A DNA stretch of 64,000 nt from Stentor roeselii (taxonomy: Eukaryota > Ciliophora > Heterotrichea > Heterotrichida > Stentoridae): NCBI GenBank assembly GCA_006503475.1, contig RSEH01000164.1, forward strand, positions 45,163-109,162, given 5' to 3'. This document shows positions 1-64,000 of this stretch, piece after piece (positions within the stretch are counted from its first letter, which is position 1; every line of letters begins with the position of its first letter). Made by a program: the position numbers and the translations under genes. The notes beneath the pieces are model-generated. The model was not told the DNA's origin and did no database searches. It saw only the letters and a list, made by a program, of their open reading frames with translations.

Positions 1-1
1 T

Positions 2-43
2 GGGTATATGCTGCATAAGGATGGTGAGGAACTTGTGAAATAA
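2..43 (+). CDS. Possible 3' end of a gene entering from the left edge
   Basis: Frame 2 from the window edge reads 13 codons (GYMLHKDGEELVK) and stops with TAA at 41-43. The mix of charged and hydrophobic residues could be a protein tail, but 13 codons cannot establish this. No family can be assigned. A chance open stretch is equally possible. Confidence 0.3.
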   Translation, partial: GYMLHKDGEELVK

Positions 44-862
44 GTTGACTCGCTCATATGGGGGGTTTATTTAGCTTTGACTGTGCATTTGACATTATTG
101 GCTTGTTGATGAAATATCGATTATCGAGTCTTAGATCTAATGATTGTTGACGATTGGGTCATCAGATTTGACCTTTGTAACATCTTTTAAGGATTATCAT
201 GTGTAAGGTAAGGTTCTGTTGTTTGATTTGAATTTTGGATAGGATTAGGAACAACGGAATTTTATTCTAAGTGATTTTTATGGGGAATCTTGGATTTTTT
301 AATTAAATTAGCTATCTTCGATAACAATAAAATAATATGTTACTGATAGAAAGTATTATGCTTATTATTTCAAATATCAAATAGTTTTTGGACAGGAATC
401 AATTTACAATTGTTCAATATATACTTTACTTGACGCGAATAAACTCTTTCAATAATAACTAATAAAACACATTCAGAGATATCTATATATAAGAGATGGA
501 GTGAGATCTTTTAGTTGAATCAGTTATCTATAAGTTGTTAAAAATCGAAAACTATTATTCTTTAGCTAAAAGACAGTCATATAGACAAATCAGACAACTC
601 AAGAAAAAGCTTCAACAAGTCTCTCTATCAAAATGACTCAAATTAGATTTGTTCAGTCAATATTTCATTAGACACTCTCAAAACAAAATATTCATCCATT
701 TATCAAGACTTACACATAAAACCATTCCGAATTTCTTCCAAATCATCTAAATGGTGATGCCCAACCCTCAAATCATCCTTTCTTTATATAAAAAACCATT
801 TTTAATAAATTCTCCTGGTACCCTTCCAATAAGTAATCTAAAAGCATAATTTACCTATAAAA
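44..862. other. ORF-free AT-rich intergenic region
   Basis: No reading frame of useful length on either strand and no recognisable RNA gene or repeat. It probably contains the promoter of the MYB gene at 863; no specific site is recognisable. Confidence 0.5.
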
Positions 863-1549
863 ATGAACATTCGAAAAGGATGGACTCAGTATGTATCAGT
901 TATTTAGGAAGACGAGAGTCTTGCCGAGGTCATAGATCAAATCGGAACTGACAACTGGACAGCAGTTGCCGATTTGATGATATCTAAATACGATATCAAA
1001 GACCGTAGTGGAAAAAAATGTAGAGAGAGATGGATCAATCATTTGAAGCCCGAAGTAATCAAATCGCCGTGGTCACCTGAAGAAATGAAAATTTTGTTCA
1101 GATGTCAAGCGTTTTACGGCAACCAGTGGACTGAAATCGCAAAGTTCTTACCAGGAAGAACTGATAATTCAGTGAAGAATTACTTTTATATGACTCTTCG
1201 AAAAAGGTTAAGACTCTTCAATAAACATGTCTCACCTGCTGAACGCATCGAAATGCCTATAAACGACCTTTCTTTAAATAGTGAACTGACTCAGAAGGTC
1301 TTGAATGTTGATTCTCAGAAAAGTGAGAAAAGAACTGAAAACAGGTAAAATCCACTTAGAAGAAGATCTGCCAGGTTACAGGAAAACGGAAAAACGCATG
1401 ATTTTAAAGGATTACCGAAAGTTGAACATGGGATAAGGGGTTTCTGTGTGATTGAAGAACTTGATACTTTCACTTCGCTTTATGATGATGGCGTTTCATT
1501 CGATTTCGCAAAGTATGAACTGGATAAGAGGCTTGATCAGGGTATTTAG
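863..1549 (+). CDS. R2R3 MYB-type DNA-binding protein
   Basis: A three-exon gene of 218 residues, joined by removing two 15-nt introns (893-907 and 1345-1359). The ATG at 863 is preceded by an A-rich context. Removing intron 1 restores the start of the first MYB repeat (KGWTQYEDESLAEVI), which is otherwise broken by a TAG. Residues about 5-60 form repeat 1, with Trp at the expected spacing and a KKCRERWINHL end. Residues about 61-112 form repeat 2 (SPWSPEEMKILF ... NQWTEIAKFLPGRTDNSVKNYF). Two adjacent repeats of this type are the MYB R2R3 DNA-binding unit, so the likely role is a nuclear transcription regulator. The C-terminal half is acidic and unrecognised. Exon 3 adds 62 codons to a TAG at 1547-1549. 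Its targets cannot be inferred. Confidence 0.9.
893..907 (+). other. 15-nt intron (MYB gene, intron 1)
   Basis: gtatcagttatttag. Phase 0. Its removal joins TQY to EDESL and completes the MYB repeat; the intron's last three bases are an in-frame TAG. Confidence 0.9.
1345..1359 (+). other. 15-nt intron (MYB gene, intron 2)
   Basis: gtaaaatccacttag. It splits a codon after two bases; removal opens 62 further codons to the TAG at 1547. Confidence 0.85.
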
Positions 1550-1867
1550 GATAAATTTATTTAAATATGAATATGAAAGGTAAAAAGAAGTTTGACAGCG
1601 ATTTTTCGATTTTCACTTGAAAAACTGAAATTCACTTCCTCTGGTTGAAAAATCGCGAATCCAGTAAAAGAGGGACAAACTTCATAAAGATCTATTCAAA
1701 AGATGTCCTTATCAATAAATTCCTGGAATTTAATTACCTAAAAATGCTTCAAACCTTAAATATCTTACCCAATTCTTTTCAAACCCTAAACCTCATCCTC
1801 CAAAATTCTAACATTATTTCAAAGCTTCAAGTAACACCTAATATGCCATTCCATTCTTTTCAATTAA
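1550..1867. other. Intergenic spacer
   Basis: 318 bp between stop and start of two same-strand genes. A frame opening with TTG at 1645 runs through the spacer but then overlaps the better-supported gene at 1868 and lacks any recognisable feature. Nothing else seen. Confidence 0.5.
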
Positions 1868-2332
1868 ATGAACAAAAGTCTCTCAAAAAGTTCTTCCAAA
1901 CCCTCCACAATGAAGAAACTTCCTCTTTCTCCCCGACATTTCAAAGGTTCTCTCATAAAAAATCCATCAAGTCCAAAAATGATCCAAAGGCATCCTTTCG
2001 GAGCTTCTTCAGTCCTCTCTTCAATGAGCCCAAAATTGAAAAAAACCAAAAAAGGTCCTTCATCAATCCAGTCCCCTGACTCCAGAAAAGTCAGTTTGAC
2101 TCTGAGTAAAGACGTGCAGACTTCAGATGATGACAGTTCTTTCGGGCAAGTACTCTACCCTTCATCCAAGCTTCTCTCATTAAAAAAATCTTTGCAATTC
2201 AAACTTGAAGTCAAGTCTTCGAAATGTTTTGACTCGAAAGCGATTCCGAGTCTTCATGATTCAAGTTTACAAAAAGAGCATCTTTCTCGTTACTTCAAAA
2301 CACAAAAAAAACTAGGTCAGAATAAGCAATAA
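1868..2332 (+). CDS. Hypothetical Ser/Lys-rich basic protein
   Basis: 154 residues. The ATG sits in the TTAAATG context seen at many starts here. The protein is rich in Ser, Lys and Pro with low-complexity clusters (KSLSKSSSKPS, SSKLLSLKKS) and looks largely disordered. No domain is recognised. There is an overlapping frame on the same strand (1645-2079), but it lacks an ATG at its start and ends inside this gene. No function can be assigned. Confidence 0.55.
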   Translation: MNKSLSKSSSKPSTMKKLPLSPRHFKGSLIKNPSSPKMIQRHPFGASSVLSSMSPKLKKTKKGPSSIQSPDSRKVSLTLSKDVQTSDDDSSFGQVLYPSSKLLSLKKSLQFKLEVKSSKCFDSKAIPSLHDSSLQKEHLSRYFKTQKKLGQNKQ

Positions 2333-2491
2333 TTAAAGAATGATTTAACTGGTTTTAGAGTTTTTCCTGAAAATTTTACAATTTTGTATTTTAACGTTGA
2401 ATTTTAAGTGTTCTTAAAAATCTCTGAAAAGATTGAAAAAGAATACAAGGCTTAATAACTAAATTTTCAGTCATATCAGCTGGTTAATTAA

Positions 2492-3097
2492 ATGGAACCT
2501 GCACCGATACACGAGCCAGTCCACATCAAGCATCCAGAACTGATCGAAAGTGAAGCTCATCGCCTTGTCCCTGCCTCAGAACACGTCTCAGATCACGTCT
2601 CTTCCAGCACTTCCAACCCTTCTCATGAAAAGCAGGACCCTCTTCCAAAGTGGATAAAAAAAATCGAAGAACTTCAACAGAAATCCCAGAAGTGGACTGT
2701 AAAACAAGATGAAATCAAGAAAAAAGCAGAAAAAGCTATCATCCAAGCTGAAATCTACCAAAAACTCTATGAAGAAGCTAAGAAACGTCTGGAAGACTCT
2801 CAAAAACGCGCTGAAAATTTAAGCAAAAAAAACGAAGACATCTCCAAAAAAATCAGTTTTTTCAATGCGAAGACAGAGCAAATCGCTTTAAAAATCGAAA
2901 ACATTCGAGAAAAACAAGAAGAAAAACATTCAAAAAAACATGAACTTCTAGCTCGCAAGGAAGAACTAAAAAAGCGCAAAGAAGAACTTCTTCACAAAAA
3001 AGAAGAAAACAAAAAGCGAAAAGAAGAAAAGTTGAAAACTCAGAAAGGCAAGAAAAAGACTATTGACTCTCATAATGAAGAGAAGAAAACAGAGTAG
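2492..3097 (+). CDS. Lys/Glu-rich coiled-coil protein
   Basis: 201 residues. Residues 1-50 are His/Pro/Ser-rich and probably disordered. From about residue 52 to the end the protein is an almost continuous charged helix (KKRKEELLHKKEENKKRKEEK), the signature of a long single helix or coiled coil. It stops with TAG only 11 bp before the ATG of the IP3-receptor-like gene. No 15-nt intron would fuse the two frames, so they are annotated separately. The function is unknown; a cytoskeletal role is only a guess. Confidence 0.7.
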   Translation: MEPAPIHEPVHIKHPELIESEAHRLVPASEHVSDHVSSSTSNPSHEKQDPLPKWIKKIEELQQKSQKWTVKQDEIKKKAEKAIIQAEIYQKLYEEAKKRLEDSQKRAENLSKKNEDISKKISFFNAKTEQIALKIENIREKQEEKHSKKHELLARKEELKKRKEELLHKKEENKKRKEEKLKTQKGKKKTIDSHNEEKKTE

Positions 3098-3108
3098 TTA
3101 GTTAATAA

Positions 3109-6100
3109 ATGTCTAGTCCTGACAATACCCGTGATTCTTTTTTGCAGTACGGCTGCCTGGTAACTTTAAGCTTCAAACAAAACCATTTCGCTCATTCTGA
3201 CGGGTTCATTGATGATTCATTGTACTCAACCCATTCAGACCACATTCAAGATTTTTCTCAAGCGGTCTTCCGAATTCTTCCTCAATGCGCACATACAACT
3301 CAGGATAAGTTAATAAAAGCAAGTATAAAACCTGAACTTAAACCCGACTCTAACTTTTCTACCTTTTCAGATATTTTCTCTTCAAGCGAAACAGCACTTC
3401 GAGATGAACTTAAAGAAAATCTTGAAAACTACGAAAAGAACAAAGGTGTATGTTTAAAGTTTGGAAGCATTGTTTATTTGCAACATGTCCAAAGTCACAG
3501 ATTTTTGACAGTTATTCCGAATGAAGTCAGTTCTGCTGATAAGGACAGTTTAAAGGTGTGTCTTGCGAACTTTCCCAATGATCAGTCCTACATCAGACTA
3601 GAGTCAAGTTACAACTTTCAGAAGGAGGGGGAAGGACTGATAAGAAAAGTCGATATGGTCATTCTTGAAGTGCTTTTGACGACAAAAACAGTGAGTATCT
3701 CAGCAAGTGAAAATAAAACTCTTGTACACTCAGATCTAACAGAAACTCGAGAAGTGATCGGATGTCTTGACAGGCGGTCAAAATGGCAGATTAACCTTTA
3801 TTTCCCAGTGAATCTGGAGGACAGTAAACTCATCAGCTGCGGGGAGTATATTAAGATGAGTCACTCTGAAGGCAAAGCAATTCTTGTCGGGTCTCAGAAA
3901 GGGTCACATGTTTATTTTCATACAAATCTTGATAATAACAACGGAATCTGGGAAGTTGAAAGTGAAGATTTCACTACTGGAGGTTTTGTATTTTCAGAGA
4001 AAACTTATAGAATCAAACATCTTTCTAGTAGTCTTTATTTGACTCTTGAGGTTAGCAAGTCTGGGGATTTTTTTGGAAGACTTGCAGAAAAAAATGATGA
4101 AAATAGCCTCTGGCGTTTCGAGCAGGTCCATAGCAAAAAGGTGAACTCGAAGATATACAGCGAGCAGTTCTACAGCCTTGTGAATGACAGATTAAATGTT
4201 AAAGTCCAAGCTTTAGAAAATATTGAAGTCAGCAATGTGATCATGCTCGGGTTTAAAGATGACTCAAGTGAAAGTTCTTATTTGAAAATTTTTAGAGTTG
4301 ATTCGAATACTTTGTGGGAAGCACAGTTTACTAAAGGATGCATTCCTCTTCTTAGCTCTTTGAATCATTTTATTTCGATATTCAGGAAGAATAAGAACCA
4401 GTTCGACTTTGCTAAGGTCAAGAAATTCAAAAGGAAAATGGACATCACTGAGAAGTGCTTGAAAGATGTGAATGATTTCATTGAGAATAAAATGCAGAAT
4501 AGGATCAGTGTTGGAAAACATTATGGAATTATTGATAAGGCAAGGCAGATGTCTATCAGGGAATTAGGTATTTTGGATATTTTAACTGAAGTACTTCAAA
4601 ATACTTTCGTTGATGAGTTTTCTCTTGATAAACTTCAGGCGTTAACAAGCAGTGGTGATAGTTCTTCGAATAGAGAAGTAGAAAACAATGAGCAGGGAGA
4701 TTCTTTCAAGGACTTTCAGATTAGTTTGTTTTTAATGCTGAAAAATATGACAAATTGCATTTATCTGGTCATTTCAGCTGCTTGTGTCGATAACTTGGAG
4801 AACCAAACTTATGTCTTTAAGTTCTTTAAAACCTTTCAAAAACATGCAGGGTACCATTTAGGAGCAACTAGATGTCTCACTGTTCTTCTCTCGAACAATG
4901 AAAATTTACTTTATAGACTTCATCGAAGTTTCAGTTTGAATCAATCGGAGAAGAACACGACAGTCATTGACTTTTATATTTCTTTGTTGAAGGTAACAGC
5001 TTTTTAGAAGTTTCATAAAGAACGAAAACCTCAGCTGGTTGAATTTTTAAGAGTTGTCTGTGAGTGTAATGAAATTGGAATTGCAGCTAGTCAAGAAAAA
5101 GTTCATGAAAATATGTTTTATATACCTGATTCTTATGATAAGATTATTATTCCTACGAGTATTGATCCTGATAAAAAGACACTTAAGGTTTTATTACAAC
5201 ATGAGACAGGGGTTGGCGAAGCTTATTATGATTTCAATAGTCTTTTTGAAGACGGTCAATTAAAAGATCACAAATCCGAACTAAACTACTTCTCTAAAAC
5301 AATCGGCGTATTCTCATCACTATGCAAAGGCCGAAACTACATCTGCAAGACCAGTATCAGCAACTGGTTCCCTCTCGAGCTGCTAATAACAAGTATCTGG
5401 AACAAAGAGCTAACTCTAGAAATCCGTGCGAATTTCTTAGAACTTTTGATATCAATGCACATCGATTTCATGCCAAGGTACTTTATCCAGAAGCCTGACC
5501 TTATCAGAACCCTCGAAATGCAAGGAGACTCGATATATATATCAAACTTCAGAGCAAGGCACAAGTTCAACGACAACGAGTCAGGATTCGAAATGCTCAG
5601 AAAGCTAAAAACCGATATCTGTGATCGAAGATACTCAATCAGCAGCAATGCTTCAAAGAGAAACACGAGCAGGTCAGGGGAATTTATTTTGATAACAAAT
5701 GATGAGATGGTCATGTTTGAACTCAAATGTGCTTTAATAGAGCAGGTAAACAACGGTGAAGAGAGAAAGTTTGACGAATTTTATCTTCAGCTGCTTAAAC
5801 TTTCACGTCTTTTCATACAGTTTGAAGTGATTACCATGGAAGTTAGTAGTTTAGGGGAAAGAAAGTGTTTTCTTTATAAAAGTGAAAATTTCAAAAATGA
5901 TCTTATTGATATTTATAGACTTTTAAGAGGTATTCAAACAATGTTTTTTGGGAATCAAATTGAAAAGATCTCTGGGAAGACTTTAGTTATGAAAAATCAA
6001 ACACTTATCACGGAAAAAAGCCAAGCGACTGTCAGGAAGTCGAATCAAAAACTTCAGTTTGATATCTCAGAAGAGCCTTTTGCGAATTACTTGGAAGGTA

Positions 6101-9100
6101 TTCAAAACTACCTTCAATACAAGGCACATATGAATGTAAAGTCAGAAGACGGAAATTCAGTTGAAATCAGGTGCAAATTGGAATACTGTAAAATAATCAA
6201 CCTGCTTATCAACATGCGACAAGAGACAGTTTTAACAAATCTTATAGAATCTAAGAATCAATTAAGCACTGATGATGAAATAGTGAGCTGGATGAATGCC
6301 AACATCAAAATCCCTAAAAAAAATGATAAAAACGACAGACAAAGACAAGCAAGTAATAAAAATGGACCTATTTTTGACCCTTTTTCGAATTTATATGAGG
6401 ACTCGGGAAGGGACTGGATTGAAGACTTGCTGAGAATGTTCAACTCGACAATAAACTATAAACTTAAAAGCGAGATCATTGGAATCATTTTAAGAATCTT
6501 CAGCCAAACACGAGATTTCATAAAAAACATAAAAAAACTAAAAATAATGGAATCCCCGAATGACTCTGACCTGGTCCTTTGGTGCAAAGTCAGCATTTTA
6601 AACTTCAAAATCTTATCAGAGCAAAGTGAAATCATTTGTAAATACTGGATACAGAATTCAAGTATTTCAGCTAGAAACCTTGAAAAACTAGGAAATTTAA
6701 TGGAACTTTTGGATAATTTCATCATGGTTATGAGAGAAGACTGCGAGTTAAAAGAGGGAGAATTGATCAGTTACAAAAATAAGATTCAACCTGCCAGGCA
6801 GATTATGTTGAAAAACTTGAAGTTCCATGTGTATGTAACGAATATCATTAAGGACTGCATGTATATCCTTGAAGATATCTTTGATTATCAGAAAACTTTA
6901 AAAGAAAAAAAGGCAAAATCTCTTCTAGTTGATTTATTTAAGAAGTGTTATAAATGTCTACAGAAGTTTACATATGCCAACCCTGCCAATCAGCGGACTT
7001 TGTTTCCTTATCTCAATGTTTTCACTTCATATTTGAGGATTCAACTAGGACAAATCGACTTACTTTGTGATATGTTCAGGGATAATGCTGATCTTTGCAC
7101 TTTGCTCACTGAGAATACTTTACAACTGTTTATAAATTTAATTTTATCTGAAGGTAGACAAGGCGATTTCCTGAACTTCTTTAAAGTCGTCACAAAGGTC
7201 AAAGGTGTCGGAATCCAGCATATTCAGAGAATAATTCTGATGCTTCTTACCAATTCAGAACAAGAGAACCACCTTTGTTACAAAGGAAAAGATGGAAAAT
7301 TCGAGTTTTCACAGAACCTTAACTATAACTCTACAAACCCGTCATATATCGACCAACCAAATATTTATCACGCTAAACTCATCAGTGTACTCACGAAATG
7401 TGGAACTTCAGAAACAACTTTTTACTTCAACGCGAAATGTCAAAAAATCATCCCCTTGTCAAACCTCATCGAAACCCTTTCAAAGCCTTTAGATTCAAGT
7501 GTCGAGGTTAAACTTCTTGATTTCTTAATTCAAATTTACTTGAAATCGAATTCTAAAAGTGAAGAAAGTGAAATTTATTCTTTAAACCTCAGCAGAATTT
7601 TAGTTCTTAAAACTAATCAATTAAATCAAGCCTTGAAAAAAACAATCAGTCTTAAGTGTCTTAAAAAGTGGGTGGAAATTTTATTTCTTTATAAAAATAA
7701 CAAGGTACTTAAAAAGGGTGACTATCATTCACAGAATACTCTCACTGCCGATACCATTTCCTATCTCACTGCTCTTATCAACTACTTGAATCGTGAAAAA
7801 ATCTTGAAAATTTCACATGAATTTCATCATCATTTAAATGAACTTTGCACCCACTTTAACATCCAAAAACCTGAAAATATTGAAGTTGAAGAAGTATCTG
7901 AAGAGCCTTTAGTTTCCAGTTCTCAGGAAAGTACAGAGTGGGAAAAATTTCTGGAGAGATTGTTGAAAATTGATATGAAAAAGAAAATTAAAGAGGAAAG
8001 AAGAGAGTTTTTGAAGGCTATTCAACTTTGGACTGGCACTGAGGGTGAGGGAGAAGGTGAAAATAAACAACTTATTGAAAGTTTTATTGAATTTTTGAGC
8101 AAAGCTAAGGTTTTGAAACCACCGATTCCAGTTCTTTATCAGGTCATTAAGTTCCTATCTGAGTATATCTCTGAAAGTGATAAAAAGAAGAATAATCAGG
8201 ATGGCTCTGAAATTGATACAAAAAAGGCGAATCAGGATCATTTTAGAACATGCAGAATCATCCAGATTGTACTTGACTTGATGTGTGATAAAGAAGTTGA
8301 TAGAAGGATTTTTTCAGTTCTTGTGAAATTTTGTGTGGCTTTATTGGATGGGGGAAATAATGACATGCAGCATGATTTTTACAGTTATTTTTCAATTTTC
8401 GCCTCGTCTGAGCATTTCTTTTCAGCTTTGCATTCAATAATTGTTGATCATATTTCATTATTTACTTTACACAAGGAGATAAGGACATTGAATTATAAAC
8501 TGAAAAAATCAAACAAACTTGTCAATGAAATAATAAAACTTCTCCAGCTGTTCTGTGAAAATCATTTTGAACTACTTCAGAATTATATCAGAGTACAGGA
8601 TAAGTCTCATAATAATCATGATTTGGTTGTTACTGTTATAAGTCTTCTTCAAGAATTGATGAGAATGAAGAGGTATGATGACTTTTTAATTATGAGCCAC
8701 TGCTTTGAGATGTTGACTGAATGCATACAGGGACCCTGTAGAAATAACCAAAAAGCGATAATTGAGAGCAAGTTTTTAGATATTGCAAGTGATCTTCTTT
8801 CGATTGATGAGAAATCAGAGAAACTTTATCCTTATGCTACAATCAAAGACTCAAGTAAAGAAAATGAACCAATAAAATCCCCAGTCCAGCCAATCGAATT
8901 TCCAAAATCATTAAAATCCCCAGCTAAACAACCCGAGTCAATAAAACTCTTAGAATTATCAATGATCTCTCGACTAAAGTACAAATGCATGATAACCCTA
9001 ATAGCCCTTCTAGAAGGTCAAACCGACAATTACATTCTAGTCAGAATGGCCAGAACATTCAACCTCCAAATTTTCCGTCAAAATCTGATAACCACTTACA

Positions 9101-10893
9101 CATCTCATTCAGAAAACTTAAAATATAAAAAAGAGCTTTTCTACGATTTCACCAAAAAAAAGAACTCAGACCCCGGAAACGGAAAACTTTTAATTGAAGT
9201 CGGATTTTTTATCTACTTTTTACTGAAATATTTCTTCAACATCAAAGACAAAGAAGTCGATAAACTTCTAGAAAATGACATTCCAGAATTTGTAGAACTT
9301 AGTGAAAAATTAAAAGAAGAATATTCAAAACCTCAGACTACTACCAAGGTAAAATTAATGGACTTCGACCTGGAATCTGAAGGAAAAGATGTTTGCTTGA
9401 TGAAAGCTTTGAAATTTTTCGAGGACAATACCGCGAATGTCGAGGTAGTTTTTCAAGAAGTTCTTTGTGTTGCTTATTTCTGGTTACCTCCTGTTTGTCA
9501 TCATTTGACTTATGAAACAATTCAAGACTTTCATAACCGGGTTGATAGGTCATCGGATAAGAAGAAAGTCGAGTATTTGGTGAGTCAAGCTGGGGAAATC
9601 ATTGAGGACATGAGATATGAAGAGAAACTCAGCAATGCTTATGGATATAAACTGATAGGACAACATGTGAGAAAAGTCAAGTTTGTCGCCTTTTTGCTTA
9701 GCATTGTACTGAACATGTTGATTCTTTTGTCTTATAACAGCTTTCAGGGAGACAGGTTCAATAAACCTTCACTCGGCATGTATGAATCAAACGACAGTGA
9801 AGAATTAAATAATGTGGAGACTGAAAATTTGATTCTCGGTCTTGGAGTCATTCAAGCGATTTTATCTGGACTTATTTTTTTCTTCTTTATCATCAAAACA
9901 GCACCTATGTTAGTCCTGCGACTTTGGAAGCAACAAGAGCAGAAAGACTCAGAAAGCCAGGCAGTTGACTCATCTTCAAAGTTCCACAAAATCATTCAGA
10001 CGATTCTTTACACTTTGCTTAACTTTGACGTGGTTTACCATTTTTTTTACTTCAGTTTTTCAATCCTTGCAATAACCCTTCACCCTTTTTACTACTCCGC
10101 ACATCTACTTGACATTATGTATCGTTTTCCAAGTCTTCAAGGAGTGGTTAAATCAGTTGTAGATCCTTGGCGTCAGCTTTTACTAACTCTCGTATTTATC
10201 ATAGTCATTGTTTATCTTTTTAGTGTCTGGGCTTATTTTCGACTACAAGATGATTTTATTTCTTTTGATTATCCGGAATATAAGGAACTCTGCAGTTCTT
10301 TGTTTTTTTGCTTTATTAATGTTTTTGATAAAGGAATAAAAAATTATGGAGGGGTCGGACTTTGGCTTGATTATATGAGCGCGCCTGTGCCAGGGACTGT
10401 TGATAAGGAAAGGTTTATTTTTGATAATATTTTCGTGGTTATTATTTGGTTTATTATGCTGAATATCGTTCAAGGCATCATTTATGTCACTTTTGCGAAT
10501 ATCAGGGAGCAGGATAAGAAAAATGAAGATGATTTGAATAATAAATGTTTTATTTGTGGGAAGGAAAGGGAAATCGTTGAGAGAATCACTGAACAAACCT
10601 TTGCTTATCATCGGCTGATGGAGCATAATGAATGGAACTATATACATTTCATTGCTTATTTAACTTTTAAAGAACCTACTGAGCACTCTGGCATTGAATC
10701 TCATGTTAACGCTTTGATTAAAAGCAAAAAAATCGACTGGATTCCACAACAACAGTGCCTCAGTTTCTCGGAGAAGGAAAAAAAAGAAGAAAATTTGGTG
10801 CAACTTCAAATCAATTATGCACAAGAAATGCTTTCAAAGTACCAGAGGGTGCTAAAGAGGATAAGAAAATCACTGGAAGGACAGAATAAATAG
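3109..10893 (+). CDS. Inositol 1,4,5-trisphosphate receptor-like Ca2+ release channel
   Basis: Two exons joined by removing a 15-nt intron (4993-5007) give 2,589 residues, close to the ~2,700 of animal IP3 receptors. The N-terminus has the suppressor/MIR-type segments (KFGSIVYLQHVQSHRFLTV; CGEYIKMSHSEGKAILVG). The intron falls at the start of an RIH-like region (KFHKERKPQLVEFLRVVCE). A long helical armadillo-like middle follows. The C-terminal ~400 residues hold about six membrane segments and a pore loop with GGVG at 2409-2412. After the last membrane helix comes a conserved CFICG ... HRLMEHN zinc-binding linker (first Cys 2475). In known IP3 receptors GGVG is followed by Asp; here it is Leu. 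The family releases Ca2+ from the endoplasmic reticulum or, in ciliates, other stores on IP3 binding. Whether IP3 is the ligand here cannot be read from the sequence. Confidence 0.92.
4993..5007 (+). other. 15-nt intron (IP3-receptor-like gene)
   Basis: gtaacagctttttag, phase 0 with an in-frame TAG at its end. Removal joins SLLK to KFHKERKPQLVEF, restoring continuity in the RIH-like region. Confidence 0.92.
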
Positions 10894-10929
10894 ATAGTTA
10901 ATATTAGATTGCATAACTAACAACTTATT

Positions 10930-12018
10930 TTATTTTCTATCTGGAACTTTGCATTTATGCCAAAAACTATCTTTTTTCAGGCAATTTCTACAGACTTTGT
11001 ATTCTTTACAACAAATTCGAATTAGATTTTTTTTGCCGGCTTCTTGCCACATTGCTAGATTATTGCATTCCAAACAAAATTTTTGATTTTTTAAGATACA
11101 TTCTTTGCACATGTAGTTTAACTTCTGAACAGAGAAATCATTCATACATTCAATGCAGCAGGAATGTTCACAGAATAATTTAAAGCAATTTTTTTGTTTA
11201 GAACAAAAAGAGCAATTATCATAAAAATTGTTGTTATCCCTTTTTGTGTTCAAGATACAACTGAAGCATATTAGATTTTTACTTATACAACTAGTGCATC
11301 CATAATGTGCGCATTTCATTATCTCATTTTTTTCATGTTCTCCACAATTCTTACAGTAAAATTCATAAATTCTTTTAAAATGAGTTTCTTCACATTCATT
11401 ACACAGTTTTTTATTTCTAATCTTTTTCAGATTTTCTTTCTTATGATTGCAAAAATCGCATTTTTCTAAAATTTTAACACCTTGTTTAGACCTGAAATTT
11501 TGACTATATGAATGGGTCAAGCACTCGCTACAAGGGGCATCAAGGCATTCAACACAAAAATAATGTTTGCAATTCCCTTTAAAAGTTTCTCCAATAACTG
11601 AACATCTATCACAAACAGCTTCATTTTCTCGATTTTCTAGTTGTTTTGGTCTTTGAAGCGATATACTCCCTGAACCATTTTTCTTTTTACTTTCTTCTAA
11701 TTGGCATCTTTTGCATTTTTTTGAAGAGTCGGGGATACAATTAGGACAGCATTGAGTTGAACATGATTTACAGTGACTAGAACAAGACTCACAAATAGCC
11801 AGTCCACATCGGCATCTGTTTGATACTTTCCTAGTCTTACAATTGTTGCAAATGAAGAAGTCTTCGAAGATAAAAACTTCTGATTTACAGAAAATGCAGG
11901 AAATTTCAGGGGCTTCGCCTGTGGCATGGTCAAGGCAGACTTTGTGAAATCCGGAAAAGTTTATGTCGAAAATCCCCGGCTTTTCACATACAAGACACTT
12001 AGATTCACAGGAAGACAT
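10930..12018 (-). CDS. Cys-rich multi-zinc-knuckle protein
   Basis: 362 residues with dozens of Cys, mostly as CxxC pairs with scattered His (CLVCEKPG, CIFCKS, CNNCKTRK, CRCGLAICESC, CKSCSTQCCPNC, CDFCNHKK, CKNCGEHE, CSFCSKQKNC). The spacing suggests a string of RING/TRIAD-like or B-box-like zinc modules. No complete canonical RING could be assigned by eye. It is convergent with the IP3-receptor-like gene, with stops 36 bp apart. A ubiquitin-ligase role is possible but unsupported; the safest call is a zinc-binding protein of unknown function. Confidence 0.75.
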   Translation of the reverse strand: MSSCESKCLVCEKPGIFDINFSGFHKVCLDHATGEAPEISCIFCKSEVFIFEDFFICNNCKTRKVSNRCRCGLAICESCSSHCKSCSTQCCPNCIPDSSKKCKRCQLEESKKKNGSGSISLQRPKQLENRENEAVCDRCSVIGETFKGNCKHYFCVECLDAPCSECLTHSYSQNFRSKQGVKILEKCDFCNHKKENLKKIRNKKLCNECEETHFKRIYEFYCKNCGEHEKNEIMKCAHYGCTSCISKNLICFSCILNTKRDNNNFYDNCSFCSKQKNCFKLFCEHSCCIECMNDFSVQKLNYMCKECILKNQKFCLECNNLAMWQEAGKKNLIRICCKEYKVCRNCLKKDSFWHKCKVPDRK

Positions 12019-12345
12019 AATTATAAAACTTTATAGTTCTTAAGCTCTTGAAATAACTAGAGCTGAAAAAATTTCTATAAAATAACAGGCATATGGAATT
12101 ATTAGTTATTTTTCCATTACTTTACCAAATATAACTAATTAGTCCAATCAAAAATGCATAGAAAAAACTTAATTATCCTACATTTTGACCCCAGAGACCT
12201 TTCAAAATCTAAAAATTTTTGAACCTTTTCCAGATCTTGCAAGTGCCGACCAGTCTTTTAAACCAAATCCAATTTTTTCCAAAAAAAATTAAAATTAATC
12301 CTACAAATTTCTTCCTAAAGTACTTAAAATTATCCAAAAGGCCAT
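12019..12345. other. AT-rich intergenic spacer
   Basis: About 330 bp between the start of the Cys-rich gene and the stop of the next minus-strand gene. Nothing recognised. Confidence 0.4.
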
Positions 12346-12609
12346 CTAAAAAAGGAGTCTCCGATAAATCCAATGATAATCCCCAGTAACTGTTATAAAT
12401 TCAAATATATTAACCATTTTTCCTACAAATATTTCCTCAATCAGGCCGACCTGCTTTTTTTTCCCAGCTGAATCAATTCGAATGATGTTGAACAAACCGA
12501 AAATCCACAAAAAAAACTTGAAACAATAAAGATCCAAAAAAAAATCATGAAGAGTCTTCGAGTCAGGTCTAGAAATTCGGAAGTAGTTATCAACAGATGT
12601 TTTTTCCAT
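12346..12609 (-). CDS. Small putative membrane protein
   Basis: 87 residues from an ATG at 12607-12609. A hydrophobic, aromatic segment (LYCFKFFLWIFGLFNIIRI, about residues 26-45) could be one membrane helix. It is followed by a moderately hydrophobic C-terminus with several aromatic residues. No family recognised. It is divergent from the next gene with only 30 bp between the two ATGs. Sequence complexity argues for a real gene, but expression evidence would be needed. Confidence 0.5.
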   Translation of the reverse strand: MEKTSVDNYFRISRPDSKTLHDFFLDLYCFKFFLWIFGLFNIIRIDSAGKKKQVGLIEEIFVGKMVNIFEFITVTGDYHWIYRRLLF

Positions 12610-12639
12610 TATAACCTCCGAGTTTGAACATAAAACAAT

Positions 12640-13113
12640 ATGAATGATTTACAACCAAGTCCAAAGTTCTCAAGTTTGTTTCAAAGAAAAGTTGAAGGTC
12701 TTCCATCAAGTGTCAGATCGAACAAAATATTAGACGATTTCGTGATTCCAGCTGCTTGTTTTCAACTATCTCATTCAAATTTATTTGCAAGGAAGAAGAT
12801 TCGAGTCAATCTTCGCATTTTTGTAATGGTTGTCCTTGAATTGGCTTTAAGGGAATCTCCATTCCAGGGGGTTTTAAGGGTCAGAGAGTACTTTTTAATG
12901 GATGGCAACATGAAATTTATCGACATCTTGGCTGAAAGAGTCAGATTGAATTCTGCTAATGATCAGTTCAAACTTTTTCAGATCACTGCGAGACCTAGAA
13001 TAGCTAGTTCTGGGTATTTGGTCTGGGAAGACCTGGCTTCTTATCTTCAGTTCCACTTTTTGATCGACTTGGAAGTACTGGGAAGTTGGACTGAAGAACT
13101 GGATTTTATATGA
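12640..13113 (+). CDS. Hypothetical protein
   Basis: 157 residues, ATG to TGA, with balanced composition and hydrophobic periodicity that suggest a folded domain (IRVNLRIFVMVVLELALRE; YLQFHFLIDLEVLGSW). No domain recognised. The ATG lies 30 bp from the divergent gene at 12609, and the stop is 31 bp from the stop of the convergent PKG-like gene. Function unknown. Confidence 0.65.
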   Translation: MNDLQPSPKFSSLFQRKVEGLPSSVRSNKILDDFVIPAACFQLSHSNLFARKKIRVNLRIFVMVVLELALRESPFQGVLRVREYFLMDGNMKFIDILAERVRLNSANDQFKLFQITARPRIASSGYLVWEDLASYLQFHFLIDLEVLGSWTEELDFI

Positions 13114-13144
13114 TTTGTAGATTTACTAGAAGATTAATTTAAAA

Positions 13145-15757
13145 CTAAAGAAAATCGGAATCCCAGTCACATTCGTACTCGTTGCCTGTTGTTGCTAGTG
13201 GCTCGGCTTGGTCTTCTGAAAGAGACTCGAAGAATTTACCTTCTGGGATGAACTCGGCGATCGAGTTTCGCCCGATTAGATCGTCCCAGTCTACTCCTAA
13301 AAACCATTCATGCCGTTTTATGTCGTCTGCAGTGCCTCTTTCAGTAGGGTCTTTACTCAGCAGTTTTTCAATAATACCTGAAGGTTTCTGAGACTCTTTG
13401 ATAAAAATAGGGTATTTATGCGAATCATTCAGTATAATCTGATAAATCTCATAAGGGTCTTCTTTTCCATATCCAAAAGGAACGACTCCAAAAAGCAGTT
13501 CAAAAATTGTGATACCCAAGCTCCAAAGGTCAGCTGAAAACGAGTACCCAAGGCCAATGATGACTTCAGGAGCGATATAAAAAGGATTTCCCAATATAGT
13601 AAAAGTGCGATTTTCTATCTTTTTCGCATTGGACAAGTCAGCCATTACAGGGTATCCAAAAGCATCAATAATGAAAGACTCTGGAGTGATTTCTCTATGA
13701 ACGATGCTAGAATTATGTAAATATTCAAGACTCAGCAAAATCGCTGAGGCGAAAAACTTGGCTTGTTTCATGGTCAAAGCTGTTTTACTTTCAAGGTGAT
13801 TGGAAAGTGAAGGTCCTTGAAGGTACTCACTGAGAAAGTAAACATTTTCCTTGTCTGTCAAAGTCTTTATCAAAGTGCTGATGAAAGGAAAGCTGCAGTC
13901 AAGGTGGATCTTTTTTTCTCTTTTTAACCTTTCGAGGAGGTCATATCGATCAATATCTTGTTTTTTGATAGCTTTCAAGGAATAGTTTAAATTGTTTTTC
14001 TGGTTCAAGACAATGAAAATCTCGGAAAAATTTCCTTCACCGATTTTTTTTAATATTTTCAAGTCTTTTAATTCAGCATCTTTTTCTTGCATCGCGATTT
14101 TTTGTTTGAGGTAAAACAGAAACTTTTCATTGAGAAGACTGAGAAAAACTTCTTTTTTAATCACCCAACACTCGCTTTTTTCTAAACTTTTCGCAGAAGC
14201 CGCTCGTTTTTCATTGAATAAAAAAGCTCGTTCTCCGAAGTAGTCATCTTTTTTTAATGAAGTTAAAGTCAAACCGTTTTTTTCTATTTGAATCGAGCCA
14301 CTTTTAACGATATAAAAGTAGTCAGCATCGTTTCCTTCTTGAAAAACAAGTTCATTCTCTTCAAAGGTCCTGATTTCAACCATTCTAGAGAGTTCCTCCA
14401 GTTTATTTTCAGGAATGTAAGTTAAAAATAGAATTTTTGACATGTTTTTCAAGACTCTGTTACTTTCTAAGGTGTTTTGAAGAGGTGAAGCGAGTTCTTT
14501 TTCTAAGTCATTTCTTGAAATTTTGCATAAAATGCACTCAGAGCTATTCAAAGAAAGGTCATCATTTAAAAATTCTTGACTTTTGATAGTATCAAAAACT
14601 TTATAAATCACTGAAGAGTCCACTTCACTCACCTGTCCCCAAAGTACTAAATAAATGAACTTTGAAGGATAAATCTTGAATCTTCCTTCAAAGTTTTCAG
14701 TTGAAAACAAAGGTAGAAGGCGAGTGACCTGCAAGTTAGTAAGTTCTTTTAACACAGAGTCCCTAGCGAAGGCGATGCGAATAGCATTAAAATACAAAAA
14801 TCCCTGAAGACGACTACCGAAGACCTTAATCAATGTATTTTCAGTGAAACATAAAATTTTACATTTACTTGCTGCGAAGGCTGAGGCATTTCTAAGGACA
14901 TTGTAAATCATTGAGATCTCTCCAAAGTACTCTCCTTTTCCCAGGGTGTTAATTTTTTCAGTACCTTTCATAATATTGACCTTTCCCGTTTTCACTATAT
15001 ACATAATCGAGTTCAAGTCTCCAGTCATAAAAATTCTCTCATTTTCTTCAAAAGACTCAGTAATCGCTGAGGCTAATAAAATCTCGAGCTTCGCTCTCGG
15101 AAGTGCTTTAAAAACTTCTAAACTCTGAAGAAATTCCTCGTTTTCTTTATATTTCAAACGAATTGATTCACTTATTGTTTCTTTAAACACATCTCGACCA
15201 AGTCCCCAAAGTCTTGTGCGATTCGCAGCTTTTGCAGTAGCCCTTCTTCCTGAGTTGTGAATCAAGGCAAGTTCTCCGAAGCAGTCTCCTCTTTCCATGA
15301 ATTTGACGTGTTTCTGATTCACTATTATTTCGACTGACCCACTCGCAATAATGAAAAAGTTAAACCCGGGGTCAGCCTGTTTGAATATAAATTCGTTTTT
15401 TTGAACAAGGTAGTAGTTCATTTGCATGATGATTTCTTTTAATGTAGTATCTTCTAGATCTTTGAAGAGAAAATGACTTCGAAGGGTTTGTTTTAATTCT
15501 GAGAGTTCTTCAGGGGATGGAGACTTTTTTAAGATTTCACTTGTGAGGCAGTCTACGTCGCATTCGTGACGCTCGAAGGCATTTTGTTGTGGAAGAGTTG
15601 TGTGGGATAGACGAGCTTTTGCACCGATTGTCATTCCTTTCTTTAGCTCACTTAAAATACTCAAACGGATTTTTCGTTGGTCGTCTATGATTGCCAGAGA
15701 TGAGGAAAAACCGTGGATTTTTACTTGTTTTTGCTTTTTTGATGGAATGCAGCCCAT
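13145..15757 (-). CDS. PKG-like protein with four cNMP-binding-type domains and a probable pseudokinase domain
   Basis: 870 residues. The N-terminus MGCIPSKK fits N-myristoylation plus palmitoylation. Cyclic-nucleotide-binding domains lie at about 96-210 (phosphate-binding cassette FGELALIHNSGRRATA), 215-320 (FGEISMIYNVLRNASA), 330-440 (no cassette, degenerate) and 445-560 (FGERAFLFNEKRAASA). The order A-B-degenerate C-D matches apicomplexan PKG. The kinase domain (about 570-825) keeps a Gly-rich loop (GEGNFSE) and the ATP-anchoring Lys (YSLKAIKK). The catalytic loop reads HREITPES (687-694) where active AGC kinases have HRDxKPEN: Asp is Glu, Lys is Thr and Asn is Ser. DFG reads DLS. The C-terminal tail keeps a WDxxF-type end. 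The likely role is a membrane-tethered cyclic-nucleotide sensor with little or no phosphotransfer. Compare the gene at 48071. Confidence 0.9.
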   Translation of the reverse strand: MGCIPSKKQKQVKIHGFSSSLAIIDDQRKIRLSILSELKKGMTIGAKARLSHTTLPQQNAFERHECDVDCLTSEILKKSPSPEELSELKQTLRSHFLFKDLEDTTLKEIIMQMNYYLVQKNEFIFKQADPGFNFFIIASGSVEIIVNQKHVKFMERGDCFGELALIHNSGRRATAKAANRTRLWGLGRDVFKETISESIRLKYKENEEFLQSLEVFKALPRAKLEILLASAITESFEENERIFMTGDLNSIMYIVKTGKVNIMKGTEKINTLGKGEYFGEISMIYNVLRNASAFAASKCKILCFTENTLIKVFGSRLQGFLYFNAIRIAFARDSVLKELTNLQVTRLLPLFSTENFEGRFKIYPSKFIYLVLWGQVSEVDSSVIYKVFDTIKSQEFLNDDLSLNSSECILCKISRNDLEKELASPLQNTLESNRVLKNMSKILFLTYIPENKLEELSRMVEIRTFEENELVFQEGNDADYFYIVKSGSIQIEKNGLTLTSLKKDDYFGERAFLFNEKRAASAKSLEKSECWVIKKEVFLSLLNEKFLFYLKQKIAMQEKDAELKDLKILKKIGEGNFSEIFIVLNQKNNLNYSLKAIKKQDIDRYDLLERLKREKKIHLDCSFPFISTLIKTLTDKENVYFLSEYLQGPSLSNHLESKTALTMKQAKFFASAILLSLEYLHNSSIVHREITPESFIIDAFGYPVMADLSNAKKIENRTFTILGNPFYIAPEVIIGLGYSFSADLWSLGITIFELLFGVVPFGYGKEDPYEIYQIILNDSHKYPIFIKESQKPSGIIEKLLSKDPTERGTADDIKRHEWFLGVDWDDLIGRNSIAEFIPEGKFFESLSEDQAEPLATTGNEYECDWDSDFL

Positions 15758-15957
15758 TTTATAACTGCGGGTATCTTTTTTGATCGTTTAATTAAGTTTT
15801 TGAATTAGTTGTTGATGAATCTGTTTTTATTGAGGAGTGTAAAGATTTCATATTGTTTTAATTCATGTTGGTCATGTACAGGGTCTTTAAATATTATTTT
15901 TAATGAGAAAATTTTAATTATAATCCTATTCTTTGTTATTTAAGCAACTTACAAAAA

Positions 15958-18900
15958 TTACACCCACTTTGCTTTCAATTTTTTTACTTCTTTGACTTTA
16001 TTCCTAAGAAACCTTTCAAATTTCGAGTCCCCAGCAGAACTGCAGTATTTTTCAGCGATTTCAAAAACTTCTTCAATTTTCTGAACAGCTGTAAAAACTT
16101 GATCAGAGTTAACATCTTTCTGTTCAACAAGTCCTTGAATGATTTTCTCATACCCAACGATAGTTTTTTCAATGAATTCCCTGCTTTTTTCAACAGTACC
16201 ATGTTGAAAGTGAAGTAAAGCTAATTTTCCCGCAGTGGTAAGAGTAGCATGTGCATATTTTCCAAGTGAAGCTTCATAAACAAAGAATCCTTTTTCAATA
16301 GCATTAAGAGCATCAGGTATATTTCCCTGTTGTACATAAAGTGTTCCTAGTTCAATATAAACTTCTGCGGTATGAGGGTGGTTTGGTCCAAGTACTCTAA
16401 GACTACACATGAGCGAGTTCTTATAAAGTATAAGCGCGTCTTCGAAGTTGCCTTTATCCATATACAAATACGCCAAAATACTATAAAGTGTGCAGTGCAG
16501 TGGGTGGTAAGGCCCCCAATGGTACTCAAGAGCCGTCAACGCATGGTCAAAGCACTGCAACGCCTCATCCTGCATCCCGCTTGCCATCATTGCACGGATC
16601 AAAATACACCAACTCTTCACTCCTTCCGCATGAAGAGGGTGAGTCTGCATCAAAGAGTCTTTCGCGTATTGGATCCCTGCCTCGTATTCCTTTCTTTCAA
16701 CTAAGGCTTCACCGATCTGAGCAAGTAAAATCGTGTCTCCTAAGAATTCAGGATCTTGGTTGAGTAACTTGCTGATCTTCAATGAAAGTAAAGATGATTC
16801 TAATATTTGGTCTTTTTCTTCTGTTACTTGGAGAAGGTCTTGCATTAGTTTCGACTCGATACCTGAAAGTTTTAAATTTTTTGATTTTTCTTTTATTCTT
16901 TCAAGAGATTGGGATGTGAATGGGTTCTCGGTTTTTCCTAATAGAGTGTCTTTTGAAAAGTCTAGAGATAGGCCACTGTGGAAGCAGATTGAATGGAGAA
17001 GAGCGTGAAGGTTCACTTGAGATTTATCTAGTTTTTCTTCTGAGATTGAAAAGTGACTTGCAGCTTTTTTTATGAGGATTTCTTCCCAAAAGATCTCACT
17101 TTCCTCTCCAGCTCCAAAAACAAGGTTAAGATAATCAATAACTCCATCTTTCAAAGACCCTTCCATTGTAAAATTTTGACTCGGTGCTTGACTTTCTTTA
17201 ATTTTTTCTTTAATCTCTTTATACCCAGGCCACTTCAACTGTAATTCAAACCTTTTCTCAAAAGCGAATTTTCTAAAAGCGACATTTGAGATATTTTCTC
17301 CAGCAAAGTCAAAAGTTTCAAGTTCCTGTTGAGGAAGTCTGAAGTAATTTCCTTCGATATCAGTGACATGAACATGACTAGATTCAAGATGAGACTCGAG
17401 GTCTTTTCTATTTTCTTCAATTTCGAATATGAGGTCGACCAGTTGTTGAAAAAGAATTCTTTTACAAGTGCGTGCAATGATCTCGACATGGCAAAGGTCT
17501 TTAATATGAGGCAAGGCAGTCCTTTGAGCGATGAGTCCAATGTACCTGCAGTTTATTCCATTTGAATGAAGGGCATGTGTGAACGAGCGTGAGTCAATGG
17601 GCATGATGGTCAGAGAGTCAAGTAATTCAACGATTTCTGTGATTTTATCAGTCCTTACCTTTAAACTGGCTTCACAAAGCTCGTAGTCGTCTTCTTCCAA
17701 GGCCGGTTCAGTGAGATTGACGCATCCATTGGCAGTCAAAGGGTTTTGATACTCGCTGAAGAACTCAGGTCTCAGTCTTTTCGTGAAGTCCGAAGGAATC
17801 GTGTTGAAGTCCAGGTCTAAAGGCAGGATATCCGCGGTTTGAGTGATGTACAAAAATTTGTTCTCTTCAACATAACCTTCCAAATTTTCTATTTCGCAAT
17901 ACCCAAGACTTTCATGGATTTGACTGAAAACACTCAAGTGAGTCACTGGCACGATTCCTGAATCCCATTGAAAAACTTGCTCTTTTACATTAAGAAGCTG
18001 ACTCAGTGAAGATAAACTCTCGAATAGTGAAGAATCTGATAAAAAATAGTCAATTTCTTTTAAACCGTGAATTATTGTCAGACTTGTGTCGATTGGAACG
18101 ATTGATACTGCTAAAATTCGGAAACCTTTAAAGTCAATTAAAGCTGTCAGAGGAATTTTTAAAGGGAAGTCGTTTTCCTTGTTTAAAAAAAAAATCGCCT
18201 CGTTTAGCAGCTGAGTTGAACGGAACTCGTGGCCGAGGGTCTTGAAACGAACTGGAGGGTCTTGCTCCCAGGCAAGGTGGAGCAGAATGTTTTTATAAAC
18301 AAATCGAAAATCACTTAATTTACTCACTTTTCGCTTTTTACTTGGCATTTGAAGGTCAGCCACTAGAATTTTCGCCGCTTGTACTGCAGCTTCATGGAAA
18401 TTTCCAAGATGTTGAAAAACTTTCAAAGCAGAATCATTTTCGTCGAGGTTTTGAAGAAGGTTCTGCATTTTAACTTCCCAGAAAGCTTCTAAAAGTTGCT
18501 TATTTTTCTTGATTTTTGATTTTTCAGCTTTTTCTTGATTTCTTCTTCTTTTTTCTTCTTCTTTTCTTTTTGCTTCGATTTCGATTTCAGTGATTTTTTT
18601 TAGTTCTTCTTGTTCTTTTCTCTTCTTTTCTGATCTTTGCCTTTCTAGTTCGAGGTTTTTTTTGAAATTTTCTTCTCGAAGTTGCTGTTCTTGAAGTTCT
18701 TTAGATTCAGATTCTTTTTCGATTTCGTGAGATGATTCTTCTGATTCTTCGTGAATTGCCAGGACTGGCGATCTGCTTTTTTCGAAGGCTTCCATCCATT
18801 GTTGGAGGACGTCTGAAGTGTTCACTGCGAAAATCCAGATCACTTTTTTTTTCTTGCCTCCCGGCATGTGAGAGACTTGGAACATGTTTGGGTTGTTTTT

Positions 18901-19164
18901 CTTTTTCGCGAAGGATGGGTCTACTCGTTTTATTTCACAGTCAAGGATGTGAACTTTTCCTTTGGATTTTGATGGCTTTGATGAAGTTTCAGAGGGCTTT
19001 TCTTGGTAGTAAGAAATCACTCCATTTCGGAGCATCAGGTATCGACGATTAAAAAAGCACTTTCCATTTGATAATTTCAATACGTAGTCTTCGTAGCCTC
19101 GGTCTTCGATTGACTGGCTCATGAATGATGAAAAGATTTTTGAGTGCTCTTTAGAAGAATTCAT
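15958..19164 (-). CDS. PH domain - CLU central domain - TPR protein
   Basis: 1,068 residues. A PH domain occupies about 25-135 (YEDYVLKLSNGKCFFNRRYL ... WIFAVNTSDVLQQWMEAFEK), followed by a charged coiled coil (about 150-235). The middle resembles the CLU central domain of CluA/CLUH proteins, including HALHSNGINCRYIGLIA and LPHIKDLCHVEIIARTCKRI, close to the family's GIN-RYLG and arginine-rich helix signatures. The C-terminal third has kinesin-light-chain-type TPRs (residues about 810-1010, with ALQCFDHALTAL, GPYHPLHCTLYSILAYLYM, GPNHPHTAEVYIELGTLY). CLU proteins influence mitochondrial distribution and bind mRNAs for mitochondrial proteins. An N-terminal PH domain is unusual for CLUH and suggests lipid targeting. 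A more distant PH/TPR scaffold role remains possible. Confidence 0.8.
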   Translation of the reverse strand: MNSSKEHSKIFSSFMSQSIEDRGYEDYVLKLSNGKCFFNRRYLMLRNGVISYYQEKPSETSSKPSKSKGKVHILDCEIKRVDPSFAKKKNNPNMFQVSHMPGGKKKKVIWIFAVNTSDVLQQWMEAFEKSRSPVLAIHEESEESSHEIEKESESKELQEQQLREENFKKNLELERQRSEKKRKEQEELKKITEIEIEAKRKEEEKRRRNQEKAEKSKIKKNKQLLEAFWEVKMQNLLQNLDENDSALKVFQHLGNFHEAAVQAAKILVADLQMPSKKRKVSKLSDFRFVYKNILLHLAWEQDPPVRFKTLGHEFRSTQLLNEAIFFLNKENDFPLKIPLTALIDFKGFRILAVSIVPIDTSLTIIHGLKEIDYFLSDSSLFESLSSLSQLLNVKEQVFQWDSGIVPVTHLSVFSQIHESLGYCEIENLEGYVEENKFLYITQTADILPLDLDFNTIPSDFTKRLRPEFFSEYQNPLTANGCVNLTEPALEEDDYELCEASLKVRTDKITEIVELLDSLTIMPIDSRSFTHALHSNGINCRYIGLIAQRTALPHIKDLCHVEIIARTCKRILFQQLVDLIFEIEENRKDLESHLESSHVHVTDIEGNYFRLPQQELETFDFAGENISNVAFRKFAFEKRFELQLKWPGYKEIKEKIKESQAPSQNFTMEGSLKDGVIDYLNLVFGAGEESEIFWEEILIKKAASHFSISEEKLDKSQVNLHALLHSICFHSGLSLDFSKDTLLGKTENPFTSQSLERIKEKSKNLKLSGIESKLMQDLLQVTEEKDQILESSLLSLKISKLLNQDPEFLGDTILLAQIGEALVERKEYEAGIQYAKDSLMQTHPLHAEGVKSWCILIRAMMASGMQDEALQCFDHALTALEYHWGPYHPLHCTLYSILAYLYMDKGNFEDALILYKNSLMCSLRVLGPNHPHTAEVYIELGTLYVQQGNIPDALNAIEKGFFVYEASLGKYAHATLTTAGKLALLHFQHGTVEKSREFIEKTIVGYEKIIQGLVEQKDVNSDQVFTAVQKIEEVFEIAEKYCSSAGDSKFERFLRNKVKEVKKLKAKWV

Positions 19165-20163
19165 TTAGTTTATGGAATTTGTATTAAAAGTACATATTTT
19201 GTGTATTAAAATTTAAAACTTTAGTTTGTTTATAAGGATAAGAGGAGATTTATAATGATTTAGCTGTTTTAAGTTAATTTGTAATAAAAGTTTTGAAAGG
19301 AATCTGAATCATTTTGAAATGATTATGCGATAGAATATGATTCATTAGTATTAAGTAGCTAATAAATTATTTTCAAACAGATATCGATTCTTCAAATTAA
19401 TCACAAGATTGAATATTTATAATTAGAACGCTTTTTAAACATAGTCTAAATAAACACTATTCTTATCTGCATTGAATTAAAAAGTAAATTTTCCTTTAAA
19501 CTTGCAATTAAAAAAATTATATAGATAGAAATTAATCCAGTTTTTATGAATTGATTATTAACTGTTTTTAATAGATAAATAATATTTAGAGTCTTACGAT
19601 TTTTAGCTCCTGGACAAGGTTAATCAAGTTTAGTTTAATTCCTGTTCAAATCGGTTTATATATACTAGGATAGAAGAAATTTATAAGCACTAAAAATATA
19701 ATAGAATTAAGAGAAGAAAAAATCAAATTAATTTAAAATATGTTGAAATTCATATGATTAAGGAGTGTAATCAAATTACATGCGGAATAGTTTCACAGAA
19801 AAATATAAAGTTAACATTATAAATGGAATTATAATGAAAGTTTTAATTAATTGATTAAGAAGGGAGCAAATGACTTTGGTTTTATAGCTTTTATTGAATA
19901 TTTAATTATCTTGATAAGAAGGATCATTGGAGAGGTATTAATATCATGTTGTAAAATTTTTTATTAAAATACTATTTAATTAACAAATATCAAACATCAT
20001 GACGCGAATAAGTAATCATTATTTAAATATGTCATACTATGTAACAATTGGAACAATAGCTTCGTTTATAAATACTCGATAGATAAAAATAATTATTAAT
20101 AGGTCTAAGTAGTGAAGTATTTGCCTAATTAAAACATTTATGCATATTTACCCTAATTTATTA
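19165..20163. other. ORF-free AT-rich spacer
   Basis: About 1 kb, very AT-rich, with many stop codons in all frames. No RNA gene or repeat recognised. It marks the start of a gene-poor stretch flanking the NLR-like gene. Confidence 0.5.
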
Positions 20164-23100
20164 TTATGGAATACTATTGAGCCTATCAACATACATGTAA
20201 TGAATACGGCTTGAGTCTTGATACAATATCGCAAGTTTAGTATATGCATTTTTCAAATAAGAGTTATCATCAATATGTTCTGACTGGTACATTTTTTCAA
20301 TCTCTATGTAATATTGTGCAGCATCACTAAAATCATTCATGCGAAATAGCAGATCAGCTAAATTTGTAAGAGACTTGATGATTTTTATTGGATAACTATG
20401 CAAGCTTCTTCTAATGATCAAGCAATTCAAATAATTTACCTTTGATTGCTGATAATCATTTTCAATTTCATAAGCCTTAGCAAGAATTTTGTGAACTTTT
20501 GACTTATGATAATCAAGATCTTCTTCACTAATATTGTTGTTGACGTTGTTGATGTTGTTGATATGTTCAATCAAATAATTAATACAAAGACTGGACAAGA
20601 AATATTCAAGATAAATTTTTCCGACATAGTAATGATTAGTAAGTTTTTTCACATTTGAAAAGCCATTTTTTTCCTTATTTTCTGAAAATTTTCTTGAGTA
20701 TTTCATAGAGACCTCATCATTTATTTGATTATTTTTCAACTGGCTGATGCAATTAAAAATAGACTTGCTGAAATACTCTCTTGAGCTTTCATCATCTTCT
20801 GTATTACTTTTCACCTGTTTGACACAATCGAAAATAAAGAGATGATTATATAAGTAAATTTCATCACATATCTCGAAACATTTCTCAAAAAAGGTCAAAT
20901 TTGATTCATATAAACTTTTGATGCCTAAATAATAAAGAATTTCTAAAAGTTTTTCACTTTCCTCCGAGCTAAAGAAGTGCCAGGATTCTTTTATAATAAT
21001 TCGAAGATGATCTCTGCAACACTCAACATGATCCATCAATTTTTGTACATTAGAATCAGATTGATTGATTTTTTCTTCTTCATACACACAAAAGGAGAGT
21101 TCAAGATAGATGAAAAGTTTAGAAAAGCTATAATCATGATTTTTCGGTAGAGACTCTAAACTATCTCCCATGTACTTTTTAAATTGGTCTAAATAATTCA
21201 AGTTCAGGTAAAGTTTAGCGTACTTATAATAAAGTTCTGCAAGATTTTTATTGAAAAATGCGAAATTTTTTCCATTAAAATCAAAAAAACTGAGTCCATA
21301 AAGCGCTTCTAAGACTAAGTAAGATTTTCCATAGTCCTGAAAAACTTCACTGTAATCTTGGCCTCCAGTGCTTCGAATAATCTCAAGATTTAAATCTCCT
21401 AAACTTTCATTAACCCGAGCATTGAGTACATGGCCAGGGTACATCTCCTTTACTTCTAAAAGTCTCTGCTTTAAATTATCAATATTTAAATAAGATCTTG
21501 TAATTCTACAGAAATCTACCTGACTGCAAAGTAGTTCAATCATTCTAGAATCTTTTAATTCAACAGTAGTCTCAAGGCGTCTTTTACAGTCATTAAAAAA
21601 AGCCTTTGCCATGGCATGATCTTGAAGTAACAGGTAAATTTTTCCTAAATAAAGAGGAACTAATGCAAGTTCTGGGTTAAATTCATATAAACCTAACCTG
21701 CTAAACTCAAAACACGACCAAAGAAGTGTCAAAGAATCTTGGAACCTTTCTTGGTTATATTTGCATATCGCTAGGTATAATTGAACCAAAACATAATAAA
21801 AATTTTCTTTTGTGAAAATCTGTTCAAATCGTTTACTGCACTCATTAAAGTAAAACTCCGCTTGGTCTAAATTTCCAACTTCAAGGAAATATTTCCCTGC
21901 TTCGAAACAAGCGAGATTATTATGAAAGTTAAAATGAGAATATAAAGGTTCTCGATTGTCGAAGTAAATTCTGAGAGATTCGAAGCAGTTTTTATAGTTT
22001 CCTGAATTTCTCCAGAAAATTGAATATTTTAGGGTAAATTTTTTTTGGTGGTTTTTTGAATAGGATATATTTGTGAAACACCAGGCGAAATAAGGGCAGT
22101 TTTCAGAATATATTCCTTGATCGAGCTTTAGAATTGCTATGTCTAAGATGATCTTGAATAATTTTTGTGGGGATTCAGGATTTTGCTGATAAATTTGAAG
22201 AGACTCGAAAATTCCATCAAAAGAGATTTGCTGTCTTTTTTCTTTGTATAAAAAATACTGGGATAATCGAATTTGCAGTTGGAGGAAGTCGTAATTTCGA
22301 ATATTCCTTGATTTTATAACTTTTTTTGTATGATCGATAAAAGGTTTAACTAATTCCCACGAGGCTTCATCATAAAAATCTTTAACTCGAATTTTTTTCT
22401 TTAAGTAATTTACCAAATGTGAAAAAATTTCTTGTATCTGTATTTTTTCAGCATTTTTAAAAACGTTTTTATCATATTTAAAGAAATTTTCATTTTCTTT
22501 TACCAAAAAAGTCATCAAAACAAAGTTTTTAGCTTTTTGCCAGTCGTTAGGATCTCGAATTCTGCAGAAGACATCTTTAGCGAGTTCTTTAGGAATATTA
22601 TCATTGTCGCAAAAACTCAAAATTTTCACTAAAACTTTTTCGCTTTCACCCATTAAACTAATGATTTCATCGATATTTGATTGATAAAATTTATCAGTAA
22701 TTGTATGGTTAAATAGAAATTCATAGTAATTTGATAATGAGAGTGATTGCGAGACTATCTTTGATATTGAAATTTTTATCCATTGAGGATTATTTTTGCA
22801 TAGATGTGCAATATTTAATATATCCTCGTTGTTTGACATGTCGAAGTTCATTAGAGAAGCCCTTATTAATAACTCCGATATTTGATCATCTAACCCTCTT
22901 ACTTTTAAAGATCTTTCATTGGGTGATTCTCTGTAGTTTTCTGAAAATATTAGTAAGTATTTTATGTTCATCTTTGACAATATAAAGCGATTTATTATGT
23001 CTTTATTTTGAAGGTTATCGAATATTAAAAGGATTTTTAAATCTGTTCTATTCAAATGGTCAATTAAAATCTCCTCTGCTCGGCTGAAATTTTCTGATGT

Positions 23101-24660
23101 GATGTTTAAAAGTCGGATGCAGTTTAACACTTGCCATGCAAGTTCTTCACTTTCATAAGAATCAAACACCAAAATTGAGCTATAGTTTTTTGAGTATCTT
23201 TCAATGTATTTGTATGCAACTGAGCTTTTACCAACTCCAGGCTCTCCATGAATAAATAATATATTTCCATTCATATTCGTAAAAATTGTTTCTATTTCAG
23301 AGACATAATTTAGTTCAAATATTTCATAAGAATCAATACTTTTACTTTTATTGATTAGCATTTGTTGGTTGATCGTTTTCTTTAAGTGTTTATTTGAGCA
23401 TTTGATTATCAGACTAAATTTTATTCGATTTTTTTGAATAGTAACTTTTGCATCGTTTGATATATTTTTTAATTCGCCTTCTGATATTTTGTGATCAGGA
23501 ATTATGTATTTATTAATTAATTCTGATATATCAGCATCAGAGTTTAGGTGTAAGGAGATAAGAAAGTAAAATATGAAACTTTTTTTTCTAGTCGGAGAAT
23601 CTTCAAATTGTTTATCAATACCATAAGCACATTCAGATAAAAATCCATTTCCAAGAATCCTCATAGATCTAATCATCAAATTACAAACCATAATAAAAAC
23701 ATTATCATCAATCTTATGATCCTTATCAAAAAGAATATATCTAAAAAACTTTTTTTTATTTTCCACTAATTCCTCAATTTCATCATAAAACTGTATCAAA
23801 TTCTGTAAATAAGGAAAATTTTTAAGATTTTTTATTTTCTTATAAATAAAATTTTTCATAATTTCAGCAGATTGATTACTTTCATCTCCAACTCGAAGTA
23901 AAACTTTAAAAACCTTAACATTTTTATTCATCAACTTTTGCCACCAATTCTTTAAATTCGACTTAACCATTTCTAAAAAAATATCAAGTTCAGCAACGAC
24001 CCCAATATCAGTAATACTTTCATTTTTTTCCAAATTCAATTTGATATCTTTCACCTTCTCCGGAACCCCATCAATAAAAACTTTATCAACTCGAAACCCA
24101 GCATCTTCAGCTAAGAAAGAAAAGAAGTAATATTTATTAAGCAAAGAAAAAACTTCAAGTCTCTTCAAGCAAAGAAGAGGATGATTCAGGAAAATCGGTT
24201 CTTCGAAGTTTTCAAAAAGTTTCTTGAAAATATCGCCTGGGTGAAAAGTGAGCCTTGGATGAATTTTACTAAGTTCAAGCAAGTCATTTGAGTAGAAGTT
24301 GAAATTTTGCATTTGTTCTGAGACTCGGTTGACAAGGTTCATGCAAGGTCGATGGTCTGGATTGTTTTTGTTGTGATCTTTGATTGATTCTCGAACCAAA
24401 TGCATTGATGCTGGAATTCCTCCACCTTTTAAACCTTTTTGGAAGAAGATTCTTTGGTTTTTGAAATCGACTTTAAAATAAGGGGTTGATGAGATAGGAT
24501 TTGATTTTATTCTGGAGTAGTCGGATAGAGACATTCCTGGAAGGATTGTGGTGAATGATCTTGATGATGTTAGGCTTTTTATTGAAGCTTTTACTTGGTC
24601 TTCGGATGGGGTTAGAGTCATTTTGTAATCAAAGGCTTTTTCGATGTCGACAAACTCCAT
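20164..24660 (-). CDS. STAND-class NLR-like P-loop NTPase with C-terminal TPRs
   Basis: 1,498 residues in one exon. Residues 1-450 are mostly helical and unrecognised. A nucleotide-binding domain begins near 460: Walker A GEPGVGKSS at 472-480 after hydrophobic NILFIH, and Walker B KILLIFDN near 542-549. Helical and winged-helix-like segments typical of STAND/NB-ARC proteins follow. From about 790 to the end are repeated TPR-type helix pairs (FEAGKYFLEVGNLDQAEFYF; YNQERFQDSLTLLWSCFEF; YLGKIYLLLQDHAMAKAFF; LADLLFRMNDFSDAAQYYIE). NTPase followed by superstructure repeats is the plan of NLR-type sensors, in which ligand binding to the repeats triggers NTP-driven oligomerisation. The N-terminal effector is not a recognised death, CARD, TIR or nuclease domain. 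It lies near three ADP-ribosyltransferase-like genes on the same strand. Confidence 0.85.
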   Translation of the reverse strand: MEFVDIEKAFDYKMTLTPSEDQVKASIKSLTSSRSFTTILPGMSLSDYSRIKSNPISSTPYFKVDFKNQRIFFQKGLKGGGIPASMHLVRESIKDHNKNNPDHRPCMNLVNRVSEQMQNFNFYSNDLLELSKIHPRLTFHPGDIFKKLFENFEEPIFLNHPLLCLKRLEVFSLLNKYYFFSFLAEDAGFRVDKVFIDGVPEKVKDIKLNLEKNESITDIGVVAELDIFLEMVKSNLKNWWQKLMNKNVKVFKVLLRVGDESNQSAEIMKNFIYKKIKNLKNFPYLQNLIQFYDEIEELVENKKKFFRYILFDKDHKIDDNVFIMVCNLMIRSMRILGNGFLSECAYGIDKQFEDSPTRKKSFIFYFLISLHLNSDADISELINKYIIPDHKISEGELKNISNDAKVTIQKNRIKFSLIIKCSNKHLKKTINQQMLINKSKSIDSYEIFELNYVSEIETIFTNMNGNILFIHGEPGVGKSSVAYKYIERYSKNYSSILVFDSYESEELAWQVLNCIRLLNITSENFSRAEEILIDHLNRTDLKILLIFDNLQNKDIINRFILSKMNIKYLLIFSENYRESPNERSLKVRGLDDQISELLIRASLMNFDMSNNEDILNIAHLCKNNPQWIKISISKIVSQSLSLSNYYEFLFNHTITDKFYQSNIDEIISLMGESEKVLVKILSFCDNDNIPKELAKDVFCRIRDPNDWQKAKNFVLMTFLVKENENFFKYDKNVFKNAEKIQIQEIFSHLVNYLKKKIRVKDFYDEASWELVKPFIDHTKKVIKSRNIRNYDFLQLQIRLSQYFLYKEKRQQISFDGIFESLQIYQQNPESPQKLFKIILDIAILKLDQGIYSENCPYFAWCFTNISYSKNHQKKFTLKYSIFWRNSGNYKNCFESLRIYFDNREPLYSHFNFHNNLACFEAGKYFLEVGNLDQAEFYFNECSKRFEQIFTKENFYYVLVQLYLAICKYNQERFQDSLTLLWSCFEFSRLGLYEFNPELALVPLYLGKIYLLLQDHAMAKAFFNDCKRRLETTVELKDSRMIELLCSQVDFCRITRSYLNIDNLKQRLLEVKEMYPGHVLNARVNESLGDLNLEIIRSTGGQDYSEVFQDYGKSYLVLEALYGLSFFDFNGKNFAFFNKNLAELYYKYAKLYLNLNYLDQFKKYMGDSLESLPKNHDYSFSKLFIYLELSFCVYEEEKINQSDSNVQKLMDHVECCRDHLRIIIKESWHFFSSEESEKLLEILYYLGIKSLYESNLTFFEKCFEICDEIYLYNHLFIFDCVKQVKSNTEDDESSREYFSKSIFNCISQLKNNQINDEVSMKYSRKFSENKEKNGFSNVKKLTNHYYVGKIYLEYFLSSLCINYLIEHINNINNVNNNISEEDLDYHKSKVHKILAKAYEIENDYQQSKVNYLNCLIIRRSLHSYPIKIIKSLTNLADLLFRMNDFSDAAQYYIEIEKMYQSEHIDDNSYLKNAYTKLAILYQDSSRIHYMYVDRLNSIP

Positions 24661-25746
24661 TTATATAATATAGACAATTTGAATTTGTTTATATGATAAT
24701 GAATTTCAGAGATTTAGGTTTTTCACTGAGTGTTAAACTTAATGGAATCGTTTTTAATTTGATAGATATTATTGATAGAATTTGGTAAGACTTTACACTT
24801 TAAGGTAAAGGTTTCAATATGAAAACCAATGTTAAAATGTTAAAATTTTGTAAATTGGTTGAATAAAATAACTTTCATTCGCCAAGAATATCATATATTG
24901 AAATCTAGTTCGAGGTTTAGAAATAAATTAATTGTAAAAATTTTTATGATAAATTGATTTTAATAGTTGGACCTCTTCTATTTATAAATTTGTTAGAAAG
25001 GTCAAAATATATGAAATTATTAACGCACAAGGTTTGAATTTTTTTTAATGAACTTATTAGTCTGTTGTAATACAAAGATTCATAGTTCGAGTAATATATC
25101 TTTCATAAAATCATTCAATCCATGAAAATTTACACAATTCCTTTATTTACAACAATGCTTTGAAATCTTTGATACTAAATTTAGGCATTAATAAATTCTA
25201 GATTCCGGAAATTGTTAAATTATCTTTTATTTTAGTATCACAAATATATCCTTTCAATATTAAATCGATATTGTAGCTAATAGAGTTAGATAGAAAATAT
25301 ACAACATATAAAATCAAATTTAAATTCATTTAATCTAAGTTGATGCATGTCTCACATTTATTCAATCTCAGTGAATCAACTTTTTGAAGCTCTAACCAAT
25401 CGAAAATAACTATAATAGAATCAATTTGATTTATTAAAAGTAAATTATTCTATTGATAGAGATATAATATACAAAACACTTTCAATATAAAAGTTCTTTG
25501 CAAATCTACTTTATATCGGCTAAGGTAATCAAATCTTTAAAAATATCTACTTGAATCAAAAGTTATAATTTTAGAAGTGGATAGAAAGGTTTAAATGAAA
25601 TCTATTACCTGAATAATCTTTATTCTAATTTGAGTATTAATATTACTTATAGTATAGCATTGGATATATTGGATAATCATAAAGAAACCGTTGACAATTA
25701 CAATAGTTCTATTCAGGATATTCAACCTAATTAACTACTTTTACTT
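24661..25746. other. ORF-free AT-rich spacer
   Basis: About 1.1 kb with no frame, RNA gene or clear repeat on either strand. It separates the NLR-like gene from the four-TM protein gene. Confidence 0.5.
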
Positions 25747-26562
25747 TCACTTGGTAGACTTCTTAAACGGGTAGTCATTATGATGAGTCTCAGGCCCTTT
25801 CACATCATGAATCTTGGTATTATCAAAATTTTCTCTATTTTTCTTGACTTCAGGTCTAACACTAGTATTATGTGATTCTGCCTCTTTCGCCAATCCAGAG
25901 TGTCCACAAGACCTCTGCATTCTGCAGGCCACAATAAAAAACAAAAGAGTGCAAAATCCTAGCCCTGCTAAAACAGCAATAGCAATCGAAGGGCCGACTT
26001 CAGCACAAAGTTCAGGCAAGTCTCCATTGGTTGGAAAGTCATCACAAGAGCCAAATTTTGTATTAGTCAACGCCAAGAACACAGCGATTGCTACAACATG
26101 GCAAATTAAACTGATAGCAGCAAACAAGTAGGCTAATGACAGTCCTGTTCCTTTCGCCCAATATAAAATCATCATAAAAATCCAAAGAATGATTGAAAAG
26201 CCTGCCCCGCTTTCAATGCCAATGAAAATTTTTCCAGCTTTGTCAAGTCCTTTGAACATCTTGCACAAAGAATCAGCTCGATCGACAAGAATGTATTCTA
26301 AGTCATCAGGTCCATAGGTTTCTTTCAATAAATCGTAAATATCACAGTAATCGTCTTTCGAGTCTTCGTAGTTGTCGTCTTCTGGCTCTGAGTATTCTAG
26401 TAAGCCACCTTCAAATGTGCTGCTTTTACTTAGGTCTACAGAAACCCAGTCATTGATGATCAAAGAAGCCAACATTGCTCCGATCAACAAGAAGTTGAGT
26501 ATAATAAAGAAAATCCAACAACATCTGTAGGAAATTCCCATACAGTTGGCATTGCTTGACAT
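25747..26562 (-). CDS. Four-transmembrane (claudin/tetraspan-like) protein
   Basis: 271 residues. Four hydrophobic segments are visible: about 14-36 (CCWIFFIILNFLLIGAMLAS), 117-140 (FSIILWIFMMILYW), 142-166 (LSLAYLFAAISLICHVVAIA) and 192-215 (IAIAVLAGLGFCTLLFFIVA). A ~70-residue acidic loop with two Cys follows the first segment. The ~55-residue C-terminal tail is hydrophilic. The topology resembles claudin/tetraspan-type proteins, but no signature motif is present. Likely a surface or endomembrane protein. The stop is TGA. Confidence 0.75.
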   Translation of the reverse strand: MSSNANCMGISYRCCWIFFIILNFLLIGAMLASLIINDWVSVDLSKSSTFEGGLLEYSEPEDDNYEDSKDDYCDIYDLLKETYGPDDLEYILVDRADSLCKMFKGLDKAGKIFIGIESGAGFSIILWIFMMILYWAKGTGLSLAYLFAAISLICHVVAIAVFLALTNTKFGSCDDFPTNGDLPELCAEVGPSIAIAVLAGLGFCTLLFFIVACRMQRSCGHSGLAKEAESHNTSVRPEVKKNRENFDNTKIHDVKGPETHHNDYPFKKSTK

Positions 26563-27488
26563 TTTTATTAACCATTATTTTTTGAGCCTTTAAGTAAAGA
26601 AAATGATAGATAAGATTAGATAAGATTAGATAAGATTTCAAAGACGGTTTTTTGGAATTAAGATTGAAGAAGAATGAGAAAGGTGGATCAGGATAAGAGT
26701 TTGAAATCTAGAGAATTTTCATTTTGGGGAATAAAATATTCATAGGGTAGCTACTTCGAATTGGGTAATTCAATTCAAAACTATCAGGAAAATCTTTAAA
26801 TTTCAAAGTTTTGATTACTTTTGACTAAAAAAAAAGAAATAACTGCCTTGATGATATTCCATTTATATATAGTTTTGATAAACTATTACATGATTAAATT
26901 ACTATCAAGGTAGATAAATAAATTGTCAATGATTTTTTATTTTAAGTTTTTGGAAGCTATCTAGGCTATTTTTAAATTTCAGATACAATGAAATTTTATA
27001 AATATCAAGATATAATGTGATAATTTACGATATTACTTGATAACTTATAATTACTTATATAAAATAATAAAATCTTCAGGTTTATATATCGAATATGTTT
27101 CTAGTAATCTAAGAAAAAAAATACGATATATCTATGCAGATTGGAAAAGATTATGAGTTTTTATTTAATACCAAGAGTGTCTTCATTTTTAGATTTCAGA
27201 ATTATATAAAAATATCTAAACCTTATTTAGGTGAATTCTATATCGGGGAATATTGTTATCAGGCTTCTTAAATTAGCTTATTTGCAGTTTCATTTTCTTT
27301 ATGTTGATTCAATTTATTCGAAAAATTTTCAAAGATTCAACACAAATTTTATTAGTTAATAAGATTTTACTATATAGAGAATTCAAATTTTCTGTATTTT
27401 ACTATTGAAAGAATAAGCATTAATGATTAAGTATTAGTTACTTAATATGATATTCACCAAGACTAAAACCTAATTCCTAAAATTTTAA
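26563..27488. other. ORF-free AT-rich spacer with a short 10-bp tandem repeat
   Basis: About 0.9 kb. The only structure seen is about 3.5 copies of a 10-bp unit near 26605-26637, just upstream of the four-TM gene start. The rest is AT-rich without recognised features. Confidence 0.5.
26605..26637. repeat. 10-bp tandem repeat, about 3.5 copies
   Basis: Unit taagattaga repeated head to tail. It lies 40-75 bp upstream of the ATG of the minus-strand four-TM gene, so it could be in its promoter or 5' UTR. Confidence 0.85.
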
Positions 27489-28841
27489 CTAATCAAAATC
27501 AATTTTATCCTTAAAACAAATAAAATCAACAATATCATAATAACTATCAGTCACTTTCAAAGCATAATAATCCAAATTATAATTCCTAATTTTTTCCCTA
27601 AGTTTTCCAACAGAATTAGTATAAATCATAATCTCACAATAAAAAAACAAATTTAGCACATCACTACAAAACCTAATCCCAGCTTCATCATGATCAAAGG
27701 CACCCGATTCACATGCATTTAATATAATCCTAAAATTTCCCAAATTATTCAATTTTTTTTGTCCCCATTCCGAAACCAAATAAGCCCGCCCTGCTTCATT
27801 AGAAGTTTTTAAAATAAACCTAATCCTGGGGTTCCAAGCTGAAGCAACATCCAAGTAAGGCTTAACCATTGAAGGTTCATTGAAAATATTTTCATCGACC
27901 CATAAAACATTGAGTTTTGATATTCCAAGTTCGATTTGCCGTAGATGAATATGAGGTTTATTATCATGATACTCAAGCTTGAGGACTAGGAAATGGCTTA
28001 AAGGTAATAAAATGATTTCTTTTTGATCAGGATAGTAGGAAAATTTAGTTATTTCTCTACCTGAAATAGAAAATATATGAAAAACTGCTGTGCGAGTTAT
28101 GAAGTCAGGATGGGCCACTTCGCCGATTGTGCAACTGCTGAATTGGTTCCAACATACTACTTTTCCTTGGGTGTAGTCTATTAATTCATCTGCTGTTAAG
28201 TTTAAGCACCTGGTGCATGTGCCGAAGTAGATAGGGAGATAGTGAAGGGCTTTTAACATGTAACTGTTTAGAAGGTGGTTGTTTTTTAAGATCGGCTTTG
28301 ATTGGCTACTGTTCAGGAAGCCATCTCTCATGTCGTATACCATTGATCTGTTATTGTAAAAACTGAATCTTCCTGTATAGCATCGAATTGCACAAACAAA
28401 CATTGTAGCTATATTATCTTGTAGACCTTTTTGAGTAAAGTGTGATTTCATCATATTGGTATCCATCTTAACCTCATCTATAAGATTACTCAATTTTTCA
28501 TTTCGTAACATTGTATTAAAATCATTCAAGCTCGTAATCTCATCAAAAAATCTATTTAAAAGACTATCATCAAAAAGATTTATATATTTCTCATCTTTAG
28601 TCCATATCAAATTGGACAGGGCAGTCTCACTATGAGGGTTATTTTTATCTGAGCAAAAAATATGACCATTAACTTCACCAAGCCTCATATAATAGTACCC
28701 ATGATCCATAATATTTACCAATCCAAGAGGATTCTGTAATTCATTTCTAATGACTTCTTGGATATTGCGAATAGTTCTGTAAGGATTTATACTGACAGAT
28801 TGATACATGCTGGGATCATCAACATAAAAGAAAAAGTTCAT
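27489..28841 (-). CDS. ADP-ribosyltransferase-like protein (ARTC fold) with receiver-like C-terminal domain, copy 1
   Basis: 450 residues; the most divergent of three tandem paralogues. Residues about 140-290 match the arginine-ART fold in order: AIRCYTG, then R211 in PIYFGTCTR, then the Ser motif at 235-237 (FSSC), then the Glu motif at 273-275 (QKE, followed by IILLPLSHFLV). Classic arginine-specific enzymes have E-x-E here; this copy has Gln in the first position while its two paralogues keep E-x-E. Residues about 300-445 start NVLWVDENIF and resemble a Rossmann or response-regulator receiver fold, shared with the other copies. The family transfers ADP-ribose from NAD+ to protein side chains. 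Target unknown. No signal peptide is evident, so action is probably intracellular. Confidence 0.75.
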   Translation of the reverse strand: MNFFFYVDDPSMYQSVSINPYRTIRNIQEVIRNELQNPLGLVNIMDHGYYYMRLGEVNGHIFCSDKNNPHSETALSNLIWTKDEKYINLFDDSLLNRFFDEITSLNDFNTMLRNEKLSNLIDEVKMDTNMMKSHFTQKGLQDNIATMFVCAIRCYTGRFSFYNNRSMVYDMRDGFLNSSQSKPILKNNHLLNSYMLKALHYLPIYFGTCTRCLNLTADELIDYTQGKVVCWNQFSSCTIGEVAHPDFITRTAVFHIFSISGREITKFSYYPDQKEIILLPLSHFLVLKLEYHDNKPHIHLRQIELGISKLNVLWVDENIFNEPSMVKPYLDVASAWNPRIRFILKTSNEAGRAYLVSEWGQKKLNNLGNFRIILNACESGAFDHDEAGIRFCSDVLNLFFYCEIMIYTNSVGKLREKIRNYNLDYYALKVTDSYYDIVDFICFKDKIDFD

Positions 28842-29037
28842 TTATCTGGATTTATAGACAATTTTTAAAGTAAATGGCACAATAAATTATGTTTATTTGT
28901 TCTCATGTAAATTATCTTCCTCTTAGTCAGTCGATAGGTAAACTATAAAGATTTTCTCCAAGTCAAATCATCTCAACCAATAACCAATCTTCTTATCTCC
29001 AATCTCTATTAACCTAAGTAAATAATCATATAAATAT

Positions 29038-30312
29038 TCATTTAAAAGTAATAAAATTGCAAATATCTTCACAAGAATCACCAACTTTAATACCCGAATC
29101 ATCCATTCCATAAGCAATCAGCGACTCATGAACATTCTGAGTATTCTCTGTAGTATAAATCATTTTCTTGCAATTAAAATTCAAACTAATAGCCTGAAAG
29201 CAAAGCCAAACACCCGAATCCTTTAAATTTTCATTACTCGGCACGAAATAATTAACAATGATCCTAAAATTTCCAGAAAACTCTTTTTTCTTGATGCCCC
29301 ATTGAGACTGCAAATAAACAAGAGCAGATTCAAAAGAAGTTTTAAATATAAACCGAATTCTAGGATTAACAGTTGAAGCGTATTCGACATAGTTCTTAAC
29401 ATTAGAAGGTGAGTTAAAAATAGCTTGATCCACCCACAAGACATTCTTTTCAGAAATTCCAAGTTCAATCTGCCTTAAATAAATAAAATCTCTTGGATTT
29501 TTTTTCTCGATTTTCACGACAAGGAACTGACTGAAAGGTAAAAAAATTACTTCATTTTCATTTTTATATTTTGAAACCTGAGAAATTAATCTTCCACTAA
29601 CTGAGTAAATGATTAGAACTGTGTTTCTATTTTCGAAATATTCCAATGGGGACTCTCCAATATTGCTACTGCTGAATTGGAACCATGTCAATATGCAGCC
29701 TGGTTGATAGTCCTCGAGTTCTGATGGGGTCAAGTTCAGGCATCGGGTGCATGGACCGAAATAAATTGGCAGGTATTGAAGACCTCTTAACATGTAACTG
29801 TTGACTATAAAGAAATTTTCATTGATTACTTCAGAGTCGGTGCTATTTATGAAAAATTCTTTTATGTCGTAGGCTAGAGTTCGATTGTTTTTCATACTTT
29901 GCCCTCCAGTGTAAAAGCGGATGGCGCATATGAACATTTTTTTGTCGTTTTCTGTTAATCCTTGAAAAGAAAAGACACTATTTACAGTTGAATTTGTATT
30001 GATATATAATAAAGATTCATTATCGTTTAAGTTCTGCAAGACTATCTTAAATTCATTCATTGAGCACTGGGCTGAATAGAATTTGTCAAGAAGCTTATCA
30101 GATACAAAGTTATAATATTTCCGATGTATCGGCCAGATGAAAGAGATCAGGGAGTATTCACAGTCAGAGTCAGAAAATGTAAAAGAACCACAGTCGTTTA
30201 TGTCGACAAAACCGAATCTTAAGTAATAAAAACCATGGTCCATCAATCGGGTCATTCTGCCCTCTAAGTCTTCACGTATGTCTTCCATGCTTCTTTCAAT
30301 AGTGCTATACAT
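29038..30312 (-). CDS. ADP-ribosyltransferase-like protein with receiver-like C-terminal domain, copy 2
   Basis: 424 residues, paralogous over its full length to the genes at 27489 and 30490. The ART-type catalytic positions all look intact: AIRFYTG (130-136), R190 in PIYFGPCTR, FSSS at 213-216, and E252-N-E254 in NENEVIFLPFSQFLV. The C-terminal part begins KNVLWVDQAIF and has the same alternating strand/helix pattern as its paralogues (RIRFIFKTSFESALVYL, FRIIVN, CKKMIYTT). E-x-E is the signature associated with arginine-specific transferases. No signal peptide or membrane helix seen. About 200 bp separates it from copy 1 and about 180 bp from copy 3. Confidence 0.77.
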   Translation of the reverse strand: MYSTIERSMEDIREDLEGRMTRLMDHGFYYLRFGFVDINDCGSFTFSDSDCEYSLISFIWPIHRKYYNFVSDKLLDKFYSAQCSMNEFKIVLQNLNDNESLLYINTNSTVNSVFSFQGLTENDKKMFICAIRFYTGGQSMKNNRTLAYDIKEFFINSTDSEVINENFFIVNSYMLRGLQYLPIYFGPCTRCLNLTPSELEDYQPGCILTWFQFSSSNIGESPLEYFENRNTVLIIYSVSGRLISQVSKYKNENEVIFLPFSQFLVVKIEKKNPRDFIYLRQIELGISEKNVLWVDQAIFNSPSNVKNYVEYASTVNPRIRFIFKTSFESALVYLQSQWGIKKKEFSGNFRIIVNYFVPSNENLKDSGVWLCFQAISLNFNCKKMIYTTENTQNVHESLIAYGMDDSGIKVGDSCEDICNFITFK

Positions 30313-30489
30313 CTATTTATTATACATTTTTTTATTTTAAATAGATTTTTCTATTGTCTATAATTTCCAAATGGCTCATTTCAACAAATTCTTGAAATTC
30401 CTGAGATAATAAACCTTGATTATAATCTAGTTCTCAAGAATTTCTCCCATCAATTTCTTTTCAAACCACTTAATCCATCAGATTATCAA

Positions 30490-31863
30490 TCAACTACTAA
30501 AACAGATAAATTTTCCGATTTCTCTTGCATCAGAAACAACTTGTATGCCAAAGTTGACCAGCTGATAATGATTAAGCCACCTCCAAGTCTCTACCATGTT
30601 ACTTGAATAAATCATAATCTTGCAATTAAATCCTAACCTCAAAGCATATGAACAAAAAACATAGCATGCCTCATCATTACTCAAAAAGTAGCTGCTAATA
30701 ATAATCCTAAATTTCTGAAGATTTTCCTTTTTCCTCTCACCCCAGGCACTACTTAAAAAAGCGAGAGCAGATTCACAAGTGGTCTTTAAAATAAACCTGG
30801 TCCTGGGGGTAACAACAGAAGAATACTCAAGGAAATCTTTAACAGTCGACTCAGGATAAAAAATATTTTCATCTACCCACAAGACATTTTTTTCTGAAAT
30901 GCCCATTTCGACCTGTCTCAAAAAAATATAAGGTTTGTCTTCTCGATATTCAAATTTGAGGACTAGAAACTGACTAAAAGGTAAAAAAACTACTTCTTGC
31001 TCTAATTTGTACTTTGAGAAGGTGGAAATTTTTCTTCCAGATACTGAGTAAATGACGAAGACAGCGTTTCGGTTTAGGAAGTCAGGATGAGGGACTTCTC
31101 CGATTGTACTGCTGCTGAATTGAAACCAAGTCACTATGCTTCCGGCCAGGTAACTGCCCAGTTCTTCATCGGACAAGTAAAGACATCTTGTGCAGGTCCC
31201 GAAATGGATCGGAAGGCAATGAAGGGCTTTTAAGAAGTAACTGTTTATTAAAGTCACGTCGTTGTTTATTGAATGGGACGTGGAATTGCTTAGGAAGGAA
31301 GATTTTATGTCGTGGGCACAGATTCGGTTATTCACCCAGCTGGTGCTTCCTGTGTAGTTCCGGATTGCCAGGATCATCATTTTACTATCTTCTTCAGTCA
31401 CGCCCTTGGATTTTAAAATTTCTATCAGGTTAGGGTTTTCTTGTAAGAAAATCATGGATTCAGTGTCTTGTAAATTGATAAGTGAGTTTTGAAAGTCGAC
31501 CAAGTTACTTCGGGTGATGAAATAGATGTCTAAGAGACGATCAGAAAAAAGATTTACATACTTTACGTCAATTGGCCATGTATAACTAGCGAAAAAACTT
31601 TCGCAGTTCGGATCATTTATTGAATACAACGGAAGATGTTTGTTGTCAAGCTTTCCTATCAGTAGGTAATAGTAAGAATGATCCATTAGATTTAAGCTGC
31701 TCTTATCATTTATATCATCTTCGATTTGAGATTGAGTTTTTCTAATTGTTTGATAATCGAAAGCATTAGAACTATTGAGATCTTGAGGCCCTCTTTCGAT
31801 GATGTGCTGTTGATTAGGGTCCATAATCGATTGATTAATATTGATGCTCATTTGGTTAAACAT
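30490..31863 (-). CDS. ADP-ribosyltransferase-like protein with receiver-like C-terminal domain, copy 3
   Basis: 457 residues. Residues 58-115 are a conserved N-terminal region with MDHSYYYLLIG and an aromatic ASYTWPIDVKYVNLFSD core found in all three paralogues. The ART region shows AIRNYTG (166-172), R226 in PIHFGTCTR, FSSS at 249-252, and E288-Q-E290 in LEQEVVFLPFSQF, so the R-S-E catalytic set appears complete. Residues about 325-455 (KNVLWVDENIF onward) are the receiver-like domain. The role inferred from the fold is NAD+-dependent mono-ADP-ribosylation. The C-terminal domain lacks a clear phospho-acceptor triad, so it may be a binding module rather than a phosphorelay receiver. Confidence 0.77.
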   Translation of the reverse strand: MFNQMSININQSIMDPNQQHIIERGPQDLNSSNAFDYQTIRKTQSQIEDDINDKSSLNLMDHSYYYLLIGKLDNKHLPLYSINDPNCESFFASYTWPIDVKYVNLFSDRLLDIYFITRSNLVDFQNSLINLQDTESMIFLQENPNLIEILKSKGVTEEDSKMMILAIRNYTGSTSWVNNRICAHDIKSSFLSNSTSHSINNDVTLINSYFLKALHCLPIHFGTCTRCLYLSDEELGSYLAGSIVTWFQFSSSTIGEVPHPDFLNRNAVFVIYSVSGRKISTFSKYKLEQEVVFLPFSQFLVLKFEYREDKPYIFLRQVEMGISEKNVLWVDENIFYPESTVKDFLEYSSVVTPRTRFILKTTCESALAFLSSAWGERKKENLQKFRIIISSYFLSNDEACYVFCSYALRLGFNCKIMIYSSNMVETWRWLNHYQLVNFGIQVVSDAREIGKFICFSS

Positions 31864-32474
31864 TATTATATAACATTAGATAAGGATTATATCTAAGAGT
31901 ATTAAGTATGAAAATTTCACATATAATCAAATTTAAAGCATAGAATATTCAATTTCCTTTGAAGAGAGCAAGAAATATTGAGAATCAAATCGAGTTCACT
32001 TGAATAGATAGTTTTAAATCTTTAATTAATCAAATAGGAGATTTTATATCAAATTCAATATCAGGAAGTAAGTAATGCAGAGAATATTTAGAAATTATAA
32101 ATCAATAATTTATTTGATGTTGTTAAGGGTTTTGCTAAGAGAAGAAATTTAATTCTGGTAAAAATATTATTGAAGGATAGAAGTTTAAATTTATCATAAG
32201 ACAATCATTTTTGTTCAAAATAAAATTCTAAACACTATCCAATCGACATTTCATAAAAAAGTACATAAATCAAATAAAGTATCCCACTAATATAAATCTA
32301 TCACTAAAATAATTCTAATTCCCTTAAAATCCTAAATAAACTAAAACTTCTAGCTTCATTACTGAAATGATTAAAACTTTGAAAATCAAAAAGTGCTCCA
32401 CTATACAGTCACAACCTCAAAACATTCTAATACTTAATATTTTACTCATAACCTTAAGTGCGAAAGGCTAATAA
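31864..32474. other. AT-rich divergent intergenic region
   Basis: About 600 bp between the start of the minus-strand ART copy 3 and the plus-strand gene at 32475. It presumably holds both promoters. No specific motif recognised. Confidence 0.4.
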
Positions 32475-33080
32475 ATGGATTTAAAAAGCCTATCAAAGGA
32501 GTCAACAGAAAGTCAGAGTTACTACCCAAACATAACAATGTCAGAAGCCAATTCAAAATCCGAGTTCTCATCAAATCCAAAAATTTCAGGAAACTATTTT
32601 TATCCAAAAGACTCTTTCAAAATTTCTCATGAACCTTCACTTCCTGAGTTATCATCACTAGACTGGGAGATGAGGGCCTTGGAAGAGATTTTGAATGATG
32701 TGTCTTTAATGAAGAAGACCTGCTGTCACATTATTTCTCAAATAAATAAAAAGGATAAGGAAAAATTCAAGAAAAAAACTATTTTGAAGGACATCACCTC
32801 GACTTGCAAAAGAAATAAAAAGAAAATCAGAAAGGCCAAGTGCAAGCTACAAAACCACGAAGACAGAATAATTGCAATTGAAAGAACTTTAAACACTCTA
32901 GATTTCAGGTTTTCCTCTTCAAAATCACCAAAGTTTCAAAAAAATTTCCTTAAAAAAGGAGCCACTGCTGTGCCACGAGTCTCTCCTTCAAGTCCTCTAG
33001 TAAACCTCTCTCTAACCAGCAAAAAATCAATAAAATCTTCTCCCTCACATCCCCAAATGAGACATCACAACCTAATCTAA
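32475..33080 (+). CDS. Hypothetical protein with central coiled coil
   Basis: 201 residues. The N-terminal 65 residues are Ser/Pro-rich and probably disordered. Residues about 66-145 form a charged helical stretch (WEMRALEEILNDVSLMKKTC; KKIRKAKCKLQNHEDRIIAI) suggesting a coiled coil. The C-terminus is basic and Ser-rich. No domain recognised. Confidence 0.6.
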   Translation: MDLKSLSKESTESQSYYPNITMSEANSKSEFSSNPKISGNYFYPKDSFKISHEPSLPELSSLDWEMRALEEILNDVSLMKKTCCHIISQINKKDKEKFKKKTILKDITSTCKRNKKKIRKAKCKLQNHEDRIIAIERTLNTLDFRFSSSKSPKFQKNFLKKGATAVPRVSPSSPLVNLSLTSKKSIKSSPSHPQMRHHNLI

Positions 33081-33192
33081 ATTCCTAAAATAAAAAATCC
33101 ACTTTTCCAAAATTCCAAAATTCCAAAAAAACCTTTTCTTCAACTTCTTCAATTCTCAACCTTTTCATTATTTTCCCCAACATGTAGTAAAA

Positions 33193-34029
33193 ATGACGAC
33201 CTCTCCAGGCAACTCTTTACGAAAGTCCTTCGGAAGTTTAATGAACAAAATTTCAAGCCGGACTTCTCTTGACGGTTCCGAAGAGACGAAACAAGTAAAG
33301 CTTAACACCCTGCCTTGCTTTGCCTGTTCATCAAAAGGAAAAAAGAACATCCAATGCCGAGGCTGCAGTAAAATTGCCTGCATTTTGCACTCAAGCGTGA
33401 CAAGTATCGGAAACTCAGAGCGTTCCTGCGATGAATGCGTCAGATGGTCCCTGGTGCAGGACCTGGCTTCAAGCGACGAGATCAAAGACAAGATTTCAAG
33501 CGAGATTCAAGAAACAATGGGAAAAAGAGACGAATTGACCAAACTTCTCAATAAACAAAACACAAAAGTCAGGAATTTGCAAAATGAAGCAAAAGAAACT
33601 AAAGAAAGGTCTGAAAGAGAAAAAGATTTACTTGTCAATCAACTTATCACTCTTCAAAAGGAAAATAAAAATTTGGAATATGAATGTAATAACTGGGAAA
33701 GTCAAGGTAAAGTTTTTAGTGATAATCATGAAAGGAATTTAAAGAATTTGGAAAGAACTTCTGAGGAAGCTCAGCATTTAAAGATCAATGTTGATGAAAT
33801 GATTAAGGAAAGGACGGTGTTGCTTTCTAATCTTAATGAACTTAGAGATTTTATCAGGCTTCAGGTGCCTGTCAGGATAATAAAAAAAATAGTCTGTGGA
33901 AAATGTTATATCAATGTTCAGAACTCTTTCGCCTCAAACTTCAAAAATGTTGCTCCAGTGAAAGTCGAGCAGGCTTCAACCAAAGCTCCACAAAAGAAAG
34001 GAGCCTGTGCATCTTGTGAGATATTCTAA
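33193..34029 (+). CDS. Zinc-finger coiled-coil protein with possible C-terminal CaaX box
   Basis: 278 residues. Residues about 38-85 carry a Cys/His cluster (CFACSSKGKKNIQCRGCSK ... CILH ... CDEC) like a divergent FYVE/PHD-type zinc finger with four CxxC pairs. Residues about 95-230 form a long coiled coil. A second CxxC-type pair (CGKC) follows near 235. The protein ends CASCEIF; the last four residues (C-E-I-F) fit a CaaX prenylation motif with Phe at X, the adjacent Cys being a possible palmitoylation site. A membrane-associated adaptor is a reasonable inference. The basic RRHC motif of true FYVE domains is not seen. Confidence 0.65.
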   Translation: MTTSPGNSLRKSFGSLMNKISSRTSLDGSEETKQVKLNTLPCFACSSKGKKNIQCRGCSKIACILHSSVTSIGNSERSCDECVRWSLVQDLASSDEIKDKISSEIQETMGKRDELTKLLNKQNTKVRNLQNEAKETKERSEREKDLLVNQLITLQKENKNLEYECNNWESQGKVFSDNHERNLKNLERTSEEAQHLKINVDEMIKERTVLLSNLNELRDFIRLQVPVRIIKKIVCGKCYINVQNSFASNFKNVAPVKVEQASTKAPQKKGACASCEIF

Positions 34030-34150
34030 ATCTTTAAAGTTATTTAACATGATTGACAGAAATTTCCTCATTCCTCAAACCCTTAACCCGAAATTTTTAC
34101 CATAACTTTATTATACCTAAGATTTTATCTCAGAATAAACATGGTTATAA

Positions 34151-35923
34151 ATGGTAAAAAAAGTAGTCGATAATGACGATCTTCGAGACGGTCCAATTCG
34201 AGACAGGTCCTGCACAGACATGTTATTTTGCTTGTTTTTCTTAGCGTTCATCACAGCGATGTGCTACATCGGGTACTACGGGTACCTCCACGGGGACCCC
34301 AACGCCGTGATCTACCCGTACGACTCAGCCGGGAACCAATGCGGAAGACCAGGACATGTGACAGCCGGGTACCCTTATGTTTACTTTTTGAACCCTTTTA
34401 ACCCGGATTCGAAGAAATGGAAGGCCTGTGTCGATCACTGCCCAAGCAATAATGGAACAACGTACAGCTGCTATGTGACCAAATGGGTCACATCATGTGA
34501 CTTCACTGTTGACCCTTCAGGCAACTCGACTGGCTCACAGATTAGCTTCTCTCCTGTTGAGTCTATGGAAATGTTTGAAAGACTTTGCATGCCTACTGCA
34601 ACGAATGAGTATTTCAGCTCTTATATTGGGAAGACTGAAATGATGAGTGCTGGATCTGATATTATTAGAACACGGTGGGTTATTTTAGGTACTCTTGGAG
34701 TGGGCTTGGTTGTGTCGGTTGTTTATCTCATGCTCATGAGGTACTTGGTTGGATATATAGTCTGGTTGACAATCCTCGCCATAATAATTCTGCTATCGCT
34801 ATTCGGAGGTTACTATACAAGAAAGCTTTTCGATGATATCAACCCCGTACACGACGATACATTAAGAATAAAATACTGGGCGATTTCAATCATTTGTTAC
34901 ATCTTTGCATTCTTGATGATCCTTATAACTTATTGTCTTCGCAAAAGCATCGAACTCGCAGTGGCGATAATGAAAAGTGCTACAATCTTCCTAGATGACT
35001 TGTTTTCTATCATCGTTGTTCCGATCATTTTCTTCATCGTAAGCACTGGTGTCTATGTGCTCTGGGTGGCTGCTGTTATTTATGTCTACTCATCTGGCAC
35101 TATGGTTTTAGATGAACATGCGAATGTGATTGCCAAGTTTCAACATGATGAGAAGTTGAAATACGCGATTTACTTTGAAGTTGGAGGAATCATTTGGATC
35201 AATAGCTTTAAAATCGCACTTTTGCAGTATGTTGTTTCTTTTGCATGCTGTGTCTGGTACTTTACTAAGGATAAGTCAAATTTACATGCACCTATTCGAA
35301 GAGGGATCACCAGTGGATTAATTTATCATATGGGGTCTTTGGCTTTTGGATCGTTTTTGTTGAGTCTTGTTATTGTGGTCAAGTGGGCTTTGGTTATTCT
35401 GTCTAAAGTCACTCCAGTTCCAAAAGGAGCAAATGAAGTGACCGGGTTTCTGTGCAACTGCTGTGTTTGCTGTGTTAATTGTTTAGAAAGATTTGTCAAC
35501 TTTTTAGATCATCAAGCTTACATCAGAATTGCTTTAACTGGAGAAAGTTTCTGCACTGCAGCCCAAAATGCTTTTGAAACAATGGCTGCTAATGCAGGGA
35601 GATTTGCTGCCTTGGGAGGGATTAACTACCTTTTTAACTTCTTAGGAAAAGTAGTGATTACAGTTGGAACGACCTACGCAGGATTCTTTTACATCACTCA
35701 TTCAGAAGAGTTCAATTCATCCATTTACTCACCGATGGGTCCTACAGTGGTCTTTGCGATCTCAAGTTACCTAGTATCAGCCCTATTCATGGGTGTCTAC
35801 GAAACAGCAGCAGATACAATAATCCAGACCTTTATTCTCGACGAGAAAATGCACGGAAACGAGCCATTATTTGCTCCAGAGCCAATAAAAGATTTCGTAA
35901 AAGAATACGGGAAAGAAGAGTAG
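34151..35923 (+). CDS. Choline transporter-like protein (SLC44 family)
   Basis: 590 residues, a typical length for the family. The N-terminus has the SLC44 start: a short cytosolic tail, DRSCTDMLFCLFFLAF as the first membrane segment, then GDPNAVIYPYDSAGNQCG. A large Cys-containing extracellular loop follows (about 60-170), then roughly nine further hydrophobic segments. The C-terminal region has the conserved stretch before the last membrane helix and a hydrophilic tail (VYETAADTIIQTFILDEKMH). The family transports choline or ethanolamine for phospholipid synthesis at plasma or mitochondrial membranes. The 5' ~400 bp are clearly richer in G and C than neighbouring DNA. It ends 20 bp from the stop of a convergent gene. 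Confidence 0.9.
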   Translation: MVKKVVDNDDLRDGPIRDRSCTDMLFCLFFLAFITAMCYIGYYGYLHGDPNAVIYPYDSAGNQCGRPGHVTAGYPYVYFLNPFNPDSKKWKACVDHCPSNNGTTYSCYVTKWVTSCDFTVDPSGNSTGSQISFSPVESMEMFERLCMPTATNEYFSSYIGKTEMMSAGSDIIRTRWVILGTLGVGLVVSVVYLMLMRYLVGYIVWLTILAIIILLSLFGGYYTRKLFDDINPVHDDTLRIKYWAISIICYIFAFLMILITYCLRKSIELAVAIMKSATIFLDDLFSIIVVPIIFFIVSTGVYVLWVAAVIYVYSSGTMVLDEHANVIAKFQHDEKLKYAIYFEVGGIIWINSFKIALLQYVVSFACCVWYFTKDKSNLHAPIRRGITSGLIYHMGSLAFGSFLLSLVIVVKWALVILSKVTPVPKGANEVTGFLCNCCVCCVNCLERFVNFLDHQAYIRIALTGESFCTAAQNAFETMAANAGRFAALGGINYLFNFLGKVVITVGTTYAGFFYITHSEEFNSSIYSPMGPTVVFAISSYLVSALFMGVYETAADTIIQTFILDEKMHGNEPLFAPEPIKDFVKEYGKEE

Positions 35924-35943
35924 TTATTAGAATAACATCACTA

Positions 35944-36513
35944 TTAATAACTCGACTCATACTCACTCTGCTTCCTCAGCAGTAAATTAGTAAAGTCTTC
36001 ATGAAGGTCAGAGTTTTCATCACCAAAAACACTCTGCAACTCGACTAAAGCTCTTTCTTTACTGATCGCCTTATCATTAAGCTTCTTAACGTAACTTAAA
36101 AACAAAGCAAAAGTCTCATAACTCAACCTATTTCTCGCATCTTTGAAAAAGTTTTTCCCATCAACAGATCCAGATTTCGGTGAAAAAACCGAATATTTCA
36201 CAGGGATTCTTGAAAAACTCTCAGAAGACGATAAAGACTTTTTCAAGTTTTCCTTAAAAGTTCTAAGTTTCACGTTTTTCGCTTGTTGAACTGCTAAAGT
36301 TTGAGTTAAGTTTTCGTTTTCTTTTTCAAGAGACAAGATTTTTGATTCATTTGAAGCAAGGTCTTTCTTGATTTTGATTAATTCTGATTCGATTTTGATT
36401 AGTTCTCTTTCTGTCGCTTGAGAAATCTCAATTTCTTTCAGTTCCCAAGCTTCGATGAAAAGTTTAAAAGCTTCTTGTCTTTGTTCTGAATATTTTTTAC
36501 TGTCAGAGTTCAT
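35944..36513 (-). CDS. Coiled-coil protein
   Basis: 189 residues from an ATG at 36511-36513 (a TTG lies directly upstream). Residues about 15-100 form a coiled coil (ELIKIESELIKIKKDLASNE; KILSLEKENENLTQTLAVQQ). The C-terminal half is less repetitive and may fold (RLSYETFALFLSYVKKLNDK). Function unknown. Convergent with the SLC44 gene. Confidence 0.65.
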   Translation of the reverse strand: MNSDSKKYSEQRQEAFKLFIEAWELKEIEISQATERELIKIESELIKIKKDLASNESKILSLEKENENLTQTLAVQQAKNVKLRTFKENLKKSLSSSESFSRIPVKYSVFSPKSGSVDGKNFFKDARNRLSYETFALFLSYVKKLNDKAISKERALVELQSVFGDENSDLHEDFTNLLLRKQSEYESSY

Positions 36514-36557
36514 CAATTAAATATAAACTAATGTGAAGATGTTTACAACTAAATTAT

Positions 36558-37064
36558 TCAATGATAAGATAAGTTCAATTTTCCCAAGTTTTTCTTGATT
36601 CTTGTGAGAAGTCTTTTTGATTCTAAGAAAAGAGGACTTTTTAGATCCTCTGATGTTTTTTCGAAGTTTCTTAGAATTCGGTTTAGGTCGTTTTCGATTA
36701 TCTTTTGGTAAGCGACTGGGGAAAATATTTGACTGTGAAGGTCGATGGGATCTGGAGGTATCGAAGATTGAGAAATTTTTGGACGTTTGGAATGAATTGC
36801 TCGTGTTGTTGAGTTTGGACTCTTAGGAGAAGATAAACTTGGAAGTAGTAAATGGGTGTTGAGGATACTTTTGACTTTTAACTTCTTGGTTTTCATTGAA
36901 ATTTTTGATGGGTTTGAGTCTTTAGCATGAGAGTGTGTGGATGAGTCAACATGAATCTGACTTACTTTAATCTTTTTTTCAATCGGAATGAGATTCTGAA
37001 AAATCGAATAATTTTTTCCTATTCTCATACAAGATTTGAACCGTCTAGAAAATTGTGTTTCCAT
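36558..37064 (-). CDS. Hypothetical basic protein
   Basis: 168 residues, Ser/Lys/Pro-rich in the middle (residues 40-110). A C-terminal helical segment follows (SPVAYQKIIENDLNRILRNF). No domain recognised. It is followed on the same strand, 44 bp downstream, by the coiled-coil gene at 36513. Confidence 0.55.
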   Translation of the reverse strand: METQFSRRFKSCMRIGKNYSIFQNLIPIEKKIKVSQIHVDSSTHSHAKDSNPSKISMKTKKLKVKSILNTHLLLPSLSSPKSPNSTTRAIHSKRPKISQSSIPPDPIDLHSQIFSPVAYQKIIENDLNRILRNFEKTSEDLKSPLFLESKRLLTRIKKNLGKLNLSYH

Positions 37065-37261
37065 TACTTAAACAATCAATTATTTATTTCCCAGAATTAA
37101 ATTCCTAATCCTTTAAATTTCGAAACTCAAAAATATCCATAATAAAAAAAATAATAACACCTCGATAACAACCTAATCCAATAATAAGAAAATACTAAAC
37201 CCTAAAAATATCCTCATTATTCCCTTACAACGACATAAACCACAATATTTCAATAATATAA

Positions 37262-37948
37262 ATGGGTAACTCGTATAATTCCTTCCAAATCCTGAGTCCA
37301 AATCGCTCAATAAACACTACCTCAACCCCTTCTCTTCAAATCCAAGCAGCAATATCCTCCAAATACTCCAGCCCGAATCCAAGACTATCCCAAAGCGAGC
37401 TTTCCCTAATCGACACTTCTTACTATTCATTCAAGCCCCAAGGCAAGGTCTGTTCAACTGAATCCTTTTCCTCAATATTCTGGATAAGTCGAAATTACCC
37501 CGTTTTGATGAAATTCAAGTCAGGAGTCCTTACATTGAAGTCAGAATTCGATTGTTTCATACCCGATGAAGACTGTTTGACCTACTTCAAAACTTTAAAC
37601 TTTTTAAAATCTAATGTTTTGGACTACTCTGAAAAAATTCAAGATGATGTCGTTTTGGTCAGTCTTCGAATAAAAAAAAGAATCCTGGCAAAGGAAACTG
37701 ACCTTTTAATTGCTTTTAAAACATATAAAAGTGCTGGGGTTTATTTTGTGGGAAGAAGTTTCAAAGGAAAATCCAGTGAATTGAGTTTCGAGGTTTTAGG
37801 ATTTTCTGCTGTGAGAGATGCGGCGAATTTGAAGACTCGAGTGTTTTGTTTGGCTCAGGTGGAAAGATGTGACTGGATGACGAGAAAATGGATTATTTCT
37901 TGGTTTGATGACATCGTTCATGCTATGCATACTTATTTGTCCAGATGA
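37262..37948 (+). CDS. Hypothetical MGN-start protein
   Basis: 228 residues, ATG to TGA. MGNS at the N-terminus is compatible with N-myristoylation. Residues 10-60 are Ser-rich and probably disordered. The remaining ~165 residues are well mixed and may be one globular domain (FWISRNYPVLMKFKSGVLTL; DDVVLVSLRIKKRILAKETD; AGVYFVGRSFKGKSSELSFE). No family recognised. Confidence 0.65.
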   Translation: MGNSYNSFQILSPNRSINTTSTPSLQIQAAISSKYSSPNPRLSQSELSLIDTSYYSFKPQGKVCSTESFSSIFWISRNYPVLMKFKSGVLTLKSEFDCFIPDEDCLTYFKTLNFLKSNVLDYSEKIQDDVVLVSLRIKKRILAKETDLLIAFKTYKSAGVYFVGRSFKGKSSELSFEVLGFSAVRDAANLKTRVFCLAQVERCDWMTRKWIISWFDDIVHAMHTYLSR

Positions 37949-39314
37949 GTAAATAATCTTGAAATAAAGGGTAAATCTTTGTAAGTTGCTTTGGAACTTG
38001 AAGGATTAAATTATTGAGTTAAGTTTTGTTTAGGAAAATGATTTGCTTTGAGGAATAATGAAAAGTTTTAAGTTCTAAATTAATTTTAGAGGGTAATGGA
38101 AAGAAATTTGGGGTAATAGATTAGAGGTAAGTTTTAGTATTAATGGTGGTGATAAAAAGAAATCGAACCTGATATTTGATAGGAGGAATTAGGAGACCCT
38201 AGGTGACTTATTTAAACCCGAAATCATTCAAGAGCTTGACGAAATTAATTAGATATAGTGATAAATACAGTATCGGCCAATATTATTTAAAAGAAGAAAT
38301 CCTTGACTATCAATTTAAAATAAGTAAGAATAAACACTGATTTATTGAGGAACATAAGGAAACCCACACTTAGGGAGATGATAAGCCTGGATGATGAGCA
38401 ACTATTTTAGTCATGAAAGTTAAGTCCTAAACTTCACAGATTAAGACAGATTACCGTCAAAGCATAAGAATTCAGACATTAGCAATTCCTTGGATTTTCA
38501 ATTCTAAGGTTTAGCTTTGGAAAAATTCATAAACTATTTATAAGCAATCCCTTAGACTTTTCTAGCATCAATGCAAGATAGGTGAAATCATCTAAACTAA
38601 CATCTGCAAAAGGTTCTTAAATCCCAGATGGAAAATACTGATGAAAAACATAACCCACCCTATACATGTCAATTTTTATAATAAAAGATGAAAATCTAGG
38701 CTTAATTTATTGAATCGGAAGATAGGCTCTTGAAATCTTTAGAATAACATATAATTTCCTGAATTTTCCTCAAAAGAAAAGTTCTGAAGCCTTAGAGAGA
38801 ATGAATTTCATTAAATTTCCGTCCTTTATTTCCTTTATAACTTAAGAATGGAATTAAGTTCTAAGCCAACTCAAGAAAATATTTAAATAAATCTCAAGTA
38901 AGACAATAAAGTTTTATCTTCATGCTCTTAGTTATAAACCTTAATTCCTTTAATTTTATAAAAGCAGGTTCATCAAATAGAAACTAAAACTTTTCTTATT
39001 GAAACCTTTGATTAACTTTACATTTTCATATAGAAGATTTAAAGTATATTTAACTCTCCAGTTTTCAACCAAATATCTCTCTGATTATTCATATATTATT
39101 TAATCCTTCGTCATCTTGCCTATCAACCCAGCGACGTCCAAATGATGAAAATCACTAAAACCCTAAAAAATCTGAAAGACTCTAATTTAAGTCCTGATCA
39201 TGTAAAAAACAAAAAATCCATTTAGTCTTTTAAAATCATTAAATCATTTCTCATCGAAATTCATTTTTGAAAGTAATTATATAATTTTAATTGTTTTAGT
39301 TGGTCATAAAATAA
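37949..39314. other. Long ORF-free region
   Basis: About 1.4 kb without any frame above 60 codons, less AT-rich than the pure spacers at 19 kb or 42 kb. It may contain decayed coding sequence, since it abuts a clear desaturase pseudogene, but no source gene could be identified. No tRNA seen. Confidence 0.45.
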
Positions 39315-40500
39315 ATGGATACCAGTAAAAGACTCAGTGAGAAAATGGCTTCTTTGAGTTAGACGTCGCTTTATTCAGCTCTTAACTTAAATCCTTACAA
39401 CGAGTTTCTAGCGAGGAGGATTAAAAATGAAAATATAACCTAAGCCAAATAAATCATTCAGGAGGTCCGATAGCGATTTCCCTGATCTTAAAGATCTGAC
39501 CTGGCTATTCGAGTCTCATCTACTCTATTCCATGAAGAGCATCGAAAGGTCTTATCAGAATTAGATACTTTTCAGTTTATCACGGAAATAATCCCTCAGC
39601 ATCTAAACTAAGGAAGAAATCTTCCAATTTTACAAAAGAACAAACAACGATGATACTAAGTGGAGCAGGATTGGGGAAATAATGTGCCTGAACGCGTTTT
39701 AGAGATAATTATTTTTTTTGCCCTGATAACTAGTCAAGTTGTTCAGCTTTAGAAAGGTAATGGGATTGCATTTTTACAATGTTTCTTATTTACTGCATCT
39801 TTTGAGTTGACTAGATGGAAAATATTAATCAATTTGGAGTGAGATTAATCTGCGAATTAATCGACTGGTGAAGGATTCAGGATTTGATTTATACTTGGAG
39901 CCATTGTCAGTTAATCAGCCATCCTTGCTATGAAATATCATGGAAATGACCTATCAGTACCTACTACTATGGGAACAGTCTCGGTGGCTCCTTATATTAG
40001 ACATTTATTTTGTGATTACCTGGTTAAGGTCTTCCTTTAGTCCCTATTAGTCATAAAATTGCCTATCTTGCAGGGATTGAATTTTCATTTCTTTTCAGCT
40101 TCGGTAACATAAATCCCTGATCGATAGTCCTTTAAGATTTTCTTCATTTCCTCGTTGCTCATAGTTTTTCTGTCATCTCGATATACATTTTCTTAGTATT
40201 TTTCATTATTTTTACTCAAATTTTCAGAATGTTCCTGATAAGTTTGAGCAACTAGACTAAATTCTTCATTCGCCAATTAAAATATCGGATGATGTCACTT
40301 CTAGTAATCTTTCTTGTTTTCCTCACTGAAGTACAACATCTATCTTCAGCCCTTTAGTTTCCTATTTTGAATCAATATTAGTTTGAAACACACCTATTAG
40401 AAGTTAAAAAAAAATTTGCAATAATATTGGGTGAGCTATTGACTAACTCATTGTCATTTGAACTCACCTTGCAAGATTCTTAGGATTTAAGAAAATTTTC
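39315..40500 (+). pseudogene. Decayed front-end desaturase copy (cytochrome b5-fatty acid desaturase)
   Basis: This stretch is colinear with the intact desaturase at 40822-42153 but riddled with stops and frameshifts. Matching landmarks: 39452-39469 (NHSGGP against NHPGGP of the heme-binding motif); 39508-39520 (FESH against FESHH) after a one-base frameshift; a match to the SWWRVIEL region near 39655-39690; a match to SRKWWINRLG near 39810-39840; 39919-39935 (SHPCYE against GHHCYP of the second His box); and the region of QIEHH near 40375-40393. The His boxes themselves are damaged. Start and end are approximate. It is a tandem duplicate that lost function long enough ago to accumulate many changes. 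Confidence 0.85.
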
Positions 40501-40821
40501 CTTCTAGAAATGAATATATTCAAATAAAAATTCAACAAATTGGTCTGGAGAATTAACTTAAATGGTAATAATATCTATTTCTAAGGTTTAAATCTCGATA
40601 AAAAGCTAAATATCCAGCTTTTATTCATATTTTGTTGAGTTTATCTCACAGAGATTTAAATCTTTTGAATGCTGATCAAAATTTTATAACAAAAGAGGGT
40701 CATAAAACAACCCGATTACCTGTCTTTTCAATAAAAACACTTTCCAGTGACTTAGGTATTTAATTTCAAAGGAAATTTGAATTATATGAAAAATTTAATG
40801 GTTTGGCGAATAATATATAAA
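40501..40821. other. Spacer between pseudogene and intact desaturase
   Basis: About 320 bp, AT-rich, without a recognised feature. It should contain the promoter of the desaturase. Confidence 0.4.
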
Positions 40822-42153
40822 ATGGAAAAGGTTACTGTCGAAAACTCCAGAGGTAGCTCAAAAGAGGCCAAAACACAGGCCAAATTAAGCAATCCTCAAG
40901 AAATCGAAGATAACCGTCTTATAACCTTGATCCACAACAAGTACTACGACCTGACCGAATTCAATCATCCAGGAGGTCCAGTAGCGATGGCCTTGATCGC
41001 AAATCGTGACGGAACCGTCATGTTCGAGTCCCATCACCTCTGTTCTTCAATCGACATCGAGAAAATTCTATCAAAATACGAACTTTTGATCCCTCCTAAA
41101 AAAGAAATAAAACCCACAAATATCTACAATTGGGAAAAGACAAAATCGTCGAAATTCACTCAAGAACTGAAGCAATTAGCTAAAAAAGAGATAGGAACGA
41201 ATATTAAATGTAGCTGGTGGAGGGTTATTGAGTTAATCTTGATGACTTTAGCAGCTTTATCACAATTAATTGCATTTAAAGAAGGACATTGGTATAGTTT
41301 GTTTACCTTTCCGTTGGTTTTCTGGATTTTCAGCATGCACTTCTTCCATGACGGGACCCACTTCGCGATAAGTAGAAAATGGTGGATAAATCGATTAGGT
41401 GGAGACCTTGGCTTTAGCTTATGCACTCCTTATATCTGGTATCATCAACATGTCATCGGCCATCACTGTTACCCGAACATTCCAGGGAAAGACCCAGACC
41501 TTTATCATGCGCCGAAGATAATTCGTCATTCAAGTGACGTGAGACATCAAAAGCCTCACTTGTATCAGACAGTCACCTTTGTGATTTCCTGGCTTTTAGG
41601 AGTGCCCATGAGTCTTAACTGGAACAGTATGAAGCAAGCTTTGAACTATCCTTCTTTTAACAGAACGATTCCATTTGCGAATACCAAGAACTTGAATAAT
41701 AAAAGTTTGGTTTTCAGGTTTATTTGCAACTTTACTTTTAATATTGTGATGCCTTTAGCCTTTCATGGACTTACTGTAAAAGGGATTATTTTTGCAGTGG
41801 TTCCTGTGTACTTGTTCTCGTTGTTTTTCATGATTTCTTCGCAGATTAATCATTTGACTCCTCATACTACTGAGCAGTTTGATGAGAATTACTTTGTTCA
41901 TCAGGTTTTGACTTCGCAAGATGTTTCTACTGGGAATTATTTACTTTATTTGTTTACTGGAGGACTCAATATGCAGATTGAACATCACTTGTTCCCGAGT
42001 ATGAACCATTGCCATTTGAGGAAACTTGTTCCTGGAGTCAAGGAACTTTGTAGGAAACATGGGATCAGATATTATGAAAGCACTAGTCTTTGGAGTGCAC
42101 TTTGCTTGCATGTTGATCATCTTCGGAAGTATTCGGTTAAGGAACAAGTTTAA
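40822..42153 (+). CDS. Front-end fatty acid desaturase with N-terminal cytochrome b5 domain
   Basis: 443 residues from the ATG at 40822. An upstream in-frame ATG at 40777 would add 15 residues, but the AAAATGG context and b5 alignment favour 40822. Cytochrome b5 domain: HPGG at 49-52 and a second heme His at 71-72 (FESHH). Desaturase His boxes: HDGTH at 176-180, HVIGHH at 210-215, and QIEHH at 385-389, where Gln replaces the first His as in delta-5/delta-6/delta-8 front-end enzymes. Hydrophobic segments lie between boxes 1 and 3 as expected for an ER-membrane diiron enzyme. It introduces a double bond between an existing one and the carboxyl end of a polyunsaturated acyl chain, with electrons from the fused b5. 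Regiospecificity cannot be read. A decayed copy lies directly upstream. Confidence 0.92.
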   Translation: MEKVTVENSRGSSKEAKTQAKLSNPQEIEDNRLITLIHNKYYDLTEFNHPGGPVAMALIANRDGTVMFESHHLCSSIDIEKILSKYELLIPPKKEIKPTNIYNWEKTKSSKFTQELKQLAKKEIGTNIKCSWWRVIELILMTLAALSQLIAFKEGHWYSLFTFPLVFWIFSMHFFHDGTHFAISRKWWINRLGGDLGFSLCTPYIWYHQHVIGHHCYPNIPGKDPDLYHAPKIIRHSSDVRHQKPHLYQTVTFVISWLLGVPMSLNWNSMKQALNYPSFNRTIPFANTKNLNNKSLVFRFICNFTFNIVMPLAFHGLTVKGIIFAVVPVYLFSLFFMISSQINHLTPHTTEQFDENYFVHQVLTSQDVSTGNYLLYLFTGGLNMQIEHHLFPSMNHCHLRKLVPGVKELCRKHGIRYYESTSLWSALCLHVDHLRKYSVKEQV

Positions 42154-43148
42154 TTAAATTAGAATAGTTTTTTTTTTTTGAAGTTTTTATAGGATTGTTT
42201 CATATATTTCCTACCAAATCTCATTTAGTTTTCATTCAACACAGCGAAGTCTCTTAACCGTATGAGCTTAGTCTACTGTTGTATGATTTATATTGCTTGC
42301 ATAATTTCTCAAAAGAAGCATCAGCCTAAGTTATAGATGATTCCAGAGACGTAATTTACAAAGAAAATTATTAATATACTATTTTTTTGGTTTTAGTATT
42401 AGGCAATACAATTCATTGAGAAAATTTCGCTAATTTACTTCGCCTCATAGACAGAATTAATTCTTTTTTGCACAAAATATTTTTTTAGATAGAATAGCTA
42501 TATTACAAGAATAATAGCATTCATAGGCACCAATTCAATTTTTGTTATGGTAATATGGTATTTTTAGATTCTATTAATATATATTTTTTAGATTGATACT
42601 TAATGATAGATTTTTACAATATTAAATCAAAATTATGAGAACATATTAGCAAATTAATATAATTCAAGAGGAGTATATATAATTACCAGTTCTATAGTTT
42701 TAATTTATAATTAATAATATGAATGGAGTAGTTTTTATTGATAGAGTAAAGTAAGTTAAATGCTATCAACCAAACAAATATTCAAAAATATATATTATAT
42801 AATCCTTAACAAGTTTTTAAGTACACATCAATGCAATTCAGAAAATGAATTATAAATTTATTGAGATTATATATAAACCATTTTCATTAATCAGTTAAAT
42901 AATATTACATAGAAATTAGTTAATCAACCTCAAGTAGTGTACTTTATCAAGTAAAGGTACTACAACTTGTTCTTAAATGCTTATATGAAATATGCATAAT
43001 ATTGAAAATTGTTTAATTACTGATTAATCTATATTTACAAATGCAACTGCCATTATAATCATCTTTAAAATTGAATAATATCCATATAAAAACCGATCAA
43101 ATTCTGTAAATTAACCCACAAAGCAATTACAAAAAAACATTATCCATT
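42154..43148. other. ORF-free AT-rich spacer
   Basis: About 1 kb of very AT-rich DNA between two convergent stops. No frame, RNA gene or repeat seen, although the flanking genes elsewhere in the window are tightly packed. Confidence 0.5.
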
Positions 43149-44408
43149 CTAAATATTCAAAAATTTAAAAGAGCAAAACATATCAGTAAAGCTCTGATCA
43201 TTTTTTTCTTCCACAACACTCTTCACCATTTCCTTAGAAATCTCCTGATCATACTCCAATCGAACAACATCAAAAATAAGTGTAGCAGAATAATGAGCAA
43301 GTTCATCAGCCATACTTTCCGAATGTTGATTCCCAATCTGAACCTTACACAAGTCAAGTACTTCCTGAAAGGAAAGTTTTCCATTATTATCCAAATCATA
43401 AACCTTGAAAAACAAGTCAATCTTCTCCGAATTGCTTCCATTTTCAACTAAACTCACAGTACTCAAAAACTCATTCCAGCTGATAGTCCCTCCCAAATCA
43501 GAATCAAAAGAACTGAAAATTCTTTCCAATACAAAAGCTTTTTCAGGTCCACAATTCTGAAATTCAATAAAAGCCTTTTTGCTTATTCCAGATTTTATGT
43601 TGTGATTCGGGTCGATTGAGCAAGATAAAAGGATCAAAGTCTTGAACTTTGCAGTTAAACTCAGAATTTTTATTGCTGGAAGTTTGAACTTCGTCTTAAG
43701 TTCTTTCATTAGGAACTTGTCGATATTTGGGTAATTTTTTTCGATGTCTTTCAACAAATTACTCATTCCAAGTTTGATATTTTTTAACAGTTGAAATTTT
43801 TCTAAACTTTTACGAGTCGAGGTCTTTTTTTTTGAAGATTTTCGAGAAATTGATTCAGTTTGATTGAGTTTTGAAAACCTTGATAATCTTTTGTCACTTT
43901 TGCAGTGATAAGAGTTTTTAACACTTTCATTTCCAGGCTTTTGAGGAATTAAACTATCGCTTACAACGACGACTTCAGTATTTTTGTCGATTTCATGAAA
44001 ACATTTAAATATCTGGCCTTTTTCGTTGAGCAGGTACTTGAAAGTTCCGGAATATTCAAAAAAAATTTGGCAGTAGTTGAAAAAGTCCTGCATTTCTTTA
44101 ATGTGGTCTTTCGTTTCTTTCACTGTATGAAAAAAACCTTTGAGAGAAGATTTTAGAGGGGTTATTGAAGGGATCACGAAAAATTTTAATAAGGGTTTTC
44201 GCTGTTGAATGAGAATTGGCTGAAGCGAGGATTTTAAAGGTTTCGGGTCTGGTGAAAGAGAACGAGTGCTTAGCTTTTCTAGTGTTGAGGAACTTACTGA
44301 GTATCGACATGTAATTGGAAATGGAGAGAGTAATGGAGGAAGAGCTTTTTTGACTGTCCATCGAATTTTTTTATCTTTTCGATTGAATGACTGGCTATCT
44401 GTTATCAT
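43149..44408 (-). CDS. EF-hand protein with Ser/Lys-rich N-terminal region
   Basis: 419 residues. Residues 1-240 are basic, Ser-rich and contain no recognised domain. The C-terminal part (about 240-400) has a calmodulin-like layout. Two good EF-hand loops are visible: DSDLGGTISWNE and DLDNNGKLSFQE, each with acidic or Asn/Ser ligands at 1, 3, 5 and Glu at 12. A preceding pair position looks degenerate (NHNIKSGISKKAF). This is a Ca2+-binding regulatory protein; the partner is unknown. Confidence 0.85.
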   Translation of the reverse strand: MITDSQSFNRKDKKIRWTVKKALPPLLSPFPITCRYSVSSSTLEKLSTRSLSPDPKPLKSSLQPILIQQRKPLLKFFVIPSITPLKSSLKGFFHTVKETKDHIKEMQDFFNYCQIFFEYSGTFKYLLNEKGQIFKCFHEIDKNTEVVVVSDSLIPQKPGNESVKNSYHCKSDKRLSRFSKLNQTESISRKSSKKKTSTRKSLEKFQLLKNIKLGMSNLLKDIEKNYPNIDKFLMKELKTKFKLPAIKILSLTAKFKTLILLSCSIDPNHNIKSGISKKAFIEFQNCGPEKAFVLERIFSSFDSDLGGTISWNEFLSTVSLVENGSNSEKIDLFFKVYDLDNNGKLSFQEVLDLCKVQIGNQHSESMADELAHYSATLIFDVVRLEYDQEISKEMVKSVVEEKNDQSFTDMFCSFKFLNI

Positions 44409-44436
44409 AATATAATAATAATCGAGTAATCCAATA

Positions 44437-44538
44437 TTCTCTTTAAGATAAATTTACATAGAGACTATATTCTTTTCTTTAAGATAAATTACATAGAGAC
44501 TATATTCTTCTCTTTTAGATAAATTTACATAAGACTAA
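44437..44538. repeat. Tandem repeat, about 36-bp unit, just under three copies
   Basis: Three successive near-copies containing the core tttaagataaatt/acatagagactata, differing by single-base indels and substitutions. It lies directly upstream of the minus-strand EF-hand gene start. Confidence 0.8.
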
Positions 44539-44691
44539 GAAGAGCTCTCTAAATTTATCAAGAAATTATAAACAACAGTTTTTTTTAAAACATTTACCTA
44601 AAAAGAGCCAACATCCAAACACTAAAACTAAACCTTTTCAAATCACATAAAAAAGAAACCCTCTAACCCTTCATTATCCTTCAAGATAAAT

Positions 44692-44877
44692 ATGTTAAAA
44701 GATCTAATAAAACTCGCCCTTCCAAGACGATCAAAACTAAACCTATGGTACTCAAATCGTTTCAGACAAGCAGCCAAGACAAACCTGAAGCCGCGCATCC
44801 AGTACATGAAACTCAATTCCTTCGAAGTGGTGCCTTCAACACTCCCCCCTCAAGAACCGACGACGATGACTTCTTAA
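44692..44877 (+). CDS. Small hypothetical basic protein
   Basis: 61 residues, ATG in an AAATATG context, stop TAA. The N-terminal half is basic and amphipathic (MLKDLIKLALPRRSKLNLWY), which could be a mitochondrial targeting or RNA-binding segment. Codon composition is richer in G and C than non-coding surroundings, supporting a real gene. It stops 46 bp before the next gene. No family recognised. Confidence 0.5.
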   Translation: MLKDLIKLALPRRSKLNLWYSNRFRQAAKTNLKPRIQYMKLNSFEVVPSTLPPQEPTTMTS

Positions 44878-44923
44878 TGAAGACCTAGTTAGTTGAAACC
44901 TTATTTTGCCTAGTTTCTTATAA

Positions 44924-45238
44924 ATGGCATATCAACCTGACTGGGCGATTCAAAACCGGATTAAACAAGACATTAAATACGCAGACGCCGAAGTTTACAA
45001 GAGAAAAATGCAGGACATTGCGAAGACTTCTACTTGGCATGAACGACAGCAAAAGTTCGAAGTCGCTCGAAATAACATCTGGGCTGAAAAACAAGCAACT
45101 GCTGAACTCAGGGTAGCCAATAATGAACTTAAGGAAAGAAGAAGGTGCAGACTTAGAGACCTTCTTCAGGAAGAAGCGAAAATGTATGAAGTTGAACTTG
45201 CGAAGAAAGGACTAGCGATTTATAGAGATAAACTTTAA
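44924..45238 (+). CDS. CFAP141: CFAP141-like ciliary microtubule inner protein
   Basis: 104 residues, almost wholly helical, rich in Arg, Lys and Glu. The C-terminal LRDLLQEEAKMYEVELAKKG followed by LAIYRDKL matches in spacing and character the C-terminus of CFAP141 (C1orf189), a short helical protein on the inner wall of axonemal doublet microtubules. The central WHERQQKFEVARNNIWAEKQ has the expected charged helix. Length equals the family's ~100 residues. Such small inner proteins are conserved across ciliates. The assignment rests on short-pattern similarity recalled from the family. Confidence 0.6.
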   Translation: MAYQPDWAIQNRIKQDIKYADAEVYKRKMQDIAKTSTWHERQQKFEVARNNIWAEKQATAELRVANNELKERRRCRLRDLLQEEAKMYEVELAKKGLAIYRDKL

Positions 45239-45579
45239 AGATTGTTTAAGTTTTGGATTTTTAGGATTTTTTGGGGATTTTTTGGGTTTAGGTTGGGTTT
45301 TGGGAAGTTGGTTTGGGATGGATTGGATTTTTGGTTTGATGAGGATTTTAGAGTTTTTTGAAGTTTTTGGGTTTAAATGTGAAGAAGAAATTTTTATTTT
45401 AGAGGATGTTTATTTTGCATGCTGTTAATATTTTATCTATGAATTCAACGAGTTAATTGGACTTTTGAATTAAATATCCTGTCTTTAAAATAATAAACTT
45501 GATAACAATTCTTTATTAATGGAATTCCCTATTAAACGAAGTGAATTTAATTTTCTCTACACTAAGGTTAACTATCTAA
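45239..45579. other. G/T-rich 3' region and spacer
   Basis: The first ~130 bp after the CFAP141-like stop are almost entirely G and T on the plus strand (runs such as gggattttttgggttt). The remainder is AT-rich. Probably the 3' UTR plus spacer. It is not a regular telomeric repeat. Confidence 0.5.
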
Positions 45580-46017
45580 TTAAAAGGAATAATAGTACTG
45601 CCAGCACGACAATACAATCAAATTTCCATTGATGTCTTGGTTACTGAGTACATACTCCTTGATGTACTGTCCGTTTTGATCTCCAGAGAATGTATGAGTT
45701 AAGAAGGAATTTTGCTGTCCTCGATAGTAAGTTGTCGATAAATTCGTCTGGGTGTAGTGCCACTCTAGCCTGTTATAGTTTGTCCCGATTGACAGGAACT
45801 GGACAAACACAGTCGAGCTGAAAATCCCAGTCATGTTGACAGCCATGCTGCTGTTGTTCTCTGTGGGCCATGGAGACACATCAAAATAAGTGACGTTAAA
45901 GACAGGGTTCGGCACGCAAGACTTACCCATTTGCTGATTCAAGTCTTCTGGAACTTCTAAGAAATTCCCTGCATTGGATAAAGAAATGATGAACAAGATT
46001 AGGATCAGACTTTTCAT
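45580..46017 (-). CDS. Small secreted glycoprotein, possible ML-type lipid-binding fold, paralogue A
   Basis: 145 residues from the ATG at 46015-46017. The N-terminus (MKSLILILFIISLSNAG) is a signal peptide. The mature part has Cys near both ends and several NxS/T sites (NVT, NSS, NMT, NLS). The pattern CVPNPVFNVTYFDVSPWP then alternating hydrophobic strands resembles MD-2-related lipid-recognition (ML) domains, though the usual PC motif is PW here. It shares about half its residues with the gene at 46742. An in-frame GTG lies three codons upstream in both genes. Likely secreted, vacuolar or phagosomal. Confidence 0.7.
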   Translation of the reverse strand: MKSLILILFIISLSNAGNFLEVPEDLNQQMGKSCVPNPVFNVTYFDVSPWPTENNSSMAVNMTGIFSSTVFVQFLSIGTNYNRLEWHYTQTNLSTTYYRGQQNSFLTHTFSGDQNGQYIKEYVLSNQDINGNLIVLSCWQYYYSF

Positions 46018-46741
46018 TTTTTTCACCAGGATTTTTTGTGTTTTTGAATAGTTTTGATTGAATTTATATACTGAAAGTTCTGTTTAGATTAAGAAGTTTT
46101 TTATAGTTTCTTGTTATGATATTGAATTTATATACTGAAAGTTCTGTTTAGCTCAGGAAGTTTTTCATAGTTTCTTGTTATGATATTGAATTTATATACT
46201 GAAAGTTCTGTTTAGCTCAGGAAGTTTTTCATAGTTTCTTGTTATGATATTGAATTTATTGACTGAAAGTTCTATTTAGCTTAGGAAGTTTTTCATAGTT
46301 TCTTGTTATGATATAGGTTTGTATTTCAAGGATTTTTCTTTATTTATAGTGAAAATTTTGGAGTGAGTTGTGGATCATTTTTGAATGGATATTACCTTTG
46401 AATGGTTCACCTTCAATCCTTATAAATCTCCTCATAAATCCTTATCGATTTTTCTATAATCATTCTTTGTTTCAATCACCGTACAACTAATCAATATATC
46501 TCACATAAAACCTTCACTTCCAATCCAATCATCAGAAACACTCTTCCCAATATCTAAATCTCGAATCTAATCTCAAAATCCAAATCAAACCAAACCCACA
46601 ACAATTTTCTAAAACATCCACAAAAAAACTTCTTCCTAAAAATTCTTCCAAGATTCTTCCAAAACTTACCAAAAATCTGACCAATATCTTCCTATATAAA
46701 CATTTAATAATAAATCTAATCCTTTAAAATACTAATCTAAG
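46018..46741. other. Spacer with 4 x 64-bp repeat between the two secreted-protein paralogues
   Basis: It starts directly upstream of paralogue A. The repeat (46060-46315) takes up the first third; the rest is AC-rich on the plus strand without features. Confidence 0.5.
46060..46315. repeat. Tandem repeat, four copies of a 64-bp unit
   Basis: Four head-to-tail copies starting at 46060, 46124, 46188 and 46252, each exactly 64 bp. Copies 2 and 3 are identical or nearly so; copies 1 and 4 carry a few substitutions. The unit contains ctgaaagttctgtttag. It lies 43 bp upstream of the minus-strand secreted-protein gene, so in its promoter or 5' UTR. Confidence 0.95.
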
Positions 46742-47179
46742 TTAAATTCCGTATTCAAACTGCCAACACGCCAAATGAATATAATTTCCGTTTCTATCCT
46801 GGTTGCTTAGAACTACTTCTTTAATATACTGTCCATTCTGTTCACCCGAGTAAGTATGGGCAATATAAGTCTCAGCCTGTCCTTGAGTGTAATTCGCTGA
46901 GATATTAGTATGGGTGTAATGCCATTGTTGCCTGTTAAAGTTAGTCCCAATCGCAAAGAACTGAACAAAGACATTCCTGCTAAAGGCGCCTGTGATGTTC
47001 AAGGCAAGACTGCTGTTCTTCACTGGAGGCCAAGGCGTCACATCAAATGAACTCACGTTGAAAACCGGGTTAGGGATACACTGATGACCCACCTGCTGTT
47101 GTAGCTCAGGTTGGACTTCTAGGAAAGTCCCAGCAATAGCTACAGAAACAATCAAGAAAACTGGAAGAAGACCTTTCAT
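46742..47179 (-). CDS. Small secreted glycoprotein, possible ML-type lipid-binding fold, paralogue B
   Basis: 145 residues from the ATG at 47177-47179, the same length as paralogue A. Signal peptide MKGLLPVFLIVSVAIAG. Conserved blocks with A: CIPNPVFNVSSFDVTPWP, FVQFFAIGTNFNRQQWHYT, SGEQNGQYIKEVVLSNQDRN. N-glycosylation sites and the terminal Cys positions are kept. The two are a local duplication. Function is uncertain beyond a secreted or lumenal beta-rich protein. Confidence 0.72.
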   Translation of the reverse strand: MKGLLPVFLIVSVAIAGTFLEVQPELQQQVGHQCIPNPVFNVSSFDVTPWPPVKNSSLALNITGAFSRNVFVQFFAIGTNFNRQQWHYTHTNISANYTQGQAETYIAHTYSGEQNGQYIKEVVLSNQDRNGNYIHLACWQFEYGI

Positions 47180-47354
47180 TTTTTTCACCTATTATAATAT
47201 GTCTCTCCAAATCTCTAAAATTTTAACAATTCCAAATTCCTCACTTTTCAGAATATTTTCTACTTCCTCGTCTTTCTCCAAAACCTATAAAATCCGAATT
47301 TTTTCCGAAATCTTAAAACTTTCATTTTCCATTCACAAGATCCTCTAATAATTA

Positions 47355-47729
47355 ATGCTCAAATCAATCACTTCGAAAAATCTAAGAAAATCGACTCAGC
47401 CAGGAAGATACGTCGAACTTTCTCCAAGAACTTTGACATTCAGAAAAAACGACTCAAGTCAAGTGATCAGATTGCAAGAATGTGACTCGACAAAAGAAAT
47501 CAAGCCGAATATGGAACTAAGGAAAAGTCTTGTAAAGCTTGAAAAGATGCAAGAGACAAAAGAAGATGTTTATAATAGGAATAAGCGCTGGCAAGAAAAA
47601 ATCCTGGAAAAAGTCAATGGAAAGAGGTGGGACTTGAAGGTCTCTGAGATGAATTCTTGCACTTTCACCCCGAGTCTTACTAGGACAACTTCTCAGAATA
47701 TCAGGGTAGGCAGAAGGATGAATAATTAA
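47355..47729 (+). CDS. Hypothetical basic protein
   Basis: 124 residues, ATG to TAA, rich in Lys, Arg and Ser. The middle (about 55-90) is helical (LRKSLVKLEKMQETKEDVYN). The motif CTFTPSL near the C-terminus resembles the short CxFxPxL-type elements common in ciliate axonemal or cytoskeletal proteins, a weak similarity. No domain recognised. It is divergent from secreted-protein paralogue B. Confidence 0.6.
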   Translation: MLKSITSKNLRKSTQPGRYVELSPRTLTFRKNDSSQVIRLQECDSTKEIKPNMELRKSLVKLEKMQETKEDVYNRNKRWQEKILEKVNGKRWDLKVSEMNSCTFTPSLTRTTSQNIRVGRRMNN

Positions 47730-48070
47730 GTGTAAATGAATGATTAGAGGGAATAAGTTATTCTCGAAGGAATCAGGTTGAACTGTTGGAAATTTTATCA
47801 ATTGAATAATTTCCAATTGGTAAGATGGTAAATTTAAATAAATAGTTTTTGTCAGCCGTTGAGATAAAATTCATCTTCTTTGAAAATTATCAAAAACTTT
47901 CTAAGTTCTTCTCAGTAAAAAACCTTAAATATCACCATCAAACACGAAACCTTTAAAACATTTTTCTTCCTTTTCCCAATTTTCCCAGTAGTTTTATCAG
48001 TACCCCACCTAATACCCAGAAAACCATTCATTTAAAAAAAAACCCGATCAAAATTTTCCATAATTAAAAC
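47730..48070. other. Intergenic spacer
   Basis: 341 bp between same-strand genes. The last ~150 bp are AC-rich on the plus strand up to the ATG of the PKG-like gene. No specific element recognised. Confidence 0.4.
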
Positions 48071-50716
48071 ATGGGCGCAGCATGTGTAATGTGTACAAAA
48101 AAATCCTCAAAAGGAAATCCCCGAGTCTATATAAACGAAAAAAACTACAACAACCGTAAAACCAGACAAAAAATCAAAATAGACGAAATCTTAGATGAAG
48201 AAGGCGATGCTCCATACGTATCACCTGAAGACAAGGCGAAAACAAGAGACGATATCGACTTTTTAAAGAAATCCTTATCAAAAAGTTTAGAATTTAACAA
48301 GTTGACAGAAGACCAGCTTGACTCAGTAGTGAGTCACATGAGGTACTACACCTTCCAGTCAGATGAAATCGTCTGCAAGCAGGGCTCTGTCGGGTCCGTC
48401 TTTTTCGTAGTCGCTCGAGGCCGTCTTGTAGTCCTAGCTGACGGCAAACAGGTCAACGAGTTAACACCTTCTCACTGTTTCGGCGAAGTGGCTCTTTTGC
48501 ATGAGACTAAAAGAACAGCGACAGTGAAAACGACTGAAAGTACTCAATTGTGGGGAGTGGACAGAAAGACCTTTAGAAGTACTTTAGACCATTTAAATGC
48601 GAATGAATATGCGGAAAATAAGAATTTGATTATGAGTATTCCTTCTTTCAAGATACTCAATAATATTCAGTTGGAGTCTCTCATCAGCTCTGTTGGAATC
48701 TCGGTTTATGGACCTGGGCAGGTCATTGTCACTCAGGGAGAGGTCGGCGACTTACTCTTTATCATAAAGCAAGGGTCGGTCACCTGCACAGAGGACGGCC
48801 GTATCACTAGAACTATGGAAAAAGGAGAATACTTCGGTGAAAAAGCTCTTTTTTCTCATAATTCTCTAAGGTCTGCATCAGTCACTGCCAGTGAGTACGT
48901 CAAGTGCCTCACCATTGGAAGAAGTACATTGACTGACCTTCTTGGTTCCTCTATTCAGGTCTTGGTTCATAAAAACTCTGCACGAATCGCATTTGATAAA
49001 AATTGTTATTTGCAGAAACTCACCAGGACTCAATATGAAAAACTTTTATGTTGTCTTCAGATTCATGAGAAAAAAAGTGGAGAAATCGTTATTCATAAAG
49101 GGACGGCGAAAAATGAACAGATTGTTATTATTTTGAAAGGAGAACTCGTTGATAATGAAGGATATGTTTCGTTTGGGGAAAGTGATATTATTGGAATTGA
49201 GGATATTATTCAGGAGGGTGATGAGCAGTTTTTTTTGGATTACTTTGCCAAAGGGCAGGTGGATGTTGGCTTGATTGATAAGAAAAAATTTTTTGAAGCT
49301 ATTGGAGGGGACTACTCACGAGCAACCGCTTACAACGAAACGATAAAAGCTTTAAAGCATTTCGAAATCTTCCGAAACCTAACCGAAGACCAACTCGAGA
49401 CCTTATCCCAAGTATTAAAACCAGCAACATTCACAAAAGATTTTTTAATTTTCACTCAAAATGATCAAGGAACTTCAATGTTCTTAATAATCTCAGGCCA
49501 AGTCGATGTATTAGTGAACGGCACAGTAGTAAGAACAATAAGCAAAAACGGTTATTTCGGCGAGCGTTCTCTTTTAACAGGCGACATCCGCTCAGCGACA
49601 GCCAAATGTTTAGCAGAAGTCTCCTGCTGGGTGTTGTTCAAGGCCGACTTCGACACAGTCTTCGACAAGAAGCTGAAAGAATTGCTTTACAAGCGAATAG
49701 AACTTCAAGATGACAGCATCAAACTCACAGACCTTCAAATAATAAAGCCAATTGGACAAGGTACTTACGGCAACGTCTTTTTAGTCGCTCATAAGTCAAG
49801 AAAGACTCTTTTCGCGTTAAAAACAGTCAGTAAACAGAAGATCCAGGCTTACGAGATACAAGAAAACCTTCTTCATGAGAGAAAAAGTCTTTTACAAGTC
49901 GATCACATGTTTATCTTAAAACTCGTCAAAACCTTTCGAGATGAGAACCGTCTTTACTTTTTAAGTGAATATATCAACGGCCTCACCATCAGCGACATTC
50001 AAAAGAAACTTAAAAAGTTTTCACTTCCTGAATGCAAGTTTTACATGGCGTGCATTTTACTGATGTTGGAATATCTTCATGAACAGAATATTGTTTATAG
50101 AGGACTTAATCCTGATAATTTAATGATCGATATTGAAGGGTATCCGAAACTTATTGACTTTGGAACTGCGAAGATTATAAAAGGCAGGACTTATACTATT
50201 GTGAATACTGCTTATCATTATATTGCTCCTGAAATCATCGCTGGACATGGGTATAACTTGAGTTCTGATTATTGGAGTGCTGGGATTCTGCTTTATGAAC
50301 TTTTGTATGGAGAGTTGCCTTTTGGAGAAGAGGAAAATGATGCGTATTCTATTTTTGAAAGTATTTTGCAGTGCAAACTTAGGTTTCCTACGGATTCTGA
50401 TAATAAGGATAAGGTGAAGGATTTGCTTGGGCAACTTATTTGTAAAAATTCTACTTCTAGGCTTAATGGAGGACTTGAAGCTTTGAAGGGACATCCTTGG
50501 TTTATTAGTATCAACTGGGAAAAACTTATTAGAAAAGCGCTACCTACTTCTTATAAACCTATTTTGAAAAATATTAACAAGGAAATTGACTCGGCTTTGA
50601 AACAGAAGAAAGATATCAATGAAATCATTTCAGAAATAGAAAAAAACCAACCTAATCCCAAAAGACGAGCCTTTGATAGAGTTGCTCCGAACTGGGATGA
50701 GGAATTTAGTACATAA
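48071..50716 (+). CDS. PKG-like protein with four cNMP-binding-type domains and a probable pseudokinase domain (second copy)
   Basis: 881 residues, the same architecture as the gene at 13145 but clearly diverged. N-terminus MGAACVMC fits myristoylation plus palmitoylation. cNMP cassettes: FGEVALLHETKRTATV (A), FGEKALFSHNSLRSASV (B), a third domain without cassette (C), and FGERSLLTGDIRSATA (D). The kinase domain has an intact Gly-rich loop (GQGTYGNVF), ATP-Lys (ALKTVSKQK) and DFG (D696). The catalytic loop reads YRGLNPDN (676-683) instead of YRDLKPEN: catalytic Asp is Gly and Lys is Asn. Phosphotransfer should be severely impaired. The C-terminus ends NWDEEF, the WDxxF-type tail of cyclic-nucleotide-dependent kinases. 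Likely a membrane-anchored cyclic-nucleotide sensor or scaffold. Confidence 0.92.
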   Translation: MGAACVMCTKKSSKGNPRVYINEKNYNNRKTRQKIKIDEILDEEGDAPYVSPEDKAKTRDDIDFLKKSLSKSLEFNKLTEDQLDSVVSHMRYYTFQSDEIVCKQGSVGSVFFVVARGRLVVLADGKQVNELTPSHCFGEVALLHETKRTATVKTTESTQLWGVDRKTFRSTLDHLNANEYAENKNLIMSIPSFKILNNIQLESLISSVGISVYGPGQVIVTQGEVGDLLFIIKQGSVTCTEDGRITRTMEKGEYFGEKALFSHNSLRSASVTASEYVKCLTIGRSTLTDLLGSSIQVLVHKNSARIAFDKNCYLQKLTRTQYEKLLCCLQIHEKKSGEIVIHKGTAKNEQIVIILKGELVDNEGYVSFGESDIIGIEDIIQEGDEQFFLDYFAKGQVDVGLIDKKKFFEAIGGDYSRATAYNETIKALKHFEIFRNLTEDQLETLSQVLKPATFTKDFLIFTQNDQGTSMFLIISGQVDVLVNGTVVRTISKNGYFGERSLLTGDIRSATAKCLAEVSCWVLFKADFDTVFDKKLKELLYKRIELQDDSIKLTDLQIIKPIGQGTYGNVFLVAHKSRKTLFALKTVSKQKIQAYEIQENLLHERKSLLQVDHMFILKLVKTFRDENRLYFLSEYINGLTISDIQKKLKKFSLPECKFYMACILLMLEYLHEQNIVYRGLNPDNLMIDIEGYPKLIDFGTAKIIKGRTYTIVNTAYHYIAPEIIAGHGYNLSSDYWSAGILLYELLYGELPFGEEENDAYSIFESILQCKLRFPTDSDNKDKVKDLLGQLICKNSTSRLNGGLEALKGHPWFISINWEKLIRKALPTSYKPILKNINKEIDSALKQKKDINEIISEIEKNQPNPKRRAFDRVAPNWDEEFST

Positions 50717-50768
50717 GTATTTTCTCTTTTAATCCTTGAAGTAAATTTAAATGGATAGAATTTTTATA

Positions 50769-52532
50769 ATGGGATCATGCAAAAGCTCACTAGCTGACAA
50801 ACACAGGGGAAAATCTATAGTAGTGAAAAATGGTGTAAGGAAGGATTTATTAACATTAAAAGAGAAAAAGTTCCTCAGTTTATTGTTCAATGAACTTTGT
50901 GTTAGGAATAATTCTAAAAACCTTTTGGAAAAAAATATATTTTTACTTGTCTTCAAACTGAAGGTGAATAATATCTAGGGTCTACTCGGCGAAGAACTCT
51001 TCGACAAAAGCGATTTCGACAAAGACGGATACTTAAACATTGAAACCTTTTTAGAAATCGTTTCAAATTACACATCAGGAGACCTAGAAACAATAAGTTC
51101 AAATCTATTCAAAATATGTGACCTTGACTCAGACGGTCAAATTTCAAAGAAGGAGTTCCTGATAACAGTAATAAAAACGCAGCTCGGTCCTACACTAATC
51201 GAGTCATTCGATCACATGAGTTCATTCCCAACTCACATGAAACTACGAAAGACTGACTCAAACTTCGCAATAACTTGTCCATCAGAGACCCAAACGGACT
51301 TCACCCAACAAAAAGAAAACTTTCCAAATTTAATGACCCTTCCCATGTCTTTTCCTCTTTCCCAAAATGACTTCACCGAATTTCTCTTCCGAGAAAAGCA
51401 GGTTTTCGAGCTGATAACGAACAAGTTTCTATATAAAAACTGGAAAGAATCACAAAACTACCTGATTTATAAACCTTCTCAATCAACACAAGCGAAAATC
51501 ACCTTTAAAGGAAAACTTTGCAATAAAATCCTTTCGTTAACTGAACACTTTTTAATGATTTTTCATGAAAGTAAAGGCTTGGAACTCGTCATTTTACTTC
51601 AAGATTTTTGTGTTAAGGTTAAAAATGCAGAGATGAGTCTTTTTTACTTCTCAAAAATCGGTGAAAGACTCAATTTTCTCTTCGAATCCGCAGAAATCTG
51701 TGAAAATTTCGCGAAAAATCTAAAAAAAATTCGAAGTTTTAAAGATTTTTACAAGATTGAAAAAAAAATCGGGTCTGGAAAATTTTCAGATGTTTTTCTC
51801 GCAACTGAAAAAAACACTGGAATAAGTTTCGCAGTTAAAATCATCAGAAAGCGAAAAATGAACAGAAATGAAAGAGAAATGATAAGAAAAGAAATAGAAA
51901 TCCTTGGAAATCTCAGACATCCTGGAATTCTCTGTTTGAAAGAAGTATTTGAAAGCAGGAAAAGTGTGAAAATCGTTGCAGAGTATGTGATTGGGGTGGA
52001 ATTAATCGAAATCATGAAAACCCGCCCTGCTGATGAGCGACTTGCAAGGGTTTTAATTAAAAAAATCCTGGAAACTCTGAAGTTTTTGCATTATTCTGCC
52101 GTGATTCATCGTGATATCAAGCCAGAAAACATCCTTGTAGTGAATCAAGATTCAGAAGTTCAGATAAAAATCATCGATTATGGCCTTTCTACTTACTTCA
52201 AACCAAATGAATTAAAAAAATTGAAATGTGGGACTCTTGGATACACTGCACCTGAAATGCTTTCAGGAGAGTATAATGAAAAAGTTGATGTTTGGAGTGT
52301 TGGAGTTGTTTGTTTCGCTTTTTTCACTGGAAAATTGCCTTTTTTTAGCTACTCTTTGGATGAGGTTGTTGAGATGACCAAGTTTAAAGACCCGAGCTTT
52401 GACTTTGAGGACTGGAAAATGTTTAGTAAAGAGTCACGGGACTTTTGCTTTGAGTTGCTGAATAAAAACCCTTCAGAGAGAATGTCTTGTGAAGAGGCTT
52501 TGAGTCATCCGTGGCTTCAAGAAGATTTGTAG
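50769..52532 (+). CDS. EF-hand / PH-like / Ser-Thr kinase (CDPK7-like arrangement)
   Basis: Two exons joined by removing a 15-nt intron (50964-50978) give 582 residues from the ATG at 50769. That start is preferred because it yields MGSCKSS, a myristoyl/palmitoyl motif; an ATG at 50751 would add six residues. EF-hands follow the intron: SDFDKDGYLNIE and DLDSDGQISKKE. A ~110-residue segment before the kinase (FLYKNWKESQNYLIYKPSQS ... FAKNLKKIRSF) has PH-like spacing. The kinase is complete: GSGKFSDVF, AVKIIRK, HRDIKPEN, DYG in place of DFG, and a CGTLGYTAPE activation segment. EF-hands placed N-terminal to a PH domain and kinase is the order of Toxoplasma CDPK7. Expected role: Ca2+-controlled kinase at membranes. 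Confidence 0.85.
50964..50978 (+). other. 15-nt intron (EF-hand kinase)
   Basis: gtgaataatatctag: GTG rather than GTA at the donor. Phase 0; removal joins VFKLK to GLLGEELFDKSD, leading straight into the EF-hand. Confidence 0.9.
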
Positions 52533-52611
52533 AGGGTGATAAAGTATCATGAATGTACTTTAAACTTAATAAGAGTTTAATAACTACTGATTATTAAGCG
52601 ATTACTTTATA

Positions 52612-53352
52612 ATGAATCAAACAAATAAAAAAATTTTAGTTCTTTCAGGAAGTCCAGCTTCAGGAAAATCGACGCTTTTATCACGATTGACCCAACATTT
52701 TCCATCAACATTCATTAAAATTGATGATATTCTTCAAACAAGCGATGAATTTTTTCCAGAGTCATTTCATATCGCTCGTCAAATTCTTATCCAGAGAGCT
52801 GAGACCTGGGCGATGTCAAATGAAGAAGGCTTGTTGATCATTGAAGATACAAATCATCTTAGAAGTCTGGTCAAACCTTTCCGGATGTTATGTCAGGTTT
52901 ACTTGATACCATTCATTCATCTTGTGCTCAGAGTTCCACTTTCTTTGGCATTGGAAAGAAATGAGCATCGATTGATTCAAGTCCCGAGAACATCACTTGA
53001 AAAAATTTGGAATCAGATAAATGATGAAAAGTTTTTTAATGAAAGTATTGAAATTTATTCTGATGTTGATGAAATGGGTTGGCTTGTTGAAAAGATACAA
53101 ACTGCAAAGATTCCTTCAAAACTAACATCAACCCACCCTAAAACCGATCCAGGATACAAGCATTTCCTCGACTGCAAACTAAGAAAAGCCATAAACCAAC
53201 GCCTAACCCAATTCAACGGCAACAAAAAATCCCTAGCCAAAAACCTACTTTCCTTCAAATCCACTCTCCTAAAGCATTTAAAAAACCTGACACTAACAGA
53301 TTTCCCTAAAATTTTAAATGAAAGTCTAACAGAAATATCAAAAATCTCCTAA
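52612..53352 (+). CDS. PSTK: L-seryl-tRNA(Sec) kinase-like P-loop kinase
   Basis: 246 residues. Walker A GSPASGKST near the N-terminus (13-21), then IDD (38-40), a buried IIEDTNH strand and LALERNEHR with PRTSLEKIWNQI, the order seen in PSTK and related KTI12-type kinases. The C-terminal helical part (DPGYKHFLDCKLRKAINQRL) corresponds to the second half of PSTK. PSTK phosphorylates Ser-tRNA(Sec) so that SepSecS can form selenocysteinyl-tRNA. KTI12 is the main alternative; the RN-R ... P-LE pattern favours PSTK. If correct, the organism makes selenoproteins with UGA despite also using UGA as stop. Confidence 0.62.
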   Translation: MNQTNKKILVLSGSPASGKSTLLSRLTQHFPSTFIKIDDILQTSDEFFPESFHIARQILIQRAETWAMSNEEGLLIIEDTNHLRSLVKPFRMLCQVYLIPFIHLVLRVPLSLALERNEHRLIQVPRTSLEKIWNQINDEKFFNESIEIYSDVDEMGWLVEKIQTAKIPSKLTSTHPKTDPGYKHFLDCKLRKAINQRLTQFNGNKKSLAKNLLSFKSTLLKHLKNLTLTDFPKILNESLTEISKIS

Positions 53353-53402
53353 CCCTTCAAAAATTAATATTCTAAATTCGGATCAATACTAATAATCAAT
53401 AA

Positions 53403-54311
53403 ATGGAAAGCAATCATCCCTCCTCAGGTTACTTCCACCCAAAACGTCAAAGAAAGCCATCTTACTCTTCCACAAGTCTCATTCAAAACCAATACCGTAA
53501 GCCAAGCCTAAAAAAAACCTACATAAAAAAGTCCAAACAACTATCCTACACCCTTTCCGACATTCTTTCTCTACAGTCCCATCCACTTTCCCAACACCCC
53601 TCAGATTCCCCCTTTCTCCATCGAATCCTTTTCACATCATTCAATCAATCAGTTCCAAAGCTGATAAAGTCAGACCTAGACGAAATCACAAAACTGTTTA
53701 AAAGTCTTTTAAACAAGTTAACTCCAACGAATTTTGAACAAATTTACCTGAAAATCCAGCCACTTCTCACTCCTGGGACTTCTAAAGACCTGGCAGCTTT
53801 GCTCCTTGCCAAGGCCTGCCAGGAGATTAAGTATTCTGAGACCTACGCGAAACTTAGCAAGACTCTTCAGATAAACTACGAAAAGTTCAGAGACGACCTC
53901 CTCGCAGCTTGTCAGGCGATTTTCGAGTCGGACTCTTGGGAAAGATGTGAAAATTCGAATGATAAGAAAAAGTTGATGGGACTTGTTGCTTTTATTGGAG
54001 AACTTATGAATGTTAGAATGTTGTCTACAAAGGTTTTACTTATTTGTTGTCAATATTTACTGGATAAGAATAATGAAGTCGCTGCTGAGGGACTTTGTTT
54101 CTTGCTTAGTTCGTTTGGAGAGGCTTTTACTGGTAGGTATAAAGAACTTGCTCATGATATGGTTTCGAAATTGGGACTACAGGCGAAAGGCTTTGTTCCT
54201 CGAATTCAGTTCTTGGTTACTGATTTGGTTGAGTCGAATAGGATTCAGAATACTTTGTTTAAAACTGAAGAAAGACCGAAGAATTTGAACTCGTCGATTA
54301 TTAAGGATTAA
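53403..54311 (+). CDS. MIF4G-domain protein, eIF4G-like
   Basis: 302 residues. Residues 1-85 are Ser/Pro/Lys-rich and disordered. From about residue 88 a MIF4G/HEAT-type domain is visible: LFKSLLNKLTPTNFEQIYLK, then ACQEIKYSETYAKLSKTL, NYEKFRDDLLAACQAIFES, then LMGLVAFIGELMNVRMLSTK. This order matches the eIF4G middle domain that binds eIF4A and eIF3/RNA. The protein is short for eIF4G and no eIF4E-binding motif is obvious, so a compact eIF4G paralogue or regulatory MIF4G protein is likely. The coding strand switches from C/A-ending to T/G-ending codons near 53940. Confidence 0.8.
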   Translation: MESNHPSSGYFHPKRQRKPSYSSTSLIQNQYRKPSLKKTYIKKSKQLSYTLSDILSLQSHPLSQHPSDSPFLHRILFTSFNQSVPKLIKSDLDEITKLFKSLLNKLTPTNFEQIYLKIQPLLTPGTSKDLAALLLAKACQEIKYSETYAKLSKTLQINYEKFRDDLLAACQAIFESDSWERCENSNDKKKLMGLVAFIGELMNVRMLSTKVLLICCQYLLDKNNEVAAEGLCFLLSSFGEAFTGRYKELAHDMVSKLGLQAKGFVPRIQFLVTDLVESNRIQNTLFKTEERPKNLNSSIIKD

Positions 54312-54433
54312 TTTAAATATTGAAGTATACATTTGTGAAAAAAAAAAAATCACTTCAATGATCTCTGCTCTTCTCTTATTTTACGCTTTTTCTTTGACAT
54401 TTGATCTAGCCGTGAAAAAATTTCCTTGAATTT

Positions 54434-56329
54434 CTAATTTTTTCTTACTTTTACCCGCCTTGCAGCGTTTTCAAGAAGGTTAGAATCAAAAATCGCTTCT
54501 TTTGATATTAAAAAAATCTGGTTTTCTAAGTCAATCTTCAAAATTTCATTATTTTTCTTGTTTTCTTTTTTTGTTCTTTCTGATAAAATCTGCCATTTTC
54601 TCATTATTTTCGTTTTTTTCATCTGGAAACTTTGCATGACTGAATATTTTTGCATTTCATTAACAATTCGAAGTTCTTGAATACGATTTTCCATTTCTTG
54701 AGCTTTTAACTCTACAACAGCGAGTTTTCCTTGAATTTCTATTGAAAATTCGCTGTTTTTGTTGAGGTTTGACTGGATTAACGAGCAGATTTCTTGCGCT
54801 TGTTGCGGGTCACAAGTTAACTTCGAGGTAAGGTCGGACTTTTGATGCAGTTCTGACTTTAACTGGCTTATTTTAAAGAGAAGGTCTTGGTTGTCTTGTG
54901 ATTTGTCACCGTTGCGATGGGTTTGAAGGTTTTTGCAGGAACTTTGAAGCTTTTGAAGCTGGTTTTCGTAGTTTGCGTAAAATATTGACTCTTTTTCTAC
55001 CTTTTTTCTTAGATTTTCTAGAAGATTTTTCTTGAGTTTGCATTCTTTGCTGATTTCTAGAAGCTTTGATTGGGTAGCGACTTTTTTTTCGTAGAGGTCG
55101 TTTAGGTCTTGACCTTTGAGGCGGGTGAGTTCGAGTTTTAAGTTGAAGTCTTTTGACATGAGATCTTTTTTTGATTTACTTATTTCCAAAATTTCCATTT
55201 TTTTCTGAAAGATAATTTTCTCCAGCTGTAACAATTTTATTTGCTCATCTCTGAACTCTTCATTGATTTTCTCAGATTTTTTCTTGAGTTCAAAATTTTT
55301 TTTCATTTCTTTTTCAAGCTCTTCTTGTATTTTTCTGTTATTTTCATCGATTCTTTCAAAAAAACCGAGTTCTTCATCAGATCCTGAAGATTCAGTATTC
55401 TGCATTTCAATAGAATACTTTAGTTTAATAGGATCTTTTGGTTTCAAGATTACTTGTTTAATGGTTTTGCGAATTTGAGGAATACTTTGAAGCCATTCAG
55501 AATTTTTTACTTCTGAAATGTTAGGCCTGGCTGCAGGGTCTTTTTCAAGAAGTTTGTGAATTAAAGTCTTAGCTTTGGTTGGAATGCGATCAGGTATCTT
55601 AGCTTTTGATTCGCAGATCATTTTATTTAAAACTGTCCTATCAGCAGACTTAAAAGGAGTAGTTCCCACAAACATCTCAAACAACAAAACACCCAGACAC
55701 CAAACATCATTCTCCAAGCAATGTCCCCTATTCAAAACAATCTCTGGTGACATATACTCAGAAGTTCCACAGTAGGTCATCCTCAAACTCGGAGGTTCAA
55801 CAAAAGTGGCCCATCCAAAGTCAATCAACTTGATCCTCATATCCTTATCAACCATAATATTCTCAGGTTTTATATCTCGATGAACAATCGCCGGGTGTTG
55901 CGAATGTAAAAACTCAACAGCCAAAACAATTTCACGAAAAAACTGTGCAGCGACACTTTCATTAAAATACTTTTCTCTAAACAACTTATGAAAAAGTGTC
56001 CCTCCTTCCATCATTTCCATCACAAGATAGAAAAACTTATCATCTTCAAAGTGACTAAAGAGTCTTATGATGTGTGGATGAGAAATTTTGTATAAAATTT
56101 CAACTTCTCTTCGAAATTGAGAAAGATTTGAATGAACTTTTACTTTAGGAACTTGTTTTATTGCGAAAATTCTTTCAGAACGTTTGTGCTTCACTCGCCA
56201 GACATGACTGTAGGAACCGTCTCCGAGTTTTTTTTGGAATTCGAAGTCTGAGCGTTTTGAGTGACGACTGCTTGGCTCGAGGAAGTCCGGAGGGTCGAAG
56301 AGCAGCCTGCCTTGTGGCTTTTTCATCAT
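54434..56329 (-). CDS. Aurora-like Ser/Thr kinase with long C-terminal coiled coil
   Basis: 631 residues. Kinase domain about 26-295: GDGSYSHVW, FAIKQVPK, HRDIKPEN, DFGWA and the Aurora/AGC-type activation segment RMTYCGTSEYMSPE. Catalytic residues are intact. The overall pattern (FFREIVLAVEFLHS; IDFGWATFVEP) is Aurora-like. Canonical Auroras end soon after the kinase; here about 320 more residues form a coiled coil (330-610). The combination recalls other ciliate coiled-coil kinases and suggests anchoring to centrosomal or basal-body structures. A PLK or ULK relationship is less likely: there is no polo-box. Confidence 0.85.
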   Translation of the reverse strand: MMKKPQGRLLFDPPDFLEPSSRHSKRSDFEFQKKLGDGSYSHVWRVKHKRSERIFAIKQVPKVKVHSNLSQFRREVEILYKISHPHIIRLFSHFEDDKFFYLVMEMMEGGTLFHKLFREKYFNESVAAQFFREIVLAVEFLHSQHPAIVHRDIKPENIMVDKDMRIKLIDFGWATFVEPPSLRMTYCGTSEYMSPEIVLNRGHCLENDVWCLGVLLFEMFVGTTPFKSADRTVLNKMICESKAKIPDRIPTKAKTLIHKLLEKDPAARPNISEVKNSEWLQSIPQIRKTIKQVILKPKDPIKLKYSIEMQNTESSGSDEELGFFERIDENNRKIQEELEKEMKKNFELKKKSEKINEEFRDEQIKLLQLEKIIFQKKMEILEISKSKKDLMSKDFNLKLELTRLKGQDLNDLYEKKVATQSKLLEISKECKLKKNLLENLRKKVEKESIFYANYENQLQKLQSSCKNLQTHRNGDKSQDNQDLLFKISQLKSELHQKSDLTSKLTCDPQQAQEICSLIQSNLNKNSEFSIEIQGKLAVVELKAQEMENRIQELRIVNEMQKYSVMQSFQMKKTKIMRKWQILSERTKKENKKNNEILKIDLENQIFLISKEAIFDSNLLENAARRVKVRKN

Positions 56330-56480
56330 ATTTATTCAGGAAGGTTACTGATTAGTAGAAAAGTACTGGAAAATAAAGGATTTTGATAGAGAAAGTTTCT
56401 TTTGATATTCGGAAATTTGGTTTTTGTTTAGGGTTAAATAAGAAAATGAGGAAAGATTTTTTTTATTTGGATTTTAATGA

Positions 56481-57080
56481 CTAAGGACTTGGGTTCAATG
56501 ATTCTCGCTTTTTTCTTCGTTCTTCTCGGATTTCTTCTGCTCGGGTCATCATTGCACTTATGCCTGTCTTGTCTTGGACTAAAAACTTTTCGCCTTCTCG
56601 CTGTGACTCTTGGAAACCTGCCCAGTCTGATTAAGTCTTACGGGCGAAATGGTTTAATACGATTCCAGCGGCAACTGAAACGTTTAGACTTTCGGTGTTG
56701 CTTTGGTATTGAGGAATGTAAATAAAACCATCGCATATTTCTTTTTCTAGATCGCTTAGACCTGTGCCTTCATTTCCCATCACGAATGCGGTGGAGCCTG
56801 AGAATGGAAAAGTCCAGATTGATTTGGCCTGCTCCATAATTTCAACTCCTAAGATTTGCACTTTACTTTGAGTAGCATGAGTCTTGAGGTGATTTACATC
56901 ATCAAAAAATCGATAAACTACTCTTTTAGCTGTTCCTTGGTTGCCAAAAGAAGCGAGTTTCTTCTTGCCAATGACCCAGACCTCGCTAACATTCATTGCT
57001 GCAGCACTTCGGATGATTGAGCCCACATTATGTTTTTTAGAAACGTTGTAAATAACGAGAAAGCACTTTGCTGGGTCCAT
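56481..57080 (-). CDS. SpoU/TrmH-family RNA 2'-O-ribose methyltransferase
   Basis: 194 residues from two exons. The first exon has the SPOUT signature in order: NVGSIIRSAAAM near the N-terminus, FVMGNEGTGLSD, then IPQYQSNTESLNVSVAAGIV. It runs into a stop after NHFARKT. Removing a 15-nt intron (56627-56641) instead gives NHFAHWAGFQESQREGEKFL and ends ...RRKKRESLNPSP at 56481. That tail matches the (V)WAGF-x-(E)-x-R(E/D)G-KF(V/I)V C-terminus known in plant and protist SpoU proteins. So the extended model is favoured. The family transfers methyl from S-adenosylmethionine to a ribose 2'-OH of tRNA or rRNA via a knotted fold. The substrate is unknown. Confidence 0.88.
56627..56641 (-). other. 15-nt intron (SpoU gene) with CAG acceptor
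   Basis: Minus strand: gtaagacttaatcag. It splits a codon after one base; removal restores the family C-terminus (HWAGF...). The acceptor is CAG, unlike the TAG seen at most others. Confidence 0.85.
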
Positions 57081-57209
57081 TTATTAGAAAGGTTTGAATA
57101 TTTTGCTGAATGAACTGAAAGGATGTGATGATTGAGAAGGAAAATTTTGATAATCATTACAAAGAATACTTTTAATTGTTTTGATTAAATCAATTAGTGA
57201 AATTAGTCA

Positions 57210-57590
57210 TCAAGGGTGTAACTTTGACCTGCTCTTCCACAATAGCCCGCTTACAAGAACTCCAACAACAGCAATAGTTGCGCTCAGGGTGTAAAAACGC
57301 CTTTTCCAAACGATTTCTTCGTTTTTGTTCGACTGTAGCTTTTCTTCGAATATTGCCGGGATATCAACCTGAGTATCTAAAATAGTTTCAATAGCAAGTC
57401 TCTCAGTCTTCGAGCCATACTCAAACTGCGAAAGTTCAATACTACGTTCAGTCAAAGAGCAATTAACCTCCGAGCCATTCAAAGCAGAAACAATAGAAGA
57501 GTCAAGTTCTCCATTCCCTAAACTTAAGTTCATCCTTTCCCTCCTCCTATTGAGTAAAAAACTCGAAACCTTTTTCTGTTTCTTCATCAT
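57210..57590 (-). CDS. Tail-anchored membrane protein
   Basis: 126 residues from the ATG pair at 57585-57590 (starting MMKKQKKVSS). A frame extending 18 codons further upstream lacks an ATG and would overlap the divergent gene at 57606. The only membrane helix is near the C-terminus (RRFYTLSATIAVVGVLVSGL) with a short basic end (WKSRSKLHP), a tail-anchor arrangement. The cytosolic part is acidic with no recognised domain. Possibly an ER or mitochondrial outer-membrane protein. Confidence 0.6.
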   Translation of the reverse strand: MMKKQKKVSSFLLNRRRERMNLSLGNGELDSSIVSALNGSEVNCSLTERSIELSQFEYGSKTERLAIETILDTQVDIPAIFEEKLQSNKNEEIVWKRRFYTLSATIAVVGVLVSGLLWKSRSKLHP

Positions 57591-57605
57591 CAATAGTAAA
57601 TAATA

Positions 57606-58415
57606 ATGAACAGCACCTACATCGAGCCTTGCAAGTCTCTTCAAAACGAAGACGACGAGAACTACGAAGAGTTAATCCAAGTCTACCTTTCCCAGCGTCA
57701 CTATTTTTCAGCATCTCTTCCTCCTCCCTGTTTAACCGAACTTCTAATCGACCAAATCAAAACAGAGGCTTCAGCCAAGCAGAAAAAAAAAGAATTCGAC
57801 AAATTCGGGTTAAAACAAAGCCTTCTTCAAATGATTAATCCTGGAAAGTTTCCTTTTCGAATACTTGAAAGTCCTTCCAGTCAAGCAATGGTCGAAATCG
57901 CTGAAGTGACATCAAGCGACGAGCAAAGTCCAATTCAAAACTTCAGCCCGATGGCACTTTATGAGTCTGATGATGAGGTTTACATGAATATCAGTCAGGA
58001 AATCAAGTAAAGGATAAACAGGGCAAATGACAAGAGGAATATTCCTGTCATGAAGAATAAGTTTTTTCCTATTTCTGAGAAATTCAGGAGGAATCGAAAT
58101 CGCATGATGAAAATCATTAATTGCAGTAAGGTTCTTGGGAATAAAAAAGAATTCAGGGTTAAGGCTGAAAGGTTTTTGATTGAAAATCCGAATAAAATTT
58201 ATGCTATTGTTTTTAGTCCTGTTAATAAAGAGAAAATTGGGATTTTTTTGATACATAATGAAAAAGCTGTCAAGGTCTTTGGAGATGAACTACCGGATTG
58301 TATACCTTTATCGAAAATTGGAAGGAAATTCACTTTTGACTTTACTGAGTGTAGCTTTTTGGAGAATAGCTTGATGATTGATGGCTTTGATTTTAATGAA
58401 GAACTCTTATCTTAA
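57606..58415 (+). CDS. Hypothetical protein, two exons
   Basis: 264 residues after removing a 15-nt intron (58007-58021). Without it the first frame stops at 58010 and a second in-frame segment starts at 58050 exactly in phase, so the two are one gene. Residues 1-135 are acidic and Ser-rich (YESDDEVYMNISQEIK). The second half has a possible globular domain (AIVFSPVNKEKIGIFLIHNE; IGRKFTFDFTECSFLENSLM). No family recognised. Its ATG lies 15 bp from the divergent tail-anchored gene. Confidence 0.75.
58007..58021 (+). other. 15-nt intron with CAG acceptor
   Basis: gtaaaggataaacag. It splits a codon (aa|g); removal joins EIK to ANDKRNIPVMKNK in frame with the downstream coding region. Confidence 0.85.
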
Positions 58416-58684
58416 TATGAATAGTTTGTTTATTGGTTTTTATTAAATTTTTGGATATTGGATTATATTTAAATTGTTGATTATCTATAAATTAGGATGG
58501 AATCATTTAGTTTGTTTAAGGGCTCAACTTAATACCAACACATCAGCACCAGCTAGAGTAACTTTAAAATATCCAATAAAAACCCCATGAGTCCATTAAA
58601 TACCCATATATATTAACTAACTTCTTAAATTATTATGATAAAAATATCAGTTAAAACCGTATAACCATTCAAAACATCGAAATT

Positions 58685-59080
58685 TTAATTATCACTATTA
58701 AAAGCCGTTCCTACTTTCGCACTAGGATGATTCAATTTTTTCATTTCAAAAGAGTTTTTATCAGATCCAGGGTATCCCCTAATGATAATTTCCTTTCTCT
58801 CCTGCATCAAAGAGCAGCAATAAGTACTACTATCCCAGCAATCTCCACATAAATTCCCCTGAATTTGATATTTTTCCCTAATCCTATTCCGATTAAGTGC
58901 GAAACCAAAGGATCCTTTAACACAAATCAAGCAAAACGTGATCCAGACATCATCTCCAAAGGCCATTTCAATAGTCTTAGCCTGAAAGCAAAAAGGACAA
59001 CAAAAGGCTTTAAAGCAGAGATCAACAGGTTGACAAAAGTTGTAATACCCGACTTTCCATTGTTTCCAGACAGGGTTCAT
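58685..59080 (-). CDS. PLAC8-domain Cys-rich protein
   Basis: 131 residues. PLAC8 signature: N-terminal CFKAFCCPFCFQAKTIEMAF, then NRIREKYQIQGNLCGDCWDS and YCCSLMQERKEI. The Cys-rich hydrophobic segments are typical of this small family (plant PCR/FWL, animal PLAC8/cornifelin), found at the plasma membrane and linked to metal transport or size control. Divergent from the next gene by only 14 bp. Stop TAA. Confidence 0.88.
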   Translation of the reverse strand: MNPVWKQWKVGYYNFCQPVDLCFKAFCCPFCFQAKTIEMAFGDDVWITFCLICVKGSFGFALNRNRIREKYQIQGNLCGDCWDSSTYCCSLMQERKEIIIRGYPGSDKNSFEMKKLNHPSAKVGTAFNSDN

Positions 59081-59094
59081 TATAAGTGCTTATA

Positions 59095-59568
59095 ATGCAT
59101 TCAAACTATGGGATCCTTCGAAAAATCGAGACAACTAAACACAAAAGTCTAGTTTTTCAGTCATTTTGCCGTCCTGCTTACATTCCTAAAAAACATTCAC
59201 GTTCCCATGTCAGGAAAGTTTTTGATAAATACCTGCAAGGAAAAGAGAAAAGTATGGAAAAAGAGTGGATTCAACATAAAGATGAAAAAAATCTAAACTT
59301 TTTCAATTGTTTAACTGAAAACTCTCCTGAAAAAAATCTTAATAAAGCTTTTGTTATTCGTATCAGGTCACCTTGTATAAAAATAAGAAAATCTAGAAGT
59401 AAGGATTGTAAAAGTGCAGCTAACTCGTCTTTGTTGATACAAAGAGCGAAAATGTATGAAAATTACGGAAAATTTCGAGGGAATCGGTCTCGACTTGCTC
59501 CTCGTGGCGAGAACTCGAATTATATGAGTTACTCTGATATATACCAGTCAATTCTCAGAAATCTTTAG
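59095..59568 (+). CDS. Hypothetical basic protein
   Basis: 157 residues from the ATG at 59095 (an upstream in-frame GTG at 59086 is not a normal start). Very basic, with Arg/Lys/Ser clusters (KKHSRSHVRKVFDKYLQGKE; IRKSRSKDCKSAANSSL). No domain recognised. Convergent with the DUF1152 gene, stops 22 bp apart. Confidence 0.6.
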   Translation: MHSNYGILRKIETTKHKSLVFQSFCRPAYIPKKHSRSHVRKVFDKYLQGKEKSMEKEWIQHKDEKNLNFFNCLTENSPEKNLNKAFVIRIRSPCIKIRKSRSKDCKSAANSSLLIQRAKMYENYGKFRGNRSRLAPRGENSNYMSYSDIYQSILRNL

Positions 59569-59590
59569 ATAATTTCATTAGAAGTGTAAG

Positions 59591-60598
59591 TTAAATTTCT
59601 CTTGTTAGTGGAAGCTCTTCGACTGGAATTGGACCAGCAGCTTCCAGTTCTCTTCTATAAACGTCGAGTCCTACTATGAAGTCTGTCGCGTTTTTGGTTT
59701 CTTCGCAAAAATCTCGATATTTTACCCTTTTCGCAACTTTTTCCAAGTTAAAGAAGAAATATTGACTCATTATTGGGTAGATAAAGAGTTTTTGTGATGA
59801 GGTTCTTTCCATTGTGTTGTAGTTTCCGAACTTCCCTTGGATTGAGGATTTTATGTAGAAACCAACTATGCTGGAGTTTGGCATCTTTGACTCGACGTAG
59901 GATGTTGCTTCGAAGTAGCCTTGGACTTCTGGCATGTCTTGGGTTAGACCTATCATTCCAAGAAACCCACCATTTCTAGTCAATTCAGCAATAGCCCTTA
60001 ACGTAGAGCAATCAGAAACTCCATGAAACCTATCCGCTCCAATTCCTAAACAAGCCAAAAACTTCGGTATTTTCACCGAATTAACCGCAAAAATACTAAG
60101 CATATCTTCTAAAGGAGTTCCAAGTCCCGCCTCATCTCCAGCCATAAGACTATCACTTCCTCCATCAACAAGAACAACAGCATCGATTCCATATCTTTGA
60201 ATAACAATTTCAAAAGTTTTCGCAATTTTATCAACGCCACGTTTGCGAAAAGCAACAATTTCGACTTGTTCATTAAGGACTTCTTGAAACCACTGGCAAA
60301 GATATTTTTCAGGGAAATAACTTGACTTGAAGTTTAAGTTTGTTGAGGAATTGATGATCATGCTTACTATTGTTTGCCCTGGATTTGATTCACGGAAAAG
60401 AACCTCACCGTCAGCTTTTGTTATCTCGGAAAAGGTTTGATTCGCGAGGAATACTGACTTTCCTTGAGACTTTAATGCGAAGTAAAGAGGAAGGCCCTGG
60501 AACACGTCGTATCCTCCTCCACAGCCACTGATGAGGATGTTGTTGTATTGAGAGATGTTTATCCAGAACTCGTTTTCAAGAGGTGAGAATTGCGTCAT
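59591..60598 (-). CDS. DUF1152 family protein
   Basis: 335 residues, the usual length of the family. Hallmarks: a nucleotide-binding-like GCGGGYDVFQGLPLY near the N-terminus, LANQTFSE, and the strongly conserved DGGSDSLMAGDEAGLGTPLE block about mid-protein, followed by LACLGIGADRFHGVSD. The biochemical role of DUF1152 is not established; the sequence looks like a Rossmann-like enzyme or binding protein. No signal peptide. Confidence 0.87.
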   Translation of the reverse strand: MTQFSPLENEFWINISQYNNILISGCGGGYDVFQGLPLYFALKSQGKSVFLANQTFSEITKADGEVLFRESNPGQTIVSMIINSSTNLNFKSSYFPEKYLCQWFQEVLNEQVEIVAFRKRGVDKIAKTFEIVIQRYGIDAVVLVDGGSDSLMAGDEAGLGTPLEDMLSIFAVNSVKIPKFLACLGIGADRFHGVSDCSTLRAIAELTRNGGFLGMIGLTQDMPEVQGYFEATSYVESKMPNSSIVGFYIKSSIQGKFGNYNTMERTSSQKLFIYPIMSQYFFFNLEKVAKRVKYRDFCEETKNATDFIVGLDVYRRELEAAGPIPVEELPLTREI

Positions 60599-60804
60599 TA
60601 TAGATAAGGTTAGGATAGTAATGAATAGATTTAGTATTTTAAGATGATTTTTGAATATTATTTGAATTTATTTAAGAGGATTTCTTTTGTTTAATTAAAT
60701 CTTCCAAAAAGGCTGATATCTCGAATTAAGTTAATAAAAGAAATTATTTGCTTTAGTTTTTTAATCAAGCCATGTTTAAATTCTCCAAACTTTAACATAA
60801 TTAA

Positions 60805-61353
60805 ATGAATCTCAATGAAAAGCTCAAAAAACTTTCCAATCTCCAGTCAATATCATCAACATGCTTAGAAGAAATTCAAAACTCTCCAATAAAAATACTA
60901 AAATCCTACATAGAAGAGCAAAAACTTCAGAAATTCTCTTCAGAAAGCCAAACCTCAATTCCAATAACAATGCTAAACAAGAAGCCCTTCCGTCAAAAAT
61001 CCTTAAAATCCATGATAATCAGTCGAAAATCACCTTTCAAGTCAATCCAAGACTACTCCCTTCAAACCAGCGTATTAAAAACAGCTCATTCATTCGACAC
61101 TAAAACTTCCTCAAAAAGTATTTCAAACCTTCCAAGTCTATCAACCCACTCAGCAGTCGAAACCCTAACACGAGACATTTCTCTAAAAAAGAAAGAACTA
61201 GGAAGAAACTACTCCTCGGACAAAGTAACAGCGAAGCTAAGTCTCTACTACCGAAAACTAACAAGAATCCGTAACCAATACCAACAAGCTCTCATTAAAA
61301 AGTGCCGAAGACTTCCCAAGTTATCAAATTTAAAAGATTGTAACTTTGAATAA
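60805..61353 (+). CDS. Hypothetical Ser/Lys-rich protein
   Basis: 182 residues, ATG to TAA, basic and largely disordered. A helical C-terminal part (DKVTAKLSLYYRKLTRIRNQ) follows. Its stop lies 4 bp before the ATG of the CRAL-TRIO gene. An unconventional 16-nt intron (gtaactttgaataaag) would fuse the two, but its AAG acceptor fits poorly, so they are kept separate. Confidence 0.6.
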   Translation: MNLNEKLKKLSNLQSISSTCLEEIQNSPIKILKSYIEEQKLQKFSSESQTSIPITMLNKKPFRQKSLKSMIISRKSPFKSIQDYSLQTSVLKTAHSFDTKTSSKSISNLPSLSTHSAVETLTRDISLKKKELGRNYSSDKVTAKLSLYYRKLTRIRNQYQQALIKKCRRLPKLSNLKDCNFE

Positions 61354-61357
61354 AGTA

Positions 61358-62077
61358 ATGTCAATTAATCTTGCACCAGAACAAGAAGCTGCTTTAAAAG
61401 AGCTTCAAGAAAGAGTCATTGAATTTGAAGTAGACTCTCGATACTCGTCTCCAGCAGCTTTAGTAAGGATTTTGACTGCTCGTGACTTCAAAGTAAACGA
61501 CGCTTTCACCATGTGGCTCAGGTGGGTGGACTGGCGACAGCAGTACCGTCCAGAGCTTATCACGAGTGACGAGATGTTGAGACAAACGCAGACTGGCAAA
61601 GCGTTTTTTCATGGTTTTGATAAAAAAGGCCGTCCTTGTCTTATCGTGCGAGTGAGACATCATTTTCCTAGGGACTTTACTCCTGAAGAAACATTGAGAT
61701 TCAGCATCTATCTTGCTGAAAAAGCATGTCGAATGGCGGATGAAGCTGGAACAGGACAGATTTGCATGATTTATGATAGAGGAGAAATCACGGATGAGAA
61801 TCAAGACCCGAATCTTATCAGTCTTGTTAAAGAAATGGCTGAAATTTTTAAAGATTTTTATGCTGAAAGACTCGCTGCTCTTTATGTACTTCATATCAGC
61901 TGGTTTCATTGGATTTTGTATCATGCTGTCAGACCTACTATACCCAAGAAGACTAGGGAAAAATTGCATGTTATGAGAAATGCTGGCGGGTTGCTCGAGT
62001 TCTTCGAGGCCGACCAGCTAATGGTAGAATATGGAGGAAGAAATCCCTTCATCCCCGAGTATCCTTTGAGAGATTAG
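61358..62077 (+). CDS. CRAL-TRIO (Sec14-like) lipid-binding protein
   Basis: 239 residues from the ATG at 61358. The N-terminal helical part (LVRILTARDFKVNDAFTMWL then RWVDWRQQYRP) is the CRAL-TRIO-N element. The lipid-binding domain follows: GFDKKGRPCLIVRVRHHFPR, GTGQICMIYDRGEITDENQD, YAERLAALYVLHISWFHWIL, the ordered Sec14-type strand/helix series. Sec14-like proteins bind phosphatidylinositol and other lipids and couple lipid transfer to signalling or trafficking. No extra domains. Confidence 0.88.
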   Translation: MSINLAPEQEAALKELQERVIEFEVDSRYSSPAALVRILTARDFKVNDAFTMWLRWVDWRQQYRPELITSDEMLRQTQTGKAFFHGFDKKGRPCLIVRVRHHFPRDFTPEETLRFSIYLAEKACRMADEAGTGQICMIYDRGEITDENQDPNLISLVKEMAEIFKDFYAERLAALYVLHISWFHWILYHAVRPTIPKKTREKLHVMRNAGGLLEFFEADQLMVEYGGRNPFIPEYPLRD

Positions 62078-62095
62078 AGATAATTATTTATTATT

Positions 62096-62917
62096 ATGAT
62101 TGACGCAAGAGAAACACATGTCAGGAGATGCAAAGTTACATTCGCTTGCTTATTAGCTGTGCTTAATGTATCCAGTACTTAGATCACGCTTGTCGTTGTT
62201 TTTTTCGTTGAAATCGACCCGATTTTAAAACTTTTTACAGAAGTCACAGACTGGATTTTTTTTAACCCAGGAGTAGGAATGTTAGCTTTGATAGGAGGCT
62301 ACATCGTCGCTATTGCCATGATGATTCCAACCTCTCTCTTTATTTTCGCAATGGGACTCGAATGTCACAAACTTTTAGGAACTTTTCCAGGGTACTTCGT
62401 GGGTTTAATCCTTGGAACAATCAGCACAATTTGTGGATGTTCTCTTGCTTTTTTGTTTTCAAGATACCTGTTAAAATCAGCGATTCTTTCATATGTGACA
62501 AATGACAGCTACAGAGCCAGAGCGATTTTAATGGCTTTAGAAAATGACGGGTTTAAACTGGTGACTCTTTTTCGACTTGCTCCGATTTTTCCTTTTAGTC
62601 TTTTGAATTATGCACTCGGGGCTTCTAGTGTCAGTTTTAAGAATTATTTGTTTGGGTCTATCGGGTTTATTCCTAAACTCGCGCTTTACTTTTACCTCGC
62701 GGTTTCTATTGGGTCTATCAGTGAAGCGGTTAATAAACAGAGAGATGATCAGACACAACTTATTATTCTTTTAAGTGTTGGAGCGTTTTTTAGTGTTTTG
62801 GCTGGAATTTATGTCACTGTTGTTGCGAGAAGAGAATTGAATAGAATACTTGATGAAACTCAAACTACGATTATTTTTGAAAATTCTTCGTCGAATATGG
62901 AAGCTCCGATTTTGTAG
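62096..62917 (+). CDS. VTT-domain membrane protein (TVP38/TMEM64/DedA-like)
   Basis: 268 residues from two exons after removing a 15-nt intron (62168-62182). Exon 1 (24 codons) supplies the N-terminal cytosolic tail and start of the first membrane helix. Multiple membrane segments follow. The VTT signature is clear: FSRYLLKSAIL, then FKLVTLFRLAPIFPFSLLNY with ALGASSVSFKNYLFGS, and a following helix. VTT proteins act in membrane contact or lipid scrambling and trafficking in Golgi/ER. The RLAPIFPF motif is the most conserved part of the family. Confidence 0.9.
62168..62182 (+). other. 15-nt intron (VTT-domain gene)
   Basis: gtatccagtacttag. Phase 0; removal joins LLAVLN to ITLVVVFF within the first membrane helix. 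Confidence 0.9.
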
Positions 62918-63845
62918 TGGTGGTGGAGATTTTATGCTAGTAGATAAGGTTAATGGTAGGGGTTAGATTAGAAAGGATTTGCTTTTGAGGTGAAGGGTTT
63001 TTATTGTGATTAAGTAAATAGATATGATTTTTTTTAAGGTGTTAGTTTTTTTGAAATGGTTGAATAAGTTTAGGATATTTTGAACAAGTTGATAAATTAA
63101 TTAAAATGAACTTTAGAGAAGAATTATCTTAAATAATGTTGCCTTTTTGAATGACTGAAACTCTAAAAAACATCTAAGAAGAAATAGGTAAATTTGAATA
63201 ATTTCATCATAATCTTATTACTTAGTTATAAAATATCTTATTTGCTGACATTCAAATGAAACACTGATTTTTTATCACCTCATTATAATCAAGGAATATA
63301 AAAAAAAAATTAATAGATGAGGCCATTATAAAAATTCGGCATTACTAAAATAAAAATTTCTCAATTTAGTCATATCTACAAATTCTATCAATAAAAATTA
63401 ATCAATATTAATTAATATCGAACATCTGTCGAAAATTATCCAAAATGAAATCAACTCTGATCCATAAAATTCATCAGACTATCATAGTACTCCAAAGCAC
63501 TTTCTAAACCTTAAACCTTTACAGACAATTCAAATTCTCGAAAGATCTATCTAAAAACATTAGCTATATTAAGAGATGTGGCTAGACCAGATAATGAAAA
63601 TTTTCTAATTCAAACCAATTTTATAGAGAAATTCAGACAGATAGTTGATATTTTTTCTTGAAATAAATTTTACAAAGTTTTCAATCAATTCACCTAAAAT
63701 AAAAAATCATTATTTTATATAGTTTAATATTTGAAAATTCCTAAATTACATCATATCAGGTTCACTGATAGATCCAAGGATTGAAAAAGTTTCAATATGA
63801 AGACGATATTTTACCTGATTAAATTTTGGTATAGAAATTTACTAA
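62918..63845. other. ORF-free AT-rich spacer
   Basis: About 0.9 kb between the VTT gene stop and the stop of a convergent minus-strand gene. No RNA gene or repeat seen. Confidence 0.45.
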
Positions 63846-64000
63846 CTAAGTTTGAACTTCATGAGGAGTATCTTGAATTGGATGTACTGCTCCTGATAGT
63901 ATTGAAGGAGCGTGCTCATGATGAACGGCAGGGCTAAATTTTATCATTTCCATAAAGCTAGTCAGCTGCTTGGGAACTTCTCTCAAGACTTCTGCTGCTA
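63846..64000 (-). CDS. 3' end of a minus-strand gene running past the right edge
   Basis: 50 codons reading AAEVLREVPKQLTSFMEMIK ... and ending HEVQT before a TAG (complement of 63846-63848). Composition is clearly protein-like and no other frame is open here. The family is not recognised from this tail. Confidence 0.75.
   Translation of the reverse strand, partial: AAEVLREVPKQLTSFMEMIKFSPAVHHEHAPSILSGAVHPIQDTPHEVQT

What the first reader, a model, noticed from the sequence alone, without database searches (positions are those of the whole stretch)
27489..31863. Tandem family of three ARTC-like ADP-ribosyltransferases fused to a receiver-like domain
Three adjacent minus-strand paralogues share an ART-fold core with the R, S and E motifs in order, plus a shared N-terminal region and a C-terminal domain starting NVLWVD. 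An ART domain joined to a Rossmann/receiver-like module is an unusual combination, and the family is expanded in tandem next to an NLR-like gene. It may be a ciliate-specific signalling or defence enzyme family.
Basis: partly seen in the sequence, partly recalled or inferred. Interest (0 to 1): 0.8.

Follow-up and report, generated by a model that had tools for sequence, protein, structure and literature searches.

The report
ADP-ribosyltransferases with a bacterial-type receiver tail
Three neighbouring genes, in a genome that looks like a ciliate's, encode enzymes predicted to use NAD to tag proteins; each carries a tail related to a switch-type domain that some bacteria fuse to TIR domains, a class that often cuts NAD, so a similar pairing of switch and NAD enzyme may recur here with a different enzyme.

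Summary
Three minus-strand ORFs (27489-28841, 29038-30312, 30490-31863) are diverged, selected tandem paralogues. All pass Pfam's cut-off for ART (PF01129) and keep R, S and E motifs in order; the first has Q-x-E instead of E-x-E. The C-terminal domain has no Pfam match. Profile comparison places it with a bacterial receiver clade (LWVDDxPxNN...ISDMGR), also when the motif used to find that clade is removed; the window copies reach this only as a three-row profile or through paralogues, not singly, and the reverse search was weak. In bacteria the clade is repeatedly fused, C-terminally, to TIR or DUF4062 domains. I found 11 ART-tail loci in the genome: five keep the receiver's phospho-acceptor Asp; the window copies have N, N and S there. 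They are best read as ADP-ribosyltransferases, probably cytosolic, with an aspartate-less receiver as regulatory module. The NLR-like gene is not the immediate neighbour and shows no linkage elsewhere. The ART fold was not obtained in a model, no activity was tested, and defence remains a guess. The genome also encodes hybrid histidine kinases and Hpt proteins, so Asp-bearing paralogues could be phosphorelay outputs (untested). New variant of a known kind.

The parts
27489..28841 (-). ART-receiver gene 1 (P0001, 450 aa)
   Evidence: ORF; PF01129 E 6.8e-09
27924..28391 (-). ART core of P0001; R211, S236, Q273-x-E275 (Q-x-E variant)
27492..27914 (-). C-terminal receiver-related domain of P0001; D316 E317; phospho-acceptor position is N375
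29038..30312 (-). ART-receiver gene 2 (P0002, 424 aa)
   Evidence: ORF; PF01129 E 6.7e-08
29458..29925 (-). ART core of P0002; R190, S215, E252-x-E254
29041..29448 (-). C-terminal receiver-related domain of P0002; D295 Q296; phospho-acceptor position is N354
30490..31863 (-). ART-receiver gene 3 (P0003, 457 aa)
   Evidence: ORF; PF01129 E 2.5e-07
30901..31368 (-). ART core of P0003; R226, S251, E288-x-E290
30493..30891 (-). C-terminal receiver-related domain of P0003; D331 E332; phospho-acceptor position is S390 (S391 in the alignment, a serine either way); AlphaFold model of 145 residues has mean pLDDT 86.4
31369..31863 (-). N-terminal region of P0003 shared by the family (MDH.YYY...W.I..KY), no Pfam match; the same region in P0002 is 29926-30312 and in P0001 28392-28841

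Best explanation
Each gene encodes a soluble, probably cytosolic R-S-E-type ADP-ribosyltransferase whose C-terminus is a receiver-derived regulatory module of the same clade that bacteria attach to the C-terminus of TIR and DUF4062 domains. The ART core binds NAD+ and transfers ADP-ribose to a protein, most likely to arginine, in the two E-x-E copies (P0002, P0003); the Q-x-E copy (P0001) has probably changed acceptor or become an NAD glycohydrolase. The tail probably controls when or where the enzyme acts, by packing on the ART core or by dimerising. In the window copies this cannot be phosphorylation of the usual Asp, because that position is N, N or S (and the second Asp of the acidic pair is E, Q or E); they act as aspartate-less receivers, held in one state or responding to another ligand or partner. 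Five paralogous loci elsewhere in the genome keep the Asp (three of them, C102a, C145 and C515, with ART and tail in one open frame) and could be phosphorylated by the cell's hybrid histidine kinases through its Hpt proteins. Shown: ART and receiver homology, motif residues, fusion, family size, the losses. Inferred: catalysis, acceptor, cytosolic location, regulation by the tail, phosphorelay input.
Against: The window tails by themselves barely reach the bacterial HMM (E 0.071, 7.9, 12; best of 3000 decoys 27), and without the motif not at all (80, 160, 500): their receiver identity rests on the three-row profile and on the paralogues. The reverse search, with the 6-row paralogue profile, found 1 of 40 bacterial genomes at E <= 0.01, although each of the 40 holds an LWVDD gene. 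None of the six paralogue tails matches Response_reg in Pfam, nor do the window proteins. No structural match of the tail model reaches E 0.001; the first listed is a lipase, and B12-binding, TIR and other alpha/beta folds score like the receivers. The full-length model is poor over the ART part (block means 25-60), so clustering of R, S and E was not shown. The bacterial clade itself does not keep the receiver Lys (K in 6, R in 10 of 75 in the column that one search aligns) and has T or S at the Thr position in 32 of 75, so phosphorylation may not be its mode at all. No expression or activity data.
Confidence: 0.6

Rival explanations
1. The ART domains of the window copies are catalytically dead or specialised as NAD+/ADP-ribose sensors, and the genes are decaying or scaffolding members of a birth-and-death family.
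For: Two other family members have lost the second Glu (C102c K-S-K; C128 E-N-D), three loci have broken frames (C102b, C102c, C49), and the window copies have lost the phospho-acceptor Asp.
Against: All three window ORFs are intact, keep R, S and the second E, and show dN below dS in the two pairs where dS can be computed.
Confidence: 0.2
2. The tail is a nucleotide- or partner-responsive switch or oligomerisation module that never used phosphorylation, also in the Asp-bearing paralogues.
For: The bacterial clade does not keep the Lys and often not the Thr; [quoted passage not shown] five of the genome's 19 receivers, four of them beside HisKA, do not match the ART tails (probability about 1 and below).
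Against: The phospho-acceptor Asp is kept in 74 of 75 bacterial domains and in 5 of 11 loci of this genome, although its column was not part of the search pattern.
Confidence: 0.35
3. The family is a defence effector of this cell, a eukaryotic counterpart of bacterial TIR-receiver proteins, in functional tie with the NLR-like gene nearby.
For: Bacterial relatives match models of anti-phage proteins (ThsB 4 of 78, QatA 3, PDC-S20 3; 25 of 55 matching models were shown) and carry TIR or DUF4062 domains; DUF4062 is reported as an antiphage NADase (PMC13174449, a preprint, abstract read).
Against: The NLR-like gene and the ART family share only the window's contig among 9 and 7 contigs; an unrelated ORF lies between them; no TIR_2 match in this genome; no infection data; 11 of 78 bacterial members match Trans_reg_C, a regulator domain.
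Confidence: 0.15
4. The C-terminal domain is not receiver-related but a TIR-like or other flavodoxin-like domain.
For: Structural matches include B12-binding and TIR domains at similar scores; no Pfam match; reverse search weak.
Against: Sequence profile link to a clade that matches Response_reg in 77 of 78 ORFs, robust to removal of the search motif.
Confidence: 0.07

Closest known systems
ARTC / PF01129 NAD:arginine ADP-ribosyltransferases (T-cell ecto-ART2; R-S-E clade)
   Same: PF01129 above cut-off; R, S and E motifs in order; family profile matches T-cell ecto-ADP-ribosyltransferase 2
   Different: No hydrophobic stretch of the kind GPI-anchored ecto-ARTs have (best 19-aa hydropathy 0.27 in the first 40 aa, 1.22 anywhere); extra N-terminal region and receiver-related tail; one copy Q-x-E
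Bacterial TIR-receiver and DUF4062-receiver proteins (e.g. L067 Flavobacterium, L045 Prevotellaceae, L091 Planctomycetaceae)
   Same: Same receiver clade in the same C-terminal position behind a domain of a class known for NAD cleavage
   Different: Here the enzyme is an ART, not TIR; the host is a eukaryote; the tail of the window copies has lost the phospho-acceptor
Aspartate-less receiver (ALR) domains (PMC4395418)
   Same: Receiver-type domain with N or S in place of the phospho-acceptor; second residue of the acidic pair changed
   Different: The output is an ART and the domain does not match PF00072; whether that survey held such a case was not checked (abstract and section 7 read)

Membership tests
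ART, R-S-E clade (PF01129) | Curated profile score | tested here: met
   35.8, 32.6, 30.7 bits against 22.3
ART, R-S-E clade (PF01129) | R, S(T)S and E(x)E motifs in order | tested here: met
   All three have R, F-S-S and the second E; the first residue of E-x-E is Q in P0001
ART, R-S-E clade (PF01129) | ART fold with R, S, E around the nicotinamide pocket | tested here: inconclusive
   Full-length model mean pLDDT 44.5, residues 1-260 under 50
ART, R-S-E clade (PF01129) | NAD+-dependent transfer activity | not testable with these tools
   No assay
Ecto-ART (GPI-anchored ARTC1-4) | Signal peptide and C-terminal GPI signal | tested here: not met
   No strongly hydrophobic 19-aa stretch anywhere (Kyte-Doolittle at most 1.22); no signal-peptide predictor was available
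Response regulator receiver (PF00072) | Pfam match | tested here: not met
   No match in the three window proteins or in 6 of 6 paralogue tails
Response regulator receiver (PF00072) | Acidic pair, phospho-acceptor Asp, Thr/Ser, Lys | tested here: not met
   Window copies: D with E, Q, E; N, N, S for the Asp; T or S at the Thr position (MIYT, MIYT, MIYS); the Lys column cannot be placed with confidence. Five of 11 loci of the genome keep the Asp
Bacterial LWVDD/ISDMGR receiver clade | Profile homology over most of the domain | tested here: met
   for the window copies only as a three-row profile (96.0 with, 81.7 without the search motif); reverse search weak
Aspartate-less receiver (ALR) | Phospho-acceptor Asp missing | tested here: met
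   N375, N354, S390
Aspartate-less receiver (ALR) | Receiver fold | tested here: inconclusive
   Model pLDDT 86.4 with five alternating strands and helices; receivers among the best matches but none below E 0.001, other alpha/beta folds alike
NLR-linked defence gene cluster | Conserved linkage of ART genes with NLR-like genes | tested here: not met
   One shared contig among 7 and 9

The most novel reading that the evidence does not exclude
A eukaryote has rebuilt the bacterial NADase-plus-receiver defence architecture with an ADP-ribosyltransferase in place of TIR: a bacterial-type receiver acquired independently of the cell's own two-component receivers gates NAD+-dependent ADP-ribosylation, with Asp-bearing members as phosphorelay outputs and the tandem window members as phosphorylation-independent, freely evolving immune or self/non-self effectors.
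Probability: 0.15. Interest if true: 0.85.

Novelty: new variant of a known kind. Interest (0 to 1): 0.55.

Why it matters
Domain fusions often reveal what controls an enzyme. Finding one receiver clade behind TIR and DUF4062 domains in bacteria and behind an ART here suggests that this module may be a general controller of NAD-using effectors. The genome holds both Asp-bearing and Asp-less members of one family together with histidine kinases and Hpt proteins, so it would allow a direct comparison of phosphorylation-dependent and independent control of ADP-ribosylation in one eukaryotic cell.

Tried and rejected
Rejected: a link with the NLR-like gene. Rejected: origin of the tail from the cell's own two-component receivers; the five of 19 that I aligned (four beside HisKA, one on a Ser/Thr kinase) match the bacterial clade (98.9) but not the ART tails (1.1 for the six paralogue tails, 0.2 for the window tails). 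A first version of that comparison used two receivers read on the wrong strand and is void for that part; the bacterial residue counts stand.

Led nowhere: scan of genome contigs with the tail profile (39 pattern matches, none confirmed); viral contigs with the ART and tail profiles (33 and 46 pattern matches, none confirmed); plasmids with one tail (no match); PDB sequence search with the tail profile (nothing below 0.37); whole-length AlphaFold from three rows and its Foldseek search (none below 0.001); an attempt to show 15-nt introns as a sign of a heterotrich ciliate (junctions 2 at 13 nt, 3 at 15, 2 at 16, 1 at 17, 2 at 18, and single ones at 20, 21, 23 and 30; not conclusive); bacterial-type promoter scan (30 found against 27.6 in shuffles).

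Of 80 ORFs I used 75 in the profile (five shorter segments dropped), 78 in the Pfam and PADLOC scans (two over 900 aa dropped; one of those, L082, was scanned), and 71 together with 3 window rows in the structure alignment (four of the 75 left out). The reverse search used 40 of the 80 genomes. The Q-x-E interpretation (changed acceptor or glycohydrolase), the usual role of R, S and E, and the rarity of TIR-receiver fusions among ordinary response regulators are recalled knowledge or untested; I ran no background count.

Full report
Observation. Three ORFs on the minus strand, 27489-28841, 29038-30312 and 30490-31863, encode proteins of 450, 424 and 457 aa. They align over most of their length; the second and first are 47% and 44% identical to the third. 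Pfam places ART (PF01129) on each above its curated cut-off and nothing else. For six paralogous C-terminal domains Pfam lists only one chance-level match, E 0.052. Codon-position differences (for example 0.44, 0.31, 0.55) and dN 0.47-0.52 with dS 1.7 and 3.5 in two pairs (not computable in the third) show that these are selected genes, not chance frames.

Family in the genome. The window lies in a 44.4-Mb assembly of 522 contigs. Searches with P0003 and with one C-terminal domain give 11 loci on seven contigs: three on C75 (the window), three on C102, one each on C145, C515, C28, C128 and C49. In one search, 12 of 13 matches are at these loci; the thirteenth is weak (E 0.33). So the C-terminal domain was not found in this genome without the ART, at the sensitivity of a single-sequence search whose counts are lower bounds. 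PF01129 itself gives nine matches, all above cut-off. The window trio is a clade with 100/100 support; deeper branches are mostly open. C102b, C102c and C49 have broken frames, so the family turns over or these stretches are misassembled.

ART motifs. In the family alignment (motif table) the Arg of G-x-C-x-R is present in 11 of 11 rows that cover it. The Glu motif is E-x-E in eight of 11 loci (C102a, C102b, C145, C515, C28, C49, P0002, P0003), Q-x-E in P0001, and without the second Glu in two (C102c K-S-K, C128 E-N-D). A profile of six ART cores (three from the window, three paralogues) matches solved ARTs at 9.3e-07 to 1.6e-04 by sequence. A three-dimensional test failed: the whole-length model from three rows has mean pLDDT 44.5.

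Not from the cell's own receivers. The genome has 19 Response_reg matches, 15 HisKA matches (14 above cut-off) and 2 Hpt matches. By contig and place all 15 HisKA matches lie beside a receiver match. Of the six receiver or HisKA ORFs that I scanned, one is a receiver-Ser/Thr kinase-DEP-DUF547 protein, two have HisKA and receiver (one with HisKA below its cut-off), two receiver only, and one HisKA and PAS only. Five of the 19 receivers match the bacterial clade at 98.9 but the ART tails at about 1 or less. The tail therefore looks like a separate receiver lineage; horizontal acquisition from bacteria is an inference.

What the tail pairs with in bacteria. TIR_2 occurs in 12 of 78 ORFs, DUF4062 in 2, KAP NTPase in 3, Trans_reg_C in 11. 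In the eight TIR or DUF4062 ORFs that I read singly that domain is N-terminal and the receiver C-terminal, the same order as ART then tail here; DUF4062 in L100 is below its cut-off. In L082 the receiver lies instead before GAF and acylphosphatase domains. No ART is among the 25 families that match these 78 at E <= 0.01. PADLOC models of anti-phage proteins match some (ThsB 4, QatA 3, PDC-S20 3 of 78). TIR and DUF4062 as NAD-consuming classes: PMC7272460 (search listing) and PMC13174449 (abstract; no mention of receivers in its main text). I have no background rate for TIR among ordinary response regulators.

State of the switch. In this genome five of 11 loci keep the phospho-acceptor Asp (C102a, C102b, C102c, C145, C515; of these C102b and C102c have broken frames); P0001, P0002, P0003, C28, C128 and C49 have N, N, S, S, N and K. 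The window copies also have E, Q and E for the second Asp of the acidic pair. In a survey of aspartate-less receivers Asn and Ser are the commonest replacements after Glu (PMC4395418, section 7). In the bacterial clade the Asp is kept in 74 of 75, the Thr position is T or S in 32 of 75, and the conserved Lys is not kept (K 6, R 10 of 75). So even the clade is atypical, and a kinase-independent switch is a serious rival (PMC8195603, passages).

Neighbourhood. The NLR-like gene 20164-24660 is a P-loop ATPase with TPRs (AAA_22 4.8e-07, TPR_12 2.6e-09, NB-ARC only 0.021). A 271-aa ORF that looks by eye like a membrane protein (25747-26562) separates it from the ART genes. Nine further matches of the NLR-like protein in the genome lie on eight contigs without ART genes.

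Literature. Searches for ART with ciliate and Stentor (one paper, on macrodomains, passages read), two of ART, ciliates and ecto-ART (157 papers, 20 listed), TIR, receiver, ART and conflict systems (five), ART domain with receiver domain and fused (none), Thoeris with response regulator and TIR domain (one), R-S-E with protists or ciliates (four; passages of PMC3482391) and TIR with response regulator receiver (63, 8 listed) showed no description of an ART-receiver fusion in what I saw. PMC7159879 (passages) and PMC8195603 (passages) do report receivers among parts of bacterial conflict systems. Most entries I saw only as listings, and subscription journals are not held.

Verdict. Real, selected family; ART and receiver-derived tail both supported; a new domain combination as far as these searches reach. 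Mechanism inferred. Interest 0.55.

Noticed in passing
G000 C145:115920-116249 (locus L163, ORF 1-2271 minus): A receiver fused to a Ser/Thr kinase, DEP and DUF547 domain; with 15 HisKA and 2 Hpt matches this suggests a full phosphorelay in this genome.
   Followed up: partly
window 20164-24660: NLR-like P-loop ATPase with TPRs; nine further matches in the genome, two of them close together on contig C391.
   Followed up: partly
window 45580-46017 and 46742-47179: Two paralogous small proteins of 145 aa with apparent signal peptides (by eye), minus strand.
   Followed up: no
window 13145-15757 and 48071-50716: Two kinase genes whose sequences look, by eye, like cyclic-nucleotide-dependent protein kinases with several cNMP-binding repeats.
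   Followed up: no
L022:2881-5442 (minus): The C28 paralogue has a long N-terminal extension whose start resembles a C2 domain by eye; Pfam reports only ART.
   Followed up: partly
L018 (C102), L020 (C49): Paralogues C102b, C102c and C49 have broken reading frames; decaying copies or assembly errors.
   Followed up: partly
L082:3-3350 (Bradyrhizobium nitroreducens): One LWVDD receiver is joined to GAF domains and an acylphosphatase domain.
   Followed up: no
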